This document shows positions 1-64,000 of a stretch of DNA of 64,000 nucleotides, one piece after another (positions within the stretch are counted from its first letter, which is position 1; every line of letters starts with the position of its first letter). Source of the stretch: Desulfoscipio geothermicus DSM 3669 (GTDB lineage: Bacteria > Bacillota > Desulfotomaculia > Desulfotomaculales > Desulfallaceae); NCBI RefSeq assembly GCF_900115975.1, contig NZ_FOYM01000005.1, positions 1 through 64,000 on the forward strand, written 5' to 3'. The translations under genes were made by a program, and so were the position numbers. The notes below the pieces were generated by a model. It was not told the origin of the DNA and searched no databases. It was given only the letters and a program-made list of their open reading frames with translations.

Positions 1-75
1 GGAGATTTTGAACGCAGCGGGGAACAACCCGACCTGCACGCTTTTCATCCTCTGTTGGTGCCGCGATAGCGGCAT
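1..75 (-). repeat. Structured dispersed repeat, copy 1 (cut by window edge)
   Basis: Read on the minus strand, this stretch is nearly identical to 14805-14885, including the closing arm ending in GTTCCCCGC (complement of 17-25) and about 35 nt of outer flank. Only the outer half of the element is inside the window. It lies downstream of the permease gene, between coding regions, as do the other copies. A fragment of the GGGGACAG family (GTCTGTCCCCTTTT) follows at about 80-95. Confidence 0.7.
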
Positions 76-101
76 GAAAGTCTGTCCCCTTTTTTGCTTT
101 T

Positions 102-1466
102 TCATTCAAGCCGGTTATTCAAACGGCCCAACATCACCGAAAACGCCAACCCCAGGGCCAGCGTACCCGGGATGACCGCCATTGCGCTGTAAGTGTGCCA
201 GAGCACCAGGTAAACCATGGCGATGACAATGGACATCAGCATCAGCGGGAAACCGACAATAAAAAACTGAAAGAAGCCGATGGTAACATTGTTCCTTTCC
301 GCCATCCCCAAAGCCACCAGGTTGGCTGAGGCGCCGACTATGGTGCCGTTACCGCCCAGGCAAGCGCCCAGTGCCAGGGACCACCATAGAAAGTCAATAT
401 TTCCCAATGACCCCAGGCGGCCCATTTCCTTGATCAGTGGGATCATAGTAGCGACAAAGGGAATATTGTCTACGAAGGAAGAAGCCAGCGCCGACAGCCA
501 GAGTATTATCATTGCCGAGGGGAATACCGCTCCTTGCGTTGTTTCCAGGGCAAGCATAGCCAAAAATTCAATGACCCCGGTGTCCTCCAGGGCGCCCACC
601 ACTATAAAAAGTCCGGTAAAAAAGAAAATAACCGGCCATTCCACACCATGCAGGGCGTGCTCGGGGTCAAAACGGGTTATGGCAAGTAAAAAGGATGCTC
701 CTGACAAGGCAATGACCGAACTTTCCAGGTGAACGACCTGGTGAAGGGCAAAGCCAATAATGGTTAAAACTAAAACAGCAATACTTTTTTTCATTAAAAC
801 GGGATCCTTGATCTCGTTTTTCTCATCTATTTCCAAGATTGATTGCTGCAGTTGCGAAGTTGTCTGCAGGTCGTTGCGGTATATGCGGATTAAAATGAAA
901 ACAGTCAGTGGAAATATTACAATAACGACAGGTGCCAGGTTGATTAAAAAATCCATAAACCCCAGGTGCGTGGCGCTGCCGATCATGATATTCGGCGGGT
1001 CGCCGATAAGGGTGGCCGTTCCTCCAATATTGGAGGACAGGATTTCCGTAAGAATGAAAGGGAGCGGGGCGACTTGCAGCTTTCTGGTGATGGCCAGGGT
1101 GACCGGCACAATCAACAGGATGGTGGTCACGTTGTCCAGCAGGGCCGAAAAAACAGCGGTTAGCAGCGCCAGCGAGGCCAGGACCTTCAACGGCTCGCCT
1201 CGGGCTATCCTGCTGGTTCTGATGGCCACATATTCAAAAATACCCGTCTGGCGGGTAATCCCAACGATAATCATCATGCCCACCAACAGTCCGATGGTGT
1301 TAAAATCTATGTAATGGACGGCTTTATCAGGTGTCAGTATTTTAAATATCATTACCAAAGCGGCTCCGGTGAAAGCGGCTACGGTGCGGTGTATTTTTTC
1401 CGAAACTATCACGGCATAAGTTATCAAGAATATAATGACGGACCAAAAGGATGCATTAGCAGCCAT
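102..1466 (-). CDS. ArsB/NhaD-superfamily membrane permease
   Basis: A 454-residue integral membrane protein of the ion-transporter (ArsB/NhaD, SLC13-like) superfamily. It probably exchanges or extrudes an anion or sodium across the cytoplasmic membrane; the substrate cannot be read from sequence. Roughly eleven or twelve hydrophobic segments are visible, with the two pseudo-symmetric family signatures SALLDNVTTILLIVP near residue 108 and SSFVDNIPFVATMIP near residue 337, and the motif GGTATLIGDPPN between them. The start ATG at 1466 is preceded by a good AGGAGGT site; an upstream in-frame ATG at 1565 lacks one. It stands alone and is separated from the selenium genes by about 200 bp. Confidence 0.85.
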   Translation of the reverse strand: MAANASFWSVIIFLITYAVIVSEKIHRTVAAFTGAALVMIFKILTPDKAVHYIDFNTIGLLVGMMIIVGITRQTGIFEYVAIRTSRIARGEPLKVLASLALLTAVFSALLDNVTTILLIVPVTLAITRKLQVAPLPFILTEILSSNIGGTATLIGDPPNIMIGSATHLGFMDFLINLAPVVIVIFPLTVFILIRIYRNDLQTTSQLQQSILEIDEKNEIKDPVLMKKSIAVLVLTIIGFALHQVVHLESSVIALSGASFLLAITRFDPEHALHGVEWPVIFFFTGLFIVVGALEDTGVIEFLAMLALETTQGAVFPSAMIILWLSALASSFVDNIPFVATMIPLIKEMGRLGSLGNIDFLWWSLALGACLGGNGTIVGASANLVALGMAERNNVTIGFFQFFIVGFPLMLMSIVIAMVYLVLWHTYSAMAVIPGTLALGLAFSVMLGRLNNRLE

Positions 1467-1671
1467 TCGATTACCTCCTATAACATAAATAATGTCTTTT
1501 TTTGACTTTTTAAATACAGGTGACAAAAAAAGTATTTTTATGCTGGATTCATCCCGGTAAGCCAAAAATAATGAACCGTAAAGTACTTGAAATCTCTTGA
1601 TATATAAATAAAAAGCAGGTGACTTGTTGTCACCCGCTCAAATACATTGAATACTACTTGTTCTTGTAAAT

Positions 1672-2286
1672 TTACGCTATGGTTATGGTTTTATACGGTC
1701 CGTACAGCCAGTTGTTAATGTCAAACATGTTGGATATATTACCCAGTTGAAGTTTATCTTTCAACTTATAATACTCCAGGCAGGTGCCGCAGGACAACAC
1801 CGCGGTGCCGGCGGCATGCAGCTTTTCCAGTTGCTCCAGCACCGGGGATCCGTCGCAGGTGAGGAATACTCCGGTGTTTAAAAACAGCAGCGCCGCCGGG
1901 GGGGGGTCCATGGCCGCCAAAGTGGTGAACAGGCTTTTCATTAGCACGTGACCCAGGTCCGGGGAACCCTGGCCCAGCGAGTTGGTGGTGATAAAATATA
2001 CCGGCGCGCCGGTGACTGCCGGTGTGACCGGTTTTCCATCCGGGACGGTTTCCCGGGCGGGGGCGCTTTCCTGACGGTCGATGGTTAAATGAAAGGCGCC
2101 GTCGGCTTGTTTTTCGGTAACGGTGTATCCGGCGTTGCGGGCAAACAATGTGACATTCTGTCGCGCCACGTCGTTATCCACTATGGTAGTGACGGATGCG
2201 ACACCGGGTTCTTCGATGGCTTTTTTGGTGTTGATGACGGGCTGCGGGCAGGCCAGCCCGCGGCAGTCTACGGTTTTATGGGACAT
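1672..2286 (-). CDS. yedF: Selenium-metabolism protein YedF (TusA-like plus DsrE-like)
   Basis: A 204-residue cytoplasmic protein. Residues 1-70 form a TusA/SirA sulfur-carrier domain with the signature CRGLACPQPV, whose first conserved Cys is the expected persulfide or selenide carrier. Residues 90-200 form a DsrE-like domain with a CGTCLEYY motif. Members of this family regularly sit beside selD and are thought to handle reactive selenium for selenophosphate synthesis; that role is inferred from context. The start at 2286 has AGGAGG seven bases upstream; the longer in-frame start at 2310 reads through this site and is unlikely. It is co-directional with selD, with repeat copy 2 in the 322-bp gap between them. 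Confidence 0.88.
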   Translation of the reverse strand: MSHKTVDCRGLACPQPVINTKKAIEEPGVASVTTIVDNDVARQNVTLFARNAGYTVTEKQADGAFHLTIDRQESAPARETVPDGKPVTPAVTGAPVYFITTNSLGQGSPDLGHVLMKSLFTTLAAMDPPPAALLFLNTGVFLTCDGSPVLEQLEKLHAAGTAVLSCGTCLEYYKLKDKLQLGNISNMFDINNWLYGPYKTITIA

Positions 2287-2344
2287 TGTTTTCCTCCTTT
2301 TAAGTGACATTGCAAGAATCGTTCAAAAATGTTAATTCCGCAGA

Positions 2345-2594
2345 GGGCGTGTGTTCCCCGCAAGTGATGTATCGAAGCGCCGGTAACGGGACTTGGTGAA
2401 GCTGAGGTTGCCGGATTGGCGGGACGAATCGCGCAGGTGCAACTTGCTTGGCAGTATACATGGATGCGAATGTTAACCATGACCAAGTTTAATTATCATG
2501 TTGCGCGCAATATGCAGGACCGTCAAATCCGGCCCGAAGCGAACCAGAGTCCCGTCGGCGCGTAAATTCTGAACGTAGCGGGGAACACACGCCC
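2345..2594 (-). repeat. Structured dispersed repeat, copy 2 (complete)
   Basis: This 250-nt element is closed by perfect 17-nt inverted arms, GGGCGTGTGTTCCCCGC at 2345-2361 and its complement at 2578-2594. Inside is a second long stem: 2377-2393 pairs with 2548-2561, leaving a conserved TAC bulge. The remaining sequence matches copy 3 (14838-15099) except for a variable centre of about 70 nt. It fills the gap between selD and yedF and begins 14 nt after the selD stop. No open reading frame in it looks real. Confidence 0.8.
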
Positions 2595-2608
2595 GCGTAC
2601 ATGGAAGT

Positions 2609-3649
2609 TTAGACAATCCTAATAAGCTTTTCCCCGGGGGGTGAGACTTTACCGATGACGGCGGCCTGAACATTTTGCCGGTTCAGTTCCGCCATGAACC
2701 GGCTAACGACGGCTTCGGGCATGGATATCAGCAGGCCGCCTGAAGTTTGCGGGTCAAACAGCGCCATCTGTTCCTCGGGCTTAAAGCCATTGACAAAGCG
2801 TATATTTTCCTCCAGGTGGCCCTTATTGTCGTAAGCCCCGGCGGGAATAAGCCCCATGCGGGCCATGTCCAGCGTTTCCGGCAGCATGGGGATGGATGAG
2901 AATGCAATTTCCAGGCTTACTTTACTGGCGGCGGCCATTTCCGCGGCGTGCCCCAAAAGGCCAAACCCGGTGATGTCGGTGCAGGCATTGGCGCCACATT
3001 GCATCATAACCAGGGAGGCCGCCTTGTTTAAAGCGGCCATGCTTTGTACCGCCAGATTTGCCGCTTCCACGGAAACCAGTTCCGCCTTTATACCGGTGTT
3101 GATGATGCCGGTGCCCAGTGGCTTGGTTAATACCAGCCGGTCGCCGGGACGGGCAGTGGCGTTGGTGATAATGCCGGCGGGGTGCGCCAGGCCGGTGACG
3201 GCAAGCCCGTATTTGGGTTCATCGTCGCGTACGGTGTGTCCCCCGGCGATGATACCTTCAGCTTCGACAACCTTGTCGGCCCCGCCCTGTAAAATCTCCT
3301 GTAAAACGGCAATGGGCAGGCAGTCGGGGAAACAAACGATATTTAAAGCCATGAGCGGTTGTCCTCCCATGGCGTAAATGTCGCTCAAAGCGTTGGCAGC
3401 GGCGATCTGTCCGAAAAGATACGGGTCGTCCACCATCGGGGTGAAAAAGTCCACGGTTTGAATAAGCGCCTGACGATCGTTCAATTTATAAACGGCGGCG
3501 TCGTCCGAGGTATCGAGCCCGACCATCAGTCGGGGGTCATGGGTGACCGGTAAATGTCGCAGCACCTGCGACAGGGTATGCGGCCCTATTTTGGCCGCTC
3601 ACCCGGAAGTTTTGGCCAGACCGGTCAGTTTGATTGTTTGCTCCGGCAT
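2609..3649 (-). CDS. selD: Selenide, water dikinase SelD, selenocysteine-containing
   Basis: SelD makes selenophosphate from selenide and ATP, the selenium donor for tRNA-Sec and selenouridine. The continuous reading frame starts at 3565, but the family's N-terminal catalytic segment lies upstream in the same frame. From ATG 3649 (GAAGGAGG-like site upstream) the protein reads through a TGA at 3599-3601, residue 17, in the context TSG-U-AAKIGP. This is where other SelD proteins have the catalytic Cys or Sec, so the product is a 346-residue selenoprotein. The ATP-binding segment (VGLDTSDDAAVY, about residues 43-54), the AINDxxAMGG-like loop (ANALSDIYAMGG, near 87) and the C-terminal DPQTSGGLL are all present. 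It is divergent from the second selenoprotein gene. Confidence 0.93.
3555..3598 (-). promoter_or_regulatory. Candidate bSECIS of selD
   Basis: Two hairpins follow the selD UGA within the coding sequence. The first, GCGGCCAAAATAGGGCCGC (3598-3580), abuts the UGA. The second, TGTCGCAGGTGCTGCGACA (3573-3555), has eight perfect pairs, and its GUG loop begins 34 nt after the UGA, within the 16-37 nt range usual for bacterial SECIS elements. Which hairpin SelB would use cannot be decided by eye. Confidence 0.6.
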
Positions 3650-3791
3650 AATTGGCTTCGCCTCCTTCACTAATAGCATGTCACCGAATATTCTTTTTAA
3701 AATCCAAGTTTCCTTTATTAATGTAATAAAAAAATTTTATAAATATGCAAGGTGGCAGAAATAATATTTATTGCCGCATTAATTAAACCAG

Positions 3792-3797
3792 TTGACA
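3792..3797 (+). promoter_or_regulatory. Candidate -35 box for the small selenoprotein gene
   Basis: TTGACA at 3792-3797 is a perfect sigma-A -35 hexamer, 90 nt before the TTG start at 3887. No clean -10 box sits at 17-nt spacing. TATGGT at 3813-3818 (15-nt spacing) is the nearest candidate. Confidence 0.35.
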
Positions 3798-3886
3798 AAT
3801 AAAAAGGACATCTATGGTGTACATTAAAGGCATGAGTATGATAAAATTTGAAGGGTATAAAGTTACCATACAAGGAGGAAGTTAAC

Positions 3887-4225
3887 TTGGAGCAGCAATT
3901 TGAAGTGATTATTTTCGGTTTGGATGCCCCGACGCCCCATGTTGGCTGAGGGCCGCGGCCTTCCGCCGGGTGCGGAACGGAAAAGACCATGAAACAGGAA
4001 GCTGAAGATTTGGGCTTAGCCCTCAAAGAAAACTTTGGTGACAAAGTTGATGTCAAGTTTGTGGATGTCTCTACCGATGAATTAAAGGATTATCCTAAAA
4101 TAGTGTCTATTTTGCCCAGGGTGCGCCTGCCGCTGACGGTAATCAATGAAGAACCCCGTTTTCATGGCGGTATTTCCGCTGAAGTAATTTCCAATGCGTT
4201 ACAGGAAATGAAACAGTCTGAGTAA
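3887..4225 (+). CDS. Small thioredoxin-like selenoprotein (UGA read as Sec)
   Basis: An ORF finder sees only a 78-residue fragment from ATG 3989, which has no ribosome site. A strong AAGGAGGAA site precedes TTG 3887. Translation from there is in the same frame and is interrupted only by TGA at 3947-3949. Read as selenocysteine this gives 112 residues: a beta strand (FEVIIFGLDAP), U21, Cys29, an amphipathic helix (residues 31-50), a second strand (VDVKFVDVST), the conserved-looking segment PLTVINEEPRFHGG, and a final helix. The beta-alpha-beta...beta-beta-alpha order and the cis-Pro-like PLTV resemble small thioredoxin-fold disulfide proteins such as YuzD, but I cannot name the family. Its position opposite selD and the hairpin after the UGA support the reading. 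It is probably a redox protein. Confidence 0.82.
3961..3977 (+). promoter_or_regulatory. Candidate bSECIS of the small selenoprotein
   Basis: The hairpin TTCCGCCGGGTGCGGAA has six perfect pairs and the loop CGGGU. The loop starts 17 nt after the UGA (3947-3949) and contains the GGU typical of bacterial SECIS apical loops. It lies inside the coding sequence, as bacterial SECIS elements do. Confidence 0.65.
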
Positions 4226-4313
4226 AAGGGATTGCATCTCTGGAATATTTAACCACAGTTGCGTTATTTTTCCCCTTCCTGCCGCATAGATTAGTGGCAG
4301 GGGGGGATTTTTT

Positions 4314-4598
4314 ATGGCTTGGAAGGATTTGAAAAACAAATTCAAGAGGCAGTTTTCCGACTACCTGGAATTGCCCGGCGATATTATGTTGGACTTGCCT
4401 AAAATTGTTCTGGTGGGTAACCAGCAGGTATTTATCGAAAACCATCGCGGTATCCAGGAATATAACCCCGGACTGGTCCGGGTTGTGGTCAGCGATAAAA
4501 TTATTGAAGTCACCGGAGAGAACCTGACCTTGCGCAATATACTACCCGATGAAATATGCGTGGAAGGGCAGATTACCGCGCTTACCTTCTTGAGTTAG
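4314..4598 (+). CDS. yqfC: Sporulation protein YqfC
   Basis: A 94-residue protein matching the YqfC/YabP-like family, made in the mother cell during sporulation and found only in endospore formers. The typical segment LPGDIMLDLPKIVLVGNQQVFIENHRGI covers residues 18-46, and the C-terminal half is a short beta-rich domain. Its molecular role is unknown. It heads the run yqfC-yqfD-phoH-pgpH-ybeY-dgkA-cdd-era, an order well known in Bacillus and Clostridia, and yqfD starts 14 bp after its stop. Confidence 0.9.
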   Translation: MAWKDLKNKFKRQFSDYLELPGDIMLDLPKIVLVGNQQVFIENHRGIQEYNPGLVRVVVSDKIIEVTGENLTLRNILPDEICVEGQITALTFLS

Positions 4599-4611
4599 GA
4601 GGTGGCGGGAG

Positions 4612-5913
4612 TTGCTGTTTAAATTATTGGCTTACCTGGGCGGGTTTGTAACCATAGCGGTGTCGGAAGACTGCCTGGAAAAATTTTTAAATATGGCCTC
4701 TACCCGGGGGATTTATCTGTGGGGTATTGCCAACGCGGGGCGGAACCGGGTAGAGTTGAAAGTGCGTTTGAGCAGTGTACAGCCGTTGCGACATGTGGCC
4801 CGGATGACGCGCTGCCGGTTTCAAATTGTGGAGCGGGCGGGCCTGCCCTTTTTTGTCGGCAGAATGAAGCGGCGCAAAGCATTGCTGGGCGGGGCGCTTT
4901 TTTTTGTGGTGGTATTGTACATACTTTCCTCGTTTGTGTGGTTCGTTGATGTGACGGGCAATCGATCAATTGCCAGGGAACAGGTTTGTAAAGCAGCCCG
5001 TCAGGCCGGGCTTTATCGCGGAGTCCCCAAGTGGTCCGTTGATACGGCCAAAGTGGAAGAAACTGTGCTGCGACAAGTTCCCGGCCTGTCATGGGTGGGC
5101 GTGTACGTAGATGGGACAAGGGTTCGTATTAAATTGGTGGAAAAGGTGCTTCCGCCGGACACAGGCCAAGAGAAACCTGCCGATGTGGTAGCCGTGAAGG
5201 ATGGCTTAATAAAAGAAATATTGGTTTTAAACGGGCAGCCCCGGGTCAGCGAAGGGGATACCGTCACAGCGGGGCAGGTGCTGATCTCCGCAGCCGTACC
5301 GCCACCCGACCCGGAGGAAAACCTGGAGCCGGGAGAGGAACCGTCTGAAGAACCCGAACAGACGCCAGAGCCGGTAAAATACGTGCATGCCCGGGGGATT
5401 GTGCGGGCCCGGGTCTGGTACGAAGATTACAAGGAAATGCCGTTGGTGGAAAGGGGTGTCAGGTCGACGGGTCGGGAAATTACCAAACTTTGCATGAAAA
5501 TCGGGGGTAAGGAAATAATTTTTATGGGGCCACGGCAAATTCCATACGAGCATTTTGAAGCGCAGACGAACGGTAAAAGGCTGCCGGCGTGGAGGAATAT
5601 AAGTATTCCCGTCGAATTTATAACGGTTAAATATCACGAGGCAAAACCATATGTGCACAGGTATAGCAAGGCGCAGGCCCGCCGCCTGGCATCCGAACGG
5701 GCATTGGCCGATATTCGCTCGCGTATGCCCGCCGGCGCCAGGATTCTTAAAAAACAGGTTCAGGTAGTGGAAACCAATGAGCCCGAGGATATAGTCCGGG
5801 TCAAGGTGCTGGTAGAAGCGCTGGAGGAAATAGGCAAGGAACGGCCTCACGTAGCCGATAGAGGAGGGTCCGGTATAGTTGACGGAAAACGTGGAAGCCA
5901 GGGTAATAATTGA
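4612..5913 (+). CDS. yqfD: Sporulation protein YqfD
   Basis: A 433-residue single-pass membrane protein of the YqfD family, needed for efficient sporulation in Bacillus; its biochemistry is unknown. Residues 1-85 form the cytoplasmic N-terminal domain, residues 90-110 a transmembrane helix, and the rest is extracytoplasmic. An unusual Pro/Glu-rich linker lies at about residues 228-254. The TTG start at 4612 has an AGGAGGTGG site about ten bases upstream. The last 35 bases overlap phoH in another frame, suggesting translational coupling. Confidence 0.92.
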   Translation: MLFKLLAYLGGFVTIAVSEDCLEKFLNMASTRGIYLWGIANAGRNRVELKVRLSSVQPLRHVARMTRCRFQIVERAGLPFFVGRMKRRKALLGGALFFVVVLYILSSFVWFVDVTGNRSIAREQVCKAARQAGLYRGVPKWSVDTAKVEETVLRQVPGLSWVGVYVDGTRVRIKLVEKVLPPDTGQEKPADVVAVKDGLIKEILVLNGQPRVSEGDTVTAGQVLISAAVPPPDPEENLEPGEEPSEEPEQTPEPVKYVHARGIVRARVWYEDYKEMPLVERGVRSTGREITKLCMKIGGKEIIFMGPRQIPYEHFEAQTNGKRLPAWRNISIPVEFITVKYHEAKPYVHRYSKAQARRLASERALADIRSRMPAGARILKKQVQVVETNEPEDIVRVKVLVEALEEIGKERPHVADRGGSGIVDGKRGSQGNN

Positions 5914-6859
5914 CGATGTAGGTGCCGCTGCGGAAATATTTGGCAAACACGATGAAAATTTATCTCTTATGGAAAACTCACTGGGCGTAAAAATGGTGAC
6001 CCGCGGAGAGGAATTGATCATTATGGGCCGCCGGGAGCAGGTGGAAAAAGCCCGGGAGGTTATTCGCCAGCTGCAGGAATTTTACCGGGCGGGCAACCGG
6101 TTGACGATGCATGAAATTAATTATACCATTAAGACCATCAAGGCCGGTAATCCCGGGGCCCTTGCGGGCCTGGCCAAAGATGTGATACTGGTTACGCCCC
6201 GGGGTAAAAGAATCAAGCCCAAAACGGTGGGCCAGCAAAAGTATATTGAGGGCCTGCAAAAACATGATATAGTTTTTGCCATCGGGCCTGCGGGAACCGG
6301 TAAAACTTATCTGGCGGTGGTCATGGCCATCAGGGCGCTGCGCAATCGCAGCGTGAACAGGATAGTGCTCACCAGGCCGGCGGTGGAGGCGGGGGAAAAA
6401 CTGGGTTTCTTGCCCGGTGACCTGCAGGAAAAGGTTGATCCTTACCTGCGCCCGCTGTACGACAGCCTGTACGACGTGTTGGGGTTTGAAAACACCCAGA
6501 AGCAACTGGAAAGACATATTATAGAGATCGCTCCCCTGGCTTACATGCGGGGAAGAACCCTTGATGATTCGTTCGTTATCCTGGATGAAGCCCAGAATAC
6601 CACACCGGAGCAGATGAAAATGTTTCTTACCCGCCTGGGCTTTGGTTCCAAGGCGGTGATAACCGGTGACGAAACCCAGGTGGATTTGCCCAGGGGACAG
6701 CAGTCCGGGCTGGTTCATGCCCGGCAGGTGCTGCAAGGGATTAAAGGAATATCATTTCATCATTTCAGCGGTGAAGATATAGTAAGGCACCCGCTGGTGC
6801 AGGAAATTGTCCGGGCTTATGAAGGACAAGGCGCATCAGTGGAAAAACAAGAGGAGTGA
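5879..6859 (+). CDS. phoH: PhoH-family ATPase
   Basis: A 326-residue cytoplasmic P-loop protein of the PhoH/YbeZ family, associated with RNA metabolism and usually next to ybeY as here. A short KH-like N-terminal domain (residues 1-70) precedes the ATPase. Walker A is GPAGTGKT at residues 136-143 and Walker B is FVILDEAQN near 231. The start is TTG 5879, inside the end of yqfD, with GAGGAGGG ten bases before it. It is followed directly by pgpH (gap of 5 bp). Confidence 0.94.
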   Translation: MTENVEARVIIDDVGAAAEIFGKHDENLSLMENSLGVKMVTRGEELIIMGRREQVEKAREVIRQLQEFYRAGNRLTMHEINYTIKTIKAGNPGALAGLAKDVILVTPRGKRIKPKTVGQQKYIEGLQKHDIVFAIGPAGTGKTYLAVVMAIRALRNRSVNRIVLTRPAVEAGEKLGFLPGDLQEKVDPYLRPLYDSLYDVLGFENTQKQLERHIIEIAPLAYMRGRTLDDSFVILDEAQNTTPEQMKMFLTRLGFGSKAVITGDETQVDLPRGQQSGLVHARQVLQGIKGISFHHFSGEDIVRHPLVQEIVRAYEGQGASVEKQEE

Positions 6860-6864
6860 AATAA

Positions 6865-9045
6865 ATGCTTCCTCTAGGCAAGGCAAGGGGAAAAATAATA
6901 GCAAGCTACAACCGGCTGGCCGGCAAACGAAAAGTGCGCCGGGGGGTGGCCGCCCTTATTTTTTTTGTGGCGTTGACCCTGCTGATTTCGGTGGAATTTA
7001 TGCCCCAAAAGGTCAACCTGGTGGTGGGACAGGTTTCACCCACCGATGTTTTTGCCCCGCGCAGTATTATCTTCGAGGATAAGATAAAAACAGAGGAAGC
7101 TCGGAATTTGGCTGCCACGCAAATTGAAAAACAGTACATCACCGACCCGCGCGTAAGCGTAGATGTGCAGCAGAATATATCCGCGCTGATTGACGCCGTC
7201 GGCACAATACAATCCAACAAGGAACTGAGCGAGGACGCAAAAGTCAGTAAATTGCAGGAGGTTATTCCCTTTGATTTAACGTCCGATACCGTAAAGTTGC
7301 TGGCATTGCCCAATCCGGAAAATCTCAACCGCATGGAAGCCGGCTTAACTGCCATGGTGACCAGGACCATGGAATCGCAGCAGGGGGTTACCCAGGAAAA
7401 TATTGATGATATAGAAGCCGGGTTAATCGCTGAAATTAAAAACTTGCAACTCCAAAGCCCATATGAAAAACTGGCGACGGAAATAATCAGTTACTACCTG
7501 CGGCCCAATAAGTTTTTCGACGCTGAAAAAACGCAACGTTTGCAGCAGGCGGCCAGGGAAGCGGTGCCGCCGGTGATGGTTACCATCAAGGAACGGGAAA
7601 AGATTATCGGCGAGGGTGAAATAGTTACCGAGGAACACCTGGCCAAACTGGAGGCGTTGGGTCTTTCCCGCCCCACCCTGCCTATATCGTCTATTGTGGG
7701 GTCTGCCTTGCTGGTGGCCCTGTTGATGCTGGTGGTGCTCTTTTATCTTTACCAGCAGAACAGGGAAATCTACAAAAACGCCGGGCACCTGTATTTGCTC
7801 GGTATTATTGTACTGGGTGTTTTGGGGGTATCGAAGGCCATTATTGCCATTAACGTCACCCAGTGGCCCGAATTCGGCGCCCTTTTCGGTTACCTGGCCC
7901 CGGTAGCGGCGGCGGGTATGCTGATTGCTATCCTGCTGGATTCCCGCCTGGCTGTGCTGGTGGTGGCCGTCATGAGTATTCTTTTGGGGCTTATGACCGG
8001 CGGACAAATCAGGTTTGCCGTGGTCGGCCTGATTGGCGGCATGACCGGAGTATACGGGGTCAGTAAGCTGAGCCAGCGGGGTGACCTGGCCCGGGCCGGG
8101 TTTTACACCGGCGCGGCCAATATTGCGGCCATTTTTGCCATGGGGCTGATCGGCGATACGTCCATTGGGCTGGTAGTCACCTCCAGTCTGGCTTTGGGGT
8201 CCGTCAACGGGATCCTTTCGTCCATTTTAACCAACGGGGCCATTCCTTACCTGGAAAGCGCTTTTGGCATTACCTCTGCGGTGCGCTTGCTGGAATTGTC
8301 CAATCCGGGCAACCCGCTGTTGCGCCGTCTGCAAATCGAGGCGCCGGGCACCTACCACCATAGCCTGCTGGTGGGTAACCTGGCCGAATCGGCGGCGGAC
8401 GCGGTGGGCGGTGATTCGCTGTTGGTGCGGGTGGCCGCGTATTACCACGACATCGGCAAAATGAAACGGCCTTACTTTTTCATCGAGAATCAAATGGGTG
8501 AAAACCCGCATGATAAAATTGCGCCCAGCTTGAGCACCCTGATTTTAACCTCTCACGTCAAGGACGGTTCGGAAATGGCGCGCGAGAACAAACTTCCCCA
8601 GGGTATTAAAGAGATTATTGAACAGCATCACGGCACCAGCCTGTGCAGTTTTTTTTATCACAAGGCTGTGGAAAATAATAAAAACGAAAATATTACCGAG
8701 GACGATTTTAGATACGAGGGCCCCAAGCCGCAGACCAAGGAAGCGGCTATTGTTATGTTGGCCGATACCGTGGAGGCGGCGGTCAGGTCCATGCAGAATC
8801 GTACCCCCGGGCGCACTGAAGGATTGGTCAGAAAAATTATTCGTGACAAGCTCATGGACGGTCAACTGGATGAAAGCGATTTAACGCTCAAAGATCTGGA
8901 TGCTATAGCCAATGCCTTTATCAGGGTGTTGTCCGGAATATTTCATAGCCGGATAGAATACCCGGACATGGCGAAAGAGATGGAAAGGAGAAAGAGCAAG
9001 CGTGCCGGTGCTCGTAAACAATCTGCAGGAAAAAGTGTCGGTTGA
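6865..9045 (+). CDS. pgpH: Membrane cyclic-di-AMP phosphodiesterase PgpH (7TMR-HD)
   Basis: A 726-residue protein with the PgpH layout: an N-terminal membrane segment near residues 29-50, an extracytoplasmic 7TMR-HDED domain (about 55-270), seven transmembrane segments (about 275-470), and a cytoplasmic HD domain. The HD metal-site residues include the GTYHHSLLVGN histidines near 493 and YYHDIGK near 528. In Listeria and Bacillus this family hydrolyses c-di-AMP to pApA, so the gene probably tunes c-di-AMP levels and osmotic balance. ybeY overlaps its 3' end by 44 bp. Confidence 0.94.
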   Translation: MLPLGKARGKIIASYNRLAGKRKVRRGVAALIFFVALTLLISVEFMPQKVNLVVGQVSPTDVFAPRSIIFEDKIKTEEARNLAATQIEKQYITDPRVSVDVQQNISALIDAVGTIQSNKELSEDAKVSKLQEVIPFDLTSDTVKLLALPNPENLNRMEAGLTAMVTRTMESQQGVTQENIDDIEAGLIAEIKNLQLQSPYEKLATEIISYYLRPNKFFDAEKTQRLQQAAREAVPPVMVTIKEREKIIGEGEIVTEEHLAKLEALGLSRPTLPISSIVGSALLVALLMLVVLFYLYQQNREIYKNAGHLYLLGIIVLGVLGVSKAIIAINVTQWPEFGALFGYLAPVAAAGMLIAILLDSRLAVLVVAVMSILLGLMTGGQIRFAVVGLIGGMTGVYGVSKLSQRGDLARAGFYTGAANIAAIFAMGLIGDTSIGLVVTSSLALGSVNGILSSILTNGAIPYLESAFGITSAVRLLELSNPGNPLLRRLQIEAPGTYHHSLLVGNLAESAADAVGGDSLLVRVAAYYHDIGKMKRPYFFIENQMGENPHDKIAPSLSTLILTSHVKDGSEMARENKLPQGIKEIIEQHHGTSLCSFFYHKAVENNKNENITEDDFRYEGPKPQTKEAAIVMLADTVEAAVRSMQNRTPGRTEGLVRKIIRDKLMDGQLDESDLTLKDLDAIANAFIRVLSGIFHSRIEYPDMAKEMERRKSKRAGARKQSAGKSVG

Positions 9046-9457
9046 GGATGAAATGGTTCATTTGCTCGCCGGGGTAGTTAATGAGGCGCTGGTGTCTGAA
9101 GGCGCGGATAAGGATGCCGAGGTGAGCCTGGTGTTTGTTGATGACAATTATATTGCGCAGCTCAACAAGCAGTATCGCGGCAAGGACGGTCCCACGGACG
9201 TGCTCAGTTTTGCAATGCAGGAAGGCCCCGCCATGCCGGGCGGTGAGGGAGAGATTTTGCTGGGCGACGTGGTGATTTCCCTGGAAACCGCCCGGCGCCA
9301 GGCTGAGGAATACGGGCATGGTCTTGCCCGGGAGGTGGCTTACCTGACTGTGCACGGGGTACTGCACCTGCTGGGATACGACCACGAAACGGAAGCGGAC
9401 AAAAGGGTTATGCGGCAGAAGGAAGAGGCTGTTCTTGACCGGATGCTGAAAGGGTGA
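9002..9457 (+). CDS. ybeY: Endoribonuclease YbeY (rRNA maturation)
   Basis: A 151-residue zinc-dependent RNase of the UPF0054 family, used in 16S rRNA 3'-end maturation and ribosome quality control. The diagnostic histidine triad is in HGVLHLLGYDH near residues 118-128, after the family segment RGKDGPTDVLSF. The start is GTG 9002, within the end of pgpH, preceded by an AAAGGAGAAAG site. It shares GTGA with the start of dgkA, a four-base overlap typical of coupled translation. Confidence 0.94.
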   Translation: MPVLVNNLQEKVSVEDEMVHLLAGVVNEALVSEGADKDAEVSLVFVDDNYIAQLNKQYRGKDGPTDVLSFAMQEGPAMPGGEGEILLGDVVISLETARRQAEEYGHGLAREVAYLTVHGVLHLLGYDHETEADKRVMRQKEEAVLDRMLKG

Positions 9458-9825
9458 GCGGAGTGCGGCGGCTGGTGCAACGCATCGGGTGGGCGCTGAA
9501 TGGGATAGGCTATACCGTAAAGACGCAACCAAACATGCAAATCCACTTGACGGCGGCGGTGCTTGCGGTATTGCTTTGCCTCTACCTGCGCATGCCGGCG
9601 CGGGAACTGGCAGTGGTTTTAGTAACCATATTCATGGTGTTGGCGGCCGAAATGTTCAATACCGCTTTGGAAGCTGCCGTGGACCTTTATACGAGGAAAC
9701 GCCACCCGCTGGCCCGGGCGGCCAAGGACGTGGCCGCCGGCGCGGTGTTGCTGACTGCGCTGAATGCCCTGGTGGTGGCCTACCTGCTGATTTGGCCCCG
9801 TTTTTATGAGGTAATCATTAAGTGA
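9454..9825 (+). CDS. dgkA: Diacylglycerol/undecaprenol kinase (DgkA family)
   Basis: A 123-residue membrane protein with three hydrophobic segments and the family core AEMFNTALEAAVDL near residues 66-79, where the conserved Glu and Asn bind metal-ATP. In Gram-positive bacteria this family mainly phosphorylates undecaprenol for cell-wall lipid carrier recycling. The start GTG 9454 overlaps the ybeY stop. cdd begins nine bases after its stop. Confidence 0.92.
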   Translation: MSGVRRLVQRIGWALNGIGYTVKTQPNMQIHLTAAVLAVLLCLYLRMPARELAVVLVTIFMVLAAEMFNTALEAAVDLYTRKRHPLARAAKDVAAGAVLLTALNALVVAYLLIWPRFYEVIIK

Positions 9826-9834
9826 GGTGATACC

Positions 9835-10215
9835 ATGGCACCGGAAGAACTTGTAGCCCGGGCTTTAAAGGCCCGGGCAAACGCCTACGTTCCTTATTCT
9901 AAGTTTCCCGTGGGCGCGGCGCTACTTACCGCAGATGGTGAAGTGTTTACGGGCTGCAACGTGGAAAACGCGTCGTACGGTCTGACGGTTTGCGCGGAGC
10001 GAGTGGCCGTTTTTTCAGCCATTGCCCGGGGACAACGCTTATTTAAGGCACTGGCGGTGGCGGCAGACACCGAGGATTATATCAGCCCCTGCGGGGCGTG
10101 CCGCCAGGTGCTGGCGGAGTTCGGCGGCGATATGAAGGTTTACCTGGCCGACCGGCACGGCGATTTTCGGGAAACCACAGTGGCGGAAATGCTCCCGGCG
10201 GCTTTTTCTTTATAA
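9835..10215 (+). CDS. cdd: Cytidine deaminase
   Basis: A 126-residue homotetramer-type cytidine deaminase, converting cytidine and deoxycytidine to uridines in pyrimidine salvage. The zinc ligands are visible as CAERVA (catalytic Glu next to the first Cys, about residue 53) and PCGACRQ (about 86-92). FPVGAALL and NVENASYG are the substrate-binding segments. It is the usual neighbour between dgkA and era, in the same operon. Confidence 0.95.
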   Translation: MAPEELVARALKARANAYVPYSKFPVGAALLTADGEVFTGCNVENASYGLTVCAERVAVFSAIARGQRLFKALAVAADTEDYISPCGACRQVLAEFGGDMKVYLADRHGDFRETTVAEMLPAAFSL

Positions 10216-10244
10216 TGCGATTGCAGGAGGGGTTCATATTTATT

Positions 10245-11141
10245 ATGAACGAATCGGATTTTAAGTCCGGCTTTGTAACCATACTGGGCCGGACCAACGT
10301 GGGCAAATCCACGCTGATGAACAGAATGGTGGGCCAAAAGGTGGCCATCATGTCAGACAAACCGCAAACCACCCGGCATAAGATTCAGTCCGTGCTCACC
10401 GGGCCGGATTACCAGGTGGTGTTTATTGACACCCCGGGCATTCACAAACCCAAGCATAAACTGGGTGAACATCTGGTGGGGGTGGCCCTGAACACGCTGC
10501 GTGAAGTGGACGTGGTGATGCTTCTGGTGGAAGCGGGTATGCCCGGCCCGGGCGATCGTTACATACTTCAGCAGGTAAAAAAGGTGACCGGGCCGGTTTT
10601 GCTGGTGATCAACAAGATCGACCTGGTTAAGCCCGGTGAACTGGAGCCGGTTAAGGCGGCTTTCAGCCAGCTGGGCGATTTTGCCGAAATCCTGCCCGTT
10701 TCCGCCCTGACCGGGGAGAATGTGGACCGCTTGCTGGAAAACATTATCAAATATTTGCCGCCCGGACCCAAGTATTACCCGGACGATATGGTAATTGACC
10801 GTCCCGAGCGTTTTATAATGTCCGAGTTGATTCGGGAAAAGGTGCTGCACCTGACCAGCCAGGAAGTGCCTCATTCCGTGGCGGTGGTGGTGGAAGAGGT
10901 GGAGAACAGGTCTGAAAACCTCGTGGCGGTGCGGGCGGTCATTTACACCGAGCGGGAAAGCCAGAAAGGCATATTGATCGGCAAGGGCGGGCGCATGCTC
11001 AAAGAAGTGGGCAAATTGGCCCGCGAGGAAATAGAAGCCTTGCTGGGCTCCAGGATTTACCTGGAACTGTGGGTCAAAGTGAAAAAAGACTGGCGCAACC
11101 GGGAAATATATATGAAAAATTTTGGTTTTATGGATGACTGA
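10245..11141 (+). CDS. era: GTPase Era
   Basis: A 298-residue GTPase that binds the 3' end of 16S rRNA during 30S assembly. The G motifs are clear: GRTNVGKST near residue 13, DTPGIHK near 60 and NKIDLV near 123. The C-terminal third is the KH domain (LIGKGGRMLKEVG near residue 243). The ATG at 10245 gives the normal family length; AGGAGGGG lies 14 bases upstream, a long spacing. A longer in-frame ORF from 10098 overlaps cdd and is not credible. It closes the operon. Confidence 0.94.
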   Translation: MNESDFKSGFVTILGRTNVGKSTLMNRMVGQKVAIMSDKPQTTRHKIQSVLTGPDYQVVFIDTPGIHKPKHKLGEHLVGVALNTLREVDVVMLLVEAGMPGPGDRYILQQVKKVTGPVLLVINKIDLVKPGELEPVKAAFSQLGDFAEILPVSALTGENVDRLLENIIKYLPPGPKYYPDDMVIDRPERFIMSELIREKVLHLTSQEVPHSVAVVVEEVENRSENLVAVRAVIYTERESQKGILIGKGGRMLKEVGKLAREEIEALLGSRIYLELWVKVKKDWRNREIYMKNFGFMDD

Positions 11142-11152
11142 AAACTTATCGT

Positions 11153-11181
11153 TTGACATTTACATTGCTCAGTAATACTAT
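11153..11181 (+). promoter_or_regulatory. Promoter of the corA M-box transcript
   Basis: TTGACA (11153-11158), a 17-nt spacer and TACTAT (11176-11181) form a good sigma-A promoter just after era and about 25 nt before the M-box begins. Confidence 0.6.
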
Positions 11182-11205
11182 ATAAATGTGATAACCGGAT
11201 AAAGT

Positions 11206-11412
11206 TCTTCGTTAGGTGAGGCTACTCTACAGACACAGGCCGCTGCCCGGAAATGTCGAGAGACAGTAACGGGTCAACTGGTACTGCCGAACTAAGGTTT
11301 TACCTAATGCGGCTGAGAACAGGGTTTCTCTAGCTGTATAGAGCCAAAGCTTGCACGAATGAAGAAGGCACGTAGTGTTTGTTATTGGCCTTCATTTATT
11401 TGAAGGCCTTTT
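11206..11412 (+). promoter_or_regulatory. M-box (ykoK) magnesium riboswitch with terminator
   Basis: The conserved M-box core is plain: GTTAGGTGAGGCT at 11211-11223, CAGGCCGCTGCCCGG, the GTCGAGAGAC hairpin, GGGTCAACTGGTA, and TACCTAATGCGGCTGAG. It ends in an intrinsic terminator, GGCCTTCA (11387-11394) pairing with TGAAGGCC (11401-11408) before TTTT. Members of this class fold with Mg2+ and stop transcription, so corA should be expressed when magnesium is low. Confidence 0.93.
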
Positions 11413-11438
11413 CTAATTACTTCAAGGGGGTGACCTGC

Positions 11439-11603
11439 ATGGAAGAGTCTCCATACCGACGATACTTATTAAAAACCAAAAATAAAAATAACTTCCGTGG
11501 AGGTGACCCAGATGATCAAAACATACTTTTACGATGCCACCCGGCGGCAGTTACTCCACGATGTAAATATCACCCGCAAGGACCTTTTTCAACACGAGGA
11601 TGA
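11439..11603 (+). CDS. Possible leader ORF overlapping the corA start
   Basis: A 54-codon ORF begins at ATG 11439, eight bases after a strong AAGGGGGTGA site, just past the M-box terminator. It runs into corA in another frame, crossing the corA ribosome site and start and ending 92 bases inside the gene. The peptide (MEESPYRRYLLKTKNK...) is rich in basic and polar residues and resembles nothing I recognise. Its placement suggests a translated leader that could couple or block corA translation, but its second half is out-of-frame corA sequence, so it may be chance. Confidence 0.3.
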   Translation: MEESPYRRYLLKTKNKNNFRGGDPDDQNILLRCHPAAVTPRCKYHPQGPFSTRG

Positions 11604-12486
11604 CCTGCTCTGGCTGGATATATTTGATTTTGAAGATGAACGAGAGTTAAACTACGTGGCTCGGGTTTTTGATTTTCACAACCTGGCGGTGGAAGACTGC
11701 CTGTATTATAGCCCGCGGGCCAAGGTGGACACGTACGACAATTATTATTTTTTTGTGCTGCATGCCCTGCGCTACAAAGAAGACAGCGACGAGGAAATCA
11801 CCCTGGAGCAACTAAATGTTTTTTTAAATTCCAACTACGTGGTTACCGTGCATCGCAGGGCTTTGCGCAGTCTGGGCCGCATGGCCAGGGAATGCCTGGC
11901 CAACAAAATCAAGTACATGGAAAACGGCCCGGATATGTTTTTATACCACATCCTGGACGGTATCACTGACGAATATTTCCCCATCCTGGACCGGATCGAC
12001 CAGCGTATCGATGAACTGGAAGACCAGCTGTACGAACAGCCCAGCAAGGAAATTACCGAGGAGTTTCTGGCCCTCAAAAGGACCATCCTGACCATGCGCC
12101 GGGCCATATTACCCCAAAAGCGGATGTTTTCTAATGTCAGCGGCCATTACATGTTCCAGGTAGCCAAGGAAAGCGAACCTTATTACCTGGACCTGGTGGA
12201 CCACATTGAGCGAATCACGGACACGATCGACAGTTTCCGAGACCTGGTGGACGGTGCGCTGGAAACCTATTATTCCATCATCAGCGCCCGGACCAACGAG
12301 ATCATGCGCGTGCTTACCCTGATATCCACCATTTTTATGCCGCTTACTTTTATTACCGGTTTCTTCGGGATGAACGTGCCCTTACCTGAACAGGAAAGCG
12401 TGTGGTCCACTATTACCATCACTGCCGGTTTAATTGGCGTTTCACTGTGGATGTTTGTGATTTTTAAGATAAAAAAATGGATTTAA
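11512..12486 (+). CDS. corA: CorA-family magnesium/cobalt transporter
   Basis: A 324-residue CorA channel subunit: a long cytoplasmic N-terminal domain rich in charged helices, then two C-terminal transmembrane helices. The signature GFFGMNVPLPE (about residue 283) lies between them, forming the pore mouth. It imports Mg2+ as a pentamer. The start at 11512 has GGAGGTGA seven bases upstream; the in-frame GTG at 11497 overlaps that site. Control by the upstream M-box supports magnesium as its substrate. Its last four bases overlap the convergent ubiX stop. Confidence 0.94.
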   Translation: MIKTYFYDATRRQLLHDVNITRKDLFQHEDDLLWLDIFDFEDERELNYVARVFDFHNLAVEDCLYYSPRAKVDTYDNYYFFVLHALRYKEDSDEEITLEQLNVFLNSNYVVTVHRRALRSLGRMARECLANKIKYMENGPDMFLYHILDGITDEYFPILDRIDQRIDELEDQLYEQPSKEITEEFLALKRTILTMRRAILPQKRMFSNVSGHYMFQVAKESEPYYLDLVDHIERITDTIDSFRDLVDGALETYYSIISARTNEIMRVLTLISTIFMPLTFITGFFGMNVPLPEQESVWSTITITAGLIGVSLWMFVIFKIKKWI

Positions 12487-13040
12487 AGCCCCTGCCAGCG
12501 GGGGGCCAGGTTGTTGTCAATTTCCAGCAGGTCCAGCACCCGTCCCACCGTATGCATTACCAGGTCGGTGATGGTGGACGGGCGGTGGTAAAACGCGGGG
12601 ACCGGCGGCATGATGACGGCCCCCGCACGGGCCAGTTTGAGCATGTTTTCCAGGTGTATTTCATGCAGCGGGGTTTCCCGGGGCAGCAGGACGAGGCGTC
12701 GTTTTTCTTTTAAGGTGACGTCGGCGGCGCGGCTGATGAGATTATCTGCATATCCACCGGCGATGGCGGCCAGGGTTTTCATGCTGCAGGGGGCTATGAC
12801 CATCCCCTGGTGCCTGAAGGACCCGCTGGCAATGGGCGCCGCCAGGTTTTCCGCATTGTAAACCCTGGCCGCCAGGGCGTCTATATTGCTTATTTTAAAA
12901 TCGGTTTCCAACTCAATGGTGCGCCGGGCCCAGTTACTGATCACCAGGTACGTTTCCACCCCGGCCCGGGCCAGTTCCCGCACCATGGTAATGCCGTAAA
13001 CCGCTCCCGTGGCGCCGGTGATCGCTACTACTATACGCAT
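12483..13040 (-). CDS. ubiX: UbiX-family flavin prenyltransferase
   Basis: A 185-residue enzyme of the UbiX/Pad1 family, which prenylates FMN to make the cofactor for UbiD-type decarboxylases. The N-terminal TGATGAVYG phosphate-binding loop, the SNWARRTIELE segment and the MPPVPAFYHRP motif near the C terminus are typical. No ubiD partner is in the window, so the decarboxylase served is unknown. It is transcribed against corA and shares its last four bases with that gene. Confidence 0.92.
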   Translation of the reverse strand: MRIVVAITGATGAVYGITMVRELARAGVETYLVISNWARRTIELETDFKISNIDALAARVYNAENLAAPIASGSFRHQGMVIAPCSMKTLAAIAGGYADNLISRAADVTLKEKRRLVLLPRETPLHEIHLENMLKLARAGAVIMPPVPAFYHRPSTITDLVMHTVGRVLDLLEIDNNLAPRWQGL

Positions 13041-13207
13041 GTCTATACCTCGCTTATCGATATATTGGCACTTCCATGATATTTCCGTTTTTTACTCCAT
13101 TGCATGAGATTCCTCATTATAAACTGTTCAACAAAACGTAAACAATTCCCCCTGCAAAAATTGTTTTTCATCCGGGCATGTTATAATATTTATTGGGGGA
13201 AATACAT

Positions 13208-13969
13208 ATGAAGCTTTATAAAGTGCGTGCCGTAGTGCTTAATTCGCGGGCGATGTGCGATGCCGACCGCGTGCTGACCCTTTACGCGCAGGAAAACGGC
13301 AAGATCAGGGCGGTAGCCCACGGCGCGGCCAAGCCCACCAGCCGCAAGCGGGGGGCGGTGCAGCCTTTTTCTTATACCTATTTTCTGCTGCGCCGGGGGC
13401 GGGAACTGGACAGCGTCAGCCAGTGCGAGGGTCTGGAAATTTTTCCCGGAATTTGGTCGGACCTGGACCGCATGACTTATGCCGGGCATGTCACCGAACT
13501 GGTGGACGGTCTAACGGCGGAAGGTGAACCCAACGGGGATATTTTTAAATTGCTGTTACACACCCTGCGGCTATTGGAAAACACTGTAGACGTGGAATTG
13601 ACGCTGCGGTATTTTGAGCTGAGACTGGTTGCCTTGCTGGGTTATTTACCTTACCTGGAGGGCTGCGCCAATTGCGGCGGCGAAGCCTTTGACCCGCGCG
13701 CCCGTTTTAGCGCCGCGGCGGGCGGTCTGGTTTGCCCGCAATGTTCCCGGGGGGCCGGGGAAATCCCCTGTACCAAAGAAACCGTGGCGGTTATGAAAAT
13801 GCTCCTCCACTGGGACGCGGGAAAAATCAACAGGATACGCGTCTCACAATCATCCCGCGCCGAAATGCGCTGTATTATGCGGGAATATTTGCAATGGCAC
13901 ATGGAAAAGCGCTCCCGGTCGCTATATTTTATGGAAAGACTTCATGCCTACAGACCCAACGGCGTATAA
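13208..13969 (+). CDS. recO: DNA repair protein RecO
   Basis: A 253-residue RecO, which anneals strands and loads RecA with RecR. An N-terminal OB fold (residues 1-80, beginning MKLYKVRAVVLNSR) is followed by a helical domain. A zinc site is formed by CANCGG near residue 157 and CPQC near 178. ATG 13208 sits eight bases after GGGGGA; an in-frame TTG at 13193 overlaps that site. In Firmicutes recO commonly follows era, and here corA and ubiX are inserted between. Confidence 0.92.
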   Translation: MKLYKVRAVVLNSRAMCDADRVLTLYAQENGKIRAVAHGAAKPTSRKRGAVQPFSYTYFLLRRGRELDSVSQCEGLEIFPGIWSDLDRMTYAGHVTELVDGLTAEGEPNGDIFKLLLHTLRLLENTVDVELTLRYFELRLVALLGYLPYLEGCANCGGEAFDPRARFSAAAGGLVCPQCSRGAGEIPCTKETVAVMKMLLHWDAGKINRIRVSQSSRAEMRCIMREYLQWHMEKRSRSLYFMERLHAYRPNGV

Positions 13970-14027
13970 TTTGGCTGCCCCAGAGGTTAAATTATTTCGT
14001 AGTATTAATTTTAAGGGGGTAGTGTAA

Positions 14028-14489
14028 ATGCATGATGAACTGGAGAAAATTGACTTGATAAGAAACAGAACCGGCATCTCTTACCGGGAAGCCAAGAAAG
14101 TTCTGGAAGAGGCCGAGGGTGATGTGGTACAGGCGTTAATAAACCTGGAAGAAAAAGACAAGCAGTTTTCCGAAAAAATGCAGGGCCGCGCCCAGGATAT
14201 CTGGGAAAATCTAAAAGGGATGCTGCACCGGGGCCAGGAAACCAAGATCAAAATCAAGCAGGGAGACCGTACCGTGTTTGAAATGCCCGCCACGGTGGGT
14301 GCGGTGGGCATTCTGGCTGCACTGGCCAGCAGCGAATTGGCGGTGCTGGGCGCGTTGGGTACGGCTACCGCCATGGCCAAAAAGTATACGCTGGAGATAG
14401 ATCGCGGTGAAAAGGGCGAAGAGCCAGATAAAAAGCCCGCGGAACAAGACGGCGATACTTTCACATTTAAGAACCCGCCGCTGCAGTAA
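14028..14489 (+). CDS. DUF4342-like protein with UBA/NAC-type N-terminus
   Basis: A 153-residue protein. Residues 1-45 form a UBA-like helical domain (IRNRTGISYREAKKVLEEAEGDV, like the EF-Ts N terminus). Residues 60-85 form a beta-rich stretch with IKIKQGDRTVFEMPA, and residues 85-115 form a hydrophobic, Ala-rich helix that may touch the membrane. The tail is charged. This arrangement matches DUF4342 proteins of Firmicutes, which have no established function. It lies between recO and the T-box leader with its own GGGGG ribosome site. Confidence 0.75.
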   Translation: MHDELEKIDLIRNRTGISYREAKKVLEEAEGDVVQALINLEEKDKQFSEKMQGRAQDIWENLKGMLHRGQETKIKIKQGDRTVFEMPATVGAVGILAALASSELAVLGALGTATAMAKKYTLEIDRGEKGEEPDKKPAEQDGDTFTFKNPPLQ

Positions 14490-14534
14490 CAGTAATATAA
14501 TTGACTTTAGGGGCCAAATTTGATAAATTTGTCT

Positions 14535-14790
14535 GGAGAAAATAAAATCGATCTGGCAATGAGGGAAAGAGTAACCGGGGGATAATCTTGCAGAGAGCCG
14601 GCGGGTGGTGCGAGCCGGCAGATGGCCCTGGCGAAAGGGGTTCCCGAGCCGCAGGAGGAAAGCCGGCGTACCGGCCGGTCAGTAAAACCTGCACTTCTAA
14701 GAGGTGGGCCGCCGCTTACGGTGGTCAACAAGGGTGGAACCGCGGGATTAAACCTCCCGTCCCTTGCTTCACGCAGGGGCGGGGGGTTTT
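14535..14790 (+). promoter_or_regulatory. T-box leader (tRNA-sensing), probably for glyQS
   Basis: Stem I is recognisable: the AGAGTAA loop-E strand at 14568-14574, the AGAGAGCCGG...GGTGGTGCGAGCCGG distal part, and the 3' specifier-loop strand CGAAAGGGG at 14632-14640 (flanked by GGGAA pairing with TTCCC). The T-box sequence AAGGGTGGAACCGCGGG is at 14730-14746, and a 12-bp terminator follows at 14752-14787. If the codon is GGG (14637-14639) it would sense tRNA-Gly, fitting glyQS downstream; reading AGG instead would give Arg, so specificity is unproven. csaA and two repeat copies lie between it and glyQ. Confidence 0.9.
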
Positions 14791-14837
14791 CATATTTGAA
14801 TGCGCCGCCAGCGCGGCACCATCAGGGGATGAAAATC

Positions 14838-15099
14838 GTGCAGGTCGGGTTGTTCCCCGCTGCGTTCAAAATCTCCGCGTCGACGGGACTAAGGTTCGCT
14901 TCGGGCCGAATTTGGCGGTCCTGCATAATGCGCAGAGCGGGTAGTTATACTTGGTTATTTATTAACAGTCGCTTCCTCTTTTCAAGACATGCCGGTGGTT
15001 TCTGCGCGATTCGTCCCGCCAATTCGGCAACCTCAGCTTCACCAAGTCCCGTTACCGACGCTCCGATACATCACTTGCGGGGAGCAACCCGCCTCGCAC
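14838..15099 (+). repeat. Structured dispersed repeat, copy 3 (complete)
   Basis: This 262-nt copy is closed by arms 14838-14860 and 15077-15099, which pair over about 19 positions around the core GTTCCCCGC/GCGGGGAGC. The inner stem is 14877-14890 with 15045-15061, keeping the TAC bulge seen in copies 2 and 5. A third stem brackets the variable centre (GCGCAGA with TCTGCGC). It sits immediately after the T-box terminator and before csaA. Confidence 0.8.
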
Positions 15100-15177
15100 C
15101 GAACATACTATTTCAGGGTAGACCCAGCGCTATTGTATTAAAAACCGGCGGGGGAAGAAAAGGCAGGGAGTGATTAT

Positions 15178-15507
15178 ATGGCAACGATAGACGATTTCAC
15201 CAAAATTGACATGCGGGTGGGCAAAGTCGTGGCGGCGGAAGAATTTCCCGAGGCCCGCAAGCCCGCCTATAAACTGACCATTGACTTCGGCTCGCTGGGC
15301 TTGAAAAAATCCAGCGCCCAAATCACGCACCTTTACAAACCCGAAGAATTGGTGGGTCGCCTGGTGGTGGCGGTGGTCAACTTTCCGCCGCGGCAAATCG
15401 GCCCGTTTATATCCGAGGTGTTGGTCATGGGCTGCGACAACGACCGGGGCGAGGTGGTCCTCTTGCAGCCCGACCGGGAAGTACCCCTCGGTCAGAGGAT
15501 TTACTAA
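15178..15507 (+). CDS. csaA: CsaA-type tRNA-binding/chaperone protein
   Basis: A 109-residue single OB-fold protein matching CsaA and the C-terminal tRNA-binding domain of methionyl-tRNA synthetase. The family segments EEFPEARKPAYKL (residues 21-33), KKSSAQITHLY and VVNFPPRQIGPF are all present. CsaA has tRNA-binding and export-chaperone activity in Bacillus. Here it lies between the T-box leader and glyQS, an uncommon position, so it may be co-expressed with the synthetase when the T-box reads through. Confidence 0.93.
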   Translation: MATIDDFTKIDMRVGKVVAAEEFPEARKPAYKLTIDFGSLGLKKSSAQITHLYKPEELVGRLVVAVVNFPPRQIGPFISEVLVMGCDNDRGEVVLLQPDREVPLGQRIY

Positions 15508-15619
15508 CTTAAAGAAGACGGAATTCAGAATGGATTTAACATATACATTTCTGAAGGCAGAAGAGTAGAACAAAGAAATGCTGGTAAATATTCACCAAAA
15601 CATTTGACTACTGTGGCAT

Positions 15620-15860
15620 TGCCCATAAGCGAACGACTTGCGTAGCGCCGGTAACAGCACCCGGAAAAAGCTTTTAGGTAACCGGATAGCGGCACGAAAC
15701 CAGCGGTTCAATAACAGTTTGCAGTTAAACAGATGAGCTTTAAAGTAAAGTCTATATGTCAGGAATATGAAAAATATACCGCGCCGCCTTTGCAGCGCCG
15801 CTAATCCGGTCCGAAGCAAGGCGTGGTGCTGTCGGCGCGACGCACTGGAGTGAGCGTTGG
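15620..15860 (-). repeat. Structured dispersed repeat, copy 5 (divergent)
   Basis: A degraded relative of copies 2 and 3 in the csaA-glyQ gap. The inner stem is intact: GCGCCGGTAACAGCACC at 15645-15661 pairs with GGTGCTGTCGGCGC at 15825-15838. Its sequence differs from the other copies at several paired positions while still pairing perfectly. The segment at 15801-15822 matches the GCTTCGGRCCGG core. The outer closing arm is poorly preserved. The rest of the gap, 15508-15619, shows nothing I can name. Confidence 0.6.
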
Positions 15861-15916
15861 GCGTAACCAACCAAGGAAAAAAATATTTCCTCAATAAAAG
15901 GAGGCTGTCGCTGAAT

Positions 15917-16798
15917 ATGAATTTCCAGGAACTGATTCATGCCCTGAATGCCTTCTGGGCCGGGCAAAACTGCATCATTCAACAGCCCTACGATGTGGAA
16001 AAGGGCGCCGGTACCATGAACCCGGCCACATTTTTACGGGCGTTGGGGCCCGAGCCCTGGCGGGTGGCTTATGTGGAGCCTTCCCGGCGGCCCACGGACG
16101 GCCGGTACGGTGAAAACCCCAACCGCTTGCAGCACTACTACCAGTACCAAGTAATCCTCAAACCATCGCCGGACGACGTGGTGGATATTTACCTGGAAAG
16201 CCTCAAAGCCATCGGCATTGACCCGCGCAAGCACGATATCCGCTTCGTGGAAGACAACTGGGAATCGCCCACCCTGGGCGCCTGGGGTCTGGGTTGGGAG
16301 GTCTGGCTGGACGGCATGGAAATTACCCAGTTCACCTATTTCCAACAGTGCGGCGGTATCGACTGCCATCCGGTCAGCGCGGAGATTACCTATGGCCTGG
16401 AACGCCTGGCCATGTACATACAAGAAAAGGACAGCGTATTTGACATTGAATGGGTGAACGGTATTAGCTACGGCGATGTACACCACCGCGGGGAAGTGGA
16501 ACACTCCCGTTACAACTTCGAAGACGCCGACACCGATATGTTATTTAAGCTTTTTGACATTTACGAGCGCGAGGCCGAGCGGGTGGTGGAAACAGGGCTG
16601 GTGCTGCCGGCCTATGACTACGTGCTGAAAAGCTCGCATACATTTAACTTGCTGGACGCCCGGGGCGCCATTAGCGTAACCGAGCGGACCGGATACATTC
16701 ACCGGGTGCGCAACCTGGCCCGGGCCTGCGCGCAAAAATACGTGGAACAGCGGGAAAGTATGGGTTATCCCTTGTTGAAGAAGGAGGGGGCTAAATAA
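15917..16798 (+). CDS. glyQ: Glycyl-tRNA synthetase alpha subunit
   Basis: A 293-residue class II synthetase subunit of the alpha2-beta2 bacterial type; it carries the catalytic site that activates glycine and charges tRNA-Gly. The family start [14 protein letters not shown], the motif [26 protein letters not shown] split over residues 23-50, and [17 protein letters not shown] are diagnostic. ATG 15917 is about 12 bases after AGGAGG; an upstream in-frame ATG at 15857 would add a non-family extension within the repeat. It overlaps glyS by one base. Confidence 0.94.
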
Positions 16799-18891
16799 TG
16801 GCCAGGGATTTTTTGCTGGAAATTGGTGTGGAGGAACTGCCGGCCCGTTTTCTGGACCCGGCATTGGAGCAGCTGTGGAAAAACACTGAGCAGGCCATGC
16901 TGGAGAGCAGGCTGGCTTACGGGGAAATAATCACTTGCGGCACCCCCCGCAGGATAACGGTATTTGTCCGGGGGATGGCGGAAAAACAGGAACCATTGGT
17001 CCAGGAAGTAAAGGGCCCGGCCGTCAAGGTGGCCTTTAACGCTGCAGGTGAGCCGACCCGGGCCGCCCTGGGCTTTGCCAGGAGCAACAAGGTCAAGGTG
17101 GAGGACCTGGTGCGCAAGTCAGTGGGCCCGGTAGAGTACGTATTTGCCGTGAAAAGAGAGGAAGGGCGCCCGGCCGTGGAAGTTTTGGCCGAAATAGCAC
17201 CCGGATTGGTCACCGGCCTGCATTTCCCCAAGCCCATGCGGTGGGGCGACCTGGAGATGCGGTTTGCACGCCCCATCCGCTGGCTGGTCTGCCTGTACGG
17301 CAAGCAGGTGGTGCCCTTTACCATGGCCGGGCTGCAGGCAGACCGTTATACATACGGCCACCGCTTTCTTTCCGGCGGAAGGCAGGAAATTGCCGGGGCC
17401 GGTGCCTACTTTGACGTGATGCGTGAAGTGTATGTAATAGTTGACGTTAACGAGCGCAAAGAAATTATCCGCCGGCAGTTAGCCGAGGCCGCCGCCCGGG
17501 AAGGCGGGCGGGTGGAAATCGACGCCGGCTTGCTGGACGAGGTGACCAATATTGTGGAATACCCCGCTGCTTTGTGCGGCAGTTTTGACGACAGTTTTTT
17601 GCAGATGCCCGAGGAGGTTTTGATTACGCCCATGCGGGAACACCAGCGTTATTTCCCGGTGCGGGGCGAAGACGGGCGTCTGCTGCCCCGGTTCGTGGCT
17701 GTCAGCAATAACGGCCCTGATGCGGAAAGCCTGGCCATTATCCGGGCCGGGAATGAAAAAGTCCTGCGGGCCCGTCTTTCGGACGCCGCTTTTTTCTGGC
17801 AGGAAGACCTGAAAACGCCGCTGGCGGATAGGGTGGAAGGCCTGAAAAAAGTGGTGTTCCAAGAAAGACTGGGTACAGTTTACGACAAGGTGGAGCGCGT
17901 GACCGCCCTGGCAGATTTTTTGGCTGGGCAACTGGGAGCGAACGTGGAGGAGCAGGGCGATATAACGCGGGCCGCCTACCTGGCCAAGGCGGACCTTTTG
18001 ACCAACATGGTTTATGAATTCCCCGAATTGCAGGGGATAATGGGCCGGGAATACGCCCTGCGTTCCGGTGAACCGCAGCAGGTGGCCCAGGCTGTCTACG
18101 AGCACTATCTGCCCCGGTTTGCGGGCGACGAACTGCCCCAAACACTGCCGGGCAAGATTTTAAGTATTGCCGATAAAATAGACACCCTGGTGGGGTGCTT
18201 TACCGTGGGCATCCAACCCACCGGGTCCCAGGACCCTTACGCCCTGCGGCGCCAGGCCCTGGGGGTTTGCCACATTATTATTGACGGCGGGCTGGTGCTT
18301 TCCCTACAAGAAATGATCAACCGGGCATATAGCGGCTATGCGGGCTGGGTGGCAGCGCAACTGTCGTCGGCAGAGGTGATAGCTGAACTGGAGGAATTTT
18401 TCCGGCAGCGCCTGCGGGGCCTGTTCATGGAGCGGGGCTTGCCTTACGATACGGTGGACGCCGTTCTGACCGCCGGTTTTGACGACGTTTCCGGCACCTG
18501 GCTGCGGGGCCGGGCGTTGGAACAATTCCGCGCCGACCCGGCCTTTGACGCGCTGCTGACGGCGTTTACCAGGGCGTATAATCTGAGTAAAAAAGCGGAA
18601 AGCGAGCGGGTGGACCCGGCGTTGTTTGCATCGGCGGCGGAGGAAGAACTGTACCGGTCTTACCGGGAAGTGTCCGCGTTCGCCGGTGCCGCCATCGAGG
18701 CCAGGGAATACGGGACGGCGCTGGCCGGAATAGCCAGGCTGCAAAAGCCGGTGGACCGGTTTTTTAATGAAGTCATGGTTATGGTGGAGGACGAGCGGGT
18801 CAGAGACAACCGGTTGGCCCTTTTGAAAAAGGTCGCCGACCTTGGCGGCGGCGTGGCGGATTTGACCAAAATAGTTACCCATAATAAATAA
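16798..18891 (+). CDS. glyS: Glycyl-tRNA synthetase beta subunit
   Basis: A 697-residue beta subunit, which recognises and positions tRNA-Gly. It begins with the family signature LLEIGVEELPARF, contains an HD-like region (near residues 440-460, LSIADKIDTLVGCF) and QDPYALRRQALG near 477, and ends with the DALR-like anticodon-binding domain. The length is normal. The start codon overlaps the glyQ stop (TAATG), so the subunits should be made in equal amounts. Confidence 0.95.
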   Translation: MARDFLLEIGVEELPARFLDPALEQLWKNTEQAMLESRLAYGEIITCGTPRRITVFVRGMAEKQEPLVQEVKGPAVKVAFNAAGEPTRAALGFARSNKVKVEDLVRKSVGPVEYVFAVKREEGRPAVEVLAEIAPGLVTGLHFPKPMRWGDLEMRFARPIRWLVCLYGKQVVPFTMAGLQADRYTYGHRFLSGGRQEIAGAGAYFDVMREVYVIVDVNERKEIIRRQLAEAAAREGGRVEIDAGLLDEVTNIVEYPAALCGSFDDSFLQMPEEVLITPMREHQRYFPVRGEDGRLLPRFVAVSNNGPDAESLAIIRAGNEKVLRARLSDAAFFWQEDLKTPLADRVEGLKKVVFQERLGTVYDKVERVTALADFLAGQLGANVEEQGDITRAAYLAKADLLTNMVYEFPELQGIMGREYALRSGEPQQVAQAVYEHYLPRFAGDELPQTLPGKILSIADKIDTLVGCFTVGIQPTGSQDPYALRRQALGVCHIIIDGGLVLSLQEMINRAYSGYAGWVAAQLSSAEVIAELEEFFRQRLRGLFMERGLPYDTVDAVLTAGFDDVSGTWLRGRALEQFRADPAFDALLTAFTRAYNLSKKAESERVDPALFASAAEEELYRSYREVSAFAGAAIEAREYGTALAGIARLQKPVDRFFNEVMVMVEDERVRDNRLALLKKVADLGGGVADLTKIVTHNK

Positions 18892-18905
18892 TTTATACTA
18901 AATAT

Positions 18906-18936
18906 GTTATAAAATAATTTATTATTATTTTATAAC
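18906..18936 (+). other. AT-only palindrome between glyS and ccpN
   Basis: GTTATAAAATAAT (18906-18918) is followed by its exact reverse complement at 18924-18936 with a five-base loop. It lies in the 141-bp gap before the ccpN-like gene and about 97 bases from its start. It could be an operator for that repressor or a weak terminator of glyS; the sequence does not decide. Confidence 0.4.
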
Positions 18937-19032
18937 CAAGAAAGAGGAAATTTAAAGTGCGCATATAATATATATTATTTATAGGGGTCAATATAAATAG
19001 TATGACATACTTGCTCTGTAAGGGGCGATGAT

Positions 19033-19674
19033 ATGGAACTTACCAAAAGACAGGAAGCCATCCTGGACATAGTAAAAAAGGAAGGGCCCATTACAGGTGA
19101 ACAAATTGCCGAGCGGCTGAACCTTACCAGAGCCACCCTGCGTCCGGACATGGCTATTTTAACCATGTCCGGCATGCTGGAAGCGCGCCCCCGGGTGGGC
19201 TACTACTACAGTGGTAAAAAGCCGGGCCGCGTGCTGGCCGAAAAGCTGCACCGGATTTTGGTGGGCGATGTTAAATCCGTACCCGTGGTGGTATCCGAAC
19301 AGTGCACTATTTATGACGCCGTGGTAACCATGTTTATTGAAGACGTGGGCACTATGTTCGTAGTTCGGGAAGGGGGTTTTTTGGAAGGGGTAATTTCCCG
19401 AAAGGACCTTTTGAAAACCACCCTGGGCGGACAGGATATACACAAGCTTCCTGTGGGAGTAATCATGACCAGAATGCCGAATATTATTTATGCGGAGCCC
19501 GACGAGTCGGTCTGGGAAGCGGCACGGAAGTTGATCATGCACGAAGTGGACGCTCTGCCGGTGGTGCGGCCGGTCAACAATGAAAACGGCGCAGCAGACC
19601 TTGAGGTTATCGGCAGGTTGAGCAAAACCAATGTGACCAGGCTGTTCGTCGAACTGGGCGAAGGCAACGATTAA
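19033..19674 (+). CDS. ccpN: CcpN-type repressor (HTH plus two CBS domains)
   Basis: A 213-residue regulator. Residues 1-60 are a DeoR-like winged helix ([25 protein letters not shown]), followed by two CBS domains (about 70-135 and 140-200) that probably bind adenine nucleotides. In Bacillus CcpN (YqzB) represses gluconeogenic genes during glycolysis. Here it directly precedes the PPDK regulator and ppdK, so control of pyruvate/PEP interconversion is the likely job. It ends 13 bases before the proposed ppsR start. Confidence 0.9.
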
Positions 19675-19687
19675 GGAGGCGGTTTCC

Positions 19688-20527
19688 ATTTCCGCGGAAA
19701 AAAATAAACAAAGACCGATTATCTATATTATTTCTGATTCTATCGGTGAAACGGCGGAATTGGTGGCCAGGGCGGCGGCCAGCCAGTTCAACGGCGGCGG
19801 TGTGGACATCCGCCGGGTTCCCTATGTCAACGACCCCTCGGAAATACCGGAAATAGTGGAAGAAGCCAGCAATTATCACAGTTTGATAGCCTATACGCTG
19901 GTGCTGCCCGAACTCAGGGAAACCTTGATCCGGGAGGCGCAAGAGCACAATATATTGACGGTGGATATAATGACCCCCATGCTGGACGCCCTGACTAAGT
20001 TGGAGGGGGGGGTGCCCAAACTGGAGCCGGGGCTGGTGCGCAAGATGGACCAGGAGTATTTTCGCAAGGTGGAAGCCATTGAATTTGCTGTTAAGTACGA
20101 TGACGGGAAGGACCCCCGGGGTATTTTGCGGGCGGACATAGTGGTCATCGGAGTCAGCCGCACCTCCAAGACCCCGTTATGCATGTACCTGGCCCACAAG
20201 CGCATTAAAGCGGCCAATGTGCCCCTCGTACCTGAGGTAGCCCCGCCGGAGGAAATATTCAATATGCCGCCGCACAAGTTAATCGGCCTGACCATCCGTC
20301 CCAGCCAGCTTAATGAAATCCGGCGGGAACGTTTGAAGTCGCTGGGTTTGACCTCCAATGCCGATTATGCCAGCATGGAACGCATTTTAAAGGAGCTGGA
20401 TTACGCCGAAAATATCATGAAAAGAGCCGGTTGCTCAATTATTGATGTCACCAACAAGGCAGTTGAAGAAACCGCCAGCAGGGTGCTGGAACTTTATTAC
20501 AGGGGTGAGAGACATGGTAAATCATAA
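19688..20527 (+). CDS. Pyruvate, phosphate dikinase regulatory protein (DUF299)
   Basis: A bifunctional Ser/Thr kinase and phosphorylase that inactivates or reactivates PPDK/PEP synthase by reversible phosphorylation (family DUF299, YqfL/PpsR). The P-loop-like [15 protein letters not shown] lies near residue 155. The family's N-terminal strand [17 protein letters not shown] is encoded upstream of the first ATG/GTG/TTG codons, and no such codon exists in frame before it. The only start that keeps it and sits nine bases after AAGGAGG is ATT 19688, giving 279 residues. A TTG start at 19760 would remove the conserved SDSxGET motif. It overlaps ppdK by 14 bases. Confidence 0.9.
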
Positions 20528-23159
20528 GTGGGTTTATACCTTTGAGGAAGGCCGGGCGGACATGAAAGACCTGCTTGGCGGCAAGGGCGCCAATTTGGCG
20601 GAAATGACCAATATCGGGTTGCCGGTTCCTCCCGGCATTATTATCACCACAGAGGCCTGCAATCAGTTTTACGTGGAAAACAGGCAGTTCCCCCCGGGAA
20701 TGGAGGAACAGGTACGGGAGAAAATTAAAACCCTGGAGGCGAAGACCGGCAAGCGTTTCGGCGACCCCGAGAACCCGCTGCTGGTGAGCGTTCGGTCCGG
20801 CGCCCCGATTTCCATGCCCGGCATGATGGATACTGTGTTGAACCTGGGTCTGAACGACGAAACCGTGCAGGGGTTGGCCCGGGCAGCCGGTGACCGGCGG
20901 TTTGCCATGGATTGTTACCGCCGCTTTTTAAATATGTTCGGCGATGTTGTGCTGGGTATTGAACACGTCAAGTTTGAGCGCGTCCTGGAAACACATAAGG
21001 AACAATGTGGAGTTAATTTTGATAACCAGTTGACTGCCGAACAATGGCAATACGTGGTTGAGGAATACAAAAAAATTATAGAACGGGAAACCGGTAATCC
21101 TTTTCCCCAGGATCCCATGGAGCAGTTGTTTAATGCTGTTTACGCCGTTTTCAATTCCTGGAACAACGACCGGGCCATCGTTTACCGCAAGGTAAACAAG
21201 ATTGCCGATACACTGGGCACCGCAGTCAACGTGCAGGTGATGGTGTTCGGCAACCTGGGCAACGATTGCGGCACCGGGGTGGCTTTCACCCGCAACCCGT
21301 CCACCGGTGCCAGCGAGCTTTACGGCGAATACCTGATTAACGCTCAGGGTGAGGATGTGGTGGCCGGCATCAGAACGCCGCAGCCCATTGCCACCTTGCA
21401 AGAGGAAATGCCCGACGTATACCGGCAGTTTGCCGAAACCTGCACCCTGCTGGAGAAACATTACAAGAACATGCAGGATATTGAATTTACCATTGAGCGT
21501 GGCAAGCTGTATATGCTGCAGACCCGCAACGGCAAACGCACCGCCCAGGCGGCCATAAAAATAGCCGTGGACATGGTCAACGAGGGGCTGATCAGCCGGG
21601 AAGAAGCCGTCATGCGGGTGGAACCGGCGCACCTGGATCACCTGTTGCACCGCCGCATCGACCCCAATGTCAACCTGGAGGTATTTGCCAAAGGACTGCC
21701 GGCTTCGCCGGGCGCCGCTTCGGGTAAGGTTGTCTTTGACGCCGACGAGGCTGAAAAAATGGGCCAGGAAGGGCAAAAAGTGATCCTGGTACGCACCGAA
21801 ACCACGCCGGACGATATCCACGGCATCGTGCAGGCGCAGGGTATCTTGACTTCCCGGGGCGGTATGACCAGCCACGCCGCCGTGGTGGCCCGCGGCATGG
21901 GTAAGCCTTGCGTCTGCGGCTGTGAAGCGATCCGGATTGATTACGATAATGAAGAATTCATGGTTGGGGGATTAACTGTCAAAAAAGGCGATATTATTTC
22001 CATTGATGGGGCCACCGGGCAGGTCATGCTGGGCGAGGTTTCCATGATCGACCCCGAACTGAGCGCGGAATTCCAGCAACTGTTGGAATGGGCCGATGAA
22101 ATTCGTGCCCTGGGCGTGCGGGCCAATGCCGATACGCCGGCTGACGCCGCCAAAGCGCGGGAATTCGGGGCCGAGGGCATCGGCCTGACCCGCACCGAGC
22201 ACATGTTCATGGCCCAGGACCGCCTGCCCATTGTGCAGGAGATGATTCTGGCCGCCACGGAAGAGGAAAGACAAAAAGCCCTGGATAGGCTGCTGCCTAT
22301 GCAAGAGGAAGATTTCTACGGCATATTGAAAGCCATGGAAGGTTTGCCGGTGACCATTCGCCTCCTGGACCCGCCGCTGCACGAGTTTTTGCCCAACGCG
22401 GAAGAACTCATGGTGGAAATCAACACCCTGCGCCTGACGGGCGGTGACGCCGGGGAATTGCAGGAAAAGGAAGAATTGCTTAGGAAAGTACGGGCCCTGT
22501 CCGAATTCAACCCCATGCTGGGGCACCGGGGCTGCCGGCTGGGCATTACATTCCCGGAAGTTTACGCCATGCAGGCCCGGGCTATCTTCCAGGCCGTGGT
22601 GCGCCTGGTCCGGGAAGGCTGTAAGGTAATCCCCGAGGTGGAAATACCACTGGTAATTGAACAAAACGAGCTGGCCTTCCTACGTGAGGTCGTGGAAAAA
22701 ACTGCCGAAGACGTGATGCGGGAGACCGGTGTCCGGTTTGAATACACCGTGGGCACGATGATTGAAGTACCCCGGGCGGCGCTGTTGGCTGGCGAAATCG
22801 CCCGGGTGGCTGAATTCTTCTCCTTCGGGACCAATGACCTAACCCAGACCACCCTGGGATTCAGCCGGGACGATGCCGAGGGCAAGTTCTTAAATGAATA
22901 CGTGGAGAAAAAAATATTAAAGGATAACCCCTTTGTTGTGCTGGACCGCAAGGGGGTGGGCAAACTGATGCAAATGGCCGTGCAGGCGGGCAGAAGCGTC
23001 AAGCCCGACCTCCTGGTGGGTATTTGCGGCGAGCACGGCGGGGAACCATCCTCCATTGAATTCTGCCACCTGACGGGATTGAATTATGTGAGCTGCTCAC
23101 CCTTCCGGGTGCCCATAGCCCGGCTGGCGGCGGCCCAGGCCAAGGTGAAAAACGGTTAA
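20514..23159 (+). CDS. ppdK: Pyruvate, phosphate dikinase
   Basis: An 881-residue PPDK, which interconverts pyruvate, ATP and phosphate with PEP, AMP and pyrophosphate. The ATP-grasp domain (residues 1-350, with KGANLAEM near 24), the swivelling phosphohistidine domain ([18 protein letters not shown] near 450, catalytic His in TSHAA) and the TIM-barrel PEP domain (GICGEHGG near 838, with the catalytic Cys) are complete. The Thr beside the catalytic His is the expected target of the upstream regulator. ATG 20514 is preceded by AGGGGTGAGAG; the longer in-frame start at 20442 lies inside ppsR. Confidence 0.95.
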
Positions 23160-23161
23160 GT

Positions 23162-23198
23162 TAAAGTTAAAGAGGGCTTGAAGCCCTCTTTAACTTTA
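23162..23198 (+). terminator. Long perfect hairpin after ppdK
   Basis: Two 18-nt arms (23162-23179 and 23181-23198) are exact complements around a single G, with the GC core GAGGGCTT/AAGCCCTC. The stem is bounded by an A/T stretch, so it can act as a bidirectional terminator closing the ccpN-ppsR-ppdK operon. A second, imperfect palindrome built on AGAATWCAGAAC repeats follows at about 23197-23266. Confidence 0.7.
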
Positions 23199-23400
23199 GA
23201 ATTCAGAACACAGAAGTCAGAACAGCGATTAAGAAATTCTGATTTCTGACTCCTGAGTTCTGTATTCTAAAGTTAATTTCTTGTTAACAAAAAGGGAATT
23301 AGGAAAAAATATAGAAATACATTTATATTCTATAAACAGGGATACACGCCGTTAAAATATTACAGAAAGGTATTACAAAGTAGGTTGGCGGGTGTGGCAA

Positions 23401-23967
23401 ATGCGTCTTTTTTGGGCCGTCAATTTGCCGGATGACTTGAAACGCAAGCTTTCCGGTTTGCAATCCCGTCTAAGGGAAACGCCGGCCAATGTGAAATGGG
23501 TGGAACAGCATAACCTTCATTTAACTATCCGGTTTCTGGGCGATGTTGATGCCGGGCGGGTTGACGAAATAACCCGGGTTGCGCGCGAGGCTGTGGCCGG
23601 GCTGGGCGGTTTTTCGCTTCAACTATCCGGCCTGGGGTTTTTCCCCGGACCGCATAAACCCCGGGTGGTTTGGGTTGGTGTGCAAGGCAATTTACTTAAG
23701 TTCCGCGAACTATATAACCGGATGGAAACCGGTATGGCCAAACTGGGTTTTTCCGGCGACGGCAAGCGTTTTTCGCCGCACTTGACCCTGGGGCGGGTGC
23801 GGGCGCCGCAGGCCAACGCTGAATTGCTGAGTAAAGCCGGGGATATTGCCGGTGAATTTGGCATTATAGGCGAGGTCAAGGTTGCCGCAGTAGATTTAAT
23901 GGAGAGCAGGCTTACCCGAAAGGGGCCGGTATATACGGTGTTGAATACGCTGTATCTGTCTGATTGA
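23401..23967 (+). CDS. thpR: RNA 2',3'-cyclic phosphodiesterase (2H family)
   Basis: A 188-residue enzyme of the LigT/ThpR 2H phosphoesterase family, which opens 2',3'-cyclic phosphates on RNA. Both catalytic HxT motifs are visible: HLTIRFLG near residue 40 and HLTLGRV near 127. ATG 23401 begins the family N terminus MRLFWAVNLP; GTG 23392 is three codons upstream and is also possible. It stands alone after the ppdK terminator, and its biological substrate is unknown. Confidence 0.9.
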   Translation: MRLFWAVNLPDDLKRKLSGLQSRLRETPANVKWVEQHNLHLTIRFLGDVDAGRVDEITRVAREAVAGLGGFSLQLSGLGFFPGPHKPRVVWVGVQGNLLKFRELYNRMETGMAKLGFSGDGKRFSPHLTLGRVRAPQANAELLSKAGDIAGEFGIIGEVKVAAVDLMESRLTRKGPVYTVLNTLYLSD

Positions 23968-24111
23968 GGAAAGGTATAAATCGCCGGGGGGTGCATAAAT
24001 TGTATAAGTCCCCTCATGAAGCACGCACTCATTATAAAATGGATAGACGTCCGGAATTCATCCGGATAAAAGTTTTACTCAGCGTACTCTTATAGAAAGA
24101 GGGATCAAGTG

Positions 24112-24726
24112 ATGTTGATTGTCGCTATTAACGGAAGTCCTAATCCGGAAGGCAACACGGCATATATGCTGCGGGCTGCATTGGAGGAGGTAAATGCCGC
24201 GGGGGCCGAAGGCCGCCTTATACAGTTATCCGAAATTCTCGCCCGGGTAAAAGTGCCTTACTGCCTGGCTTGTTCAAATCCTTGCGAGGGCAAGTGCTTC
24301 CGGGGTACGGCGCTGGATGAGGCTTATGGGTTGCTGCGCCGCTGTGACGGTATTATTATGGGCAGTCCTGTCTATTTCTGTACCGTTTCCGCCCAGTTGA
24401 AGGCCTTTTGGGATAAAACCCGGGCTCTCCGTAAGGATAAGGCGCTGTTGAATGTACCCGGCGGCGCCCTGTCGGTGGGCGCGGCGCGCTTCGGCGGTCA
24501 GGAGACCACCCTGCGGGCCATGCAGGACATGATGTTGTGTCAGGGTATGATTATTGTCGGCGATGGACATATGGACAACGATGCCGGGCACCTGGGCGCC
24601 AGCGCCCAGCGTATGGCCAGGGATGATCAGGACGGGACAGCCCGTTCCCGGATGCTGGCGCGGCGGGTTTTGGAAGTGGCCCGGGCCACAGTGGAGCTGC
24701 GCGCGCACCGAATGCAAGGCAAATAA
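24112..24726 (+). CDS. Flavodoxin-fold NAD(P)H-dependent FMN reductase
   Basis: A 204-residue flavoprotein. The FMN phosphate loop NGSPNPEGNTAYML is at residues 7-20 and the isoalloxazine loop GSPVYFCTVSAQLKAF near 84. Between them lies a Cys cluster (CLACSNPCEGKCF) that resembles the iron-sulfur flavoprotein family, though the spacing is not the classical CxxCxxCx(4-7)C. It may shuttle electrons; the partner is unknown. ATG 24112 is eight bases after GAGGG. It stands alone between thpR and a terminator. Confidence 0.82.
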   Translation: MLIVAINGSPNPEGNTAYMLRAALEEVNAAGAEGRLIQLSEILARVKVPYCLACSNPCEGKCFRGTALDEAYGLLRRCDGIIMGSPVYFCTVSAQLKAFWDKTRALRKDKALLNVPGGALSVGAARFGGQETTLRAMQDMMLCQGMIIVGDGHMDNDAGHLGASAQRMARDDQDGTARSRMLARRVLEVARATVELRAHRMQGK

Positions 24727-24734
24727 GCTATTGC

Positions 24735-24780
24735 CTTGATCCCCCGCCGGCTGGCTCAGGCTTCGGGGGGTCAATTATTT
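24735..24780 (+). terminator. Intrinsic terminator after the flavoprotein
   Basis: TTGATCCCCCG and CGGGGGGTCAA form a stem around the loop CCGGCTGGCTCAGGCTT, followed by TTATTTT. It separates the flavoprotein from dgt. Confidence 0.65.
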
Positions 24781-24803
24781 TGGGGTTGAAGAGGTGAGCC
24801 GGG

Positions 24804-25817
24804 GTGGATTTTCGCCTGTACACCGAGGCTATGGAAGAAAAACTCCTTTCCCCCTATGCCGCCCGCAGCAGCCGGACGGTGGGGCGCCGTTATCCCGAGG
24901 AACATTGCCGGGTCAGAACGGCCTTTCAACGAGACCGGGACCGGATCATCCATTCCAAGTCATTTCGCCGTCTGAAACACAAAACCCAGGTATTTATTAT
25001 CCCCGAGGGCGACCATTACCGCACCAGGCTAACCCATACCCTGGAAGTGGCCCAGATTGCCCGGACGGTGGCCCGGGCGCTGCGCTTGAATGAAGATCTT
25101 ACCGAGGCTATCGCCCTGGGGCACGACCTGGGCCACACCCCCTTCGGCCACGCCGGGGAAAGCGCGTTGAATGAAATAATGACGGACGGTTTCAAGCACA
25201 ACCGGCAAAGCCTGCGGGTGGTGGAGGAACTGGAAGGGGGCCGGGGCCTCAACCTGACCTGGGAGGTATGCGATGGTATTTTACATCATACCGGGCCGGT
25301 CCGCCCATCCACCCTGGAGGGACAGATTGTAAAGATTGCCGACCGGGTGGCTTACATCAATCACGATATCGACGACGCCATCAGGGGCGGTATATTAAAG
25401 GCCGGCGACCTGCCCCCATTTTGCCTGGAAGTTTTGGGCACGGAGCACCGCACCAGAATCAACAACATGGTAATGGACCTGATTGAAAATAGCTTGGATA
25501 AGCCTCTAATCAGTATGAGCAGTCGGGTGCAGGAAGCCACCGGCAAATTGAGGGACTTTCTCTTTGATCATGTGTATATTGACTCCGAGGCCAAAGGGGA
25601 GGAAGGTAAAGCCCGGCATGTGGTGCAGTATCTCTTTGCCTACTGGGCCAGGCATCCCGGGGACCTCCCTGCGGAACACCGTGAAAGGGCGAAAACAGTG
25701 GGGGTGGAGCGGGCGGTATGCGACTATATCGCCGGCATGACCGACCGCTATGCCATAGCTCAGTTCAAGGCGCTGTTCATCCCCCGGTCCTTCGCTATAC
25801 CGGAAACCGGCGGGTGA
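24804..25817 (+). CDS. dgt: Deoxyguanosinetriphosphate triphosphohydrolase-like protein
   Basis: A 337-residue HD-domain enzyme that removes tripolyphosphate from dNTPs, tuning nucleotide pools. The metal-binding His and Asp residues are in RLTHTLEVAQIA near residue 75 and GHDLGHTPFGHAGE near 106. RTAFQRDRDRIIHSKSFRRLKHKTQVF is the family N-terminal segment (residues 38-64). The start is GTG 24804. It lies directly upstream of dnaG and rpoD, a common order in Clostridia, and may share their transcript. Confidence 0.93.
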   Translation: MDFRLYTEAMEEKLLSPYAARSSRTVGRRYPEEHCRVRTAFQRDRDRIIHSKSFRRLKHKTQVFIIPEGDHYRTRLTHTLEVAQIARTVARALRLNEDLTEAIALGHDLGHTPFGHAGESALNEIMTDGFKHNRQSLRVVEELEGGRGLNLTWEVCDGILHHTGPVRPSTLEGQIVKIADRVAYINHDIDDAIRGGILKAGDLPPFCLEVLGTEHRTRINNMVMDLIENSLDKPLISMSSRVQEATGKLRDFLFDHVYIDSEAKGEEGKARHVVQYLFAYWARHPGDLPAEHRERAKTVGVERAVCDYIAGMTDRYAIAQFKALFIPRSFAIPETGG

Positions 25818-25890
25818 CAAAAAAATGTCGAAACCGGAAGGATAATTTATAGTGGCAGCGAATAAATGTTAAACGACGGGCGGTGGTTAT

Positions 25891-27747
25891 ATGGGCGGGT
25901 ATATACCGGAAGAAATACTGGAGAATATTCGGTTGCGCGCCGATATCGTTCAAGTCATATCCGAATACGTCAACCTGCAAAAAAAAGGTAAAAATTACGT
26001 TGGTCCCTGCCCTTTCCACCAGGAATCCGACCCGTCATTTACGGTTACGCCGGATAAACAAATTTTTTATTGCTTCGGCTGCAACAAAGGGGGCAATGTT
26101 TTCAAATTTATCATGTTGCAGCACAACCTATCCTTTCCCGAAGCGGTAAGGTTGCTGGGGGAGAGGGTGGGAGTGGCGGTTCCGGACGGGTACAGTCCCC
26201 GGGTGCGGGCGCGCCTGCGCCGGGAAGAAAAGGCCTGGAAAATCAATGCCCTGGCCGGGGACTATTTTCACTCGTTGCTGCTGCGACACCCGGCGGCGGC
26301 CAAAGCCAGGGAATACCTGGCCGGGCGCGGCCTTACACCGGAAATAATCCGGGATTTCAACCTTGGATATGCCCTGCCGGCCTGGGATGACCTGATTAAA
26401 TTCATGCAGGGCAAGGGCGTAGGCATTCAGGATCTTCTGGAAGTGGGCCTAGCTGTCGAAGGGGAGCGCAAAGCTTACGACCGTTTCCGAGACCGTTTGA
26501 TGTTTCCGATTTGTGACAGCCGCGGGAGGGTGGTCGGTTTCGGGGGCCGGGTGCTGGGCGAGGGCGTGCCCAAGTATTTAAATACGGCGGAAACAGCCTA
26601 TTTCAGCAAGAGCAAAATTCTTTACGGCCTGAACCGGGCCAGGTCGTATATGCGCGAACTGGGCTATGCCATCATCACCGAGGGTTATATGGATACCATT
26701 GCCGCTCACCAGTTCGGTATCTCCAACGCCGTGGCTTCGCTGGGCACCAGCTTGACCCAAGAACACGGGCGGTTGTTAATGAATTATACCAGGGAAGTTA
26801 TCATTGCTTATGATGCTGACGCCGCCGGGGTTGCGGCGGCGGTGCGGGGTCTGGATATACTGCAGCAGCAGGGCTTCAGGGTCAGAGTGCTGGCATTGCC
26901 GGAAGGCAAGGACCCTGATGAGTTTTTGAGGGCCCGCGGCCCGGAGGCCTGGAAACGTCAGGTGGAAAACGCCGTCTCGCTGGTGGAATATAAACTGCAG
27001 GTGGCACTGGAAAAATATAAAAACGCACCGTCCGGCAAGGAGGCCGTGCTGGAAGAAGTTTTACCCACTCTGGCGGTCATCAACGGGGAACTGGAAAAAA
27101 ACGAGGCAGTCAAACTGGTGGCTGCCAGGTTATACACCAGTTACCACGTGGTGGCTGAAGAACTCCGTAAATTTACTGATAACCAGCGAAAAAAAGCGAC
27201 AAATCCGGATAAAATTGTTAAAAATAAGCATAATATTAATATTAGAAAAAATGTGGTTGATTTCGGGGAAAGGGCTGAATATGGTTTATTAAGGTTGATG
27301 TTGGAAGATACCGATACCATTAATATTATTACCGATACATTGCCGGGAAATTTCTTCAAGAATTCATTTTGCCGCGGAGTTTTTGCAAAAATGCTGGAAA
27401 TAGTTCGGCAATCGCCTGCGAATACATTATCTGTTTTGCTGGACTACCTGGATGATGAATACCAGCAAAGACTCAGCGCTTTATTAATGGAACCCCTGCC
27501 CGGAGACAACCTGGAAGAAATGCTGCATGGTTTCATATCGGCCATTAAAAGACGGCAGCTCATGGAATACCGTCATGAGTTGCAGACTGCACTGACCGGC
27601 GCAGAAAAATCAGGTAACCTGGAAGAAATAATACGCATTTTGCGTGAAATAGATCTCACTGATAAAACCCTGAAGGGAGGGAAGTGTTGCAATGAGGGAA
27701 GACACCAACAAAAAACAGCTCATACAGGATGTCAAAGAATTAATTGA
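25891..27747 (+). CDS. dnaG: DNA primase DnaG
   Basis: A 618-residue primase that makes RNA primers at the replication fork. The N-terminal CHC2 zinc finger is [13 protein letters not shown]...FYCFGC (Cys40, His43, Cys61, Cys64 approximately). The catalytic core with the Toprim segment [15 protein letters not shown] lies near residue 261, and the C-terminal third is the helicase-binding region. The final 56 bases overlap rpoD in another frame, giving the macromolecular-synthesis pair dnaG-rpoD. Confidence 0.95.
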
Positions 27748-28792
27748 AAAGGGCAAAAAACAGGGATCCCTGACATACAATGAGGTCATGGACAGCTTAC
27801 AAGGTATAGATCTTACTCCCGAACAAATTGATGACGTATATGAAAAGTTAGCCGGAATGGGTATTGAGGTGGTCCCTGAGAACCAGGATATAGAAATGAA
27901 CCAGCCTTCCCTGGAAGGTGACAACGAGGAAGTTGAACTGGATTTAACCGTCCCCGAGGGCGTTGGTATAGATGACCCTGTACGCATGTACTTGAAAGAA
28001 ATCGGGCGGGTACCCCTGCTTACGCCGGAAGAGGAAGTGGATCTGGCCAAGCGCATGGAACAGGGCGATGAGGAAGCCAAGCGCCGTTTGGCGGAGGCCA
28101 ATTTGCGCCTGGTGGTCAGCATTGCCAAGCGCTATGTGGGAAGAGGCATGCTTTTCCTGGATCTGATCCAGGAAGGAAACCTGGGCTTGATAAAAGCGGT
28201 GGAAAAATTTGATTACCGCAAAGGGTATAAATTCAGCACTTATGCCACCTGGTGGATTCGGCAGGCTATCACCAGGGCCATTGCCGACCAGGCCCGAACT
28301 ATCCGTATACCGGTACACATGGTGGAAACCATTAATAAATTAATCAGGGTGAGCAGACAGTTGTTGCAGGAACTGGGACGTGAACCGAGCCCCGAGGAGA
28401 TTGCACGGGAAATGGGCATTTCGGAGGAAAAGGTACGGGAAATATTGAAAATCGCCCAGGAGCCTGTTTCGCTGGAAACCCCCATTGGCGAGGAAGAGGA
28501 TTCGCACCTGGGCGATTTCATTGAAGACCATGATGCCCGGGCACCGGCTGAAGAAGCGTCCTTCACCTTGCTCCGGGAACAATTGGATGATGTGCTGGAA
28601 ACCTTGACCGACAGGGAGCAAAAGGTATTGCGCTTGCGTTTCGGTCTGGATGACGGTCGGGCGCGGACCCTGGAGGAAGTGGGACAGAAATTCGGCGTCA
28701 CCCGGGAGCGCATCCGGCAGATCGAAGCCAAAACGCTCCGGAAACTGCGTCATCCCAGCCGTAGCAAGAAACTCAAAGATTACCTGGACTAG
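27692..28792 (+). CDS. rpoD: Primary sigma factor SigA (RpoD)
   Basis: A 366-residue housekeeping sigma factor. Region 1.1 occupies about residues 1-75. Region 2 carries the -10 recognition helix ([16 protein letters not shown] near residue 180), and region 4 carries the -35 helix-turn-helix ([25 protein letters not shown] near 330-354). It starts inside the end of dnaG, with GGGAGGGAAG upstream. The length is typical of Gram-positive SigA proteins, which lack the long non-conserved insertion of E. coli RpoD. Confidence 0.96.
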
Positions 28793-28815
28793 CAAAAATT
28801 AATGCACATATTATA

Positions 28816-28844
28816 TTGACCATGGGGTTGGTTTGTTGTATAAT
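28816..28844 (+). promoter_or_regulatory. tRNA operon promoter
   Basis: TTGACC (28816-28821), a 17-nt spacer and a perfect TATAAT (28839-28844) lie 14 bases before the first tRNA, as expected for a strong stable-RNA promoter. Confidence 0.8.
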
Positions 28845-28858
28845 AACTGCTGTAGCGT

Positions 28859-28933
28859 TCCTCGATAGCTCAACGGTAGAGCATCCGGCTGTTAACCGGA
28901 GGGTTGCTGGTTCGAATCCAGCTCGGGGAGCCA
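28859..28933 (+). tRNA. tRNA-Asn (GTT)
   Basis: The cloverleaf is complete: acceptor TCCTCGA/TCGGGGA (one G-U pair), D arm GCTC/GAGC, anticodon arm TCCGG/CCGGA with loop CTGTTAA (anticodon GTT), T arm GCTGG/CCAGC with TTCGAAT. CCA is encoded. Confidence 0.96.
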
Positions 28934-28941
28934 ATTTCTCC

Positions 28942-29016
28942 GGGCCCATAGCTCAACGGTAGAGCATCCGGCTCATAACCGGCTGGTTCTAGGTTCGAAT
29001 CCTAGTGGGCCCACCA
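28942..29016 (+). tRNA. tRNA-Met (CAT)
   Basis: Acceptor GGGCCCA/TGGGCCC, anticodon stem CCGG with loop CTCATAA (anticodon CAT), T loop TTCGAAT, CCA encoded. The fully paired acceptor indicates an elongator rather than an initiator; a lysidine-modified Ile tRNA with the same anticodon cannot be excluded by eye. Confidence 0.93.
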
Positions 29017-29039
29017 TGAGTAGTATTCATAACAAACAT

Positions 29040-29115
29040 GGCCCCATGGTCAAGTGGCCTAAGACACCGCCCTTTCACGGCGGTAACCCGGGTTCGAATC
29101 CCGGTGGGGTCACCA
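29040..29115 (+). tRNA. tRNA-Glu (TTC)
   Basis: Acceptor GGCCCCA/TGGGGTC, anticodon stem CCGCC/GGCGG with loop CTTTCAC (anticodon TTC), T arm CCGGG/CCCGG with TTCGAAT, CCA encoded. Confidence 0.96.
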
Positions 29116-29118
29116 CTT

Positions 29119-29194
<76 letters not shown>

Positions 29195-29205
29195 AATAAA
29201 TCTAA

Positions 29206-29230
29206 GGCCTCCGGTTTCCCGGAGGCTTTA
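29206..29230 (+). terminator. Terminator of the tRNA operon
   Basis: GCCTCCGG pairs with CCGGAGGC around TTTC and is followed by TTT, directly after the Val tRNA. Confidence 0.75.
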
Positions 29231-29240
29231 TGTACGGCGA

Positions 29241-29289
29241 GGGTACAGGCTGCTTTTTCGTTCTTTGAAAAAGTATTCTGTACCCTTTT
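29241..29289 (+). repeat. Hairpin related to the GGGGACAG repeat family
   Basis: GGGTACAG (29241-29248) pairs with CTGTACCC (29278-29285), with a second inner stem CTTTTTC/GAAAAAG, then TTTT. The layout and inner sequence match 51732-51779. It could serve as a second terminator after the tRNAs. Confidence 0.5.
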
Positions 29290-29442
29290 CCTTATGAATG
29301 TTAGCGCACTACAGTACGTTCTCCCGGTTTGCATTAACAAAATCAACTCCCGCCGGCGGTCGGTACCCTATACGCGGAATTTTTTTGAATAGTTTTATCT
29401 AATTATTCAGATGCAATTTTCCCTACTTCTTGCCGCTCCCTT

Positions 29443-30078
29443 TTATCTTTTTGAAATCAAGCCGTTGCCGATAAAGGTCCGTAAAGCAGATTCAAAATGA
29501 CAGGACTTCGACATATCTTTCCGTTTCCAAAGGCAGCAAAATGCTTCCACAATCCGTGGATCGAACTGAGTGCCGGCACAGCGGCAGAGTTCTTCAATCG
29601 CCATTTGAAAAGAAATTTGCGGCCGGTAAAAGCGGTAGGATGTCATGGCATCAAAACTGTCAACCACGGCTAAAAGGCGGGCTCCCAGGGGAATAGCCTC
29701 GCCTCGTAGTCCTTCGGGATATCCCTTACCATCGTACCGTTCATGATGGTACAGAGCTATGACGCTGATGTTTTTCATTTCCGGTATAGTCGAAAGAATC
29801 TCATAGCTAAACACCGGATGTTTTTTTATCTCCTGCCATTCTTCTTCAGTAAGTTTGCACGCTTTAAATAAATAGGAGTCGGGAATGCCCAGCTTGCCAA
29901 TATCATGAAGTAAACCGGCCAGGTAAATATGTTTTTGCTCTTTGCCGGACATACCCAACTCTTTGGCCAGCATCAATGCGTGGAACGCCACCCGCTGGGA
30001 ATGCTGGGAAGCGACTTTAAAACGGGCCTCCTGGATTCTAAAAAACGTCCTGGCAGCGTGAATTAATGTAGATTTCAT
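29443..30078 (-). CDS. HD-GYP domain phosphohydrolase
   Basis: A 211-residue protein consisting almost only of an HD-GYP domain, a family whose active members cleave cyclic di-GMP. The catalytic pair is in GLLHDIGKLGIPDS near residue 57, and the GYP signature is YHHERYDGKGYPEGL near residue 111. There is no obvious sensor or receiver domain. ATG 30078 has GAGGTG upstream; the ORF extends further to 30129 without a good site. It is alone on the minus strand after the tRNAs, followed upstream by a long gene-poor gap. Confidence 0.88.
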   Translation of the reverse strand: MKSTLIHAARTFFRIQEARFKVASQHSQRVAFHALMLAKELGMSGKEQKHIYLAGLLHDIGKLGIPDSYLFKACKLTEEEWQEIKKHPVFSYEILSTIPEMKNISVIALYHHERYDGKGYPEGLRGEAIPLGARLLAVVDSFDAMTSYRFYRPQISFQMAIEELCRCAGTQFDPRIVEAFCCLWKRKDMSKSCHFESALRTFIGNGLISKR

Positions 30079-30396
30079 ATCACACCTCGGAAAAACAAGA
30101 AAAAAAGACGGGCGAAAAAGAAGAAACACTAGGATATGAATTAAGTGGTGGGGAACGAAGAAGAAAAAAGCAATAGGTTATAAAAAAGCATAAAAATATA
30201 TTATTACATATTTTCAAATATTTAACAATTTTAGTATATTTACCCCCCCCCGTACGAACATATGTTTGCCATAAAACATTTGTTTAATCATTTCTCCCAT
30301 AATAAAAACCTTAAATAATGAAATTTAGTAATATAATTACATGAAGTATTTAAAATTTCCTCTAATTCGACTAAATTTCGCATTATTTTTAATGAT

Positions 30397-30675
30397 CCTT
30401 TTGGGCACGGCGGAGCTATGCCATAGGCCGTTGGGTATGTATACAAGAAAGAAATTTCAACAGGTAAAATTGAAGCTATTACAAGTTCCGATTTTGCTAT
30501 TAACAGGAACGTTGCACCCACCTGCGGGGCGACTTTATGTACAGCTGTAATTAGCGGATCTGACATAATGTTTATGCTGTTTCCTATTGCGGCAGGTTCA
30601 ATGCTACTGGTAATTATAGCAATTTTGGTTATAAATTTGGTCCCTGGTAGGGAATATCCTTCCTATTGGTGGTGA
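30397..30675 (+). pseudogene. Remnant of an HPP-family membrane protein
   Basis: Frame 1 from about 30397 reads PFGHGGAMP, an in-frame TAG at 30424, then about 80 codons ending YPSYWW and TGA at 30675. The open part contains APTCGATLCTAVISG and a long hydrophobic helix before NLVPGREYPSYWW. This matches the C-terminal end of HPP-family four-helix membrane proteins (HPPAGATALLAV... and a final YPxYW). The N-terminal two thirds, including the HPP motif itself, are missing or scrambled. The rest of the 30079-31101 gap is AT-rich and shows no other gene. Confidence 0.6.
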
Positions 30676-31013
30676 TTGATAGCTTAAGAGGCCATAGGCC
30701 AAAGGAGTTGATGACAGGCTTTATCATAAACAAAGATTATACCTGTACCTGAGCTGCAAATCTAAAACAGCTATCTGTGAGTTTTTATCGATGCAATGTG
30801 TAAGTTGTATCAGTCTGATTTTTCACAGATTCAAAGGAACCAATTTAATCAGTTTAATTAAACGGGTCGTGGATCACGGTGGCCCTTTTGCCCACCTCGT
30901 TGGCCTTAAAGAGCATATTCTAAGGGTATTTTACAAATGAACTAACTGTCAGTGGAATATTAGTATAAAAATAGTGGATAATTTATTAAAATTTTTAATT
31001 GCAAAGCAGGACT

Positions 31014-31057
31014 TTGTAAAAATATATAGAATCTTATAATAATTAGTGGTCATGCCA
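31014..31057 (+). promoter_or_regulatory. Promoter and operator-like site of the hydroxyacid oxidoreductase gene
   Basis: TTGTAA (31014-31019) and a perfect TATAAT (31035-31040) are spaced by 15 nt. Seven bases further on, TGGTCATGCCA (31047-31057) matches, with one change, the FadR-type palindrome found before etfB and lctP. Binding there would block transcription. Confidence 0.55.
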
Positions 31058-31101
31058 GCAGCACAGTGGGTCTTAAATATAATTAAACCGGAGGAAAAAC
31101 A

Positions 31102-32115
31102 GTGAACTTGAAGGTAATTCGAGAAGAAGCCAGGAAAAAGCTTAAAGGATATTGCAGGGTCTGTCCCGTGTGTGACGGGCGGGCCTGTTCCGGCGAAGTG
31201 CCGGGTATGGGGGGCGCAGGAACAGGCTATGGATTCAGGGCCAACCTGGAGGCGCTGGCAAAATACCGGTTGAATCTGCGTACTTTACACGATGCCAAGG
31301 ACCCTCAAACGCACTGCCAAATATTTGGTCTGTCACTGAAAACGCCGGTGTTGGCCGCTCCTATAACCGGTACCACATATAACATGGGCGGCGCTATATC
31401 TGAACGTGAATTTATAGGCATGGTCATTTCCGGCAGCAAGTCGGCCGGCAGTCTGGGTTTTTCAGGTGACGGTGCCGACACCACCATGTATGATGCCGGC
31501 GTGGAGGCAGTGGCTGCGGAAAAGGGATGGGGCATACCGGTTATAAAGCCGCGGGAACAACACGAGGTAATTGAACGAGTCCGCCGGGCCGAAGCATCCG
31601 GCGCAGTGGCGGTGGGCATGGATGTGGACGGCGCCGGTCTGGTAACCATGGCTTTAAAGGGACAACCCGTCGGGCCGAAAAACCCCGGAGAACTGCGCGA
31701 AATTATTTCAGCCACCAGGCTGCCCTTTATTGTCAAAGGGATTATGACTGCTGATGAAGCCAGATTTGCCGTTGACGCGGGCGCTGCCGCCATTGTGGTT
31801 TCCAACCACGGTGGGCGTATTTTGGACCATACCCCCGGCGCAGCGGAAGTTTTACCGGAAATTGCAGCCGAGGTTAAAGGTCGAGTAGTTATTCTTGCTG
31901 ACGGTGGAGTGCGTTCCGGCGTTGACGTGCTAAAACTATTGGCTTTGGGCGCCGATGCGGTGTTGATTGGACGACCGCTGGTCGTAGGGGCGTTTGGCGG
32001 CGGCGTAGAGGGAGTGCGGCAGGTCATCGTAAATTTAACTGAAGAATTGAAACAGGCTATGATTCTTACCGGTTGTACTTCCCTCAAGGACATAACAAAG
32101 AAAGTAATACGTTAA
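31102..32115 (+). CDS. FMN-dependent alpha-hydroxyacid oxidoreductase
   Basis: A 337-residue TIM-barrel protein of the lactate oxidase/glycolate oxidase family. FMN-binding segments are PVLAAPITGT near residue 82, PFIVKGIMTADEA near 209, SNHGGRILD near 233 (catalytic His followed by the substrate Arg) and ILADGGVRSG near 266. Position in the lactate island suggests lactate or a related 2-hydroxyacid as substrate. The N terminus is unusual: YCRVCPVCDGRACSGEVPGMGG (residues 13-34 region) carries four Cys that could bind metal or a cluster. Only a short interval separates it from lctP, which has its own promoter. Confidence 0.85.
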   Translation: MNLKVIREEARKKLKGYCRVCPVCDGRACSGEVPGMGGAGTGYGFRANLEALAKYRLNLRTLHDAKDPQTHCQIFGLSLKTPVLAAPITGTTYNMGGAISEREFIGMVISGSKSAGSLGFSGDGADTTMYDAGVEAVAAEKGWGIPVIKPREQHEVIERVRRAEASGAVAVGMDVDGAGLVTMALKGQPVGPKNPGELREIISATRLPFIVKGIMTADEARFAVDAGAAAIVVSNHGGRILDHTPGAAEVLPEIAAEVKGRVVILADGGVRSGVDVLKLLALGADAVLIGRPLVVGAFGGGVEGVRQVIVNLTEELKQAMILTGCTSLKDITKKVIR

Positions 32116-32119
32116 TAAC

Positions 32120-32165
32120 GTTGACTTTTGTTAATTGAATTTTTTTTAAATAACTGGTATGACCA
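32120..32165 (+). promoter_or_regulatory. Promoter and operator of lctP
   Basis: TTGACT (32120-32125) is followed by an A/T-rich -10 region (TTTAAATAA about 17 nt on). TGGTATGACCA (32155-32165), the exact complement of the etfB operator TGGTCATACCA, lies just downstream. Confidence 0.6.
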
Positions 32166-32294
32166 GCAGAACATTAAAACATAAGTCCTTTGATCCGAAA
32201 GGGGGTGAAAGTTATGCTTGGATAATTTATGTGATATGCCATTATAAAAAGTCTCCTTAATTAGTCAATTCAACAAAAGGGAGGAACTGATCGT

Positions 32295-33977
32295 ATGGGT
32301 ATTATAGGTATGGCGCTGGTGGCCTTTATACCGATTTTATTCACCATTGTGATGATGACGGTATTTTCCTGGCCGGCTAAAAAGGTGATGCCTTTTGCCT
32401 GGGCTATAGCCGCTATAATTGCATTATTCGTCTGGGGTATGGAGCCGGTGCGCGTAGCGGCATCCACTCTTTACGGTTTTTTATCGGCCTTTAATATTCT
32501 AATTATAATTTTTGGCGCCATTCTTATTCTAAATACTTTAAAAAAAAGCGGTGCTATGGCTACCATTAACCGCGGTTTTTATGGAATTACCCCGGACCGC
32601 CGCATACAGGCCATAATTATAGGTTGGATGTTCGGCTCCTTCATCGAGGGGGCGGCAGGTTTCGGCACCCCCGCCGCTTTGGCCGGTCCCCTGATGGTAG
32701 GGCTGGGATTTCCGCCCCTGGCAGCGGCCATGGTGGCACTGATATTTGACAGCACTTCTGTAAGTTTCGGCGCCGTAGGTACGCCGGTTATCGGCGGTGT
32801 AGGCGCGGTGATGAAATCCACGGTGGCGGAACAACTGGGTGAAGGGGCGTTCCTGCCATTCTTAAAGCAAGTGGGCCTGTGGACCGCCATTCCCCACGCC
32901 TTAGTGGGCACTTTTCTGCCCTTGCTGGCCATCTGTATGCTGACCGCTTTCTTCGGTCCCAGGGAAAAACGCTCCGTGAAGTACGGCCTGGCGGCAGCGC
33001 CTTTCGCCATATTTGCCGGATTGTGCTTTACTGTGCCGTATATCATTACCGCCGCTCTGCTGGGCCCGGAATTTCCCTCCCTGGTGGGTGCGCTGATTGG
33101 ACTTCCCGTTGTTTTGTTGGCCGCCTCCAAAGGATTTTTGGTGCCGAAGGACAAGTGGGAATTTCCGGCCAGGGGACAGTGGGAAGATAACTGGAAAGGT
33201 GTGGCCGAAGCCGGCGCTGAAGAGCAAAGTAATATGCCCCTTTGGCTGGCCTGGACTCCGTATGTGCTGATAGCTTTAATCCTAGTGGTAACCAGAATAC
33301 CGGAATTCGGAATGAAAGGGCTGTTGGCCGGGCAAATGGTAACCTGGTCGAACATTTTAGGTTCAGGCATAAATTATTCATTAAAGTACCTGTACCTGCC
33401 CGGAACCATTCCCTTTACCCTGGTGGCCATTATTACAATCTTCTTGCACAAAATGCCCGGTTCCAAGGTTAAAGAAGCCTGGGGAGCCACCTTTAAACAA
33501 ATGACCGGCCCGGCTCTCGCCCTGTTCTTCGCCGTGGCCATGGTACAGGTGATGGTGCAATCCAGCGTAAATCTTAAAGGAATTGACGGCATGATGATTA
33601 CCATGTCCAAGGCCACCGCCATGATGGTCGGGAGCGCCTGGCCCCTGGTATCGCCCTTTGTGGGTATCCTGGGAGCGTTCATGTCCGGTTCCAATACCGT
33701 TTCCAACGTTTTATTCTCCCAGTTCCAGTTTGGGGTAGCCACCCAGCTGGGTCAACCCGGAGTTGTAACGCTGGCCCTGCAAAATATCGGCGGTGCCATC
33801 GGCAATATGGTTTGCGTGCATAACGTGGTGGCCGCTTGCGCTACTGTGGGACTGACCGGAGTAGAAGGGGTCATTATTCGTAGAAATCTTATACCCACTG
33901 TTATTTATGCGCTGGCGGTGGGGATCTTCGGGTTGGTTGTCATCTACGGCGGATTTGCTGCCGGCACCTTGCTTTAG
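32295..33977 (+). CDS. lctP: L-lactate permease (LctP/GlcA family)
   Basis: A 560-residue transporter with about 13 membrane helices, of the lactate permease family that takes up L-lactate, D-lactate or glycolate with protons. The family segments [19 protein letters not shown] (near residue 116), [18 protein letters not shown] (near 151) and [16 protein letters not shown] (near 455) are conserved. It has a GGGAGG ribosome site. It lies between the hydroxyacid oxidoreductase and the LutC/LdhH genes and should supply them with substrate. Confidence 0.94.
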
Positions 33978-34018
33978 GTGCCAAATATTACATCGCCCCT
34001 GAGAAAGGTTGACTATAT

Positions 34019-34591
34019 ATGGGCAAAAAAGATATTGACCGGTTGTACAATGTTTTTAAAGAACAGGCGGAAGCTGTTTCCGCCCGGGTTTACCGGGTCA
34101 AAGACCCGCGTGACGCCGGCAGGCGTTTGACCCAAATATTTCAAGAATTAAATGTTTCCAATGTGATAACCGCCCAATCCGATCTCTTAAGGGAATGTCT
34201 TGGTGCTGCCGACACCGGCAAAGTAACCGTGTATGCCGAAAATCTGCGGGAGCACTCAGAAGATGCTCACCTGGGGTTGTCCGAAGCGGATCTGGCCATT
34301 GCCGAAACCGGCACCCTGGTGCAGGACAGCACGGCTTTGGAGCAGCGGCTGGTTTCAACGCTGCCGCCGGTGCATGTGGCACTGGTACGCACCGGCCGGC
34401 TGGTGGAGCATTTCGTTGACGCCTTAGAGCAATTAAACCATGAAAGGGCTGAACTGCCGGGCTATATAGCCTTTATTTCCGGGCCCAGCCGAACCGCCGA
34501 CATTGAGCGGGTTCTGACCATCGGGGTACACGGCCCGGAACAGTTGCACATTATTTTTGTTGACCGGCCGGGGGGTGAACAGGTTGAGTGA
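34019..34591 (+). CDS. lutC: LutC/LdhG-type LUD-domain protein
   Basis: A 190-residue protein formed by a single LUD domain, the small subunit of the iron-sulfur lactate dehydrogenase (LutC in Bacillus, LdhG in sulfate reducers). The characteristic region SEADLAIAETGTLVQDST (residues 88-105), the STLPPVHVALV segment and the glycine-rich FISGPSRTADIE near 154 are present. It overlaps the TTG start of the LdhH gene by eight bases, so the two subunits are probably translated together. Confidence 0.9.
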   Translation: MGKKDIDRLYNVFKEQAEAVSARVYRVKDPRDAGRRLTQIFQELNVSNVITAQSDLLRECLGAADTGKVTVYAENLREHSEDAHLGLSEADLAIAETGTLVQDSTALEQRLVSTLPPVHVALVRTGRLVEHFVDALEQLNHERAELPGYIAFISGPSRTADIERVLTIGVHGPEQLHIIFVDRPGGEQVE

Positions 34592-36752
34592 AAAGGAAGG
34601 CTTGAAAAACAACGTTAGGGAAGCACTGGCTAACGAGAATCTGCGCGGTGCGCTGGGCCGTTTCGGTGATGCTTATATCGGTGCAAGGGAAAATGCGTAT
34701 GCCGGCAAGGACTTCCAGGAATTGCGGGGGCAAATTGCCGCCATTAAAGGTGCTGCCGCCCAAAATATGGAGGAACTGGCGCGCAGGTTCGCTGAATCCG
34801 CCAGGTCCCGCGGCGCTAAAGTTTACCGGGCCCGCACCGCCCAAGAAGCCAGGGATTACATCAAAAAACTGGCCGAAGAAAAAGGGGTGCGGAAAATTGT
34901 CAAATCCAAGTCCATGGCCAGTGAAGAAATTCATTTGAACGAATATTTAAACCAACACGGCATGGAATCAGTGGAAACCGACCTGGGCGAGTGGATTTTA
35001 CAATTATCCGGGCAAAAGCCTTCCCATATGGTGATGCCGGCCATCCATATGACCCGGGGGGAAGTGGCGGATGTGTTTTCGGAGGAAGTTAAGCGGCAGC
35101 TGTCTTCTGATATTCCGGAACTGGTGCGGGTGGCCCGGGAGCAACTGCGCAAAAAATTCCTGGCAGCGGAAATGGGCATATCGGGTGCCAACATTGCCGT
35201 GGCGGAAACAGGCACCATCGTAATTGTTACCAATGAAGGCAATGCCCGGCTTACAACCACTTTGCCGCCGGTACATGTAGCTGTTGTAGGCATGGAAAAA
35301 CTGGTGGAAAAATTCGCTGACGTGAAGCCCATTCTGGAGGCCCTGCCCCGCAGCGCCACGGGTCAAAAAATAACCAGTTACGTAACCATGATCACCGGGC
35401 CTACGCCGGCGGCGTACCCGGATGGCTCAGTTCGGGATAAGGAATTGCATATTATCTTGCTCGATAACGGCCGTACTTCCATGCAGTCCGATCCGGTGTT
35501 CAAAGAGGCGCTGCAGTGCATACGCTGCGCCTCCTGCCTTAATGTCTGCCCGGTATTTCAGCTGGTGGGCGGTCATGTTTACGGTCACATATACACCGGC
35601 GGTATCGGCACTGTTCTAACTGCTTTCTTTAATGGTTTTCAAAAAGCCAGTGACATTCAGAATTTGTGTCTGGGGTGTGAACGCTGCAAGCGGTACTGTC
35701 CCGGAAATATAGACATACCCCGCTTAATCCGTGAATTGCGCCGGCGGGTGGTGGAGAATAACGGCCTGCCCGGAATGCCTAAATTCGTCCTGGAAAAGGT
35801 GCTGCCTAACCGCAAATTGTTTCATAACCTGATAAAAACCGCCAGGGCGGCCCAAAAACCCTTTCAAAAGGGAGCCATGGTTCGGCATCTGCCCATGTTT
35901 CTGGCCGGGCTTACAGAAGGACGAAGCCTGCCCGCTATCGCCGAAAAACCCTTCCGGGATATAGTTCTCACAGGCCACCGGCCACCGGCGACCGGCGACC
36001 AAACCAAGGTTGGTTTCTTTGCCGGCTGCCTTACCGACTTTGTTTACCCGCAACTGGGGGAGGCGGTACACAAGGTGTTGAGGCATATGGGTATGCGCAT
36101 GACTTTCCCCGTGGAGCAAACCTGCTGTGGTGTGCCCGCCATTTACATGGGTTCCCGGAAAGCGGCGGCAGAACTGGCCCGCCGGAACATCGCCGCTTTT
36201 GAACGTGACGGGGTTGAGCACATTATTACCGCCTGTCCCACCTGCGCCCACGCCTTAAAGCATCAGTATGTCGAACTGTTGGATACGGATCCGGGCTGGC
36301 GGAAACGGGCTGAGTATTTTGCCGCCAAAGTAACACATTTCACGGCTTTTGTGGCAGAGAAATCCGATAACGGCGAACTGCCGGGGCTGCAACGGGGTAA
36401 TATGCGGATTACTTACCACGATTCCTGCCATATGAAAGGATGCCTGGGCATTACGGAAGAGCCGCGGGCGTTGCTGAGTGCCGCCGGGCTGCAACTGGCG
36501 GAGATGGAGGGTTCCGACAGGTGCTGCGGCTTTGGTGGTTCATATTCGATTAAATTTCCGGAAATATCCCGGCGCATTTTGGATAAAAAATTGGCCGCCA
36601 TTGAAGCGACAGGGGCGCAAATGCTGGCTTTGGACTGCCCCGGGTGCTTATTGCAGCTCAGCGGTGGATTGGACAGCCGGGGTAAGGCGCTGCCTGTCAA
36701 GCATACCGCGGAAATTCTGGCCCAACAGATAGCCGGCAGCGGCAAAAGTTAA
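34584..36752 (+). CDS. ldhH: L-lactate dehydrogenase large subunit LdhH (fused LutB-LutA)
   Basis: A 722-residue fusion. Residues 50-290 form a LUD domain (GISGANIAVAETGTIVIVTNEGN near 203). Residues 305-370 carry two 4Fe-4S motifs, CIRCASCLNVCP and CLGCERCKRYCP. Residues 470-710 carry the two CCG domains typical of LutA (CCGVPAIYMG near 513 and CCGFGGSYS near 648). Bacillus encodes these as separate LutB and LutA; the fused form is known as LdhH in sulfate reducers. It oxidises lactate to pyruvate, feeding electrons to a membrane or soluble carrier. The start TTG 34584 follows GGGGGGTGAAC and overlaps lutC. Confidence 0.92.
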   Translation: MSEKEGLKNNVREALANENLRGALGRFGDAYIGARENAYAGKDFQELRGQIAAIKGAAAQNMEELARRFAESARSRGAKVYRARTAQEARDYIKKLAEEKGVRKIVKSKSMASEEIHLNEYLNQHGMESVETDLGEWILQLSGQKPSHMVMPAIHMTRGEVADVFSEEVKRQLSSDIPELVRVAREQLRKKFLAAEMGISGANIAVAETGTIVIVTNEGNARLTTTLPPVHVAVVGMEKLVEKFADVKPILEALPRSATGQKITSYVTMITGPTPAAYPDGSVRDKELHIILLDNGRTSMQSDPVFKEALQCIRCASCLNVCPVFQLVGGHVYGHIYTGGIGTVLTAFFNGFQKASDIQNLCLGCERCKRYCPGNIDIPRLIRELRRRVVENNGLPGMPKFVLEKVLPNRKLFHNLIKTARAAQKPFQKGAMVRHLPMFLAGLTEGRSLPAIAEKPFRDIVLTGHRPPATGDQTKVGFFAGCLTDFVYPQLGEAVHKVLRHMGMRMTFPVEQTCCGVPAIYMGSRKAAAELARRNIAAFERDGVEHIITACPTCAHALKHQYVELLDTDPGWRKRAEYFAAKVTHFTAFVAEKSDNGELPGLQRGNMRITYHDSCHMKGCLGITEEPRALLSAAGLQLAEMEGSDRCCGFGGSYSIKFPEISRRILDKKLAAIEATGAQMLALDCPGCLLQLSGGLDSRGKALPVKHTAEILAQQIAGSGKS

Positions 36753-36852
36753 ACAGCGATTGTAATAAAGTCCTGTCCCCTAAAACACCGAACCAGGTAA
36801 ATGTGCTATAATTATTAAAGTGTATGTAGCTGGAAGCGGGGAGGGGGCATTT

Positions 36853-37569
36853 ATGGAATTTAAACCGATTAAAACAAAAAAAATATATGAAGAGATTATT
36901 GACCAGGTCAAGGCCATGATTGGCAGCGGCACCTTGCGACCCGGCGACAGGCTGATGTCCGAGAGGGAACTGGCCGAGAAATTACAGGTGGGCCGCTCCG
37001 CTGTGCGGGAAGCCTTCCGGGTTATGGAAGCCATGGGTATCTTGAAAATTAAACCCGGTGAAGGCACCTATATCAGTGAACAGAGTGTGGAATCATTGGT
37101 TAGTTCCTTTTCACCGGTGCTGCTGGCTGACCGTGAAAACGCCAGGGAATTTATGGAACTGCGCAGAATCCTGGAAGTGGAAGCTGCGGGTCTGGCCGCG
37201 CAGCGCCGCAGCCCCGAACAACTTGAGGCCATCCGCCAAGCCCTTGAGCAAGTGCAGCATGACGTCGAACAGGGTAATTTGGGCGGGGAAGCGGACCTGC
37301 GGTTTCATTTTGCCATTGCCGAGGCCGCCCGCAACTCTTTTCTCCTGAAACTGATGAATACCGTCGGCGATATTATGAGCCGCGTTTTATCGGCAGTCCT
37401 GCATATACTGTATCAGAATCCGGATAACCCGCCGCGCATTATAATGGAGCACCGGGCCATTTATACCGCTATTAAAAATGGCGACCCCGCAGGCGCCCGC
37501 CGGGCAATGCTGGAACACTTGACAAATGCCGAAAAATACGTATTTAGCAACATTGAGGCGAATAAATAA
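36853..37569 (+). CDS. FadR/LldR-type GntR regulator of the lactate genes
   Basis: A 238-residue transcription factor. Residues 8-75 form the GntR winged helix (SERELAEKLQVGRSAVREAFRVMEAMGIL), and residues 95-225 the FCD ligand domain with the metal-binding His/Asp/Glu set of FadR-like proteins. Such proteins bind TGGTNNNACCA palindromes and respond to lactate or related acids. The same palindrome precedes etfB, lctP and the hydroxyacid oxidoreductase, so autogenous control of the island is a strong inference. ATG 36853 sits six bases after GGAGGGGG. A TATAAT box lies at 36807-36812. Confidence 0.9.
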   Translation: MEFKPIKTKKIYEEIIDQVKAMIGSGTLRPGDRLMSERELAEKLQVGRSAVREAFRVMEAMGILKIKPGEGTYISEQSVESLVSSFSPVLLADRENAREFMELRRILEVEAAGLAAQRRSPEQLEAIRQALEQVQHDVEQGNLGGEADLRFHFAIAEAARNSFLLKLMNTVGDIMSRVLSAVLHILYQNPDNPPRIIMEHRAIYTAIKNGDPAGARRAMLEHLTNAEKYVFSNIEANK

Positions 37570-37617
37570 ATTTAAAAGTAATGTTCAAGGCAATCCAGGC
37601 AGGGAAAACCACCAATT

Positions 37618-37676
37618 TTGAAGAAACGGTATTTGTTTTTTAAACTGGTCATACCACTGGGCCATCAAGTGGTATG
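37618..37676 (+). promoter_or_regulatory. Promoter and operator of etfB-etfA-lctD
   Basis: TTGAAG (37618-37623), a 17-nt spacer and TAAACT (37641-37646) form the promoter. TGGTCATACCA (37646-37656), a perfect FadR-type operator, touches the -10 box. A second symmetry, CATACCACT (37650-37658) with AGTGGTATG (37668-37676), extends it. The regulator gene lies just upstream. Confidence 0.7.
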
Positions 37677-37713
37677 CACAATTAATTTTAATTAGTCTAC
37701 GGAGGTGTTAAAA

Positions 37714-38523
37714 ATGAATATTGTTGCGTTAGTAAAACAGGTTCCGGGAACGGACAATGTTAAAATGAATCCCGAGACCGGAACCATGGTCAGAACGGGA
37801 AAGGATAATGTCATCAATCCCCTTGATGAAAATGCCCTGACGGAAGCCCTGCGGATAAAACAACAAACAACCGGCACAACGGTTACCGCAGTTTCCATGG
37901 GTCCGCAGACTGCTGAAAAAGCCTTGAAAGAGGCCATCGCCCTCGGTGCCGACGAGGGGATACTTCTTTCTTCGCGGGCTTTTGCCGGAGCCGATACGAT
38001 TGCCACGGCCAGGGTACTGGCTGCTGCCGTAAAAAAACTGGAAAATGTGAGCATGATTTTGTGCGGTGAAAGGGCCACGGACGGTGAAACGGGACAAACG
38101 GGCCCCATGGTGGCGGCGATGCTGGGCATTCCCGTGGTAACATTTGTCAAGGAAATAAATGTAGGGGAAAATACAGCCATTGTTATCAGAATAGTGGAAA
38201 ACGGTTATGAAAAGGTAGAAATTCCATATCCCTTTATGGCCACAGTAGTCAAGGATATCAATGAACCGGGATTTCCTACCTTATCCGGCAAAGTGCAAGC
38301 CAGGGAAACCCTGGTTAAAGTGTGGAGCGAAGAAGAATTGGGACTACCGAAAAACGAACTGGGGTTGACCGGTTCACCCACCAGGGTAGTGAAAATTTTC
38401 AGTCCGAAACTAGCCAGGGACACGCGGATTCTTAAACATGACGGTTCGGGGAATGCCGTGGGGATACTGGTGAAATTACTGCAGGAAAAAAAAAGAAATT
38501 GTATAAAGGGGTGCGGTAAATGA
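37714..38523 (+). CDS. etfB: Electron transfer flavoprotein beta subunit (LctB-like)
   Basis: A 269-residue EtfB. The family start MNIVALVKQVPGTDNVKMN, the loop GTMVRTGKDNVINPLDENALTEAL and the nucleotide-binding DGETGQTGPMVAAMLGIP (near residue 124) are clear. In bifurcating ETFs this subunit carries a second FAD. It opens a three-gene operon with etfA and an FAD-linked dehydrogenase in the same order as the lactate dehydrogenase complex of Acetobacterium. The start has CGGAGGTG seven bases upstream. It overlaps etfA by four bases (ATGA). Confidence 0.94.
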   Translation: MNIVALVKQVPGTDNVKMNPETGTMVRTGKDNVINPLDENALTEALRIKQQTTGTTVTAVSMGPQTAEKALKEAIALGADEGILLSSRAFAGADTIATARVLAAAVKKLENVSMILCGERATDGETGQTGPMVAAMLGIPVVTFVKEINVGENTAIVIRIVENGYEKVEIPYPFMATVVKDINEPGFPTLSGKVQARETLVKVWSEEELGLPKNELGLTGSPTRVVKIFSPKLARDTRILKHDGSGNAVGILVKLLQEKKRNCIKGCGK

Positions 38524-39527
38524 ATACGCAGGCTTATAAAGGTGTTATGGTTATAGCTGAACTGGTGGATAATCAGATTCACCAAACAACTTACGAATTA
38601 TTAAACTGGGGCCGGGGGCTGGCCGACAAGCTGGGCTGTGATCTTTCCTGCGCGGTGCTGGGGAGCGATGTTCGGGGATTGAATGAAATTATTTATCGGG
38701 GAGCCGATAAGGTATATAATGTTAATTCCCCGTCTTTGGAAAAATTTTTGGCCAAGCCTTTTACCAGTGCCCTTACCAGGCTTATTGCGGAAGAAAAACC
38801 TGAAATCATAGTGGCTGCGGCCACTACCACCGGTAGAACAATCATGCCCATGGCGGCTGCCGAACTGGGCACCGGGTTGACTGCCGACTGCACTGTTCTC
38901 GATATTGACCCGGAGGAAAAAATTCTTTTACAAACCCGGCCCGCCATTGGAGGTAATATCATGGCCACCATCAAGACGCCCCGCCACAGGCCGCAAATGG
39001 CCACTGTAAGGCCCAGGTCAACCAGGCAGGCCGGGAGGGATTCTTCCCGCCGGGGAGAAATAATTGAAAAAAAATATGAACCTGTTCTATTCTCTACTTC
39101 CGAAAAATTTATTGAGTTTATAATAGACACCACCCAGAATGTAAATATTCAGGACGCGGATATTGTCGTAGCCGGCGGTAAAGGTTTAAAAAACCGGGAC
39201 GGCTTTAAACTGGTGGAAGAGTTGGCCGGGGTTTTAGGCGCCGGCGTGGGCGCATCCAGGGAGGCTGTAGACCTCGGTTGGGTGTCTTATCCCCACCAGA
39301 TTGGCCTGAGCGGGAAAACTGTTGCGCCAAAACTTTATGTGGCTGTGGGCATATCCGGCAAAATTCAGCACTTGGCCGGTATGCAAACTGCTGAATTTGT
39401 TGTGGCTATCAATAATGATCCCGATGCGCAGATTTTTAAAGTGGCCGATGTGGGGATAGTGGGAGATGCTTGGGAAGTGGTGCCCGAATTCGTGGACGCG
39501 ATTAAAAAAATAAAGGCTTGTGCTTGA
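38520..39527 (+). CDS. etfA: Electron transfer flavoprotein alpha subunit (LctC-like)
   Basis: A 335-residue EtfA. The N-terminal Rossmann-like domain begins GVMVIAELVDNQIHQTTYELL. The C-terminal FAD domain has VVAGGKGLKNRDGFKLVEELA near residue 220 and QIGLSGKTVAPKLYVAVGISGKIQH near 260. There is no N-terminal ferredoxin domain, unlike some confurcating EtfA subunits. It shares ATGA with etfB and is followed 15 bases later by lctD. Confidence 0.94.
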   Translation: MNTQAYKGVMVIAELVDNQIHQTTYELLNWGRGLADKLGCDLSCAVLGSDVRGLNEIIYRGADKVYNVNSPSLEKFLAKPFTSALTRLIAEEKPEIIVAAATTTGRTIMPMAAAELGTGLTADCTVLDIDPEEKILLQTRPAIGGNIMATIKTPRHRPQMATVRPRSTRQAGRDSSRRGEIIEKKYEPVLFSTSEKFIEFIIDTTQNVNIQDADIVVAGGKGLKNRDGFKLVEELAGVLGAGVGASREAVDLGWVSYPHQIGLSGKTVAPKLYVAVGISGKIQHLAGMQTAEFVVAINNDPDAQIFKVADVGIVGDAWEVVPEFVDAIKKIKACA

Positions 39528-39542
39528 GAAGGAGGAGTTTTA

Positions 39543-40958
39543 ATGCGCTACAACAAGATTACCGACGAGATTGTAGCCGGTTTAAAAAATATAGTGGGCC
39601 CAAGTAACGTCGTTTTGGATCCTGAAAAATTAGGAGTTTACGCCGGAGACGAAGTGCCCGAGGCTGAGTGGAAGCACTTGCCGGAGGTAGTGGTAAAACC
39701 CGAGAATGCAGAGCAGGTGGCGGAAGTTATTAAACTGGCCAACCGGGAAATGATACCGGTGACGCCGCGGGGCGCGGGAACCGGTCTGGCGGCAGGCGCC
39801 GTCCCCATGCTGGGCGGGATTGTGCTTTCCCTGGAAAAAATGAACCGGATTTTGGAGATTGACAAGGAAAATCTATTTATGGTTGTTGAACCCGGGGTCA
39901 CCACCGGCGAGGTGCAACAACGCGCCCAGGAGGAGGGCTACTTCTATGCCGGTGACCCCTGCAGCGCAGACAGTTCGTTTATCGGCGGCAATGTGGCCAC
40001 CAACGCAGGAGGTAACAAAGCCGTGAAATACGGCACCACCTCCCGGCACATTTACGGTATGGAAGTTGTCACGCCCACCGGTGAAATCACCACCCTGGGC
40101 GGCAAATGCGTAAAAAGTTCAACCGGTTACGACTTGGTTCATTTGCTGGTCGGTTCGGAAGGAACGCTGGGCATAGTGACCAAAGTTTATTTAAAACTGT
40201 TGCCCCGTCCTTTGCATAACGCCGTGCTGCTGGTTCCCTTTGCGGACATGCAGACCGCCATTGACATCGTGCCCAAGATTATGACAAATGGCGGGATTAT
40301 CCCAACCTCTATTGAATTTATGGATAACCTATGTATCAAATCGGCGGAAGGTTATCTCAACCGCACCCTTCCTTACGGCGATGCCGGCGCTTATATCATT
40401 ATCGAAGTGGAAGCTTATACCGAGTCGCAGTTGGAGGCCGACTTTGAAACCATCGGCAATATTTGCCTGGAGAACGGCGGGCTGGAAGTGTTTGTGGGTG
40501 ACAACAAGTCCAGTCAGGAAAAAATCTGGAAGGCGCGGCGGTACCTGGCTGAGGCGCTGCGCGTTACCAGCCCGGTATACTGCATGGAAGATATCGTGGT
40601 GCCGGTAAGTAATATTCCCAGGGTGCTGGCCGAAATTAGCCAAATAGCCGAAAAATATTCAGTTAAAATACCCTGTTTCGGCCATGCCGGCGACGGCAAT
40701 ATCCATGCCTGTCTGCTGAAGGGAAATATGGACGATGCCGCTTGGTATGCAGTAAAAGAAAAGGTATTGGACGAAATGTATACAGTTACCCATACCCACG
40801 GAGGAAAGCTTTCGGGTGAACACGGCATCGGCGCCAAAAGGAAAAAGTTTATGGCCAGGTTTACGGACCCGGTGCAGTTGAAAATGATTAAGGCTATTAA
40901 AAAGGCCCTGGACCCCAACCTGATTCTCAACCCGGACAAGGTGATCGACGTAGATTAA
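39543..40958 (+). CDS. lctD: FAD-linked lactate dehydrogenase (LctD/GlcD family)
   Basis: A 471-residue FAD enzyme of the GlcD family. The PCMH FAD-binding domain covers residues 35-215 (VTPRGAGTGLAAGAVPMLGG near 74; GGNVATNAGGNKAVKYGTT near 149). The C-terminal oxidase domain ends with CFGHAGDGNIHACLL near 377 and GGKLSGEHGIGAKRKKF near 420. With EtfBA it probably oxidises D- or L-lactate, using NAD+ as acceptor while consuming reduced ferredoxin (flavin-based confurcation), by analogy to Acetobacterium. It may feed a different carrier from LdhH. Confidence 0.92.
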   Translation: MRYNKITDEIVAGLKNIVGPSNVVLDPEKLGVYAGDEVPEAEWKHLPEVVVKPENAEQVAEVIKLANREMIPVTPRGAGTGLAAGAVPMLGGIVLSLEKMNRILEIDKENLFMVVEPGVTTGEVQQRAQEEGYFYAGDPCSADSSFIGGNVATNAGGNKAVKYGTTSRHIYGMEVVTPTGEITTLGGKCVKSSTGYDLVHLLVGSEGTLGIVTKVYLKLLPRPLHNAVLLVPFADMQTAIDIVPKIMTNGGIIPTSIEFMDNLCIKSAEGYLNRTLPYGDAGAYIIIEVEAYTESQLEADFETIGNICLENGGLEVFVGDNKSSQEKIWKARRYLAEALRVTSPVYCMEDIVVPVSNIPRVLAEISQIAEKYSVKIPCFGHAGDGNIHACLLKGNMDDAAWYAVKEKVLDEMYTVTHTHGGKLSGEHGIGAKRKKFMARFTDPVQLKMIKAIKKALDPNLILNPDKVIDVD

Positions 40959-40972
40959 AATGTCCGTGCACC

Positions 40973-41140
40973 GTTGTGCGCATTATGCAGCACCGCCAGG
41001 GCCGGTCCGAAGCAAGGTTGGCAGCGGCGCATAATCTTAACTTACTTGAACACTGTTTCTGGCCGCTGCATTGCAAGCTTATCTTAAATGACAGCTTTTA
41101 GGCGCGGAGCATTCTGAACGTAGCGGGGAACTGCCGGCCC
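40973..41140 (-). repeat. Structured dispersed repeat, copy 4 (half, divergent)
   Basis: The minus strand carries the closing arm GTTCCCCGCTACGTTCAGAAT (complement of 41112-41132), an insertion of about 70 nt, then the GCTTCGGACCGGCCCTGGCGGTGCTGCATAATGCGCA core. The second half of the element is missing; the lctD stop lies close to the break. It fills the lctD-flavoprotein gap together with a terminator and a palindrome. Confidence 0.6.
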
Positions 41141-41199
41141 TGTTGGCAGAATGGTTTACATTTCAAGTTTCGTGTATGGTGGTGTGGTGCGCTGAATTA

Positions 41200-41239
41200 A
41201 AAAAGCCCCGGCGGTTAAGACCCGACCAGGGCTTTTTTT
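41200..41239 (+). terminator. Terminator of the lactate ETF operon
   Basis: AAAAAGCCC pairs with GGGCTTTTT around a loop of about 21 nt, so it can act in both directions between lctD and the convergent flavoprotein gene. Confidence 0.6.
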
Positions 41240-41250
41240 GTTAAGCGTAT

Positions 41251-41299
41251 AAAGGGGACAGGCACCGATTCGTTTTGTGAATCGGTGCCTGTCCCCTTT
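41251..41299. repeat. GGGGACAGGCACC palindrome, copy A
   Basis: Two exact 21-nt arms (41251-41271 and 41279-41299) surround GTTTTGT. The arms contain GGGGACAGGCACCGATTC and its complement. This is the cleanest member of the family also seen at 42085-42174 and 51693-51821. Confidence 0.8.
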
Positions 41300-41324
41300 T
41301 ACGGGGCCTGTTCCCTTTGTGTTT

Positions 41325-41945
41325 TTACTTGAGTTGCTGAATCAACTGGACCATGTTTTTTCCCAAGTGCCGGGCGGCCAGCACCGCCGCTTCGTCCTCC
41401 AGGGCGCCCTTGCGCCAGACCACTTTACCATCCTTGATGTCCGCTTGCAGGGAACCGGCTACTCCTACGGTCATAATGGGACCGTCCTGGTTCCGGGAGT
41501 CCACCACGTGTAACCCCTGGGCGGCCAGGAAGAATTCCATGATGCGCAGGGCCGCCTCCTGGCCGCCGTTGCGTAGCCCGGCGTTGGTGACCGCCCCCCC
41601 TACTTTGCCGGCCAGCATGTTTTTCACCATGTGCATGTAACGGGTCCGGTCCATGAAATTCTTCATCAGAGTGGTCACATTGGCCCAGTACACCGGCGAG
41701 CCCAGCACGATACCGTCCGCGGCCAACAACTTTTTACCAATCATGGCCATGTCGTCATCAGTGATGTTACACTGGGGCCGGCCCAGGCACTTGTTGCAGG
41801 AAAGGCAGTGCTTAATATTGTAATCAGCCAGTTCCAGTAACTCCGTAGTTGCACCCAGGGCGGCGGCTTCTTCCAGCACTACTCCCAGCAGAGCGGCAGT
41901 ATTTTTTCCCTTGCGGTGACTTCCGTTAACGGCGATGATATGCAT
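41325..41945 (-). CDS. Iron-sulfur flavoprotein-like FMN reductase
   Basis: A 206-residue flavodoxin-fold protein. The FMN loop NGSHRKGKNTAALL is at residues 5-18, the Cys-rich segment HCLSCNKCLGRPQC at about 46-59 could hold a 4Fe-4S cluster, and GSPVYWANVTTLMKNFMDR near 82 contacts the flavin. It resembles the multimeric iron-sulfur flavoproteins of anaerobes, which use NAD(P)H or ferredoxin to reduce quinones or oxygen. It is related to, but clearly different from, the protein at 24112-24726. An AGGAGG site lies upstream of 41945. Confidence 0.85.
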   Translation of the reverse strand: MHIIAVNGSHRKGKNTAALLGVVLEEAAALGATTELLELADYNIKHCLSCNKCLGRPQCNITDDDMAMIGKKLLAADGIVLGSPVYWANVTTLMKNFMDRTRYMHMVKNMLAGKVGGAVTNAGLRNGGQEAALRIMEFFLAAQGLHVVDSRNQDGPIMTVGVAGSLQADIKDGKVVWRKGALEDEAAVLAARHLGKNMVQLIQQLK

Positions 41946-42084
41946 AAAAACCTCCTCTTGATAATTATGATTTTTCTGATAATGAATTTCTCCAATAAAT
42001 TTTTTTGCGGGTTTGTCCCGGTGATTACGATTATTATAACATAACTAACTACTTTGATTAACCATCTCGAAATGAAAAAGCAAT

Positions 42085-42174
42085 AAGGGGACAGGCACCG
42101 GTAAAAGGGGGACAGGCACCGATTCACAAAACGAATCGGAGCCAGTCCCCTTTTACGGTGCCAGTCCCCTTTTG
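42085..42174. repeat. GGGGACAGGCACC palindrome, copy B (nested double)
   Basis: Two nested inverted repeats: an outer AAGGGGACAGGCACC...GGTGCCAGTCCCCTT and an inner GGGGACAGGCACCGATTC...GAATCGGAGCCAGTCCCC. It lies in the 426-bp gap between the flavoprotein and spoVAC. The rest of that gap is AT-rich with no gene that I can see; I found no convincing sigma-G promoter in it. Confidence 0.75.
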
Positions 42175-42371
42175 CACGGAAATATAAGGAAACAGGATAA
42201 CGGAAGAGAGGTTATTGCTTAGAATAAGCACTCTAAGCTATATAATACCCAAATGACGCGCGGTTGCAGTCAAGTATATGACAATTGTTCGCGCAGGTTT
42301 AAATTAACAAAATATTTTTTTTCTCTGGTGTAAAAATTAAATACTGAAATTAATTTGCAGGAGGAAGCACC

Positions 42372-42842
42372 ATGTCCCGTGACCCCAAGAAAAAACCATT
42401 AACAGTGGATCAAAAAAGATATTCCGAATTGGTAAATGAACTGGTCCCAAAACCTCTCTATTTGAGAAACGCCATCATGGCTTTCGTTTTTGGCGGGGTA
42501 GTTTGTATTATCGGCCAGTTTTTTACTGATTTATACAAGATATCTTTCAAGTTGTCCAGCACCGAAGCCGGCAACCCGGCGGTGGCCACCATGATATTCC
42601 TGGGTGCTTTACTGACCGGCCTGGGGTTATTCGATAAAATAGCTCGCTACGGCGGTGCGGGACTGTCCGTGCCGGTCACCGGCTTTGCCAATTCCGTGGT
42701 GGCTTCGGCTTTGGAGTTCAAGCGGGAGGGGCTGGTTTTCGGCGTGGGCAGCAAAATGTTTATGCTGGCGGGGTCCGTAATTACCTTCGGTGTCGTCACT
42801 GCGTTTGTCATAGGGTTGATTTATGCCATCTTTATATTGTAG
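42372..42842 (+). CDS. spoVAC: Stage V sporulation protein AC
   Basis: A 156-residue membrane protein with about four hydrophobic segments and the SpoVAC signature PVTGFANSVVASALEFKREGLVFGVGSKMF (near residues 98-127). With SpoVAD and SpoVAE it belongs to the spore inner-membrane channel that loads dipicolinic acid into the forespore and releases it in germination. ATG 42372 has AGGAGG upstream. It starts the short spoVAC-D-E operon. Confidence 0.95.
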   Translation: MSRDPKKKPLTVDQKRYSELVNELVPKPLYLRNAIMAFVFGGVVCIIGQFFTDLYKISFKLSSTEAGNPAVATMIFLGALLTGLGLFDKIARYGGAGLSVPVTGFANSVVASALEFKREGLVFGVGSKMFMLAGSVITFGVVTAFVIGLIYAIFIL

Positions 42843-42855
42843 AGGGGGTGTTATC

Positions 42856-43869
42856 TTGGCCACCAAGTTGGGGAAACAGACTTACAAACCGGACAATCCC
42901 CCGTATATAATCAGTACCGGTACCGTGGCCGGCCCCTTTGAGGGGCAGGGGCCGGTGGGAAAATATTTCGACCACGTTTACACCGACACCCTGGCCGGTG
43001 AAAGAAGCTTTGAAAACGCCGAAAAGGAAATGATGACCAACGCTTGTTTCACCTGCCTGAACAAGGTAAACATTACACCGCAGGAGGTAGACTTTTTTCT
43101 GGCCGGCGACCTGCTGAACCAGACCATAACCTCGGGCTTTTCCGCCCTGGAATTGGCTGTACCTTACCTTGGCATATACGGTGCCTGCTCCACCTCCGCT
43201 TTGGGGTTGGCCATCTCTACCATGCTGGTGGACGGCGATTACGCCAGGCTTGTCTTGGCGGCTACCTCCAGCCACAATTCTTCCGCGGAAAGACAATTCA
43301 GGTTTCCCACGGAATACGGCGCGCACCGCAAACCCACCACCCAGTGGACTGTGACCGGCGCCGGGGCTGCGCTGGTGGCCAAGGAGGGGACGGGACCCCG
43401 GATTACATATTTCACTATTGGCAAGGTAACGGATATGGGCATCAAGGACGCCAACAACCTTGGTGCCGCTATGGCCCCCGCCGCGGCCGCGACGATGGTG
43501 CAGCATTTCGCAGACACGGGGAACGGGCCGGAATACTATGACCTGATTGTGACCGGCGATCTGGGGAAGTTCGGGCACGAACTGGCCATCAAAACGTGTA
43601 TAACCAGGGGCGGTTTCGACCTGACTAAAAACTACAGTGATTGCGGCATCATGATTTACGACCTGGAAAAACAGGATGTGCATGCCGGAGCCAGCGGTTG
43701 TGCTTCATCGGCGTTGGTCACCTACGGTTACCTGTACAGACAAATGCTGGCCGGCAAATTGAAAAAATTGCTGCTGGTGGCCACCGGGGCGCTGCACAGC
43801 CAGTGCTCAGTACAGCAGGGGTCCAACATTCCAACCATTGCCCACGCTGTTAGCATTGAGGTGGAATAA
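42856..43869 (+). CDS. spoVAD: Stage V sporulation protein AD
   Basis: A 337-residue soluble component of the dipicolinic-acid channel, with a thiolase/ketosynthase-like fold. Segments GACSTSALGLAISTMLVDG (near residue 113) and ATGALHSQCSVQQGSNIPTIAHAVSIE at the C terminus are typical of SpoVAD. In Bacillus it binds dipicolinic acid directly. The TTG start at 42856 has GGGGGTG about seven bases upstream; a longer in-frame ATG at 42823 overlaps spoVAC. spoVAE follows 38 bases after the stop. Confidence 0.94.
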   Translation: MATKLGKQTYKPDNPPYIISTGTVAGPFEGQGPVGKYFDHVYTDTLAGERSFENAEKEMMTNACFTCLNKVNITPQEVDFFLAGDLLNQTITSGFSALELAVPYLGIYGACSTSALGLAISTMLVDGDYARLVLAATSSHNSSAERQFRFPTEYGAHRKPTTQWTVTGAGAALVAKEGTGPRITYFTIGKVTDMGIKDANNLGAAMAPAAAATMVQHFADTGNGPEYYDLIVTGDLGKFGHELAIKTCITRGGFDLTKNYSDCGIMIYDLEKQDVHAGASGCASSALVTYGYLYRQMLAGKLKKLLLVATGALHSQCSVQQGSNIPTIAHAVSIEVE

Positions 43870-43907
43870 ACAGGATAATTTAAAATTATGCAAAGGGGGT
43901 ATAACGC

Positions 43908-44267
43908 ATGGAATGGCAAACATACATGATGGCCTTTCTGGTGGGCGGGGCCATTTGCGTGGTGGCGCAGTTGATTTTGGATTTTACCAATTTTACCCCC
44001 GGGCATGTGCTTTCGGCTTTCGTGGTGGCCGGCGGTATACTGGGGGGACTGGGGCTTTACGATAAACTGGTGCAGATTGCCGGGGCCGGGGCCACCATGC
44101 CCATATCCAGTTTCGGCAACGCCCTGGTCAAGGGAGCCATGGCCGAGGCAGAAAGGAACGGGGTCATCGGAGTTTTGACCGGTATGTTTGAACTGACCAG
44201 CACCGGGATAACCGCCGCCATCATATTTGGTTTTTTGACCGCCCTGGTTTTCAACCCGGAAGGGTAA
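43908..44267 (+). CDS. spoVAE: Stage V sporulation protein AE
   Basis: A 119-residue membrane protein with four hydrophobic segments, corresponding to SpoVAEb. ISSFGNALVKGAMAEAERNGVIGVLTGMFELTSTGITAAI (residues 65-104) parallels the matching region of SpoVAC. It is part of the dipicolinic-acid channel. It has an AAAGGGGG ribosome site. Confidence 0.94.
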   Translation: MEWQTYMMAFLVGGAICVVAQLILDFTNFTPGHVLSAFVVAGGILGGLGLYDKLVQIAGAGATMPISSFGNALVKGAMAEAERNGVIGVLTGMFELTSTGITAAIIFGFLTALVFNPEG

Positions 44268-44391
44268 GAACGAAGTATACCTTCATGCCGTACCATGCTT
44301 GGTATAATCAGAAAAAAATAATCAAGGGCTCGGTGATCCTGCAAGTTGTCGGAACGCCGGCCCAAAAATAAACTAAGGAGGAGATGTACCA

Positions 44392-44613
44392 GTGACCATC
44401 CAAAGTGACCTGCAAAAAGCGGTGGCCCAGGCCGAGTCTTTGAAAGGTTCCTATGCTACCTTTGCCACCAGTACCCAGGACCAGGCCGCCAAGAAAATGT
44501 TCCAGGAAATGCAGATGGATATGCAAAGGCACGTTGACTCGCTTAATTCCCGTTTGAGCTATATCGAGAAAAACAATCCCATGTACCAGCAGCAGCAACA
44601 AGCCCAGCAGTAG
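44392..44613 (+). CDS. DUF1657 small spore-associated protein
   Basis: A 73-residue protein matching DUF1657, often encoded with spoVA genes. It is helical and hydrophilic (QSDLQKAVAQAESLKGSYATFATSTQDQ; MQMDMQRHVDSLNSRLSYIEKNNPMY), with a Gln-rich tail. Its function is unknown; the location suggests a sporulation or spore-membrane role. GTG 44392 lies after AAGGAGGAGA. A terminator follows directly. Confidence 0.85.
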   Translation: MTIQSDLQKAVAQAESLKGSYATFATSTQDQAAKKMFQEMQMDMQRHVDSLNSRLSYIEKNNPMYQQQQQAQQ

Positions 44614-44628
44614 GTTAAAGAAAACAAT

Positions 44629-44658
44629 AAGCTCCCGCGGTCCTGCGGGGGCTTTTTT
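44629..44658 (+). terminator. Terminator of the spoVA operon
   Basis: GCTCCCGC pairs with GCGGGGGC around GGTCCT, followed by TTTTTT. Confidence 0.8.
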
Positions 44659-44717
44659 CGAACATGCCCGTTTGGGCGGGTGAAATTCTTTCCTGCTCCA
44701 TAATATCGATCACTCGC

Positions 44718-44936
44718 TTATAGTCTCATCCACTCGACGAGTGGCTTGAATAACAGCTCAATGGGCTTGTTGGGGCTGGGCACCTGGATACCCAGCGCCT
44801 GCGGGATACTGAGGGCCATGCCGACCAGCAGGAGTACCGAAAAGGCGATCAGCTCCCGCCACATTTTCTTTTTTACCAGTCCCGGCACTTCAATGCCAAT
44901 AATGCCGAGGAACGCAAGTATCACCAGTATAACCAT
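44718..44936 (-). CDS. Small two-helix membrane protein of the ger operon
   Basis: About 72 residues with two hydrophobic helices (MVILVILAFLGIIGIEV; LIAFSVLLLVGMALSIPQAL) and a basic loop between them. It is the last gene of the germination operon, 19 bases after the GerC-type gene. Similar small proteins are found with ger operons in Clostridia and Peptococcaceae and may assist the receptor; nothing more is known to me. ATG 44936 is eight bases after GGAG; GTG 44945 is an alternative. Confidence 0.7.
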   Translation of the reverse strand: MVILVILAFLGIIGIEVPGLVKKKMWRELIAFSVLLLVGMALSIPQALGIQVPSPNKPIELLFKPLVEWMRL

Positions 44937-44955
44937 ATTGTACACTCCATGATGG

Positions 44956-46185
44956 CTATCGTTCTTTGGAAATCCTGTTGGTGGTAAGGCCGGTGCGCCT
45001 TATGCGGGCTTGTACCGCAATATTGACGTCGGCACCGGCAAACACTTCATTCCACCGGTCTTTCAACACGGCCCATTCCTTTTTATATTTACGGTGGAAG
45101 GCTTCCCCAAACCCGAAAATATCCACTTCGTATGTAAGCTGGGCTTTTTCCAGGGCAGACCGGGCCTTTTCTTCTATTCTGCGGTTCAGTTCCTTCTCAA
45201 TGGAGGCAAAAATACGGGGATCGGTCAAATCTTCCGTGGATTGCTGTTCCAGCAGGGCCCCATCCATTTGCATCCGTACATCGAACCACACATTTTGTCC
45301 GTCATAAAAAGGTTCCACACTGGTATTACCCCTGATAATATTAATAGAAATATTTTTCCCGGACTCCCTGGGGGAAGGAATGGTTATTTCCCCCTTTTCC
45401 ATTTTATCCTTCAACCAGAGCAATCCCCTGGTTTCAGACATATCCAGCCAGCCTACCAGCCGGTCGTCTTTAAACACTCCCGTGCCGGTGGTGGTGGGTT
45501 CCGCATGGGTCAGGGTGGCCTGTTGCTGGCTGCCCCTGGCTTCCGGGATGTTTTCCTGCATCCCCGGGCCCTGGGGTTTGCCCGACGGAGTCAGTTCAAT
45601 GCGGGGCAGCACCGGGTTGGTGCCTTTGCTGGCCAGCATTATGCTTAAATCTTTCAACATCACCGGCACACCTACTCCCGCTCTGGCCATGTTTCCAATA
45701 CTTTGCGCCGAGGTGGTTTCGAGCTGGGAATGGCTGTTAAGCACGTCCGCGGCTTTGCCCCTGGTTACCAGTACCCAGATGGTTTCCCGGGTGTTGGGGG
45801 AGCGGGAAAAATAGTTTATCGCTTTGCGTATGCCGTTCCTGGCCAGCTGTTCCCCAAAAACCAGGATTACGGTATGACCCCAGTACAATTCACGGGACAC
45901 CTTGGCTTCCAAGTATCTCTGGGCGTCAAACACCGATTCCCCGGTTTGGGAGATGACCCAGACGTTGTTTTCCTGCGCCGCCGCCATTTTTTGCCCGCCC
46001 CCGCCTCCGCCGAAGGCGCTGGGCCTGGCTATCTGTACTGTCAGCAGTATTTTATTGTTCGGGGCGCTATCAACCCCCGCCGCCAGCACAATGGCCAGCT
46101 CGTTCAATTCCCGGCGACTCCAGCAGCCTTCCAGGGGGAGCACCAGGGCGCAGATCAATAAAAAGCAGATAATTTTTTTAATCAA
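44956..46185 (-). CDS. gerAC: Ger(x)C-family spore germination lipoprotein
   Basis: A 409-residue lipoprotein, the C subunit of a GerA-type nutrient receptor. The signal peptide ends in LPLEGCWSRRELNELA, where Cys21 is the lipidation site, and the WxxREL sequence after it is a hallmark of GerC proteins. The rest is the three-domain extracellular part. The TTG start at 46185 lies inside the end of gerAB, eight bases overlapping, with AAAGGGGAG upstream. Confidence 0.92.
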   Translation of the reverse strand: MIKKIICFLLICALVLPLEGCWSRRELNELAIVLAAGVDSAPNNKILLTVQIARPSAFGGGGGGQKMAAAQENNVWVISQTGESVFDAQRYLEAKVSRELYWGHTVILVFGEQLARNGIRKAINYFSRSPNTRETIWVLVTRGKAADVLNSHSQLETTSAQSIGNMARAGVGVPVMLKDLSIMLASKGTNPVLPRIELTPSGKPQGPGMQENIPEARGSQQQATLTHAEPTTTGTGVFKDDRLVGWLDMSETRGLLWLKDKMEKGEITIPSPRESGKNISINIIRGNTSVEPFYDGQNVWFDVRMQMDGALLEQQSTEDLTDPRIFASIEKELNRRIEEKARSALEKAQLTYEVDIFGFGEAFHRKYKKEWAVLKDRWNEVFAGADVNIAVQARIRRTGLTTNRISKER

Positions 46186-47278
46186 GGGCCGACTCCCCTT
46201 TTTTCCTGGCCAGGGCTATCGCCAAAAGCACTACCGGAAAACCCATTTCAAAGGCGGTCAGCGCGTAAAGGGGCCAGACATGGGCGATGAAATCAAATGT
46301 TTGCATGGTGTTTTCTGCGACGGCGATGGACAGGGCCACCAGGATGGCGCCCAGGGGCAGTGCCAGGGGCCGGTAATCCCGGAGTTTTAGCCACTGGGCG
46401 CTGCCCAGAACTATTACATAATAAAAAAACGCCACTTTCATTAAGCCCCCGGTTACCCATATCGCTACAATGAACGGCTCCATCCGGTCAATAATTTTGG
46501 TGATACTGATTAACCTGATCTCATTTAAAACAGGATAATTCATGGATGCAATCCCGGGTCCGAAGGTGGCTAAACTGCCGATGACCAAAAAGAAAAAAAT
46601 TACCCCCACATAACCAATGGAATAAAGGGCGATTGACCTGGCTTGATCTGGTTTGGCCAGAAAGGGGATGATCATGGCAAAGGCAATAATTTCCCCGTGC
46701 CAGGCCGTTGGAGTCAGAGAACCTTTTAAAATGGGCACCGCACCTGACTCGAAAACCGGCAACAGCCTGGTCAGGTCCACCTGCGGGGTGGCCAAAAGAA
46801 ACGTCAGGGCTAGTGAAAACACGATCCACGGGAAAAAAAACTGGTGCGCCCGGGCCAGAACCTCCAGCCCCAGTTTAATGGTATAGGCCGATATGGCTAC
46901 TACCGTTATATTGAAAACAATGAGGGGGGTTTGGGGCATCAGGGCATCTACCAGAAAGCCGCCGTATTCCCTGATCATGATGGAAGTTATATGGATAAAA
47001 TAAAAAAGATACAACAAACCCAGGACTTTACCCGGCCAGCGGCCGATAATTTCCTCCAGGTATTCTATCAGTGTTTTCCCGGGATATAATGAGCTTAATT
47101 TTACTGTCAGTAAAGCCAGGGGGATGCCCAACAGAGTGGCCAGCAGGGAGGAAAGCCAGGCATCCTGGCGGGCCTGGGCGGCCATCAGGGCGGGGGCGCC
47201 CAGCAGGGCCGTGGCCACAATCATGGTAACATTTAGGTAAACGGCTTGTCGGCCGCCGATTTTGCCCTTTTCCAACAT
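46178..47278 (-). CDS. gerAB: GerAB-type endospore germination permease
   Basis: A 366-residue membrane protein of the amino acid/polyamine transporter-like GerAB family, with about ten membrane helices. It is thought to bind the germinant. Segments LGAPALMAAQARQDAWLSSLLATLLGIPLAL near the N terminus and GGLMKVAFFYYVIVLGSAQWL near residue 276 are family-like. ATG 47278 follows GGTGA closely; GTG 47290 four codons upstream is an alternative. It is the middle gene of the receptor operon. Confidence 0.92.
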   Translation of the reverse strand: MLEKGKIGGRQAVYLNVTMIVATALLGAPALMAAQARQDAWLSSLLATLLGIPLALLTVKLSSLYPGKTLIEYLEEIIGRWPGKVLGLLYLFYFIHITSIMIREYGGFLVDALMPQTPLIVFNITVVAISAYTIKLGLEVLARAHQFFFPWIVFSLALTFLLATPQVDLTRLLPVFESGAVPILKGSLTPTAWHGEIIAFAMIIPFLAKPDQARSIALYSIGYVGVIFFFLVIGSLATFGPGIASMNYPVLNEIRLISITKIIDRMEPFIVAIWVTGGLMKVAFFYYVIVLGSAQWLKLRDYRPLALPLGAILVALSIAVAENTMQTFDFIAHVWPLYALTAFEMGFPVVLLAIALARKKGESALD

Positions 47279-47311
47279 TGTTTTCACCAACTTGTTTTAA
47301 AATGCATCTTT

Positions 47312-48934
47312 TTACCTTTTTCTCTCCCGGGGCGGGTGCGGTTTCAGACCGGGTGCCTCCCGTCGCGGGTTGTTCTGCCCGATCAGGTGCGGGCGTTTGT
47401 CCATGGCCCACCAGGGCGCCCGTACAGCGGAATCTTTTAAATCTTCGGTGATGATGGGGGCCACCGGCGCCAGGTAAGGTACGCCGAAAGAACGCAAGCT
47501 GGCCAGGTGTACCACCATGATAATGAGGCCGGAAATTAAACCGAACAGTCCTAAAAAAGCGGCCAGGAACATCAGGGGGAACCTTAGCAGTCGCAGAGCG
47601 ATGCTTCCGCTATAGTAGACGGTAAAGGAAGCCATCGCCGTCAGGGCCACCACAATAATGGTGGCTCCCGCCACCAGCCCGGCCTGCACCGCCGCCTCAC
47701 CGATAATCAACGCCGCCACGATGCTCACCGCTTGGCCCACGGGGCGGGGCAGGCGGATACCCGTTTCCCTGATGATCTCAAAAGCCACTTCCATTATGAA
47801 TGCCTCCACGAAGACCGGGAAGGGCACCGCTTCCCGCTGGGCGGCAATGCTGAGCAGCAGTGGGGTGGGCAACATTTCCTGATGAAAGGAAATTATTGCC
47901 ACATACAGCGATGGCAGCGTCAGGGCCAGGAACAGGCTGGCAATGCGCAGCACACGTACTCCGGACGCAAAAAATGATTGCTCGTAATAGTCTTCCGGTG
48001 TTTGGATAGCTTCAATGAATAAATAAGGTGCCGTCAGCGCCACGGGAGTGCCGTCCACCAAAATGGCCACCCGGCCCTCCAGCAGATTGGCGGCCACCCG
48101 GTCCGGCCGGTCTGTATGTGAAATGGTGGGAAATACGCTCATGGGGTTATCCTTGATAAGTTCTTCAATGTAACCGGACTCCAGCACCCCGTCAATATTG
48201 ATACGGCCCAGTCTTTTTTTTACTTCGGATACCAGCCCTTCATTCACTATGCCCTTAATATAAGCCACGGCGATGTCGGTTTTGGTTACCTGCCCCAGCT
48301 GCAGCGTTTCTATTTTGAGATTGGGATTTTTGATCTTGCGCCGGAGCATGGACGTATTGGTACGCAGGGTTTCCACGAATGACTCCCGGGGTCCCCGTAC
48401 TACGATTTCAGTTTTGGAATCTTCAATGGAGCGCGACTCCCAACCCCGATTGCCGTTAATCAGGGCGGTGGCGTGCCCGTCCACCAGCAGCACGGTATCA
48501 CCGGACAGAACGGCGTCCACCACATCCTCCAACCTTTGGCTTTCTTGGATTTGGTGGATGCACAGGCCCCGCATTTTAACGTAATGCAGGGCATTGGCCC
48601 GGGTAATTTCGGTGCTGTCCGTGGCCATGGACATTTCCAGAGCCAGGGCGCGCATGATTTGTTCGCTGACCTGGGATTTATCGGTCAGCCCGTCGGTATA
48701 GATGAGGGCCAGTTTGATTTGTTCCTGCTGGGCCAACAGAAATTCCCGGTAAACGACATCGCTGCAGTTTTCAAAAATTGCTTGCAGGTATTGAAGGTTT
48801 TCTTCTATGTCGGTACTAAGCAGCAGGCTTTCGGAAGTATTATCAGCGCTGTTGTGATTGCCGTCCGGCGGGCTTGTTTTTTCAGAAACGCCTATAGGCC
48901 GGGGGCGCTTGCGCTTGCGGAAATAAATTCCCAT
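47312..48934 (-). CDS. gerAA: GerAA-type spore germination protein
   Basis: A 540-residue A subunit of the germinant receptor. It has a charged N-terminal tail, a large soluble domain (residues 40-290), then about five membrane helices and a short basic Pro-rich C terminus. The segments NPNLKIETLQLGQVTKTDIAVAYIKGI and PFPVFVEAFIMEVAFEIIRETGIRLPRPVGQAVSIVAALIIGEAAV are diagnostic. It opens the operon gerAA-gerAB-gerAC-small membrane gene on the minus strand; GAGGT precedes the start. Its germinant is unknown. Confidence 0.93.
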   Translation of the reverse strand: MGIYFRKRKRPRPIGVSEKTSPPDGNHNSADNTSESLLLSTDIEENLQYLQAIFENCSDVVYREFLLAQQEQIKLALIYTDGLTDKSQVSEQIMRALALEMSMATDSTEITRANALHYVKMRGLCIHQIQESQRLEDVVDAVLSGDTVLLVDGHATALINGNRGWESRSIEDSKTEIVVRGPRESFVETLRTNTSMLRRKIKNPNLKIETLQLGQVTKTDIAVAYIKGIVNEGLVSEVKKRLGRINIDGVLESGYIEELIKDNPMSVFPTISHTDRPDRVAANLLEGRVAILVDGTPVALTAPYLFIEAIQTPEDYYEQSFFASGVRVLRIASLFLALTLPSLYVAIISFHQEMLPTPLLLSIAAQREAVPFPVFVEAFIMEVAFEIIRETGIRLPRPVGQAVSIVAALIIGEAAVQAGLVAGATIIVVALTAMASFTVYYSGSIALRLLRFPLMFLAAFLGLFGLISGLIIMVVHLASLRSFGVPYLAPVAPIITEDLKDSAVRAPWWAMDKRPHLIGQNNPRREAPGLKPHPPRERKR

Positions 48935-49141
48935 AAAGCGACCTCATTTACATGTTTTAACGGTAGGTTTATGGCTAATCAGCATGCTGGTGGTTATATG
49001 CAAAGCATTAAATATATTGTGTGCAGTTGGTGGATATTTATGAATTATTTTCATGGATTGGCATTTTACCTGTAATAATTGATCTTTTTCGAAACACATA
49101 TTTCCTGGCGTACCGGGTATGCTGATTTTGGGGTGTTGAAA

Positions 49142-50239
49142 ATGTTTTATCAGAATGGTGGTTGTGATGTTGTCAATAAGGTGACTGGCAAATTATTAAC
49201 GGTGGAGAAAAATAAACGGCCGCCGGTGATCTGGCTGGGCACCAATACCTGCGCCGGGGACAGTATATCTTTTTTAAATTCCCTGGACCCGGGCTTTTTG
49301 GCCATTATTTCTGATTTGATTGATTTTCGGTATAATCATTTTGTCATGGCCGCCGAAGGAGATATGTCCACCGGGGTGCTGAACGACGCCCCGGTTGAAC
49401 GACCGGGGGAATACATATTAATTGTGGAGGGCACTGTACCCACCTGCGCCGATGGGTTGTATTGCGTGATCGGCACTCGCGGCGGCAAGCCGTACACCGC
49501 CCTGGAGGCGGTACGGGAACTGGGGGCGGCGGCCCGTCACGTGGTGGCGGTGGGCACCTGTGCCGCTTTTGGCGGGCCTTATGCCGCCCACCCTAACCCT
49601 TCCGAAGGGAAAACTGTACAGGAGGTGCTGGAGCGGCGGGTGATCAACGTGCCCGGCTGCCCGGTGAACCCCGGGTGGATTGTGGGCACACTGGCCCACC
49701 TGGTGTGGCGCGGGGAGCCGCAACTGGATGAATTAAACCGCCCCACGCTGTTTTACGGGGAAACCATCCATAACCTTTGCCAGCGCCGGCATTACTTTGA
49801 CAGCGGCATTTTTGCCACCCGGCCGGGGGAACAATGGTGTATGTATAAAGCCGGCTGTAAGGGGCCGGTGACCTTTGCCGACTGCCCCTACCGCCAGTGG
49901 AACGGGGAGCACGTCAACTGGCCCGTGAAGGCCAACACCCCCTGTATCGGGTGTACGAGCCCGGAATTTCCCGACCATACCATGCCCTTTTTTGTGCACC
50001 TGCCGGACATTCACCTGCCCGGGGTTACGGCCAACGCCAACCGGGTGGGGGCGCTGGCCGGCGCCCTGACAGCCCTGGGGATCGGCGGGCATCTGGCGGT
50101 AAGCGTTTTAAAAAGCCGGGTGGCCAAAACCGTAAAAAAAGGTTTTTCACCGCCCCGGCCCGGCTTGGACGTGCTCGAAACCACTCCCGCCGGCACATTG
50201 GCAAGTGTTCTGAAAAAATTTTTTCATAAAAAACCTTGA
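49142..50239 (+). CDS. [NiFe]-hydrogenase small subunit with Asp at the proximal cluster
   Basis: A 365-residue iron-sulfur subunit. The cluster ligands align one by one with classical small subunits: Cys37 in WLGTNTCAGD, GTCAAFGG, VPGCPVNPG, HNLCQRRHYF, CMYKAGCKGP, CPYRQW and CIGCTSPEF. The second proximal Cys (CxxC) is replaced by Asp40 (codon 49259-49261), as in actinobacterial-type group 1h enzymes. There is no Tat signal peptide, so it is probably cytoplasmic. The C terminus has a hydrophobic Gly/Ala segment followed by basic residues that may touch the membrane. ATG 49142 follows TTGGGGTG; the frame is open back to 49079 without a better site. Confidence 0.92.
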   Translation: MFYQNGGCDVVNKVTGKLLTVEKNKRPPVIWLGTNTCAGDSISFLNSLDPGFLAIISDLIDFRYNHFVMAAEGDMSTGVLNDAPVERPGEYILIVEGTVPTCADGLYCVIGTRGGKPYTALEAVRELGAAARHVVAVGTCAAFGGPYAAHPNPSEGKTVQEVLERRVINVPGCPVNPGWIVGTLAHLVWRGEPQLDELNRPTLFYGETIHNLCQRRHYFDSGIFATRPGEQWCMYKAGCKGPVTFADCPYRQWNGEHVNWPVKANTPCIGCTSPEFPDHTMPFFVHLPDIHLPGVTANANRVGALAGALTALGIGGHLAVSVLKSRVAKTVKKGFSPPRPGLDVLETTPAGTLASVLKKFFHKKP

Positions 50240-50252
50240 AGGATGACTCATA

Positions 50253-51656
50253 GTGAAGAAAATCACCATTAACCCGGTGACTCGTGCCAACAGCCCCTTT
50301 GTGGTGGAAGTGACGGTTTCGGGGGGGAAAGTGGTGGATGCCCGGTGCGGCGTGCAGTTTTTCCGGGGTTTTGAACTAATATTGCGCCACCGGGACCCCC
50401 GGGACGCAAGTTATCTTACCGAGCGGGTCTGCGGCATTTGTTCCTCCGCCCACGGCACGGCGGCAGCCTTTGCTTTGGAAGATGCCGCCGGCGTAAGGCC
50501 GCCGTATAACGGGAATATACTGCGCAATTTGATTTTGGCCGCTGATTTGTTGCAAAATCACATCCGGCATTTTTACCTGCTGGGTCTGCCGGACTACGTT
50601 AAGGGGCCTGATATGCCCCCGTTTGTCCCCGGTTATAAAAAGGATTTTCGTCTGTCCGACAAGGCCAACCGGGACATGTTGCAAAATTATTATATTGCTT
50701 TTGAAATGGCCCGGGTAGCCCACGAACTGGTGGCCATATTGGGGGCCAAGGCCCCCTTTCCCCACAGCCTTCTGGCCGGGGGCAGCACCGTGGCGCCCAC
50801 GGCGGATGTGGTCATGGATTTTGGTTACAAGTTAAAAAAAATTAATGACTTCATTCAAAACCGGATGGTGGCCGACGCCCATGTTTTGGCCGAAGTTTAT
50901 GCCGATTATTACGTCATCGGACGACGTCCGGCTGATATGCTGGTATTTGGCATGTTTCCCCGGGATGAACGGGATCGGGCCAGGTATTTTCCATTTGGCG
51001 TAGTGGAAGACGGCCGGGTGAAACAGGTGGATTTGCAGGCCGTCAGGGAAGATTTGAGTCATGCCTGGTATGTCGACGCCGGTGACCTCCCGCCCCCGGA
51101 GTATGAAGAAACCGAACCCGACCGGGAAAAGGAGGGGGCATACTCTTTTGTGAAAGCGCCTCGTTACAACGGCCGGGCCATGGAAGGGGGCCCCCTGGCC
51201 CGGCTCTGGGTGAGCGGTGACTATCGCCACGGAGTTTCCACCTTGGACCGCATCATGGCCAGGGTGCTGGAAACAGAAAAGATCGGCCGGCTTATGGAAG
51301 ACTGGTTGCAGGAGCTGCGCCCCGGGGAACCGGTTTACAAACCTTTTGAAATTCCTCAAAAAGCGGCAGGGGTGGGACTCACCGGCGCTATGCGCGGCCC
51401 CCTGGGTCACTGGCTGCGCATTGAAAAGGGCAGGATCGCCCGCTACCAGATCATTACCCCCACGGCCTGGAACATGTCTCCCCGGGACGCCGCCGGCCGG
51501 CCCGGGCCCATGGAGCAGGCCCTGCTGGACACCCCGGTGGCCGATGAGAACGAACCCATCGAAATCAGCCGGGTGGTGCGGGCCTTTGATCCCTGTTCGG
51601 CCTGCGCCACCCATGTAATCGTGCCGGGCAAATTGGTGCCGGGTGTTGAAAGATGA
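50253..51656 (+). CDS. [NiFe]-hydrogenase large subunit
   Basis: A 467-residue catalytic subunit that binds the Ni-Fe(CN)2CO site. Both Cys pairs are present, RVCGICSSAH near residue 58 and DPCSACATHV near 448. The 13 residues after the final His would be removed by the maturation protease encoded 2.6 kb downstream. FRGFELILRHRDPRDA near residue 38 is the conserved N-terminal segment. GTG 50253 follows the small-subunit stop by 13 bases. It probably oxidises H2 or disposes of electrons as H2, working with the nearby cytochrome b; direction is not decidable from sequence. Confidence 0.94.
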   Translation: MKKITINPVTRANSPFVVEVTVSGGKVVDARCGVQFFRGFELILRHRDPRDASYLTERVCGICSSAHGTAAAFALEDAAGVRPPYNGNILRNLILAADLLQNHIRHFYLLGLPDYVKGPDMPPFVPGYKKDFRLSDKANRDMLQNYYIAFEMARVAHELVAILGAKAPFPHSLLAGGSTVAPTADVVMDFGYKLKKINDFIQNRMVADAHVLAEVYADYYVIGRRPADMLVFGMFPRDERDRARYFPFGVVEDGRVKQVDLQAVREDLSHAWYVDAGDLPPPEYEETEPDREKEGAYSFVKAPRYNGRAMEGGPLARLWVSGDYRHGVSTLDRIMARVLETEKIGRLMEDWLQELRPGEPVYKPFEIPQKAAGVGLTGAMRGPLGHWLRIEKGRIARYQIITPTAWNMSPRDAAGRPGPMEQALLDTPVADENEPIEISRVVRAFDPCSACATHVIVPGKLVPGVER

Positions 51657-51692
51657 ATTTGTTGAAAGATAAACGAGTATAAAAAAAATAAT

Positions 51693-51821
51693 AAGGGGAC
51701 TGGCTCCGGTAAAAGGGGTATAGGTAAAAAAGGACAGGCTCCTTTTTCGCTTTTTGAAAAAAGTGCCAGTCCCCTTTTTTGCCTGAATCGGAGCCAGTCC
51801 CCTTTTACGGTCTGTCCCCTC
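51693..51821. repeat. GGGGACTGGCTCC/GTGCCAGTCCCC palindrome cluster, copy C
   Basis: Several inverted pieces of the same family are stacked here: AAGGGGACTGGCTCCG (from 51693) with CGGAGCCAGTCCCCTT (to about 51804), an inner AGGACAGGCTCCTTTTTC...GAAAAAAGTGCCAGTCCCC hairpin, and a final GTCTGTCCCC. The block separates the hydrogenase large subunit from the convergent thiamine-binding protein gene. Confidence 0.75.
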
Positions 51822-51829
51822 TTGTTATT

Positions 51830-52066
51830 TTATCCTGCGCAGTTGGAAATTGTCACTACCATGTTGACCTCGCTCTGGGCTTTGGCCTGGTCAAACAATG
51901 ATTTCAGGCCGGCCCATACTTCTTCGTCCGTTCCCTGCAGCCGGGTGGACATGGAGCCTACCTGCGCCTGCACGTTGTGCTGCTGCAGGGAATCCAGGGC
52001 GCTGTTGATGATCTGGCTGGCGTTGGTGGTTTTTTGCGGGTAAAGGGCTACTTCGGCGGTAATCAT
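51830..52066 (-). CDS. Thiamine-binding/YkoF-like protein (MTH1187 family)
   Basis: A 78-residue protein of the MTH1187/YkoF family, small ferredoxin-fold proteins that in some cases bind thiamine or its precursors. MITAEVALYPQKTTNASQIINSALDSL and GTDEEVWAGLKSLFDQAKAQSEVNMVVTISN are typical. It lies opposite the hydrogenase genes and may be unrelated to them. AGGAGGTGACAGAAA precedes ATG 52066. Confidence 0.8.
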   Translation of the reverse strand: MITAEVALYPQKTTNASQIINSALDSLQQHNVQAQVGSMSTRLQGTDEEVWAGLKSLFDQAKAQSEVNMVVTISNCAG

Positions 52067-52206
52067 TTTCTGTCACCTCCTAATAATTTGCATTCTACCC
52101 TATTATGTGGCAGCGGTGTTTTTTTTATTTGCGCCTGGCATATTTTCCAAATCTTATTTTGGGCACTCACCTGCCATAATAAGTTTAAAAGCCAGCGGAG
52201 GAGCAA

Positions 52207-53043
52207 ATGAAAAAAACAGTTTTATTAATTTGTATTCTCCTGGCGGTTGCCGCTGTGTATGCCATTAATGGCTTGGCGAAGCATTACCGTAAAGCCCCGC
52301 TCAAACCTCTGCCGGAAAATATAGCCAAAGACAAGCTTTTTAAAGACAGGTCGTTTTATGAGGATGAGCGGGTGGTGATTTACCAAAGGGATTTACGGGC
52401 CATGGTTATAAATAAACAGACCGGGCAAAAAATAAAGATTAATTATATTAAAAAAGTTGAACGGATCAGGGATAAACCGGCGGAGGCGCCCCCATTGGTG
52501 GGAGTGGCCGTTAAAGATGGCATCAAGCTGGTCAATGATGATGAAACAAATATCATAGAGCTGGAACCGAGATTTGGAATTTTGGCCAGTTATCCCAACC
52601 CGGGGAATGAAAGGGATAAAATAATCATTGATAAAAGCACCAACACCTTGTACCTCTATAAAGACGGCCGGTTTTATAAATCCTACCCTGTGGCCACCGG
52701 CAAGGATCCCCGGTATACACCGGAAGGGCGTTTCAAGATTGTCAATAAAGTCAAAGATAACGGTGATGAATTGAAACCGCAGCTGGGTGACCGCTGGATT
52801 GGCCTGGGAGTGCCTTATGCAAAGGATATGCGAGCTGAAAAGGATAAAAGGGCGCCCGTGGGCGGCAAATACGGTATTCACGGCACCAACGAGCCGGATT
52901 CAATCGGTAAGTACGCTTCGGGCGGTTGTATCAGAATGGATAACGAACAGGTAGCGGAACTTTTTGAACTGGTCGAGGTAAATATGCCGGTGGAGATCAG
53001 GGGGATCGACCAAGCTCCTGATACGGCACCGCCGTTGAAGTAG
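52207..53043 (+). CDS. L,D-transpeptidase (YkuD domain)
   Basis: A 278-residue exported enzyme anchored by an N-terminal helix (VLLICILLAVAAVYAING). Residues 130-260 are the YkuD catalytic domain with IIIDKSTNTLYLYKDGRFYKSYPVATGK and the active-site HGTNEPDSIGKYASGGCIRM, containing the catalytic His and Cys. It cross-links or trims peptidoglycan peptides. AGCGGAGGAGC lies upstream. It interrupts the hydrogenase region, and a functional link is doubtful. Confidence 0.9.
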   Translation: MKKTVLLICILLAVAAVYAINGLAKHYRKAPLKPLPENIAKDKLFKDRSFYEDERVVIYQRDLRAMVINKQTGQKIKINYIKKVERIRDKPAEAPPLVGVAVKDGIKLVNDDETNIIELEPRFGILASYPNPGNERDKIIIDKSTNTLYLYKDGRFYKSYPVATGKDPRYTPEGRFKIVNKVKDNGDELKPQLGDRWIGLGVPYAKDMRAEKDKRAPVGGKYGIHGTNEPDSIGKYASGGCIRMDNEQVAELFELVEVNMPVEIRGIDQAPDTAPPLK

Positions 53044-53103
53044 TTGCGCATTTACAATGGCGGAATCCGCCCATAACATTGAGAACTCTGGGGATGGTAT
53101 AAT

Positions 53104-53556
53104 TTGAACGATGAGCAAATTTTGGCCAAATTGAACTGGTTCTACACCCTGGAAATCAGTCAGGTGGATTGGTATACCGCCCAGGCCCGGGCCATGGAGA
53201 ATGTCGATATTTACCTGGCCAAAACCTTTGCCCGGGTAGCTGCCATAGAACAGCAGCACGTGGACAATTTGGCGGCGGAAATAAAGAAGCGGGGCGCCAG
53301 GCCCACCAGGCTGGGGGATATCATTTCGCCCCTGCTGGGCAAAACCGCGGGCACCGTCACCGGCATGGCGGGGCCAAAGCTGGTGCTGAAAGTGAATATC
53401 GCCCTGGAGGAAAAAGCCATGCAGGATTACAAGAATATGATTATTCACGTGGGCAGTGACCGGCAATTGTTTGACATCCTGTGGGACAACCTTATTGATG
53501 AGGATCTGCATACGGCCTGGTTTGCCAACAAACTGGCGGAACTGGAACAAAATTAA
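53104..53556 (+). CDS. Ferritin-like diiron protein
   Basis: A 150-residue four-helix protein with a full diiron ligand set: Glu in FYTLEISQVDWY (helix 1), ExxH in AAIEQQHVDNL (helix 2), Glu in NIALEEKAMQDY (helix 3) and ExxH in IDEDLHTAWF (helix 4). This resembles rubrerythrin-like and COQ7-like proteins; there is no rubredoxin domain. It could scavenge peroxide or oxygen near the hydrogenase. The start is TTG 53104, with GGGGATGG upstream. The cytochrome b gene follows after three bases, so the two are co-transcribed. Confidence 0.78.
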   Translation: MNDEQILAKLNWFYTLEISQVDWYTAQARAMENVDIYLAKTFARVAAIEQQHVDNLAAEIKKRGARPTRLGDIISPLLGKTAGTVTGMAGPKLVLKVNIALEEKAMQDYKNMIIHVGSDRQLFDILWDNLIDEDLHTAWFANKLAELEQN

Positions 53557-53559
53557 TCA

Positions 53560-54195
53560 ATGGAGTGGCCGGAATTGAAATTTAAAAATAACTTTTTGGG
53601 TATCAGAATCAAGGGACTGAAAACATTTCGCCATTACCGGGCCGCCCGGGCGCTGCACTGGGTACTGGTGCCCTCTTTTTTTGTGTTGGCGGCCAGCGGT
53701 TTTTATATCAATAAACCCTCCCGGGGCCGGGGCTTTCGCAGCATGGACTCAGCCAGGCGGGCCCATTTTACGGCCCAGTATTTTTTCGGCCTTTACTTTC
53801 TGGCCCGGGCTTATCATGCACTGGTTACCAAAAATTACCGGGGAATGTTCCTCAGGGACGAGGACCTGACCGCCATGCCCAAATTCGCGGCCTACGAATT
53901 TTTTCTCCGTAATAAAAAACCGAAGTACCCCAAGTATAACCCCGGGCAAAAACTGCTGTTCACGCTGATGCTGGTAATTTTACCCATGCAAATAATTACA
54001 GGAGCGGCCCTGTATGCTACCGTTAAACTGCAAAAACTGAGCCGTATTTTCGGTGGGTTGAACATGACCCGCCTGGTGCATTATTTTACGGCGGTGGGCC
54101 TGTCCTGTATCGTGGCCGGGCATATGTATTTTGCGTTAACGGACAGTTTGGGGAAGTTAAAGTCCATTTTTACGGGCTATTTCAGGCCGAAGTGA
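53560..54195 (+). CDS. Hydrogenase-type cytochrome b
   Basis: A 211-residue membrane protein of the cytochrome b561/HupC-FdnI type. Four hydrophobic helices carry His residues suited to haem b: RALHWVLVPSFFVLAASGFYI near residue 28, ARAYHALVTKNY near 80, RLVHYFTAVGLSCIVAGHMYF near 170. It probably passes electrons between the [NiFe] hydrogenase and menaquinone. ATG 53560 follows the ferritin-like stop by three bases. Confidence 0.82.
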   Translation: MEWPELKFKNNFLGIRIKGLKTFRHYRAARALHWVLVPSFFVLAASGFYINKPSRGRGFRSMDSARRAHFTAQYFFGLYFLARAYHALVTKNYRGMFLRDEDLTAMPKFAAYEFFLRNKKPKYPKYNPGQKLLFTLMLVILPMQIITGAALYATVKLQKLSRIFGGLNMTRLVHYFTAVGLSCIVAGHMYFALTDSLGKLKSIFTGYFRPK

Positions 54196-54281
54196 TTGCC
54201 AGTGTTTAAGTGTTGCCAGCTTAGAAATACTTAGTAATAAAGCGCACGGCAGTTGGTTATATTTTTTTGGGGGGGCAGAGA

Positions 54282-54758
54282 ATGGCGGAGATAGCGGTTA
54301 TCGGGCTGGGCAACCCGTTATTAAAGGACGACGGCTTTGGCCCGCGGGTTATCCGGGCGTTGCGCAGTTCAGGACTACCTGCCGGGGTGCAGGCCGTTGA
54401 AGCGGGAGGTTCATTCTACAGTTATTGGGATTTACTCCTTTCATGCCAGCATGTGATTGCTGTGGACAGCATGCTGGGAGACGGCCCGCCGGGAACTGTA
54501 TACATGCTGTCTCCTGAACAACTGGCCGGTGCGCGGCAATTGGAACGGGGTCTCTGGCACGAAATCCACTTTTTGGACGTGCTGAAAATGGCTGCTTTTT
54601 TCGGGGCCAGGCCGGAAGTGACCATAGTGGGTGTACAACCCGGGGAGATTAATTTTTGCCTGGACCTTTCGCCCCAACTGCAGGCCAGACTCCCGCAAGT
54701 GACCAAGCTGGTGCGGGAGATGTGCTGCCGCCTGCTGCGTGATTCGTCCCGTCTTTAA
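54282..54758 (+). CDS. [NiFe]-hydrogenase maturation endopeptidase
   Basis: A 158-residue protease of the HyaD/HybD family that trims the large-subunit C terminus after nickel insertion. The nickel-sensing acidic residues lie in GLGNPLLKDDGFGPRV (residues 8-23), AVDSMLGDGPPGTVY and the HEIHFLDVL segment. ATG 54282 follows GGGGGGGCAGAG; an in-frame start at 54267 lies before that site. Its presence fits the cleavable tail on the large subunit here. Confidence 0.9.
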   Translation: MAEIAVIGLGNPLLKDDGFGPRVIRALRSSGLPAGVQAVEAGGSFYSYWDLLLSCQHVIAVDSMLGDGPPGTVYMLSPEQLAGARQLERGLWHEIHFLDVLKMAAFFGARPEVTIVGVQPGEINFCLDLSPQLQARLPQVTKLVREMCCRLLRDSSRL

Positions 54759-54762
54759 GCAG

Positions 54763-54834
54763 ATGATTATCCGGGTGGTCTTTATCGACATCGACCTGCC
54801 GGGGAAAAACGGTGTGGAGCTGGCGCGGGTGTAG
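54763..54834 (+). pseudogene. Remnant of a response-regulator receiver domain
   Basis: Twenty-three codons read MIIRVVFIDIDLPGKNGVELARV before a TAG. FIDIDLPGKNGVELA is the classical phospho-acceptor segment of LytTR-type receiver domains (Asp in DIDLPG). Both the upstream and downstream parts are missing, and the IS3-family element begins immediately after. It is a dead fragment left by the insertion or a linked deletion. Confidence 0.6.
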
Positions 54835-55027
54835 TGCTCCCCTTTGTCAAGACATTTTTTCAAAAAATCTAAGCTATATTTTCCTCCCTTCCTTTGTTTT
54901 ATTTTAACCTTTCACCCTCACCACTGGTTACCATATTTTACAGGCTCCGGTCTTGCTGAATTTCAAGGGTCCGCAATCCGGGCTGACGCCCGCCCTGGAA
55001 ATTCAGACCTCCGGCTGCCTTTAGCAA

Positions 55028-55867
55028 TTAAGCGGTGGCTAAAGTAGACTCTGCAGGTTTAAGCCCCGCGAAATACATATTTGCTGGCTTTTCATAGCTG
55101 ATGGCCTGGTGCGGCCTCTTATAATTGTATTCGTCAATATAGTTCCGTACAGCCCGGTATACTTCCCGGGGCACCCGGTACTCCTCGTAATAAATTTTCT
55201 CCCACTTCAGATTCCTGAAAAAACGCTCTGTGATTGCGTTATCGGTTGCTCGGCCTTTGCCGTCCATGCTAATTTGTATCCCGTTTTGCTTCAACAGCTC
55301 AATATACTCTCCACTGGTAAAATGACTCCCCTGGTCGCTGTTGATGATTTCCGGCTTCCTCACAGCCAACGCTTTCTTTAGCGCACGAATCACAAACGAC
55401 CTTTCTAGCGTCTCGGACAGTTCCCAACTCACTATATACCGTGAATACCAGTCGATAATTGCTACAAGGTACATAAAGCTGCCTTTCATACGGATATAGG
55501 TAATGTCGATTCCCCAGATATGGTCAGGCCTTGCAGCTTTAACACCCCGCAGCAGATAGGGATATGTGTGGTGCTGATGATTCCGCTTGCTCAGATTGGG
55601 ACCCGGGCATAGCCCGGCAATCCCCATCCGGCGCATCAGCCGCAGCACCCGCTTCTTATTCACCTTATAGCCCATATCCCTAAGTACTGCCCGGATCCGC
55701 CTATACCCATAGTGCGGCCAACGAGTGTAAATCTCGTCAATCCGATGCATTAGCTCGATGTCTTTGTCTTCTTCCTCCGACGGCTTGTAGTATATGCTGG
55801 TGCGGTTTACTTCCAGCAGTTCCGCCTGCCGCTTGACTGTGAGTTCTGGATGGTTACGCTCCACCAT
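55028..55867 (-). CDS. IS3-family transposase OrfB
   Basis: A 279-residue integrase-type catalytic domain. The DDE residues lie in WGIDITYIRM (first Asp), NSDQGSHFTS (second Asp) and ITERFFRNLKWE (Glu). An HTH_21-like segment (YGYRRIRAVLRDMGYKVNKKRV) precedes them. The frame is open upstream to the A9 run (complement of 55905-55913) in orfA, the usual -1 frameshift site that makes OrfAB; the extension there reads KSTIAAERRE. Confidence 0.92.
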   Translation of the reverse strand: MVERNHPELTVKRQAELLEVNRTSIYYKPSEEEDKDIELMHRIDEIYTRWPHYGYRRIRAVLRDMGYKVNKKRVLRLMRRMGIAGLCPGPNLSKRNHQHHTYPYLLRGVKAARPDHIWGIDITYIRMKGSFMYLVAIIDWYSRYIVSWELSETLERSFVIRALKKALAVRKPEIINSDQGSHFTSGEYIELLKQNGIQISMDGKGRATDNAITERFFRNLKWEKIYYEEYRVPREVYRAVRNYIDEYNYKRPHQAISYEKPANMYFAGLKPAESTLATA

Positions 55868-55868
55868 T

Positions 55869-56189
55869 TCACGTCTTTCTGCGGCGATGGTTGATTTCAG
55901 CAGATTTTTTTTTCAACCAATTGACCTCTATGGTCAACTGGCCGATTTGTTTAGTAAGTTCCTCCTTCTCAGCTTCATACTGCTTTCTCATCTTCTCCAT
56001 TTCATTTGCGCCACGAGTGAACAGGGAAGGCAGGTTCTCAATGGCTTCTGCTTTCCAGCGATGCAGCTGGGTGGGATGGACTTCATATTCGGAAGCAATT
56101 TCTGAGATCTTCTTTTCCCCACAGCATTTCCAATACGATTTTCGCTTTTTCTTCCGGTTTAAATGTTTTTCTCTTTTCCATGGCTCCAT
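55869..56189 (-). pseudogene. IS3-family OrfA, frameshifted near its start
   Basis: The HTH and leucine-zipper part is normal (ISEIASEYEVHPTQLHRWKAEAIENLPSLFTRG, then a coiled coil to residue 100). The true N terminus, MEKRKTFKPEEKAKIVLEML, is encoded in another frame from ATG at about 56180, and that frame hits a stop a few codons later. Near 56120-56124 two bases appear to be missing. The listed frame begins instead with a basic out-of-frame stretch. Unless the shift is bridged, the element cannot make OrfA. Confidence 0.7.
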
Positions 56190-56493
56190 TATAGCTTAAT
56201 TTTTTGGTTTCTGTGTCTTAACCTATGGGTCCATTATAGAGGATCGTCCTGGGAGTTTCTTTCTAACTATTTATTTGGTGAAAATATGTAATAAAAGCAC
56301 TGCAGGTAAGCATTCCTCCTGGCATGACCAGGAGGAATGCATGTTATAAATCAAAACTCAACTTTCGCACCTTAAAAAACGTTATAAATGCTTGATACAA
56401 AAGGAAAATTTCACGAAAAACAACAGAAAAACACCCTTTTCTTTGGTAAAATTAAGTTGCCTAACAAAATCAACCAAGGAAAGGATGTTTTTC

Positions 56494-57367
56494 ATGCCTA
56501 TCGTACCAAATTCCTCGGCTTCTGAAAAGCAACTTACATCGAAAGTCGATAATTTTTTTAATGGCACTGCATTGGTAGGCTATTTAAGCAGTCGAATTTC
56601 TTTAAGGATTGCGGTTTTTCACCTGTCTTGAACTGTTCAAGTTTATTTTTCTGCTCGTGTTTGGTAAGAAAAATTTTTATCAGACCCTACAGAAAGAAGA
56701 TACAGACCGTCCCGGGAAAGATACAGTTTACCGGTTTCTTAATTCTAGCCGTTATAACTGGCGCAAGTTTCTACTTTTGCTTAGCAGTAATCTGATCCAG
56801 ACAAAGATCAATCCGTTAACGAAAGAAGACCGTGTTAAGGTGTTGATTGTCGATGACTCGCTCTTTGCCTGACCCCGTAGCAAATCTGTGGAACTGCTAG
56901 CTAAGGTAAATGACCATACGACTGGCAAATTTGTTCGTGGTTTCCGTATGCTTACGCTAGGTTGGTCTGATGGTAATACATTAGTCCCGCTTTGTTTCTC
57001 TTTGCTTAGTTCCCACAAAAAAAGCAATCGTTACGCTGAAATGAAAGATGTTGGCAAGCGGTCTGTTGGATACTGCCGCCGTAAAGAGAGCGTGAAGAAA
57101 TCCCCGGAAATCCTGTTAGATCTTTTGAAACAAGCGCTAGAGACCGGAGTCAACGCTTCTTACGTCTTGTTTGATAGCTGGTTTAGTTTTTCATCTACCA
57201 TCATCAAAGTACGTGAGCAAGGAATGCAAGTCATTTGTATGCTCAAAGCACTGCCTAAAGTGTATTATGGCTACAACGGGCAACGGCTGAATCTAAATGC
57301 CCTGCACAAATATCAAGGGTTTGTTAGGTATTTCGGCGTAAGGAAGTTGAGTAAAAACATAATTTAG
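56494..57367 (+). pseudogene. IS4-like transposase remnant
   Basis: Three overlapping pieces make up one broken gene: MPIVPNSSASEKQLTSKVDNFFNG from 56494, a frameshift near 56610, GKKNFYQTLQKEDTDRPGKDTVYRFLNS and RVKVLIVDDSLFA, an in-frame TGA at 56871-56873, then SKSVELLAKVNDHTTGKFVRGF to 57367. The first two catalytic Asp residues (VDDSL, LFDSWFS) fit the IS4/DDE_Tnp_1 superfamily. The C-terminal third with the catalytic Glu is missing. Base composition is more AT-rich than the neighbours. Confidence 0.75.
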
Positions 57368-57382
57368 AAAGAAAGGTGGGCT

Positions 57383-57859
57383 ATGGCTTTGAGGCTAAAG
57401 TGCTTAATACTTGGCTTGGGTATATTGTTGTTTGCTTTTGGTTGTTCAGGGCTAGATAAAACTAATTCAGTCGCCAGAGATTGCTTTTCTAATGAAGATT
57501 GGGAGATTAAAGCACTGTTAATATGGGATGAAGAAAAAGTTATGGGTAAAATTGAAGCAAAGTATTTAGGTCAAGAACCCCTTGAATTTGTGATAATAGA
57601 ACCTAAATTTGATGTTGGCATATGGCCCGCTGGTTATACGCCACCGGCTAGTGGTAAGTATACGTGGAATGCTGAAAAACCGGAGGGTGCAATACCAGAT
57701 ATACAGGATACTTCCTGTATGTCTAATTCAATTTTATCTCAAAAGCCTAGTAGGATAATGAGTAGATCTGAAGCTACAGAAATTCTAGATAAAGTAAAAG
57801 TTAAGATCCAATGGAAAGTTGCAAACGGTAAATTAAAAACTATAAATGCTCCAGATTAA
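57383..57859 (+). CDS. Orphan predicted lipoprotein
   Basis: A 158-residue protein with a signal peptide (residues 1-20, LILGLGILLFAFGC) ending in a probable lipidation Cys; the lipobox is not ideal because Phe sits at -2. The mature part is hydrophilic, with WEIKALLIWDEEKVMGKIEAKYLGQEPLEFVIIEPKFDV and two Cys. I do not recognise the family. It is AT-rich, sits directly behind a dead transposase and has a GAAAGGTGG site upstream, so it may have arrived with the mobile elements. Confidence 0.6.
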   Translation: MALRLKCLILGLGILLFAFGCSGLDKTNSVARDCFSNEDWEIKALLIWDEEKVMGKIEAKYLGQEPLEFVIIEPKFDVGIWPAGYTPPASGKYTWNAEKPEGAIPDIQDTSCMSNSILSQKPSRIMSRSEATEILDKVKVKIQWKVANGKLKTINAPD

Positions 57860-57937
57860 TTTAAACCCCAGATACCGCGGTTTTTGTTTTAGGGGGTGTT
57901 TTGTGTGAATATGTAAACCTTTATATTTTAAGTTAAC

Positions 57938-59332
57938 CTAAAAGTCAGTACCCCCCTGCGGGATGTCCGCTATCTCTGCGGTTTGCCTGTCCAGGGCAAA
58001 CAGGTCGTTTTTGTTTACTTCCCTGATAGATTTTTTGCCCAGGGCCCGGACGGCCAGCTTCATTTCGTCCACGGATGATAAAAGATAACTGGCCAGGTTG
58101 CGACCGCCCTTTTCGATGTCCAGTTTATCCTTGTCCTTTCCCTGTTCCAGCACTACTTGCACAGGTGGTTCATAGGGCAGGGAGTGGAAGACCTGGGTGT
58201 GGGTCATGGCCCACAGGGCGATGGTGCCGATGGCCACGGCATCCGCGCCCAGGGCCAGGGCTTTCAGGTAATCCCCTGGGGTTTTGAGGCCGCCGCCGAT
58301 AATCAGGCTGACCTGGTCCCGGGCCTGATGTTGCTCAAGGAAAGCGGTTGCCCGGCAAAGGGCGTACAGTGTGGGAAGTCCGAAGTCGTCCTCCAGTATG
58401 GGCGCGGCGCCCGAGGTGCCGCCCTGGGCGCCGTCCACTGTAATAAAGTCCACCCCCGCTTCCAGGGCGTGGGCCATATCTTTTTCCAGGTCGTTGCCGG
58501 CCGCTATTTTAATACCCACGGGCACACCGCCGGTTGTCGCCCGCAATTCTTCAACCAGGCCGTTAAGCTGGCGGGGAGAGGTAATTTCCGGCAGCCGGGC
58601 GTGGACAATAGCATTTTCTCCTGGTTTTAATCCCAGCAACCGGATCAATTTTTTGCTCATTTTATCTTGTTTGAAAATTTCCCCGGTGCCCGCCAGGGCT
58701 CCCTGGCCCAGCTGAATTTCAATCATGTCCGCCTGCTTCAGGGTTTCAGGGTCTTTGGACCAGTGGCCCCGGTTGTACTGCAGGATCAGGTGTCTGGCTG
58801 CCGCCCGTTCTTCAGGCAGTAGGGGCCCGTAGCCTGTATTGGTGGCTGTCCCGGCCAGGGTCGCGCCCCGGGCCAGAGCCACTTTGGCCCGGTCGCTCAG
58901 GGCGAAACCGTAAGCCATGCCGGAAATAATAAGGGGTATGTCCAGGCGCAGGGGGCGCTCGGCGTTTTTGCCCAGCACCACGGCAGTGTCAATTTCTGTG
59001 CCTTCAGGAGTGGGGAGCGTTTCCAACTGGGCGACGTTGAACATTATATTGCTGAAATTCGGGAATTTTTTGGGGCCGCCGAAAGGGCGTAAAATTTTTC
59101 TGCCCAGTTCGGCCCGCAGGTTGGTTTCCACTATCACCTGGGGCGTGGTGCGGGAACCGGCAGAGATAACCTCCCACATGTTTTCTTCATAAGGTTCGGT
59201 CATGATCCGGGTAGTTGCGTTGTTGACGATACGCTTGAACAGCAAACGTCCCAGCAGCACTGCTCCACCCGCTATTACCCCAGACCCCAATAATGCCGTG
59301 GGGAGTTTGCCTTTATTGGTTTTACGAGGCAT
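57938..59332 (-). CDS. FMN-binding glutamate-synthase-like protein (GltB2 domain)
   Basis: A 464-residue protein with an N-terminal membrane helix (TALLGSGVIAGGAVLLGRLLF, residues 12-32) and a TIM-barrel FMN domain like the central domain of glutamate synthase. SGMAYGFALSDRAKVALARGA, IEIQLGQGALAG, GIKIAAGNDLEKDMAHALEAGVDFITVDGAQGGTSGAAP and GGGLKTPGDYLKALALGADAVAIGT are the flavin and barrel motifs. It lacks the glutaminase domain and an obvious iron-sulfur cluster. Free-standing forms are common in anaerobes and their substrate is often unknown. Confidence 0.85.
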   Translation of the reverse strand: MPRKTNKGKLPTALLGSGVIAGGAVLLGRLLFKRIVNNATTRIMTEPYEENMWEVISAGSRTTPQVIVETNLRAELGRKILRPFGGPKKFPNFSNIMFNVAQLETLPTPEGTEIDTAVVLGKNAERPLRLDIPLIISGMAYGFALSDRAKVALARGATLAGTATNTGYGPLLPEERAAARHLILQYNRGHWSKDPETLKQADMIEIQLGQGALAGTGEIFKQDKMSKKLIRLLGLKPGENAIVHARLPEITSPRQLNGLVEELRATTGGVPVGIKIAAGNDLEKDMAHALEAGVDFITVDGAQGGTSGAAPILEDDFGLPTLYALCRATAFLEQHQARDQVSLIIGGGLKTPGDYLKALALGADAVAIGTIALWAMTHTQVFHSLPYEPPVQVVLEQGKDKDKLDIEKGGRNLASYLLSSVDEMKLAVRALGKKSIREVNKNDLFALDRQTAEIADIPQGGTDF

Positions 59333-59487
59333 GTAAAATTCTCCTTTAAATAAAAAAGCTGCTGTATATATTATTTCTTGGGCAGCGGGTTAAATACATG
59401 GCACTCATTATAATTGTATCGTGGACATCATGCCGGTCGGTCTGCGCAGTGCCGGATAATTAATGTGCCGGTGCGGGCATATTTAAG

Positions 59488-59520
59488 AACCCCCTTCTTT
59501 TTTATAAGAAGGGGGTTCTT
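59488..59520. terminator. Terminator of the UspA-like gene
   Basis: AAGAACCCCCTTCTT pairs exactly with its complement around TTTTAT, ending at the stop codon region of the UspA-like gene. The stem is symmetrical and could act from both sides. Confidence 0.8.
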
Positions 59521-59959
59521 AAATCAAGCATACCGTACCTGAGGGGATTTCCTGTATCTTATTTTTGAACCAAAGCCAGCCTTTGCTTTCCTGCCGGCAG
59601 AACCTGGAAGGACTGGCGATGAAAATTTTACCATACTGGTTTTCAATGCTCATTTCTTTGATTTTCTCATCCTGGTCCCGGCTGGTGATTATAATGCGCG
59701 GTTCCAGGCCGGTTTCTTGAAATGCGGGGATGATTTCTCCATCGAGCACCTTGTTTCTCAATTTATCCGTTACCATCTTGTATTCCGTATCCGGCATCCA
59801 GAAACACAGCCCGGGAATATCGGGATACATCTGGTGGCACGGGGGGGTGACATACAGTACATCGAGTTGGGCATCTTCCACTCTGGCCAGCCATATGGCC
59901 TTTTTTACCGCCGGCATGGAATATTCAGCGCCGTTAACTACCAGCAACATCCTGGTCAT
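59519..59959 (-). CDS. UspA-like protein
   Basis: A 146-residue protein of the universal-stress-protein fold: MTRMLLVVNGAEYSMPAVKKAIWLARVEDAQLDVLYVTPP is the beta-alpha-beta start. The ATP-binding GxxGxx(9)GS motif is not clear, and KIFIASPSRFCRQESKGWLWFKNKIQEIP takes its place. It is therefore probably not an ATP-binding member. The start ATG 59959 is eight bases after AGGAGG; an in-frame start at 60049 has none. Function unknown. Confidence 0.7.
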   Translation of the reverse strand: MTRMLLVVNGAEYSMPAVKKAIWLARVEDAQLDVLYVTPPCHQMYPDIPGLCFWMPDTEYKMVTDKLRNKVLDGEIIPAFQETGLEPRIIITSRDQDEKIKEMSIENQYGKIFIASPSRFCRQESKGWLWFKNKIQEIPSGTVCLI

Positions 59960-60284
59960 ATGTAATACCTCCTTATTTTTTCCCTGGTAATCTTTCGTTT
60001 TTCTTTTTTTTAATATGATACGTCCGGCGGCTTCATTGTTCAACACCATAGCGCTGTCTTAACTTATTTGCGTCGTTTTCGGCCGCGGTAATATGTCGAA
60101 AGTTTCACTTGCGCTTTCTTGGCCGGGGAATTGCTGTTCAAGCAGTGTTAACGACCGTTTATTTCATTTGCACTAATAATGGCAAATAAAACGTCGGAAT
60201 AACCGGTGCTTAACTTAAAGGAAAATTTTTGCCGCAGGGGGAAAATATAATCAGTAAAGCTATTGTTATATTGGAGGGCGGGAT
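59960..60284. other. Gene-free interval
   Basis: This 325-bp stretch between the divergent UspA-like gene and trmK is AT-rich on the left. I see no gene, RNA motif or repeat in it beyond the ribosome sites of its neighbours. Confidence 0.5.
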
Positions 60285-60983
60285 ATGGCTGTGGAATTGT
60301 CGGAACGGCTGGCCGCGGTGGCCCGGCAGGTGCCGGCGGGCGCGGTGGTGGCGGATATCGGCACCGATCACGCTTATTTGCCCGTTTACCTGGTCCGGCG
60401 GGGGATTGCGCCCAGGGCGGTAGCCGGCGATGTACACCGTAAACCATACGAGGCGGCGCTGGCCACGGTGCGGGCCTGTGAGCTGGAAGATCGGATCGAC
60501 GTGCGCCTGGGGGACGGCCTGCAGGTTTTGGCGCCCGGCGAGGCGGACGCGGTGGTGCTGGCGGGAATGGGCGGTAAAACGGTGTGCAGCATTCTGGCTG
60601 CCGGACGTTCGGTGCTGGCGAAGGTGCAGCGGCTGATCATCCAGCCCATGCGCGACATTTCCCTGGTGCGCCGGTGGCTTTTGGCAAACGGGTGGCGGCT
60701 GGTTGATGAAGATATGGCCCGCGAGGGCGGGCATTACTATTTTATAATGGCGGCGGAACCGGGACAGGAAAAGGTAAAGGACGCGTTCTGGCTGGAACTG
60801 GGCCCGCGTTTGTTGGAGAAGCGCCATGAATTGCTGCATGATTACCTCTTAAAACGGTTGGGGGAAATTGACACCGTGCTGGCGGAAATAAAGCGGGCTC
60901 AGAACGCAAAAGCTCAAGAAAAGGCTGCTCTGCTTAAGCAGGAATCGGGAAAAATCCGGGAGGTGCTCAGCGAATGGCAGTAA
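60285..60983 (+). CDS. trmK: tRNA (adenine22-N1)-methyltransferase TrmK
   Basis: A 232-residue SAM-dependent enzyme that methylates A22 in the D loop of certain tRNAs. VADIGTDHAYLPVYLVRRG (residues 22-40) is the SAM-binding motif and AVVLAGMGGKTVCSIL near 90 is the family catalytic region. A coiled-coil C terminus follows. In Firmicutes trmK is normally downstream of rpoD and upstream of the NIF3-like gene; here it is 31 kb from rpoD but still overlaps the NIF3-like gene by ten bases. Confidence 0.92.
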   Translation: MAVELSERLAAVARQVPAGAVVADIGTDHAYLPVYLVRRGIAPRAVAGDVHRKPYEAALATVRACELEDRIDVRLGDGLQVLAPGEADAVVLAGMGGKTVCSILAAGRSVLAKVQRLIIQPMRDISLVRRWLLANGWRLVDEDMAREGGHYYFIMAAEPGQEKVKDAFWLELGPRLLEKRHELLHDYLLKRLGEIDTVLAEIKRAQNAKAQEKAALLKQESGKIREVLSEWQ

Positions 60984-62092
60984 AAGCTAAGGATATAGTG
61001 GCAATCATGGAAAAATTGGCCCCGTCGGGACTGGCGGAGGATTGGGACAACAGCGGTTGGCAGGTGGGCGACCCCGGGGCGCCGGTGCAAAAGGTGCTGG
61101 TGGCCCTGGACGTGACCCCGGAGGTGGTTGATGAAGCTGAACACAGCGGTGCACAGTTGATCATCAGTCACCACCCCGTGCTGCTTAAAGGAATCAAATC
61201 ACTGCGCGGCGATGTTCCGCCCGGTAACCTGCTCTTCAGGCTCATTCGTTCCGGTATAGGAGTTTACGCGGCGCATACCAGCCTGGACAGCGCTGAGGGC
61301 GGCGTGAACGATGCCCTGGCCCGGGCGCTGGGGCTGGAAGAAGTGGAAGTGTTACATCCTATGCGTTACGGTCAACTGCTCAAACTGGTTGTTTTCGTGC
61401 CCGCCGGTCATGCCGACGCGGTGCGTGAGGCCCTGGGCGGGGCGGGGGCGGGCTGGATCGGCAATTACAGCGATTGCACTTTTAACCTGCGGGGTACGGG
61501 CACCTTTCGCCCCCGGGAGGGCACCAACCCCTTTATCGGCACCCGTGGCGAACTGGAAAAGGTGGATGAAGTGCGGGTGGAAACCATTGTCAAAAAAGAG
61601 GAAATAGGCCGGGTTCTGCAAGCTATGCAACAGGCGCATCCTTATGAAGAGGTGGCCTATGACCTGTATCCCCTGGAAAACAAGGGTGTTCCCCGGGGAT
61701 TGGGCCGGGTGGGCCGGCTGCCCGGGGAGGTTTCCCTGGCTGAATTCGCCGGGATGGTAAAGGAAAAGCTGCAGGCAGTCGGCCTGCGCTATGGCGGTGA
61801 TCACCGGGCGGCTGTCAAGCGGGTGGCGGTTTGCGGCGGGTCGGGCGGGGATTTGTGGCCGGTGGCCCGGCAAAAAGGGGCCGATGTGCTGGTCACAGGT
61901 GACGTACGCTACCACGCGGCCAGGGACATGCTGGCGGCGGGCATGAATTTTATCGACGCCGGCCACTTCGCCACTGAGCGGGTGGTGCTGCCCGCTGTGC
62001 AAGATTACCTGGCGGCAAACCTGCAAAAAGCCGGGCTGGTTGTGGATGTTGTCATGGCCCGGTCGGAAGAAGAACCCTGGGCTTTTGTTTAA
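60974..62092 (+). CDS. NIF3-like dinuclear metal-centre protein (YqfO)
   Basis: A 372-residue protein of the NIF3/DUF34 family with the PII-like insertion (about residues 130-235) typical of Bacillus YqfO. Metal ligands are in ISHHPVLLK near residue 72, AAHTSLDSAEGGVND near 97 and DAGHFATERVVLP near 336. A GTP cyclohydrolase-related activity has been proposed for the family but is not established. It is translationally coupled to trmK. Confidence 0.9.
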   Translation: MAVKAKDIVAIMEKLAPSGLAEDWDNSGWQVGDPGAPVQKVLVALDVTPEVVDEAEHSGAQLIISHHPVLLKGIKSLRGDVPPGNLLFRLIRSGIGVYAAHTSLDSAEGGVNDALARALGLEEVEVLHPMRYGQLLKLVVFVPAGHADAVREALGGAGAGWIGNYSDCTFNLRGTGTFRPREGTNPFIGTRGELEKVDEVRVETIVKKEEIGRVLQAMQQAHPYEEVAYDLYPLENKGVPRGLGRVGRLPGEVSLAEFAGMVKEKLQAVGLRYGGDHRAAVKRVAVCGGSGGDLWPVARQKGADVLVTGDVRYHAARDMLAAGMNFIDAGHFATERVVLPAVQDYLAANLQKAGLVVDVVMARSEEEPWAFV

Positions 62093-62225
62093 TCTTGTTT
62101 CACCGGATTGGTGTATTTTGATCACATCCTTTAATCTAAATTAAACACGTAATTGTACCGAAAATTTTTTAGCTAATCAATTTATTGCCTGGTAAAACCT
62201 TGATTCTAAATTTTGGAGGTTTGTA

Positions 62226-63116
62226 ATGCAGCTAATAGAAAATGTTACAGTTCTGGGAGACCGGCACTTTCGGATTTATGCGGTTGGTAAAGGACCGGCG
62301 GTGCTTTTGGAGGGCGGCGTGAGCGCCGTGGTGCCCGCAGTTCTGAAACAGGCTGCCGCAGGTCTTGTCCCACCGGGTGTCAGTCATTTGGTGGTTATGC
62401 ATGCGCATTACGATCATGTATGTGGAATTCCGGGTTTGCGAGAGATTTTTCCCGGAGCTTTGGTGGCCGGATCGGCGGAGGCGCGCAAAATTCTGCAGCG
62501 AGCCAAAATAGTAACGCATTTTTTTAAAGAGGATGCCGCCACCACTGAAGCGCTGCGGCAGGAAACGGGGTTGGAGGAAAAGGCTTTCGATTCTGTTGTA
62601 GACCATATTAATGTTGAGCGGGTTATCGAGGACGGTGAAAAATGGACGTTGGGTCCCGGGTCAACATTGCACTTTTACCGCGCTCCGGGACACAGCCCCT
62701 GCAGTCTGCTGGCCTATCTCCCCGAAAGTGAAGTGTTGTTCAGTTCTGATTGCGCCGGCTTCCCCGTAAATGACAAGTGTATTTTCCCCATTTTTTTCGA
62801 GGGGTACGCAAAGTATTTAACAACAATAGACAGGATGCGGGATTTTCGGGCGGAGATTTTGGCCGGCGCGCATGAACAACTAATCTTTGGGCGAAAATAT
62901 GTGGCGGAATTTCTTGATCAGGCCCGGTCCGAGACAGAAAGAATGAAGGAATTTGTTAGCAGCGGCCGTAAAAAGGGGTTGGGTGAGCAAGAAATTGCTG
63001 ATTTGCTGTTTGATATGTATTATTGCGACAACCTCCGTATATACTCCGTAAATAATATCCGTTTTTGCTGTAGTTTGCTGGTACGGAGAGTGCTGGAAAC
63101 GGAAGAAAACGGATAA
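62226..63116 (+). CDS. Metallo-beta-lactamase-fold hydrolase
   Basis: A 296-residue MBL-fold protein. The metal-binding motif VMHAHYDHVCG is near residue 58, followed by APGHSPCSLLAYLPESEVLFSSDC near 155, where the later His and Asp ligands lie, and GAHEQL near 217. A helical C terminus of about 70 residues follows. Candidate roles include thioesterase- or glyoxalase-like hydrolysis; the substrate is unknown. TTGGAGG is upstream of ATG 62226. Confidence 0.85.
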   Translation: MQLIENVTVLGDRHFRIYAVGKGPAVLLEGGVSAVVPAVLKQAAAGLVPPGVSHLVVMHAHYDHVCGIPGLREIFPGALVAGSAEARKILQRAKIVTHFFKEDAATTEALRQETGLEEKAFDSVVDHINVERVIEDGEKWTLGPGSTLHFYRAPGHSPCSLLAYLPESEVLFSSDCAGFPVNDKCIFPIFFEGYAKYLTTIDRMRDFRAEILAGAHEQLIFGRKYVAEFLDQARSETERMKEFVSSGRKKGLGEQEIADLLFDMYYCDNLRIYSVNNIRFCCSLLVRRVLETEENG

Positions 63117-63161
63117 CAATGGGCTTGGGAGAATGGTAACCAATAGAAGGGACGGTAGTTT

Positions 63162-63773
63162 GTGCAGGGGTACGATCTGAATAAATTGGCGGCGTCCTTT
63201 GATCGGGTGGCTAAATACTTTGATATAGTTTACCCGTTGTTTATCGGTCCTTACCGGCGGGCTGTGGATTACGTGCTGCGACAGCTGCCTGACCACCGGG
63301 CGACCCCGCGGGTGCTGGATATCGGCACGGGGACCGGAACCCTGGCCGGGGCTTTTGCGGCAAAGGGGGCTGAAGTGACGGGGGTGGATATTTCCGCGGG
63401 AATGCTTGAAAAAGCGCGCCGTAAATACGGCTCCCGCGTAACTTTTATCAAGACCCCCGCCCATGCCCTGGATGGATTTGCCGACAACAGCTTTGAAGTG
63501 GTGGCGGCGGCATTTGTTTTACATGAAATGCCGCCCGCTTACAGGGTGAAAATACTGCGAGAAATGAAAAGGCTGGCTGGCTCCGTGGTTATGGCGGTTG
63601 ATTACATACCCAATTTAAATCCGGTAATTTCATTGGTGGAGCGCGTGGAGAAAAGTTATTACCGGGATTTTTTAAAAAATGTGGGTCAACAACTGGTAGG
63701 TGAGTTTTCTGACTATAAGCTGATCAGGCTGACCCATTTCATGGGGCTGTACCTGTGTGATCCCCGGGCGTAA
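63162..63773 (+). CDS. Class I SAM-dependent methyltransferase
   Basis: A 203-residue methyltransferase of the UbiE-like Methyltransf_11 type. VLDIGTGTGTLAGAFAAKG is the SAM-binding motif I (residues 47-65), GVDISAGMLEKARRKY motif II, and FEVVAAAFVLHEMPPAYR the post-motif segment. The acceptor is unknown; it could be a quinone precursor or a small metabolite. The start is GTG 63162. Its last 35 bases overlap the convergent gene at the window end. Confidence 0.85.
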   Translation: MQGYDLNKLAASFDRVAKYFDIVYPLFIGPYRRAVDYVLRQLPDHRATPRVLDIGTGTGTLAGAFAAKGAEVTGVDISAGMLEKARRKYGSRVTFIKTPAHALDGFADNSFEVVAAAFVLHEMPPAYRVKILREMKRLAGSVVMAVDYIPNLNPVISLVERVEKSYYRDFLKNVGQQLVGEFSDYKLIRLTHFMGLYLCDPRA

Positions 63774-64000
63774 CTTGTCCGGCCATTTCCAGGCCCCGGC
63801 GGTAACACTGCAGGTTGGGTTCTATGAATTGCGCCGGCAGGTTGTCGGCGATGGCTCTTTCCCCGTCCTTAGGCGCAATGATGTCGAACAATCCGGTGAT
63901 TATCCCCAGGGCCAGGATGGCGGCACCCCGTTCATTGCCTGTTTCCCGGGCGGCTTTGGTGATTGGAAAACCCCGGGCATTCTTTTCTTGTACCGCACTA
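63739..64000 (-). CDS. 2-oxoacid:acceptor oxidoreductase gamma subunit, 3' end (partial)
   Basis: The minus strand is open from the window edge to TGA at 63739-63741, giving 86 codons. The visible part reads GNERGAAILALGIITGLFDII, then ERAIADNLPAQFIEPNLQCYRRGLEMA. This matches the C-terminal part of KorC/indolepyruvate oxidoreductase-type gamma subunits, where an Asn-x-x-x-LGAL helix is followed by a Leu-rich tail. The thiamine-pyrophosphate subunits would lie beyond the window. The assignment rests on this short tail. Confidence 0.5.
   Translation of the reverse strand, partial: SAVQEKNARGFPITKAARETGNERGAAILALGIITGLFDIIAPKDGERAIADNLPAQFIEPNLQCYRRGLEMAGQVTPGDHTGTAP

Follow-up and report, generated by a model that had tools for sequence, protein, structure and literature searches.

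The locus considered here raises the question of whether a TGA codon near the start of an otherwise open reading frame ends a gene or encodes selenocysteine (Sec), and what a protein carrying Sec at that position might do. Within the window (the whole stretch of Desulfoscipio geothermicus DNA that was analysed, 64,000 nucleotides), the frame as read from the sequence runs on the forward strand from a TTG at 3887 to a TAA at 4223-4225, and the TGA at 3947-3949 is its sole interruption, as the initial annotation of this DNA had described. The strong ribosome site that had been placed before the TTG is also there. Translation with Sec at the TGA gives MEQQFEVIIFGLDAPTPHVG-U-GPRPSAGCGTEKTMKQEAEDLGLALKENFGDKVDVKFVDVSTDELKDYPKIVSILPRVRLPLTVINEEPRFHGGISAEVISNALQEMKQSE, in which U21 and C29 are the only chalcogen residues. 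The features of the gene are as follows.

3872-3879, forward strand: ribosome-binding site AAGGAGGA, 7 nt upstream of the TTG start.
3887-4225, forward strand: complete selenoprotein gene as proposed, 112 codons plus TAA, with M1 (TTG), U21 (TGA) and C29.
3947-3949, forward strand: in-frame TGA, almost certainly selenocysteine 21; TGA in all 14 f1/f18 orthologues, TGA or a Cys codon in other homologues.
3961-3977, forward strand: bacterial SECIS-like hairpin with a 6-bp stem (3961-3966/3972-3977) and the loop CGGGT (3967-3971).
3971-3973, forward strand: Cys29 codon TGC, presumed resolving or partner residue, its third base paired in the SECIS stem.
3989-4225, forward strand: 78-residue ORF left by table 11, truncated and not the real gene.

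The one-TGA frame at 3887-4225 is more than chance, because only this gene and selD passed a six-frame scan of the 64 kb that required a single TGA, a start preceded by a Shine-Dalgarno sequence, at least 100 codons in total and at least 60 after the TGA. Homologues were present in 31 of the 60 related genomes searched; nearly all of the strong ones contain exactly one TGA, in the same column, and a few carry no in-frame stop. An alignment of 49 sequences has four invariant columns (F10, U/C21, P82 and G94), and the search that had been proposed for Cys or Sec at residue 21 thus finds one or the other there throughout. The starts of the orthologues coincide with that in the window (TTG in L003, L004, L005 and L006, ATG in the others), with AGGAGG or GGGGG at the same ribosome-site position. 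Since the homologues share both the start and the U or C at residue 21, the contrary picture entertained in the initial annotation, of homologues that all begin at or after residue 35 with no Cys or Sec conserved at 21, clearly fails. Each of the 14 orthologues examined, drawn from family f1 and two f18 genomes, has TGA as codon 21, and for the 12 of these that remained when two with an indel were left out, pN/pS was 0.29 over the 18 codons before the TGA versus 0.31 over the 29 after it. Purifying selection is thus the same on both sides of the TGA. Coding conserved on either side of an in-frame UGA and Cys homologues at the Sec position, which run straight through codon 21, are both marks of a bacterial selenoprotein, and the homologues, the conserved TGA and the two-sided selection together bear out the proposal of a 112-residue selenoprotein hidden by an in-frame UGA. 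The class and phylum samples yielded about 70 distinct Sec-type (TGA) and about 30 Cys-type sequences, whose tree contains 15 changes between the Sec and Cys states, at least 6 of them forced by well-supported branches.

The hairpin that had been noted downstream, with a GGU-containing loop 17 nt after the UGA, exists, although the distance of 17 nt applies to the loop and not to the stem. Its support comes from covariation, not stability. In an alignment anchored on the Cys29 codon, the five stem pairs, which in the window join TCCGC to GCGGA, are standard in 83.8% of cells versus 74.3% in shuffles and the stem covariation score is 0.277 versus 0.109, both being shuffle tests that ignore relatedness; partners slid out of register give 23-58% standard pairs, versus 84% for the true partners. 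Replacement of Ala GCN by Thr ACN is accompanied by a synonymous change of the Cys codon from TGC to TGT (G-C to A-U), and the wobble base of the Gly codon that follows tracks its partner (U-A, U-G, G-C, G-U, A-U). The five pairs are formed in 92, 92, 76, 61 and 76% of Sec-type genes, and in Cys-type genes these figures are down to 17, 35, 70, 17 and 52%. The hairpin, SECIS-like with G residues in its loop just 3' of the UGA, thus covaries in Sec-type genes and is largely lost in Cys-type ones. A single-sequence fold of the 45 nt after the TGA was not unusually stable in the window (z +0.14), the mean z over 71 genes was -0.74, and single-sequence stability was not significant; thermodynamic z-scores of single SECIS candidates were set aside as uninformative, and covariation and the Cys-type control were used instead. 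An Rfam search of 3500-4400 gave no match.

The machinery for Sec insertion is encoded in the same genome: a tRNA-Sec with a TCA anticodon, a SelB over its model's cut-off, and a Sec-containing SelD with its own in-frame UGA at codon 17. SelB was present in all 77 family-bearing genomes tested (below the model's cut-off in one), and in the phylum sample of 399 genomes it was found in 63 of 66 carriers versus 203 of 333 others (Fisher p = 1.4e-9, a test that ignores relatedness). The three carriers that lack SelB have family copies without a TGA. Decoding of UGA 3947 as selenocysteine is, in our judgement, close to certain. Cys-type members too are nearly confined to SelB genomes (63/66 carriers overall), which suggests that more than its Sec residue ties the family to the use of selenium.

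The initial annotation had called the protein thioredoxin-like, and the predicted model (mean pLDDT 81) agrees, its order of elements, beta-alpha-beta-alpha-beta-beta-alpha, being that of the thioredoxin fold; the Sec loop (residues 19-30) is modelled at a pLDDT below 50. Sequence-profile search and structural comparison both rank 1xg8 first among PDB entries; this DUF1462/YuzD protein (PF07315; S. aureus SA0789/SA0798) has the same predicted fold and element order. In the structural comparison its TM is 0.70, and thioredoxins and ArsD (3mwh) come next. In profile-profile comparison (hhalign), DUF1462 scored 91.3% with the close family and 97.4% (E 1e-11) with the wider one, ArsD 6.9% and 95%, and the PF13192 thioredoxin set 7% and 87%, the last over the C-terminal 45 columns only. 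On these comparisons the family belongs with the DUF1462/ArsD branch of the fold, nearest to DUF1462/YuzD and then to ArsD. By formal criteria the window protein itself falls outside every one of these named families. Pfam and NCBIfam gave no match to it even at E 10, and it does not reach the gathering cut-off of PF07315, which some distant Cys-type members do pass. YuzD proteins have a CxxC (CASC) at the start of helix 1 and no Sec, whereas the present protein has U-x7-C (5 to 11 apart in the family). Thioredoxins (PF00085) share with it the Pro before strand 3, here the invariant P82, but the CxxC or UxxC motif is absent; C29 and a spacing that differs from the standard redox motif had both been pointed out from the sequence and are borne out by it. 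The Sec.1/Sec.2 proteins ('redox-active disulfide protein 2', PF13192) are likewise small selenoproteins of thioredoxin fold, and those of Brachyspira have Sec in an N-terminal extension before the PF13192 domain (PMC5330540). Identity with them was rejected by domain and by Sec position, members of the present family matching PF13192 only at E 0.013 or worse.

The best explanation of these observations, to which we assign a probability of roughly 0.6, is that the gene encodes a Sec-decoded thioredoxin-fold protein in which U21 and C29 form a reactive pair and which serves as a reductant or carrier for selenium or a metalloid. The comparative evidence shows that SelB and tRNA-Sec read UGA 3947 as Sec, with the hairpin just 3' acting as the SECIS. 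Sec21 would lie in the flexible loop that links strand 1 to helix 1, where it could pair with Cys29; U21 would attack or bind the substrate and C29 would resolve the product, so that the pair may close reversibly as a selenenylsulfide. Alternatively, U21 and C29 may jointly hold a soft electrophile such as an oxidised thiol or an arsenic or selenium species. The substrate face would be formed by the cis-Pro-like P82 and the PRFHGG strand. We infer a redox or metalloid-binding role for Sec21 and Cys29. For the selD-linked clade, in which the window protein has no other Cys, we take this to be that of a dithiol-type reductant or carrier in selenium or metalloid handling; paralogues in ars operons, with their additional Cys or Sec residues, would probably bind or reduce arsenic species.

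Could the protein instead be a dedicated partner of SelD and YedF, reducing selenium or carrying it (as a selenenyl or perselenide form on U21/C29) to selenophosphate synthetase under a shared divergent control region? The initial annotation had located the gene opposite selD; selD does adjoin it, and the correct term is divergent, the two genes having a common 237-bp upstream region. The neighbours are:

1672-2310, reverse strand: yedF, sulfurtransferase-like selenium metabolism protein (TIGR03527, 1.1e-56, over the cut-off), syntenic in related genomes.
2609-3649, reverse strand: selD, selenophosphate synthetase, itself a selenoprotein (U17, TGA 3601-3599), syntenic in related genomes.
4314-4598, forward strand: yqfC, sporulation protein and downstream neighbour (TIGR02856, 2e-26, over the cut-off).
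4612-5913, forward strand: yqfD, sporulation protein (TIGR02876, 2.1e-94, over the cut-off).

The block yedF-selD / gene-yqfC-yqfD is kept in f1 genomes and in two f18 genomes where the contig allows it to be seen, the selD-linked genes form a single clade of the tree that is entirely Sec-type, and the near confinement of the family to SelB genomes, Cys forms included, also speaks for such a partnership. However, in other Sec-using families the genes are found at different sites (next to ars genes, ligA-gatA or miaB-mutS), and the synteny could be plain descent; conserved synteny alone is no proof of a role in selenium metabolism. We consider so specific a function unlikely. In this neighbourhood, an inverted repeat (CCTGCC...GGCAGG, followed by T's) at 4270-4316 on the forward strand overlaps the yqfC ribosome site and might serve either to terminate transcription behind the selenoprotein gene or to control yqfC. 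Beyond yedF lies an ArsB/NhaD/MamN-like permease (102-1565, reverse strand), which ArsB models matched below their cut-off; it was left out of the block, since only 3 of 11 orthologous neighbourhoods, some of them too short to show it, have such a gene near yedF. None of the genes next to the selD-linked copy is an arsenic gene of established function. A search of plasmid records gave no match.

Arsenic genes are found instead around other members of the family. For 60 paralogous or distant loci outside the selD-linked set (except L139), chosen regardless of context and read for about 6 kb on each side, a gene for Acr3, an ArsP-type permease, ArsA or ArsM was near 27, an ArsR-like regulator near 23 and Acr3 near 18. 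Representative neighbours were confirmed as ACR3 (TIGR00832, 9e-140), ArsR/SmtB, an ArsA-type ATPase and ArsP_1. Typical gene orders are arsR-acr3-gene and arsR-arsD-arsA-arsA-gene (the latter in L154, L155 and L166), and other branches of the family adjoin ligA-gatA or miaB-ylbF-mutS. The ars-linked branches are richer in Cys and Sec, with motifs such as SCUGPPTEDACCGS and GGUGCGSGSTGCGP.

This setting is consistent with a further possibility, that the protein is an ArsD-like arsenite metallochaperone with Sec in place of one As(III)-binding cysteine. ArsD (PF06953, NF033727) and the ArsD-related VcpD (NF047871) both have a thioredoxin-like fold with a Cys cluster after strand 1; the likeness to ArsD extends to the ars-operon setting of many paralogues, which can lie directly downstream of acr3 or arsA, to the wide-family profile (95%), to the CU...CC loops of some paralogues, which resemble the CC...C of ArsD, and to the ArsD structure among the fold matches. 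The window protein, however, has just two chalcogen residues, lies outside any ars operon, and lacks the vicinal Cys pair and third Cys of ArsD (C12, C13 and C18, seen in A2); no ArsD or VcpD model reaches its cut-off on it. The close-family profile, at 6.9%, leaves only the wide family related to ArsD, and plain ArsD membership was rejected for the window protein. Moreover, a genuine ArsD (PF06953) is encoded beside the family member in L155, and the neighbours in L154 and L166 cluster with the L155 protein, which argues against simple replacement of ArsD there; because these operons encode both, the family is not ArsD under another name. A Sec-bearing ArsD thus seems doubtful for the window protein. 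VcpD was rejected as well, its weak matches to some members (best 8.8e-6) lying, where scored, far below the 90-bit cut-off; a search of 250 phylum genomes found no VcpD, and no control matched in it.

Two readings in which Sec has no part can be dismissed. In the first, the TGA is an ordinary stop, the real gene is the 78-residue ORF that begins at 3989, and the frame before it is a leader or a remnant of decay. Table-11 gene calling does yield this ORF, as had been foreseen for automated calling, but the conserved upstream codons, the TGA kept in every orthologue, the uninterrupted Cys homologues and the thioredoxin beta-1 strand that would be missing make this reading extremely improbable, and homology already refutes it. 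Decoding of the TGA as Trp or Cys, for which nothing specific speaks, can be given as little credence, since homologues that depart from TGA have Cys there, both the machinery and the SECIS are specific for Sec, and SelB occurs in every TGA-bearing genome checked.

Relative to the initial annotation, the relation to the DUF1462/ArsD superfamily, the arsenic-operon paralogues, the switching between Sec and Cys and the covarying SECIS are new. The family is not recognisable in the May 2026 inventory of 119 selenoprotein families (PMC13188914), whose members likewise have an in-frame UGA, a SECIS, Cys homologues and mostly thioredoxin-type folds, and the family lacks a model in NCBIfam 20.0; mention elsewhere in the literature is possible, and a search for work linking ArsD or acr3 to selenoproteins found nothing relevant. 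We tentatively propose, at somewhat less than even confidence, an unlisted and widespread selenoprotein family of Bacillota that uses Sec in arsenic and selenium chemistry through selenol-thiol loops on a DUF1462/ArsD-type fold. Its genes would be built into acr3, arsP and arsA operons, apart from a branch linked to selD, and a further branch would bear adjacent Sec-Sec from tandem UGA-UGA. Because standard annotation would truncate or miss these genes and no curated model matches them, they would constitute a set of selenoproteins that has stayed hidden throughout Bacillota. Should arsenic prove to be the substrate of the ars-operon copies, Sec in metalloid binding or reduction would be a recurring device. 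The selD-linked copy is a candidate for the handling of selenium or reducing power near selenophosphate synthetase, a step termed incompletely elucidated (PMC13188914), and for DUF1462/YuzD, a family with no assigned function as yet, the relationship provides a testable connection with redox and metalloid chemistry.

Several observations on the paralogues may be added. In four of them, from two genomes (G097 and G098), two TGA codons stand in tandem at the Sec position (AGCS-UU-GP), and in each case a hairpin comes next, for example GGCTGCAGGATGCAGCC; two neighbouring Sec residues encoded in this way would be a rarity. The four lie at:

L175, about 9396-9743, reverse strand
L220, 3016 onward, forward strand
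L221, 2582 onward, forward strand
L222, reverse strand

Many family-bearing ars operons (L125, L129, L130, L136, L147, L149, L158, L175 and L177) also encode a GcvH-like protein alongside lipoate ligase, lipoyl synthase, dihydrolipoyl dehydrogenase, OsmC-like or DGC-domain proteins, a grouping that hints at a lipoyl carrier in the handling of arsenic. Finally, two ars-operon neighbours (L130, 7748-8539, and L129, 6836-7969, both on the reverse strand), with the motifs CCGPDCC and CTLC, are akin to the DF family (seleno)protein NF049942, the L130 protein scoring 56 bits against a cut-off of 70.
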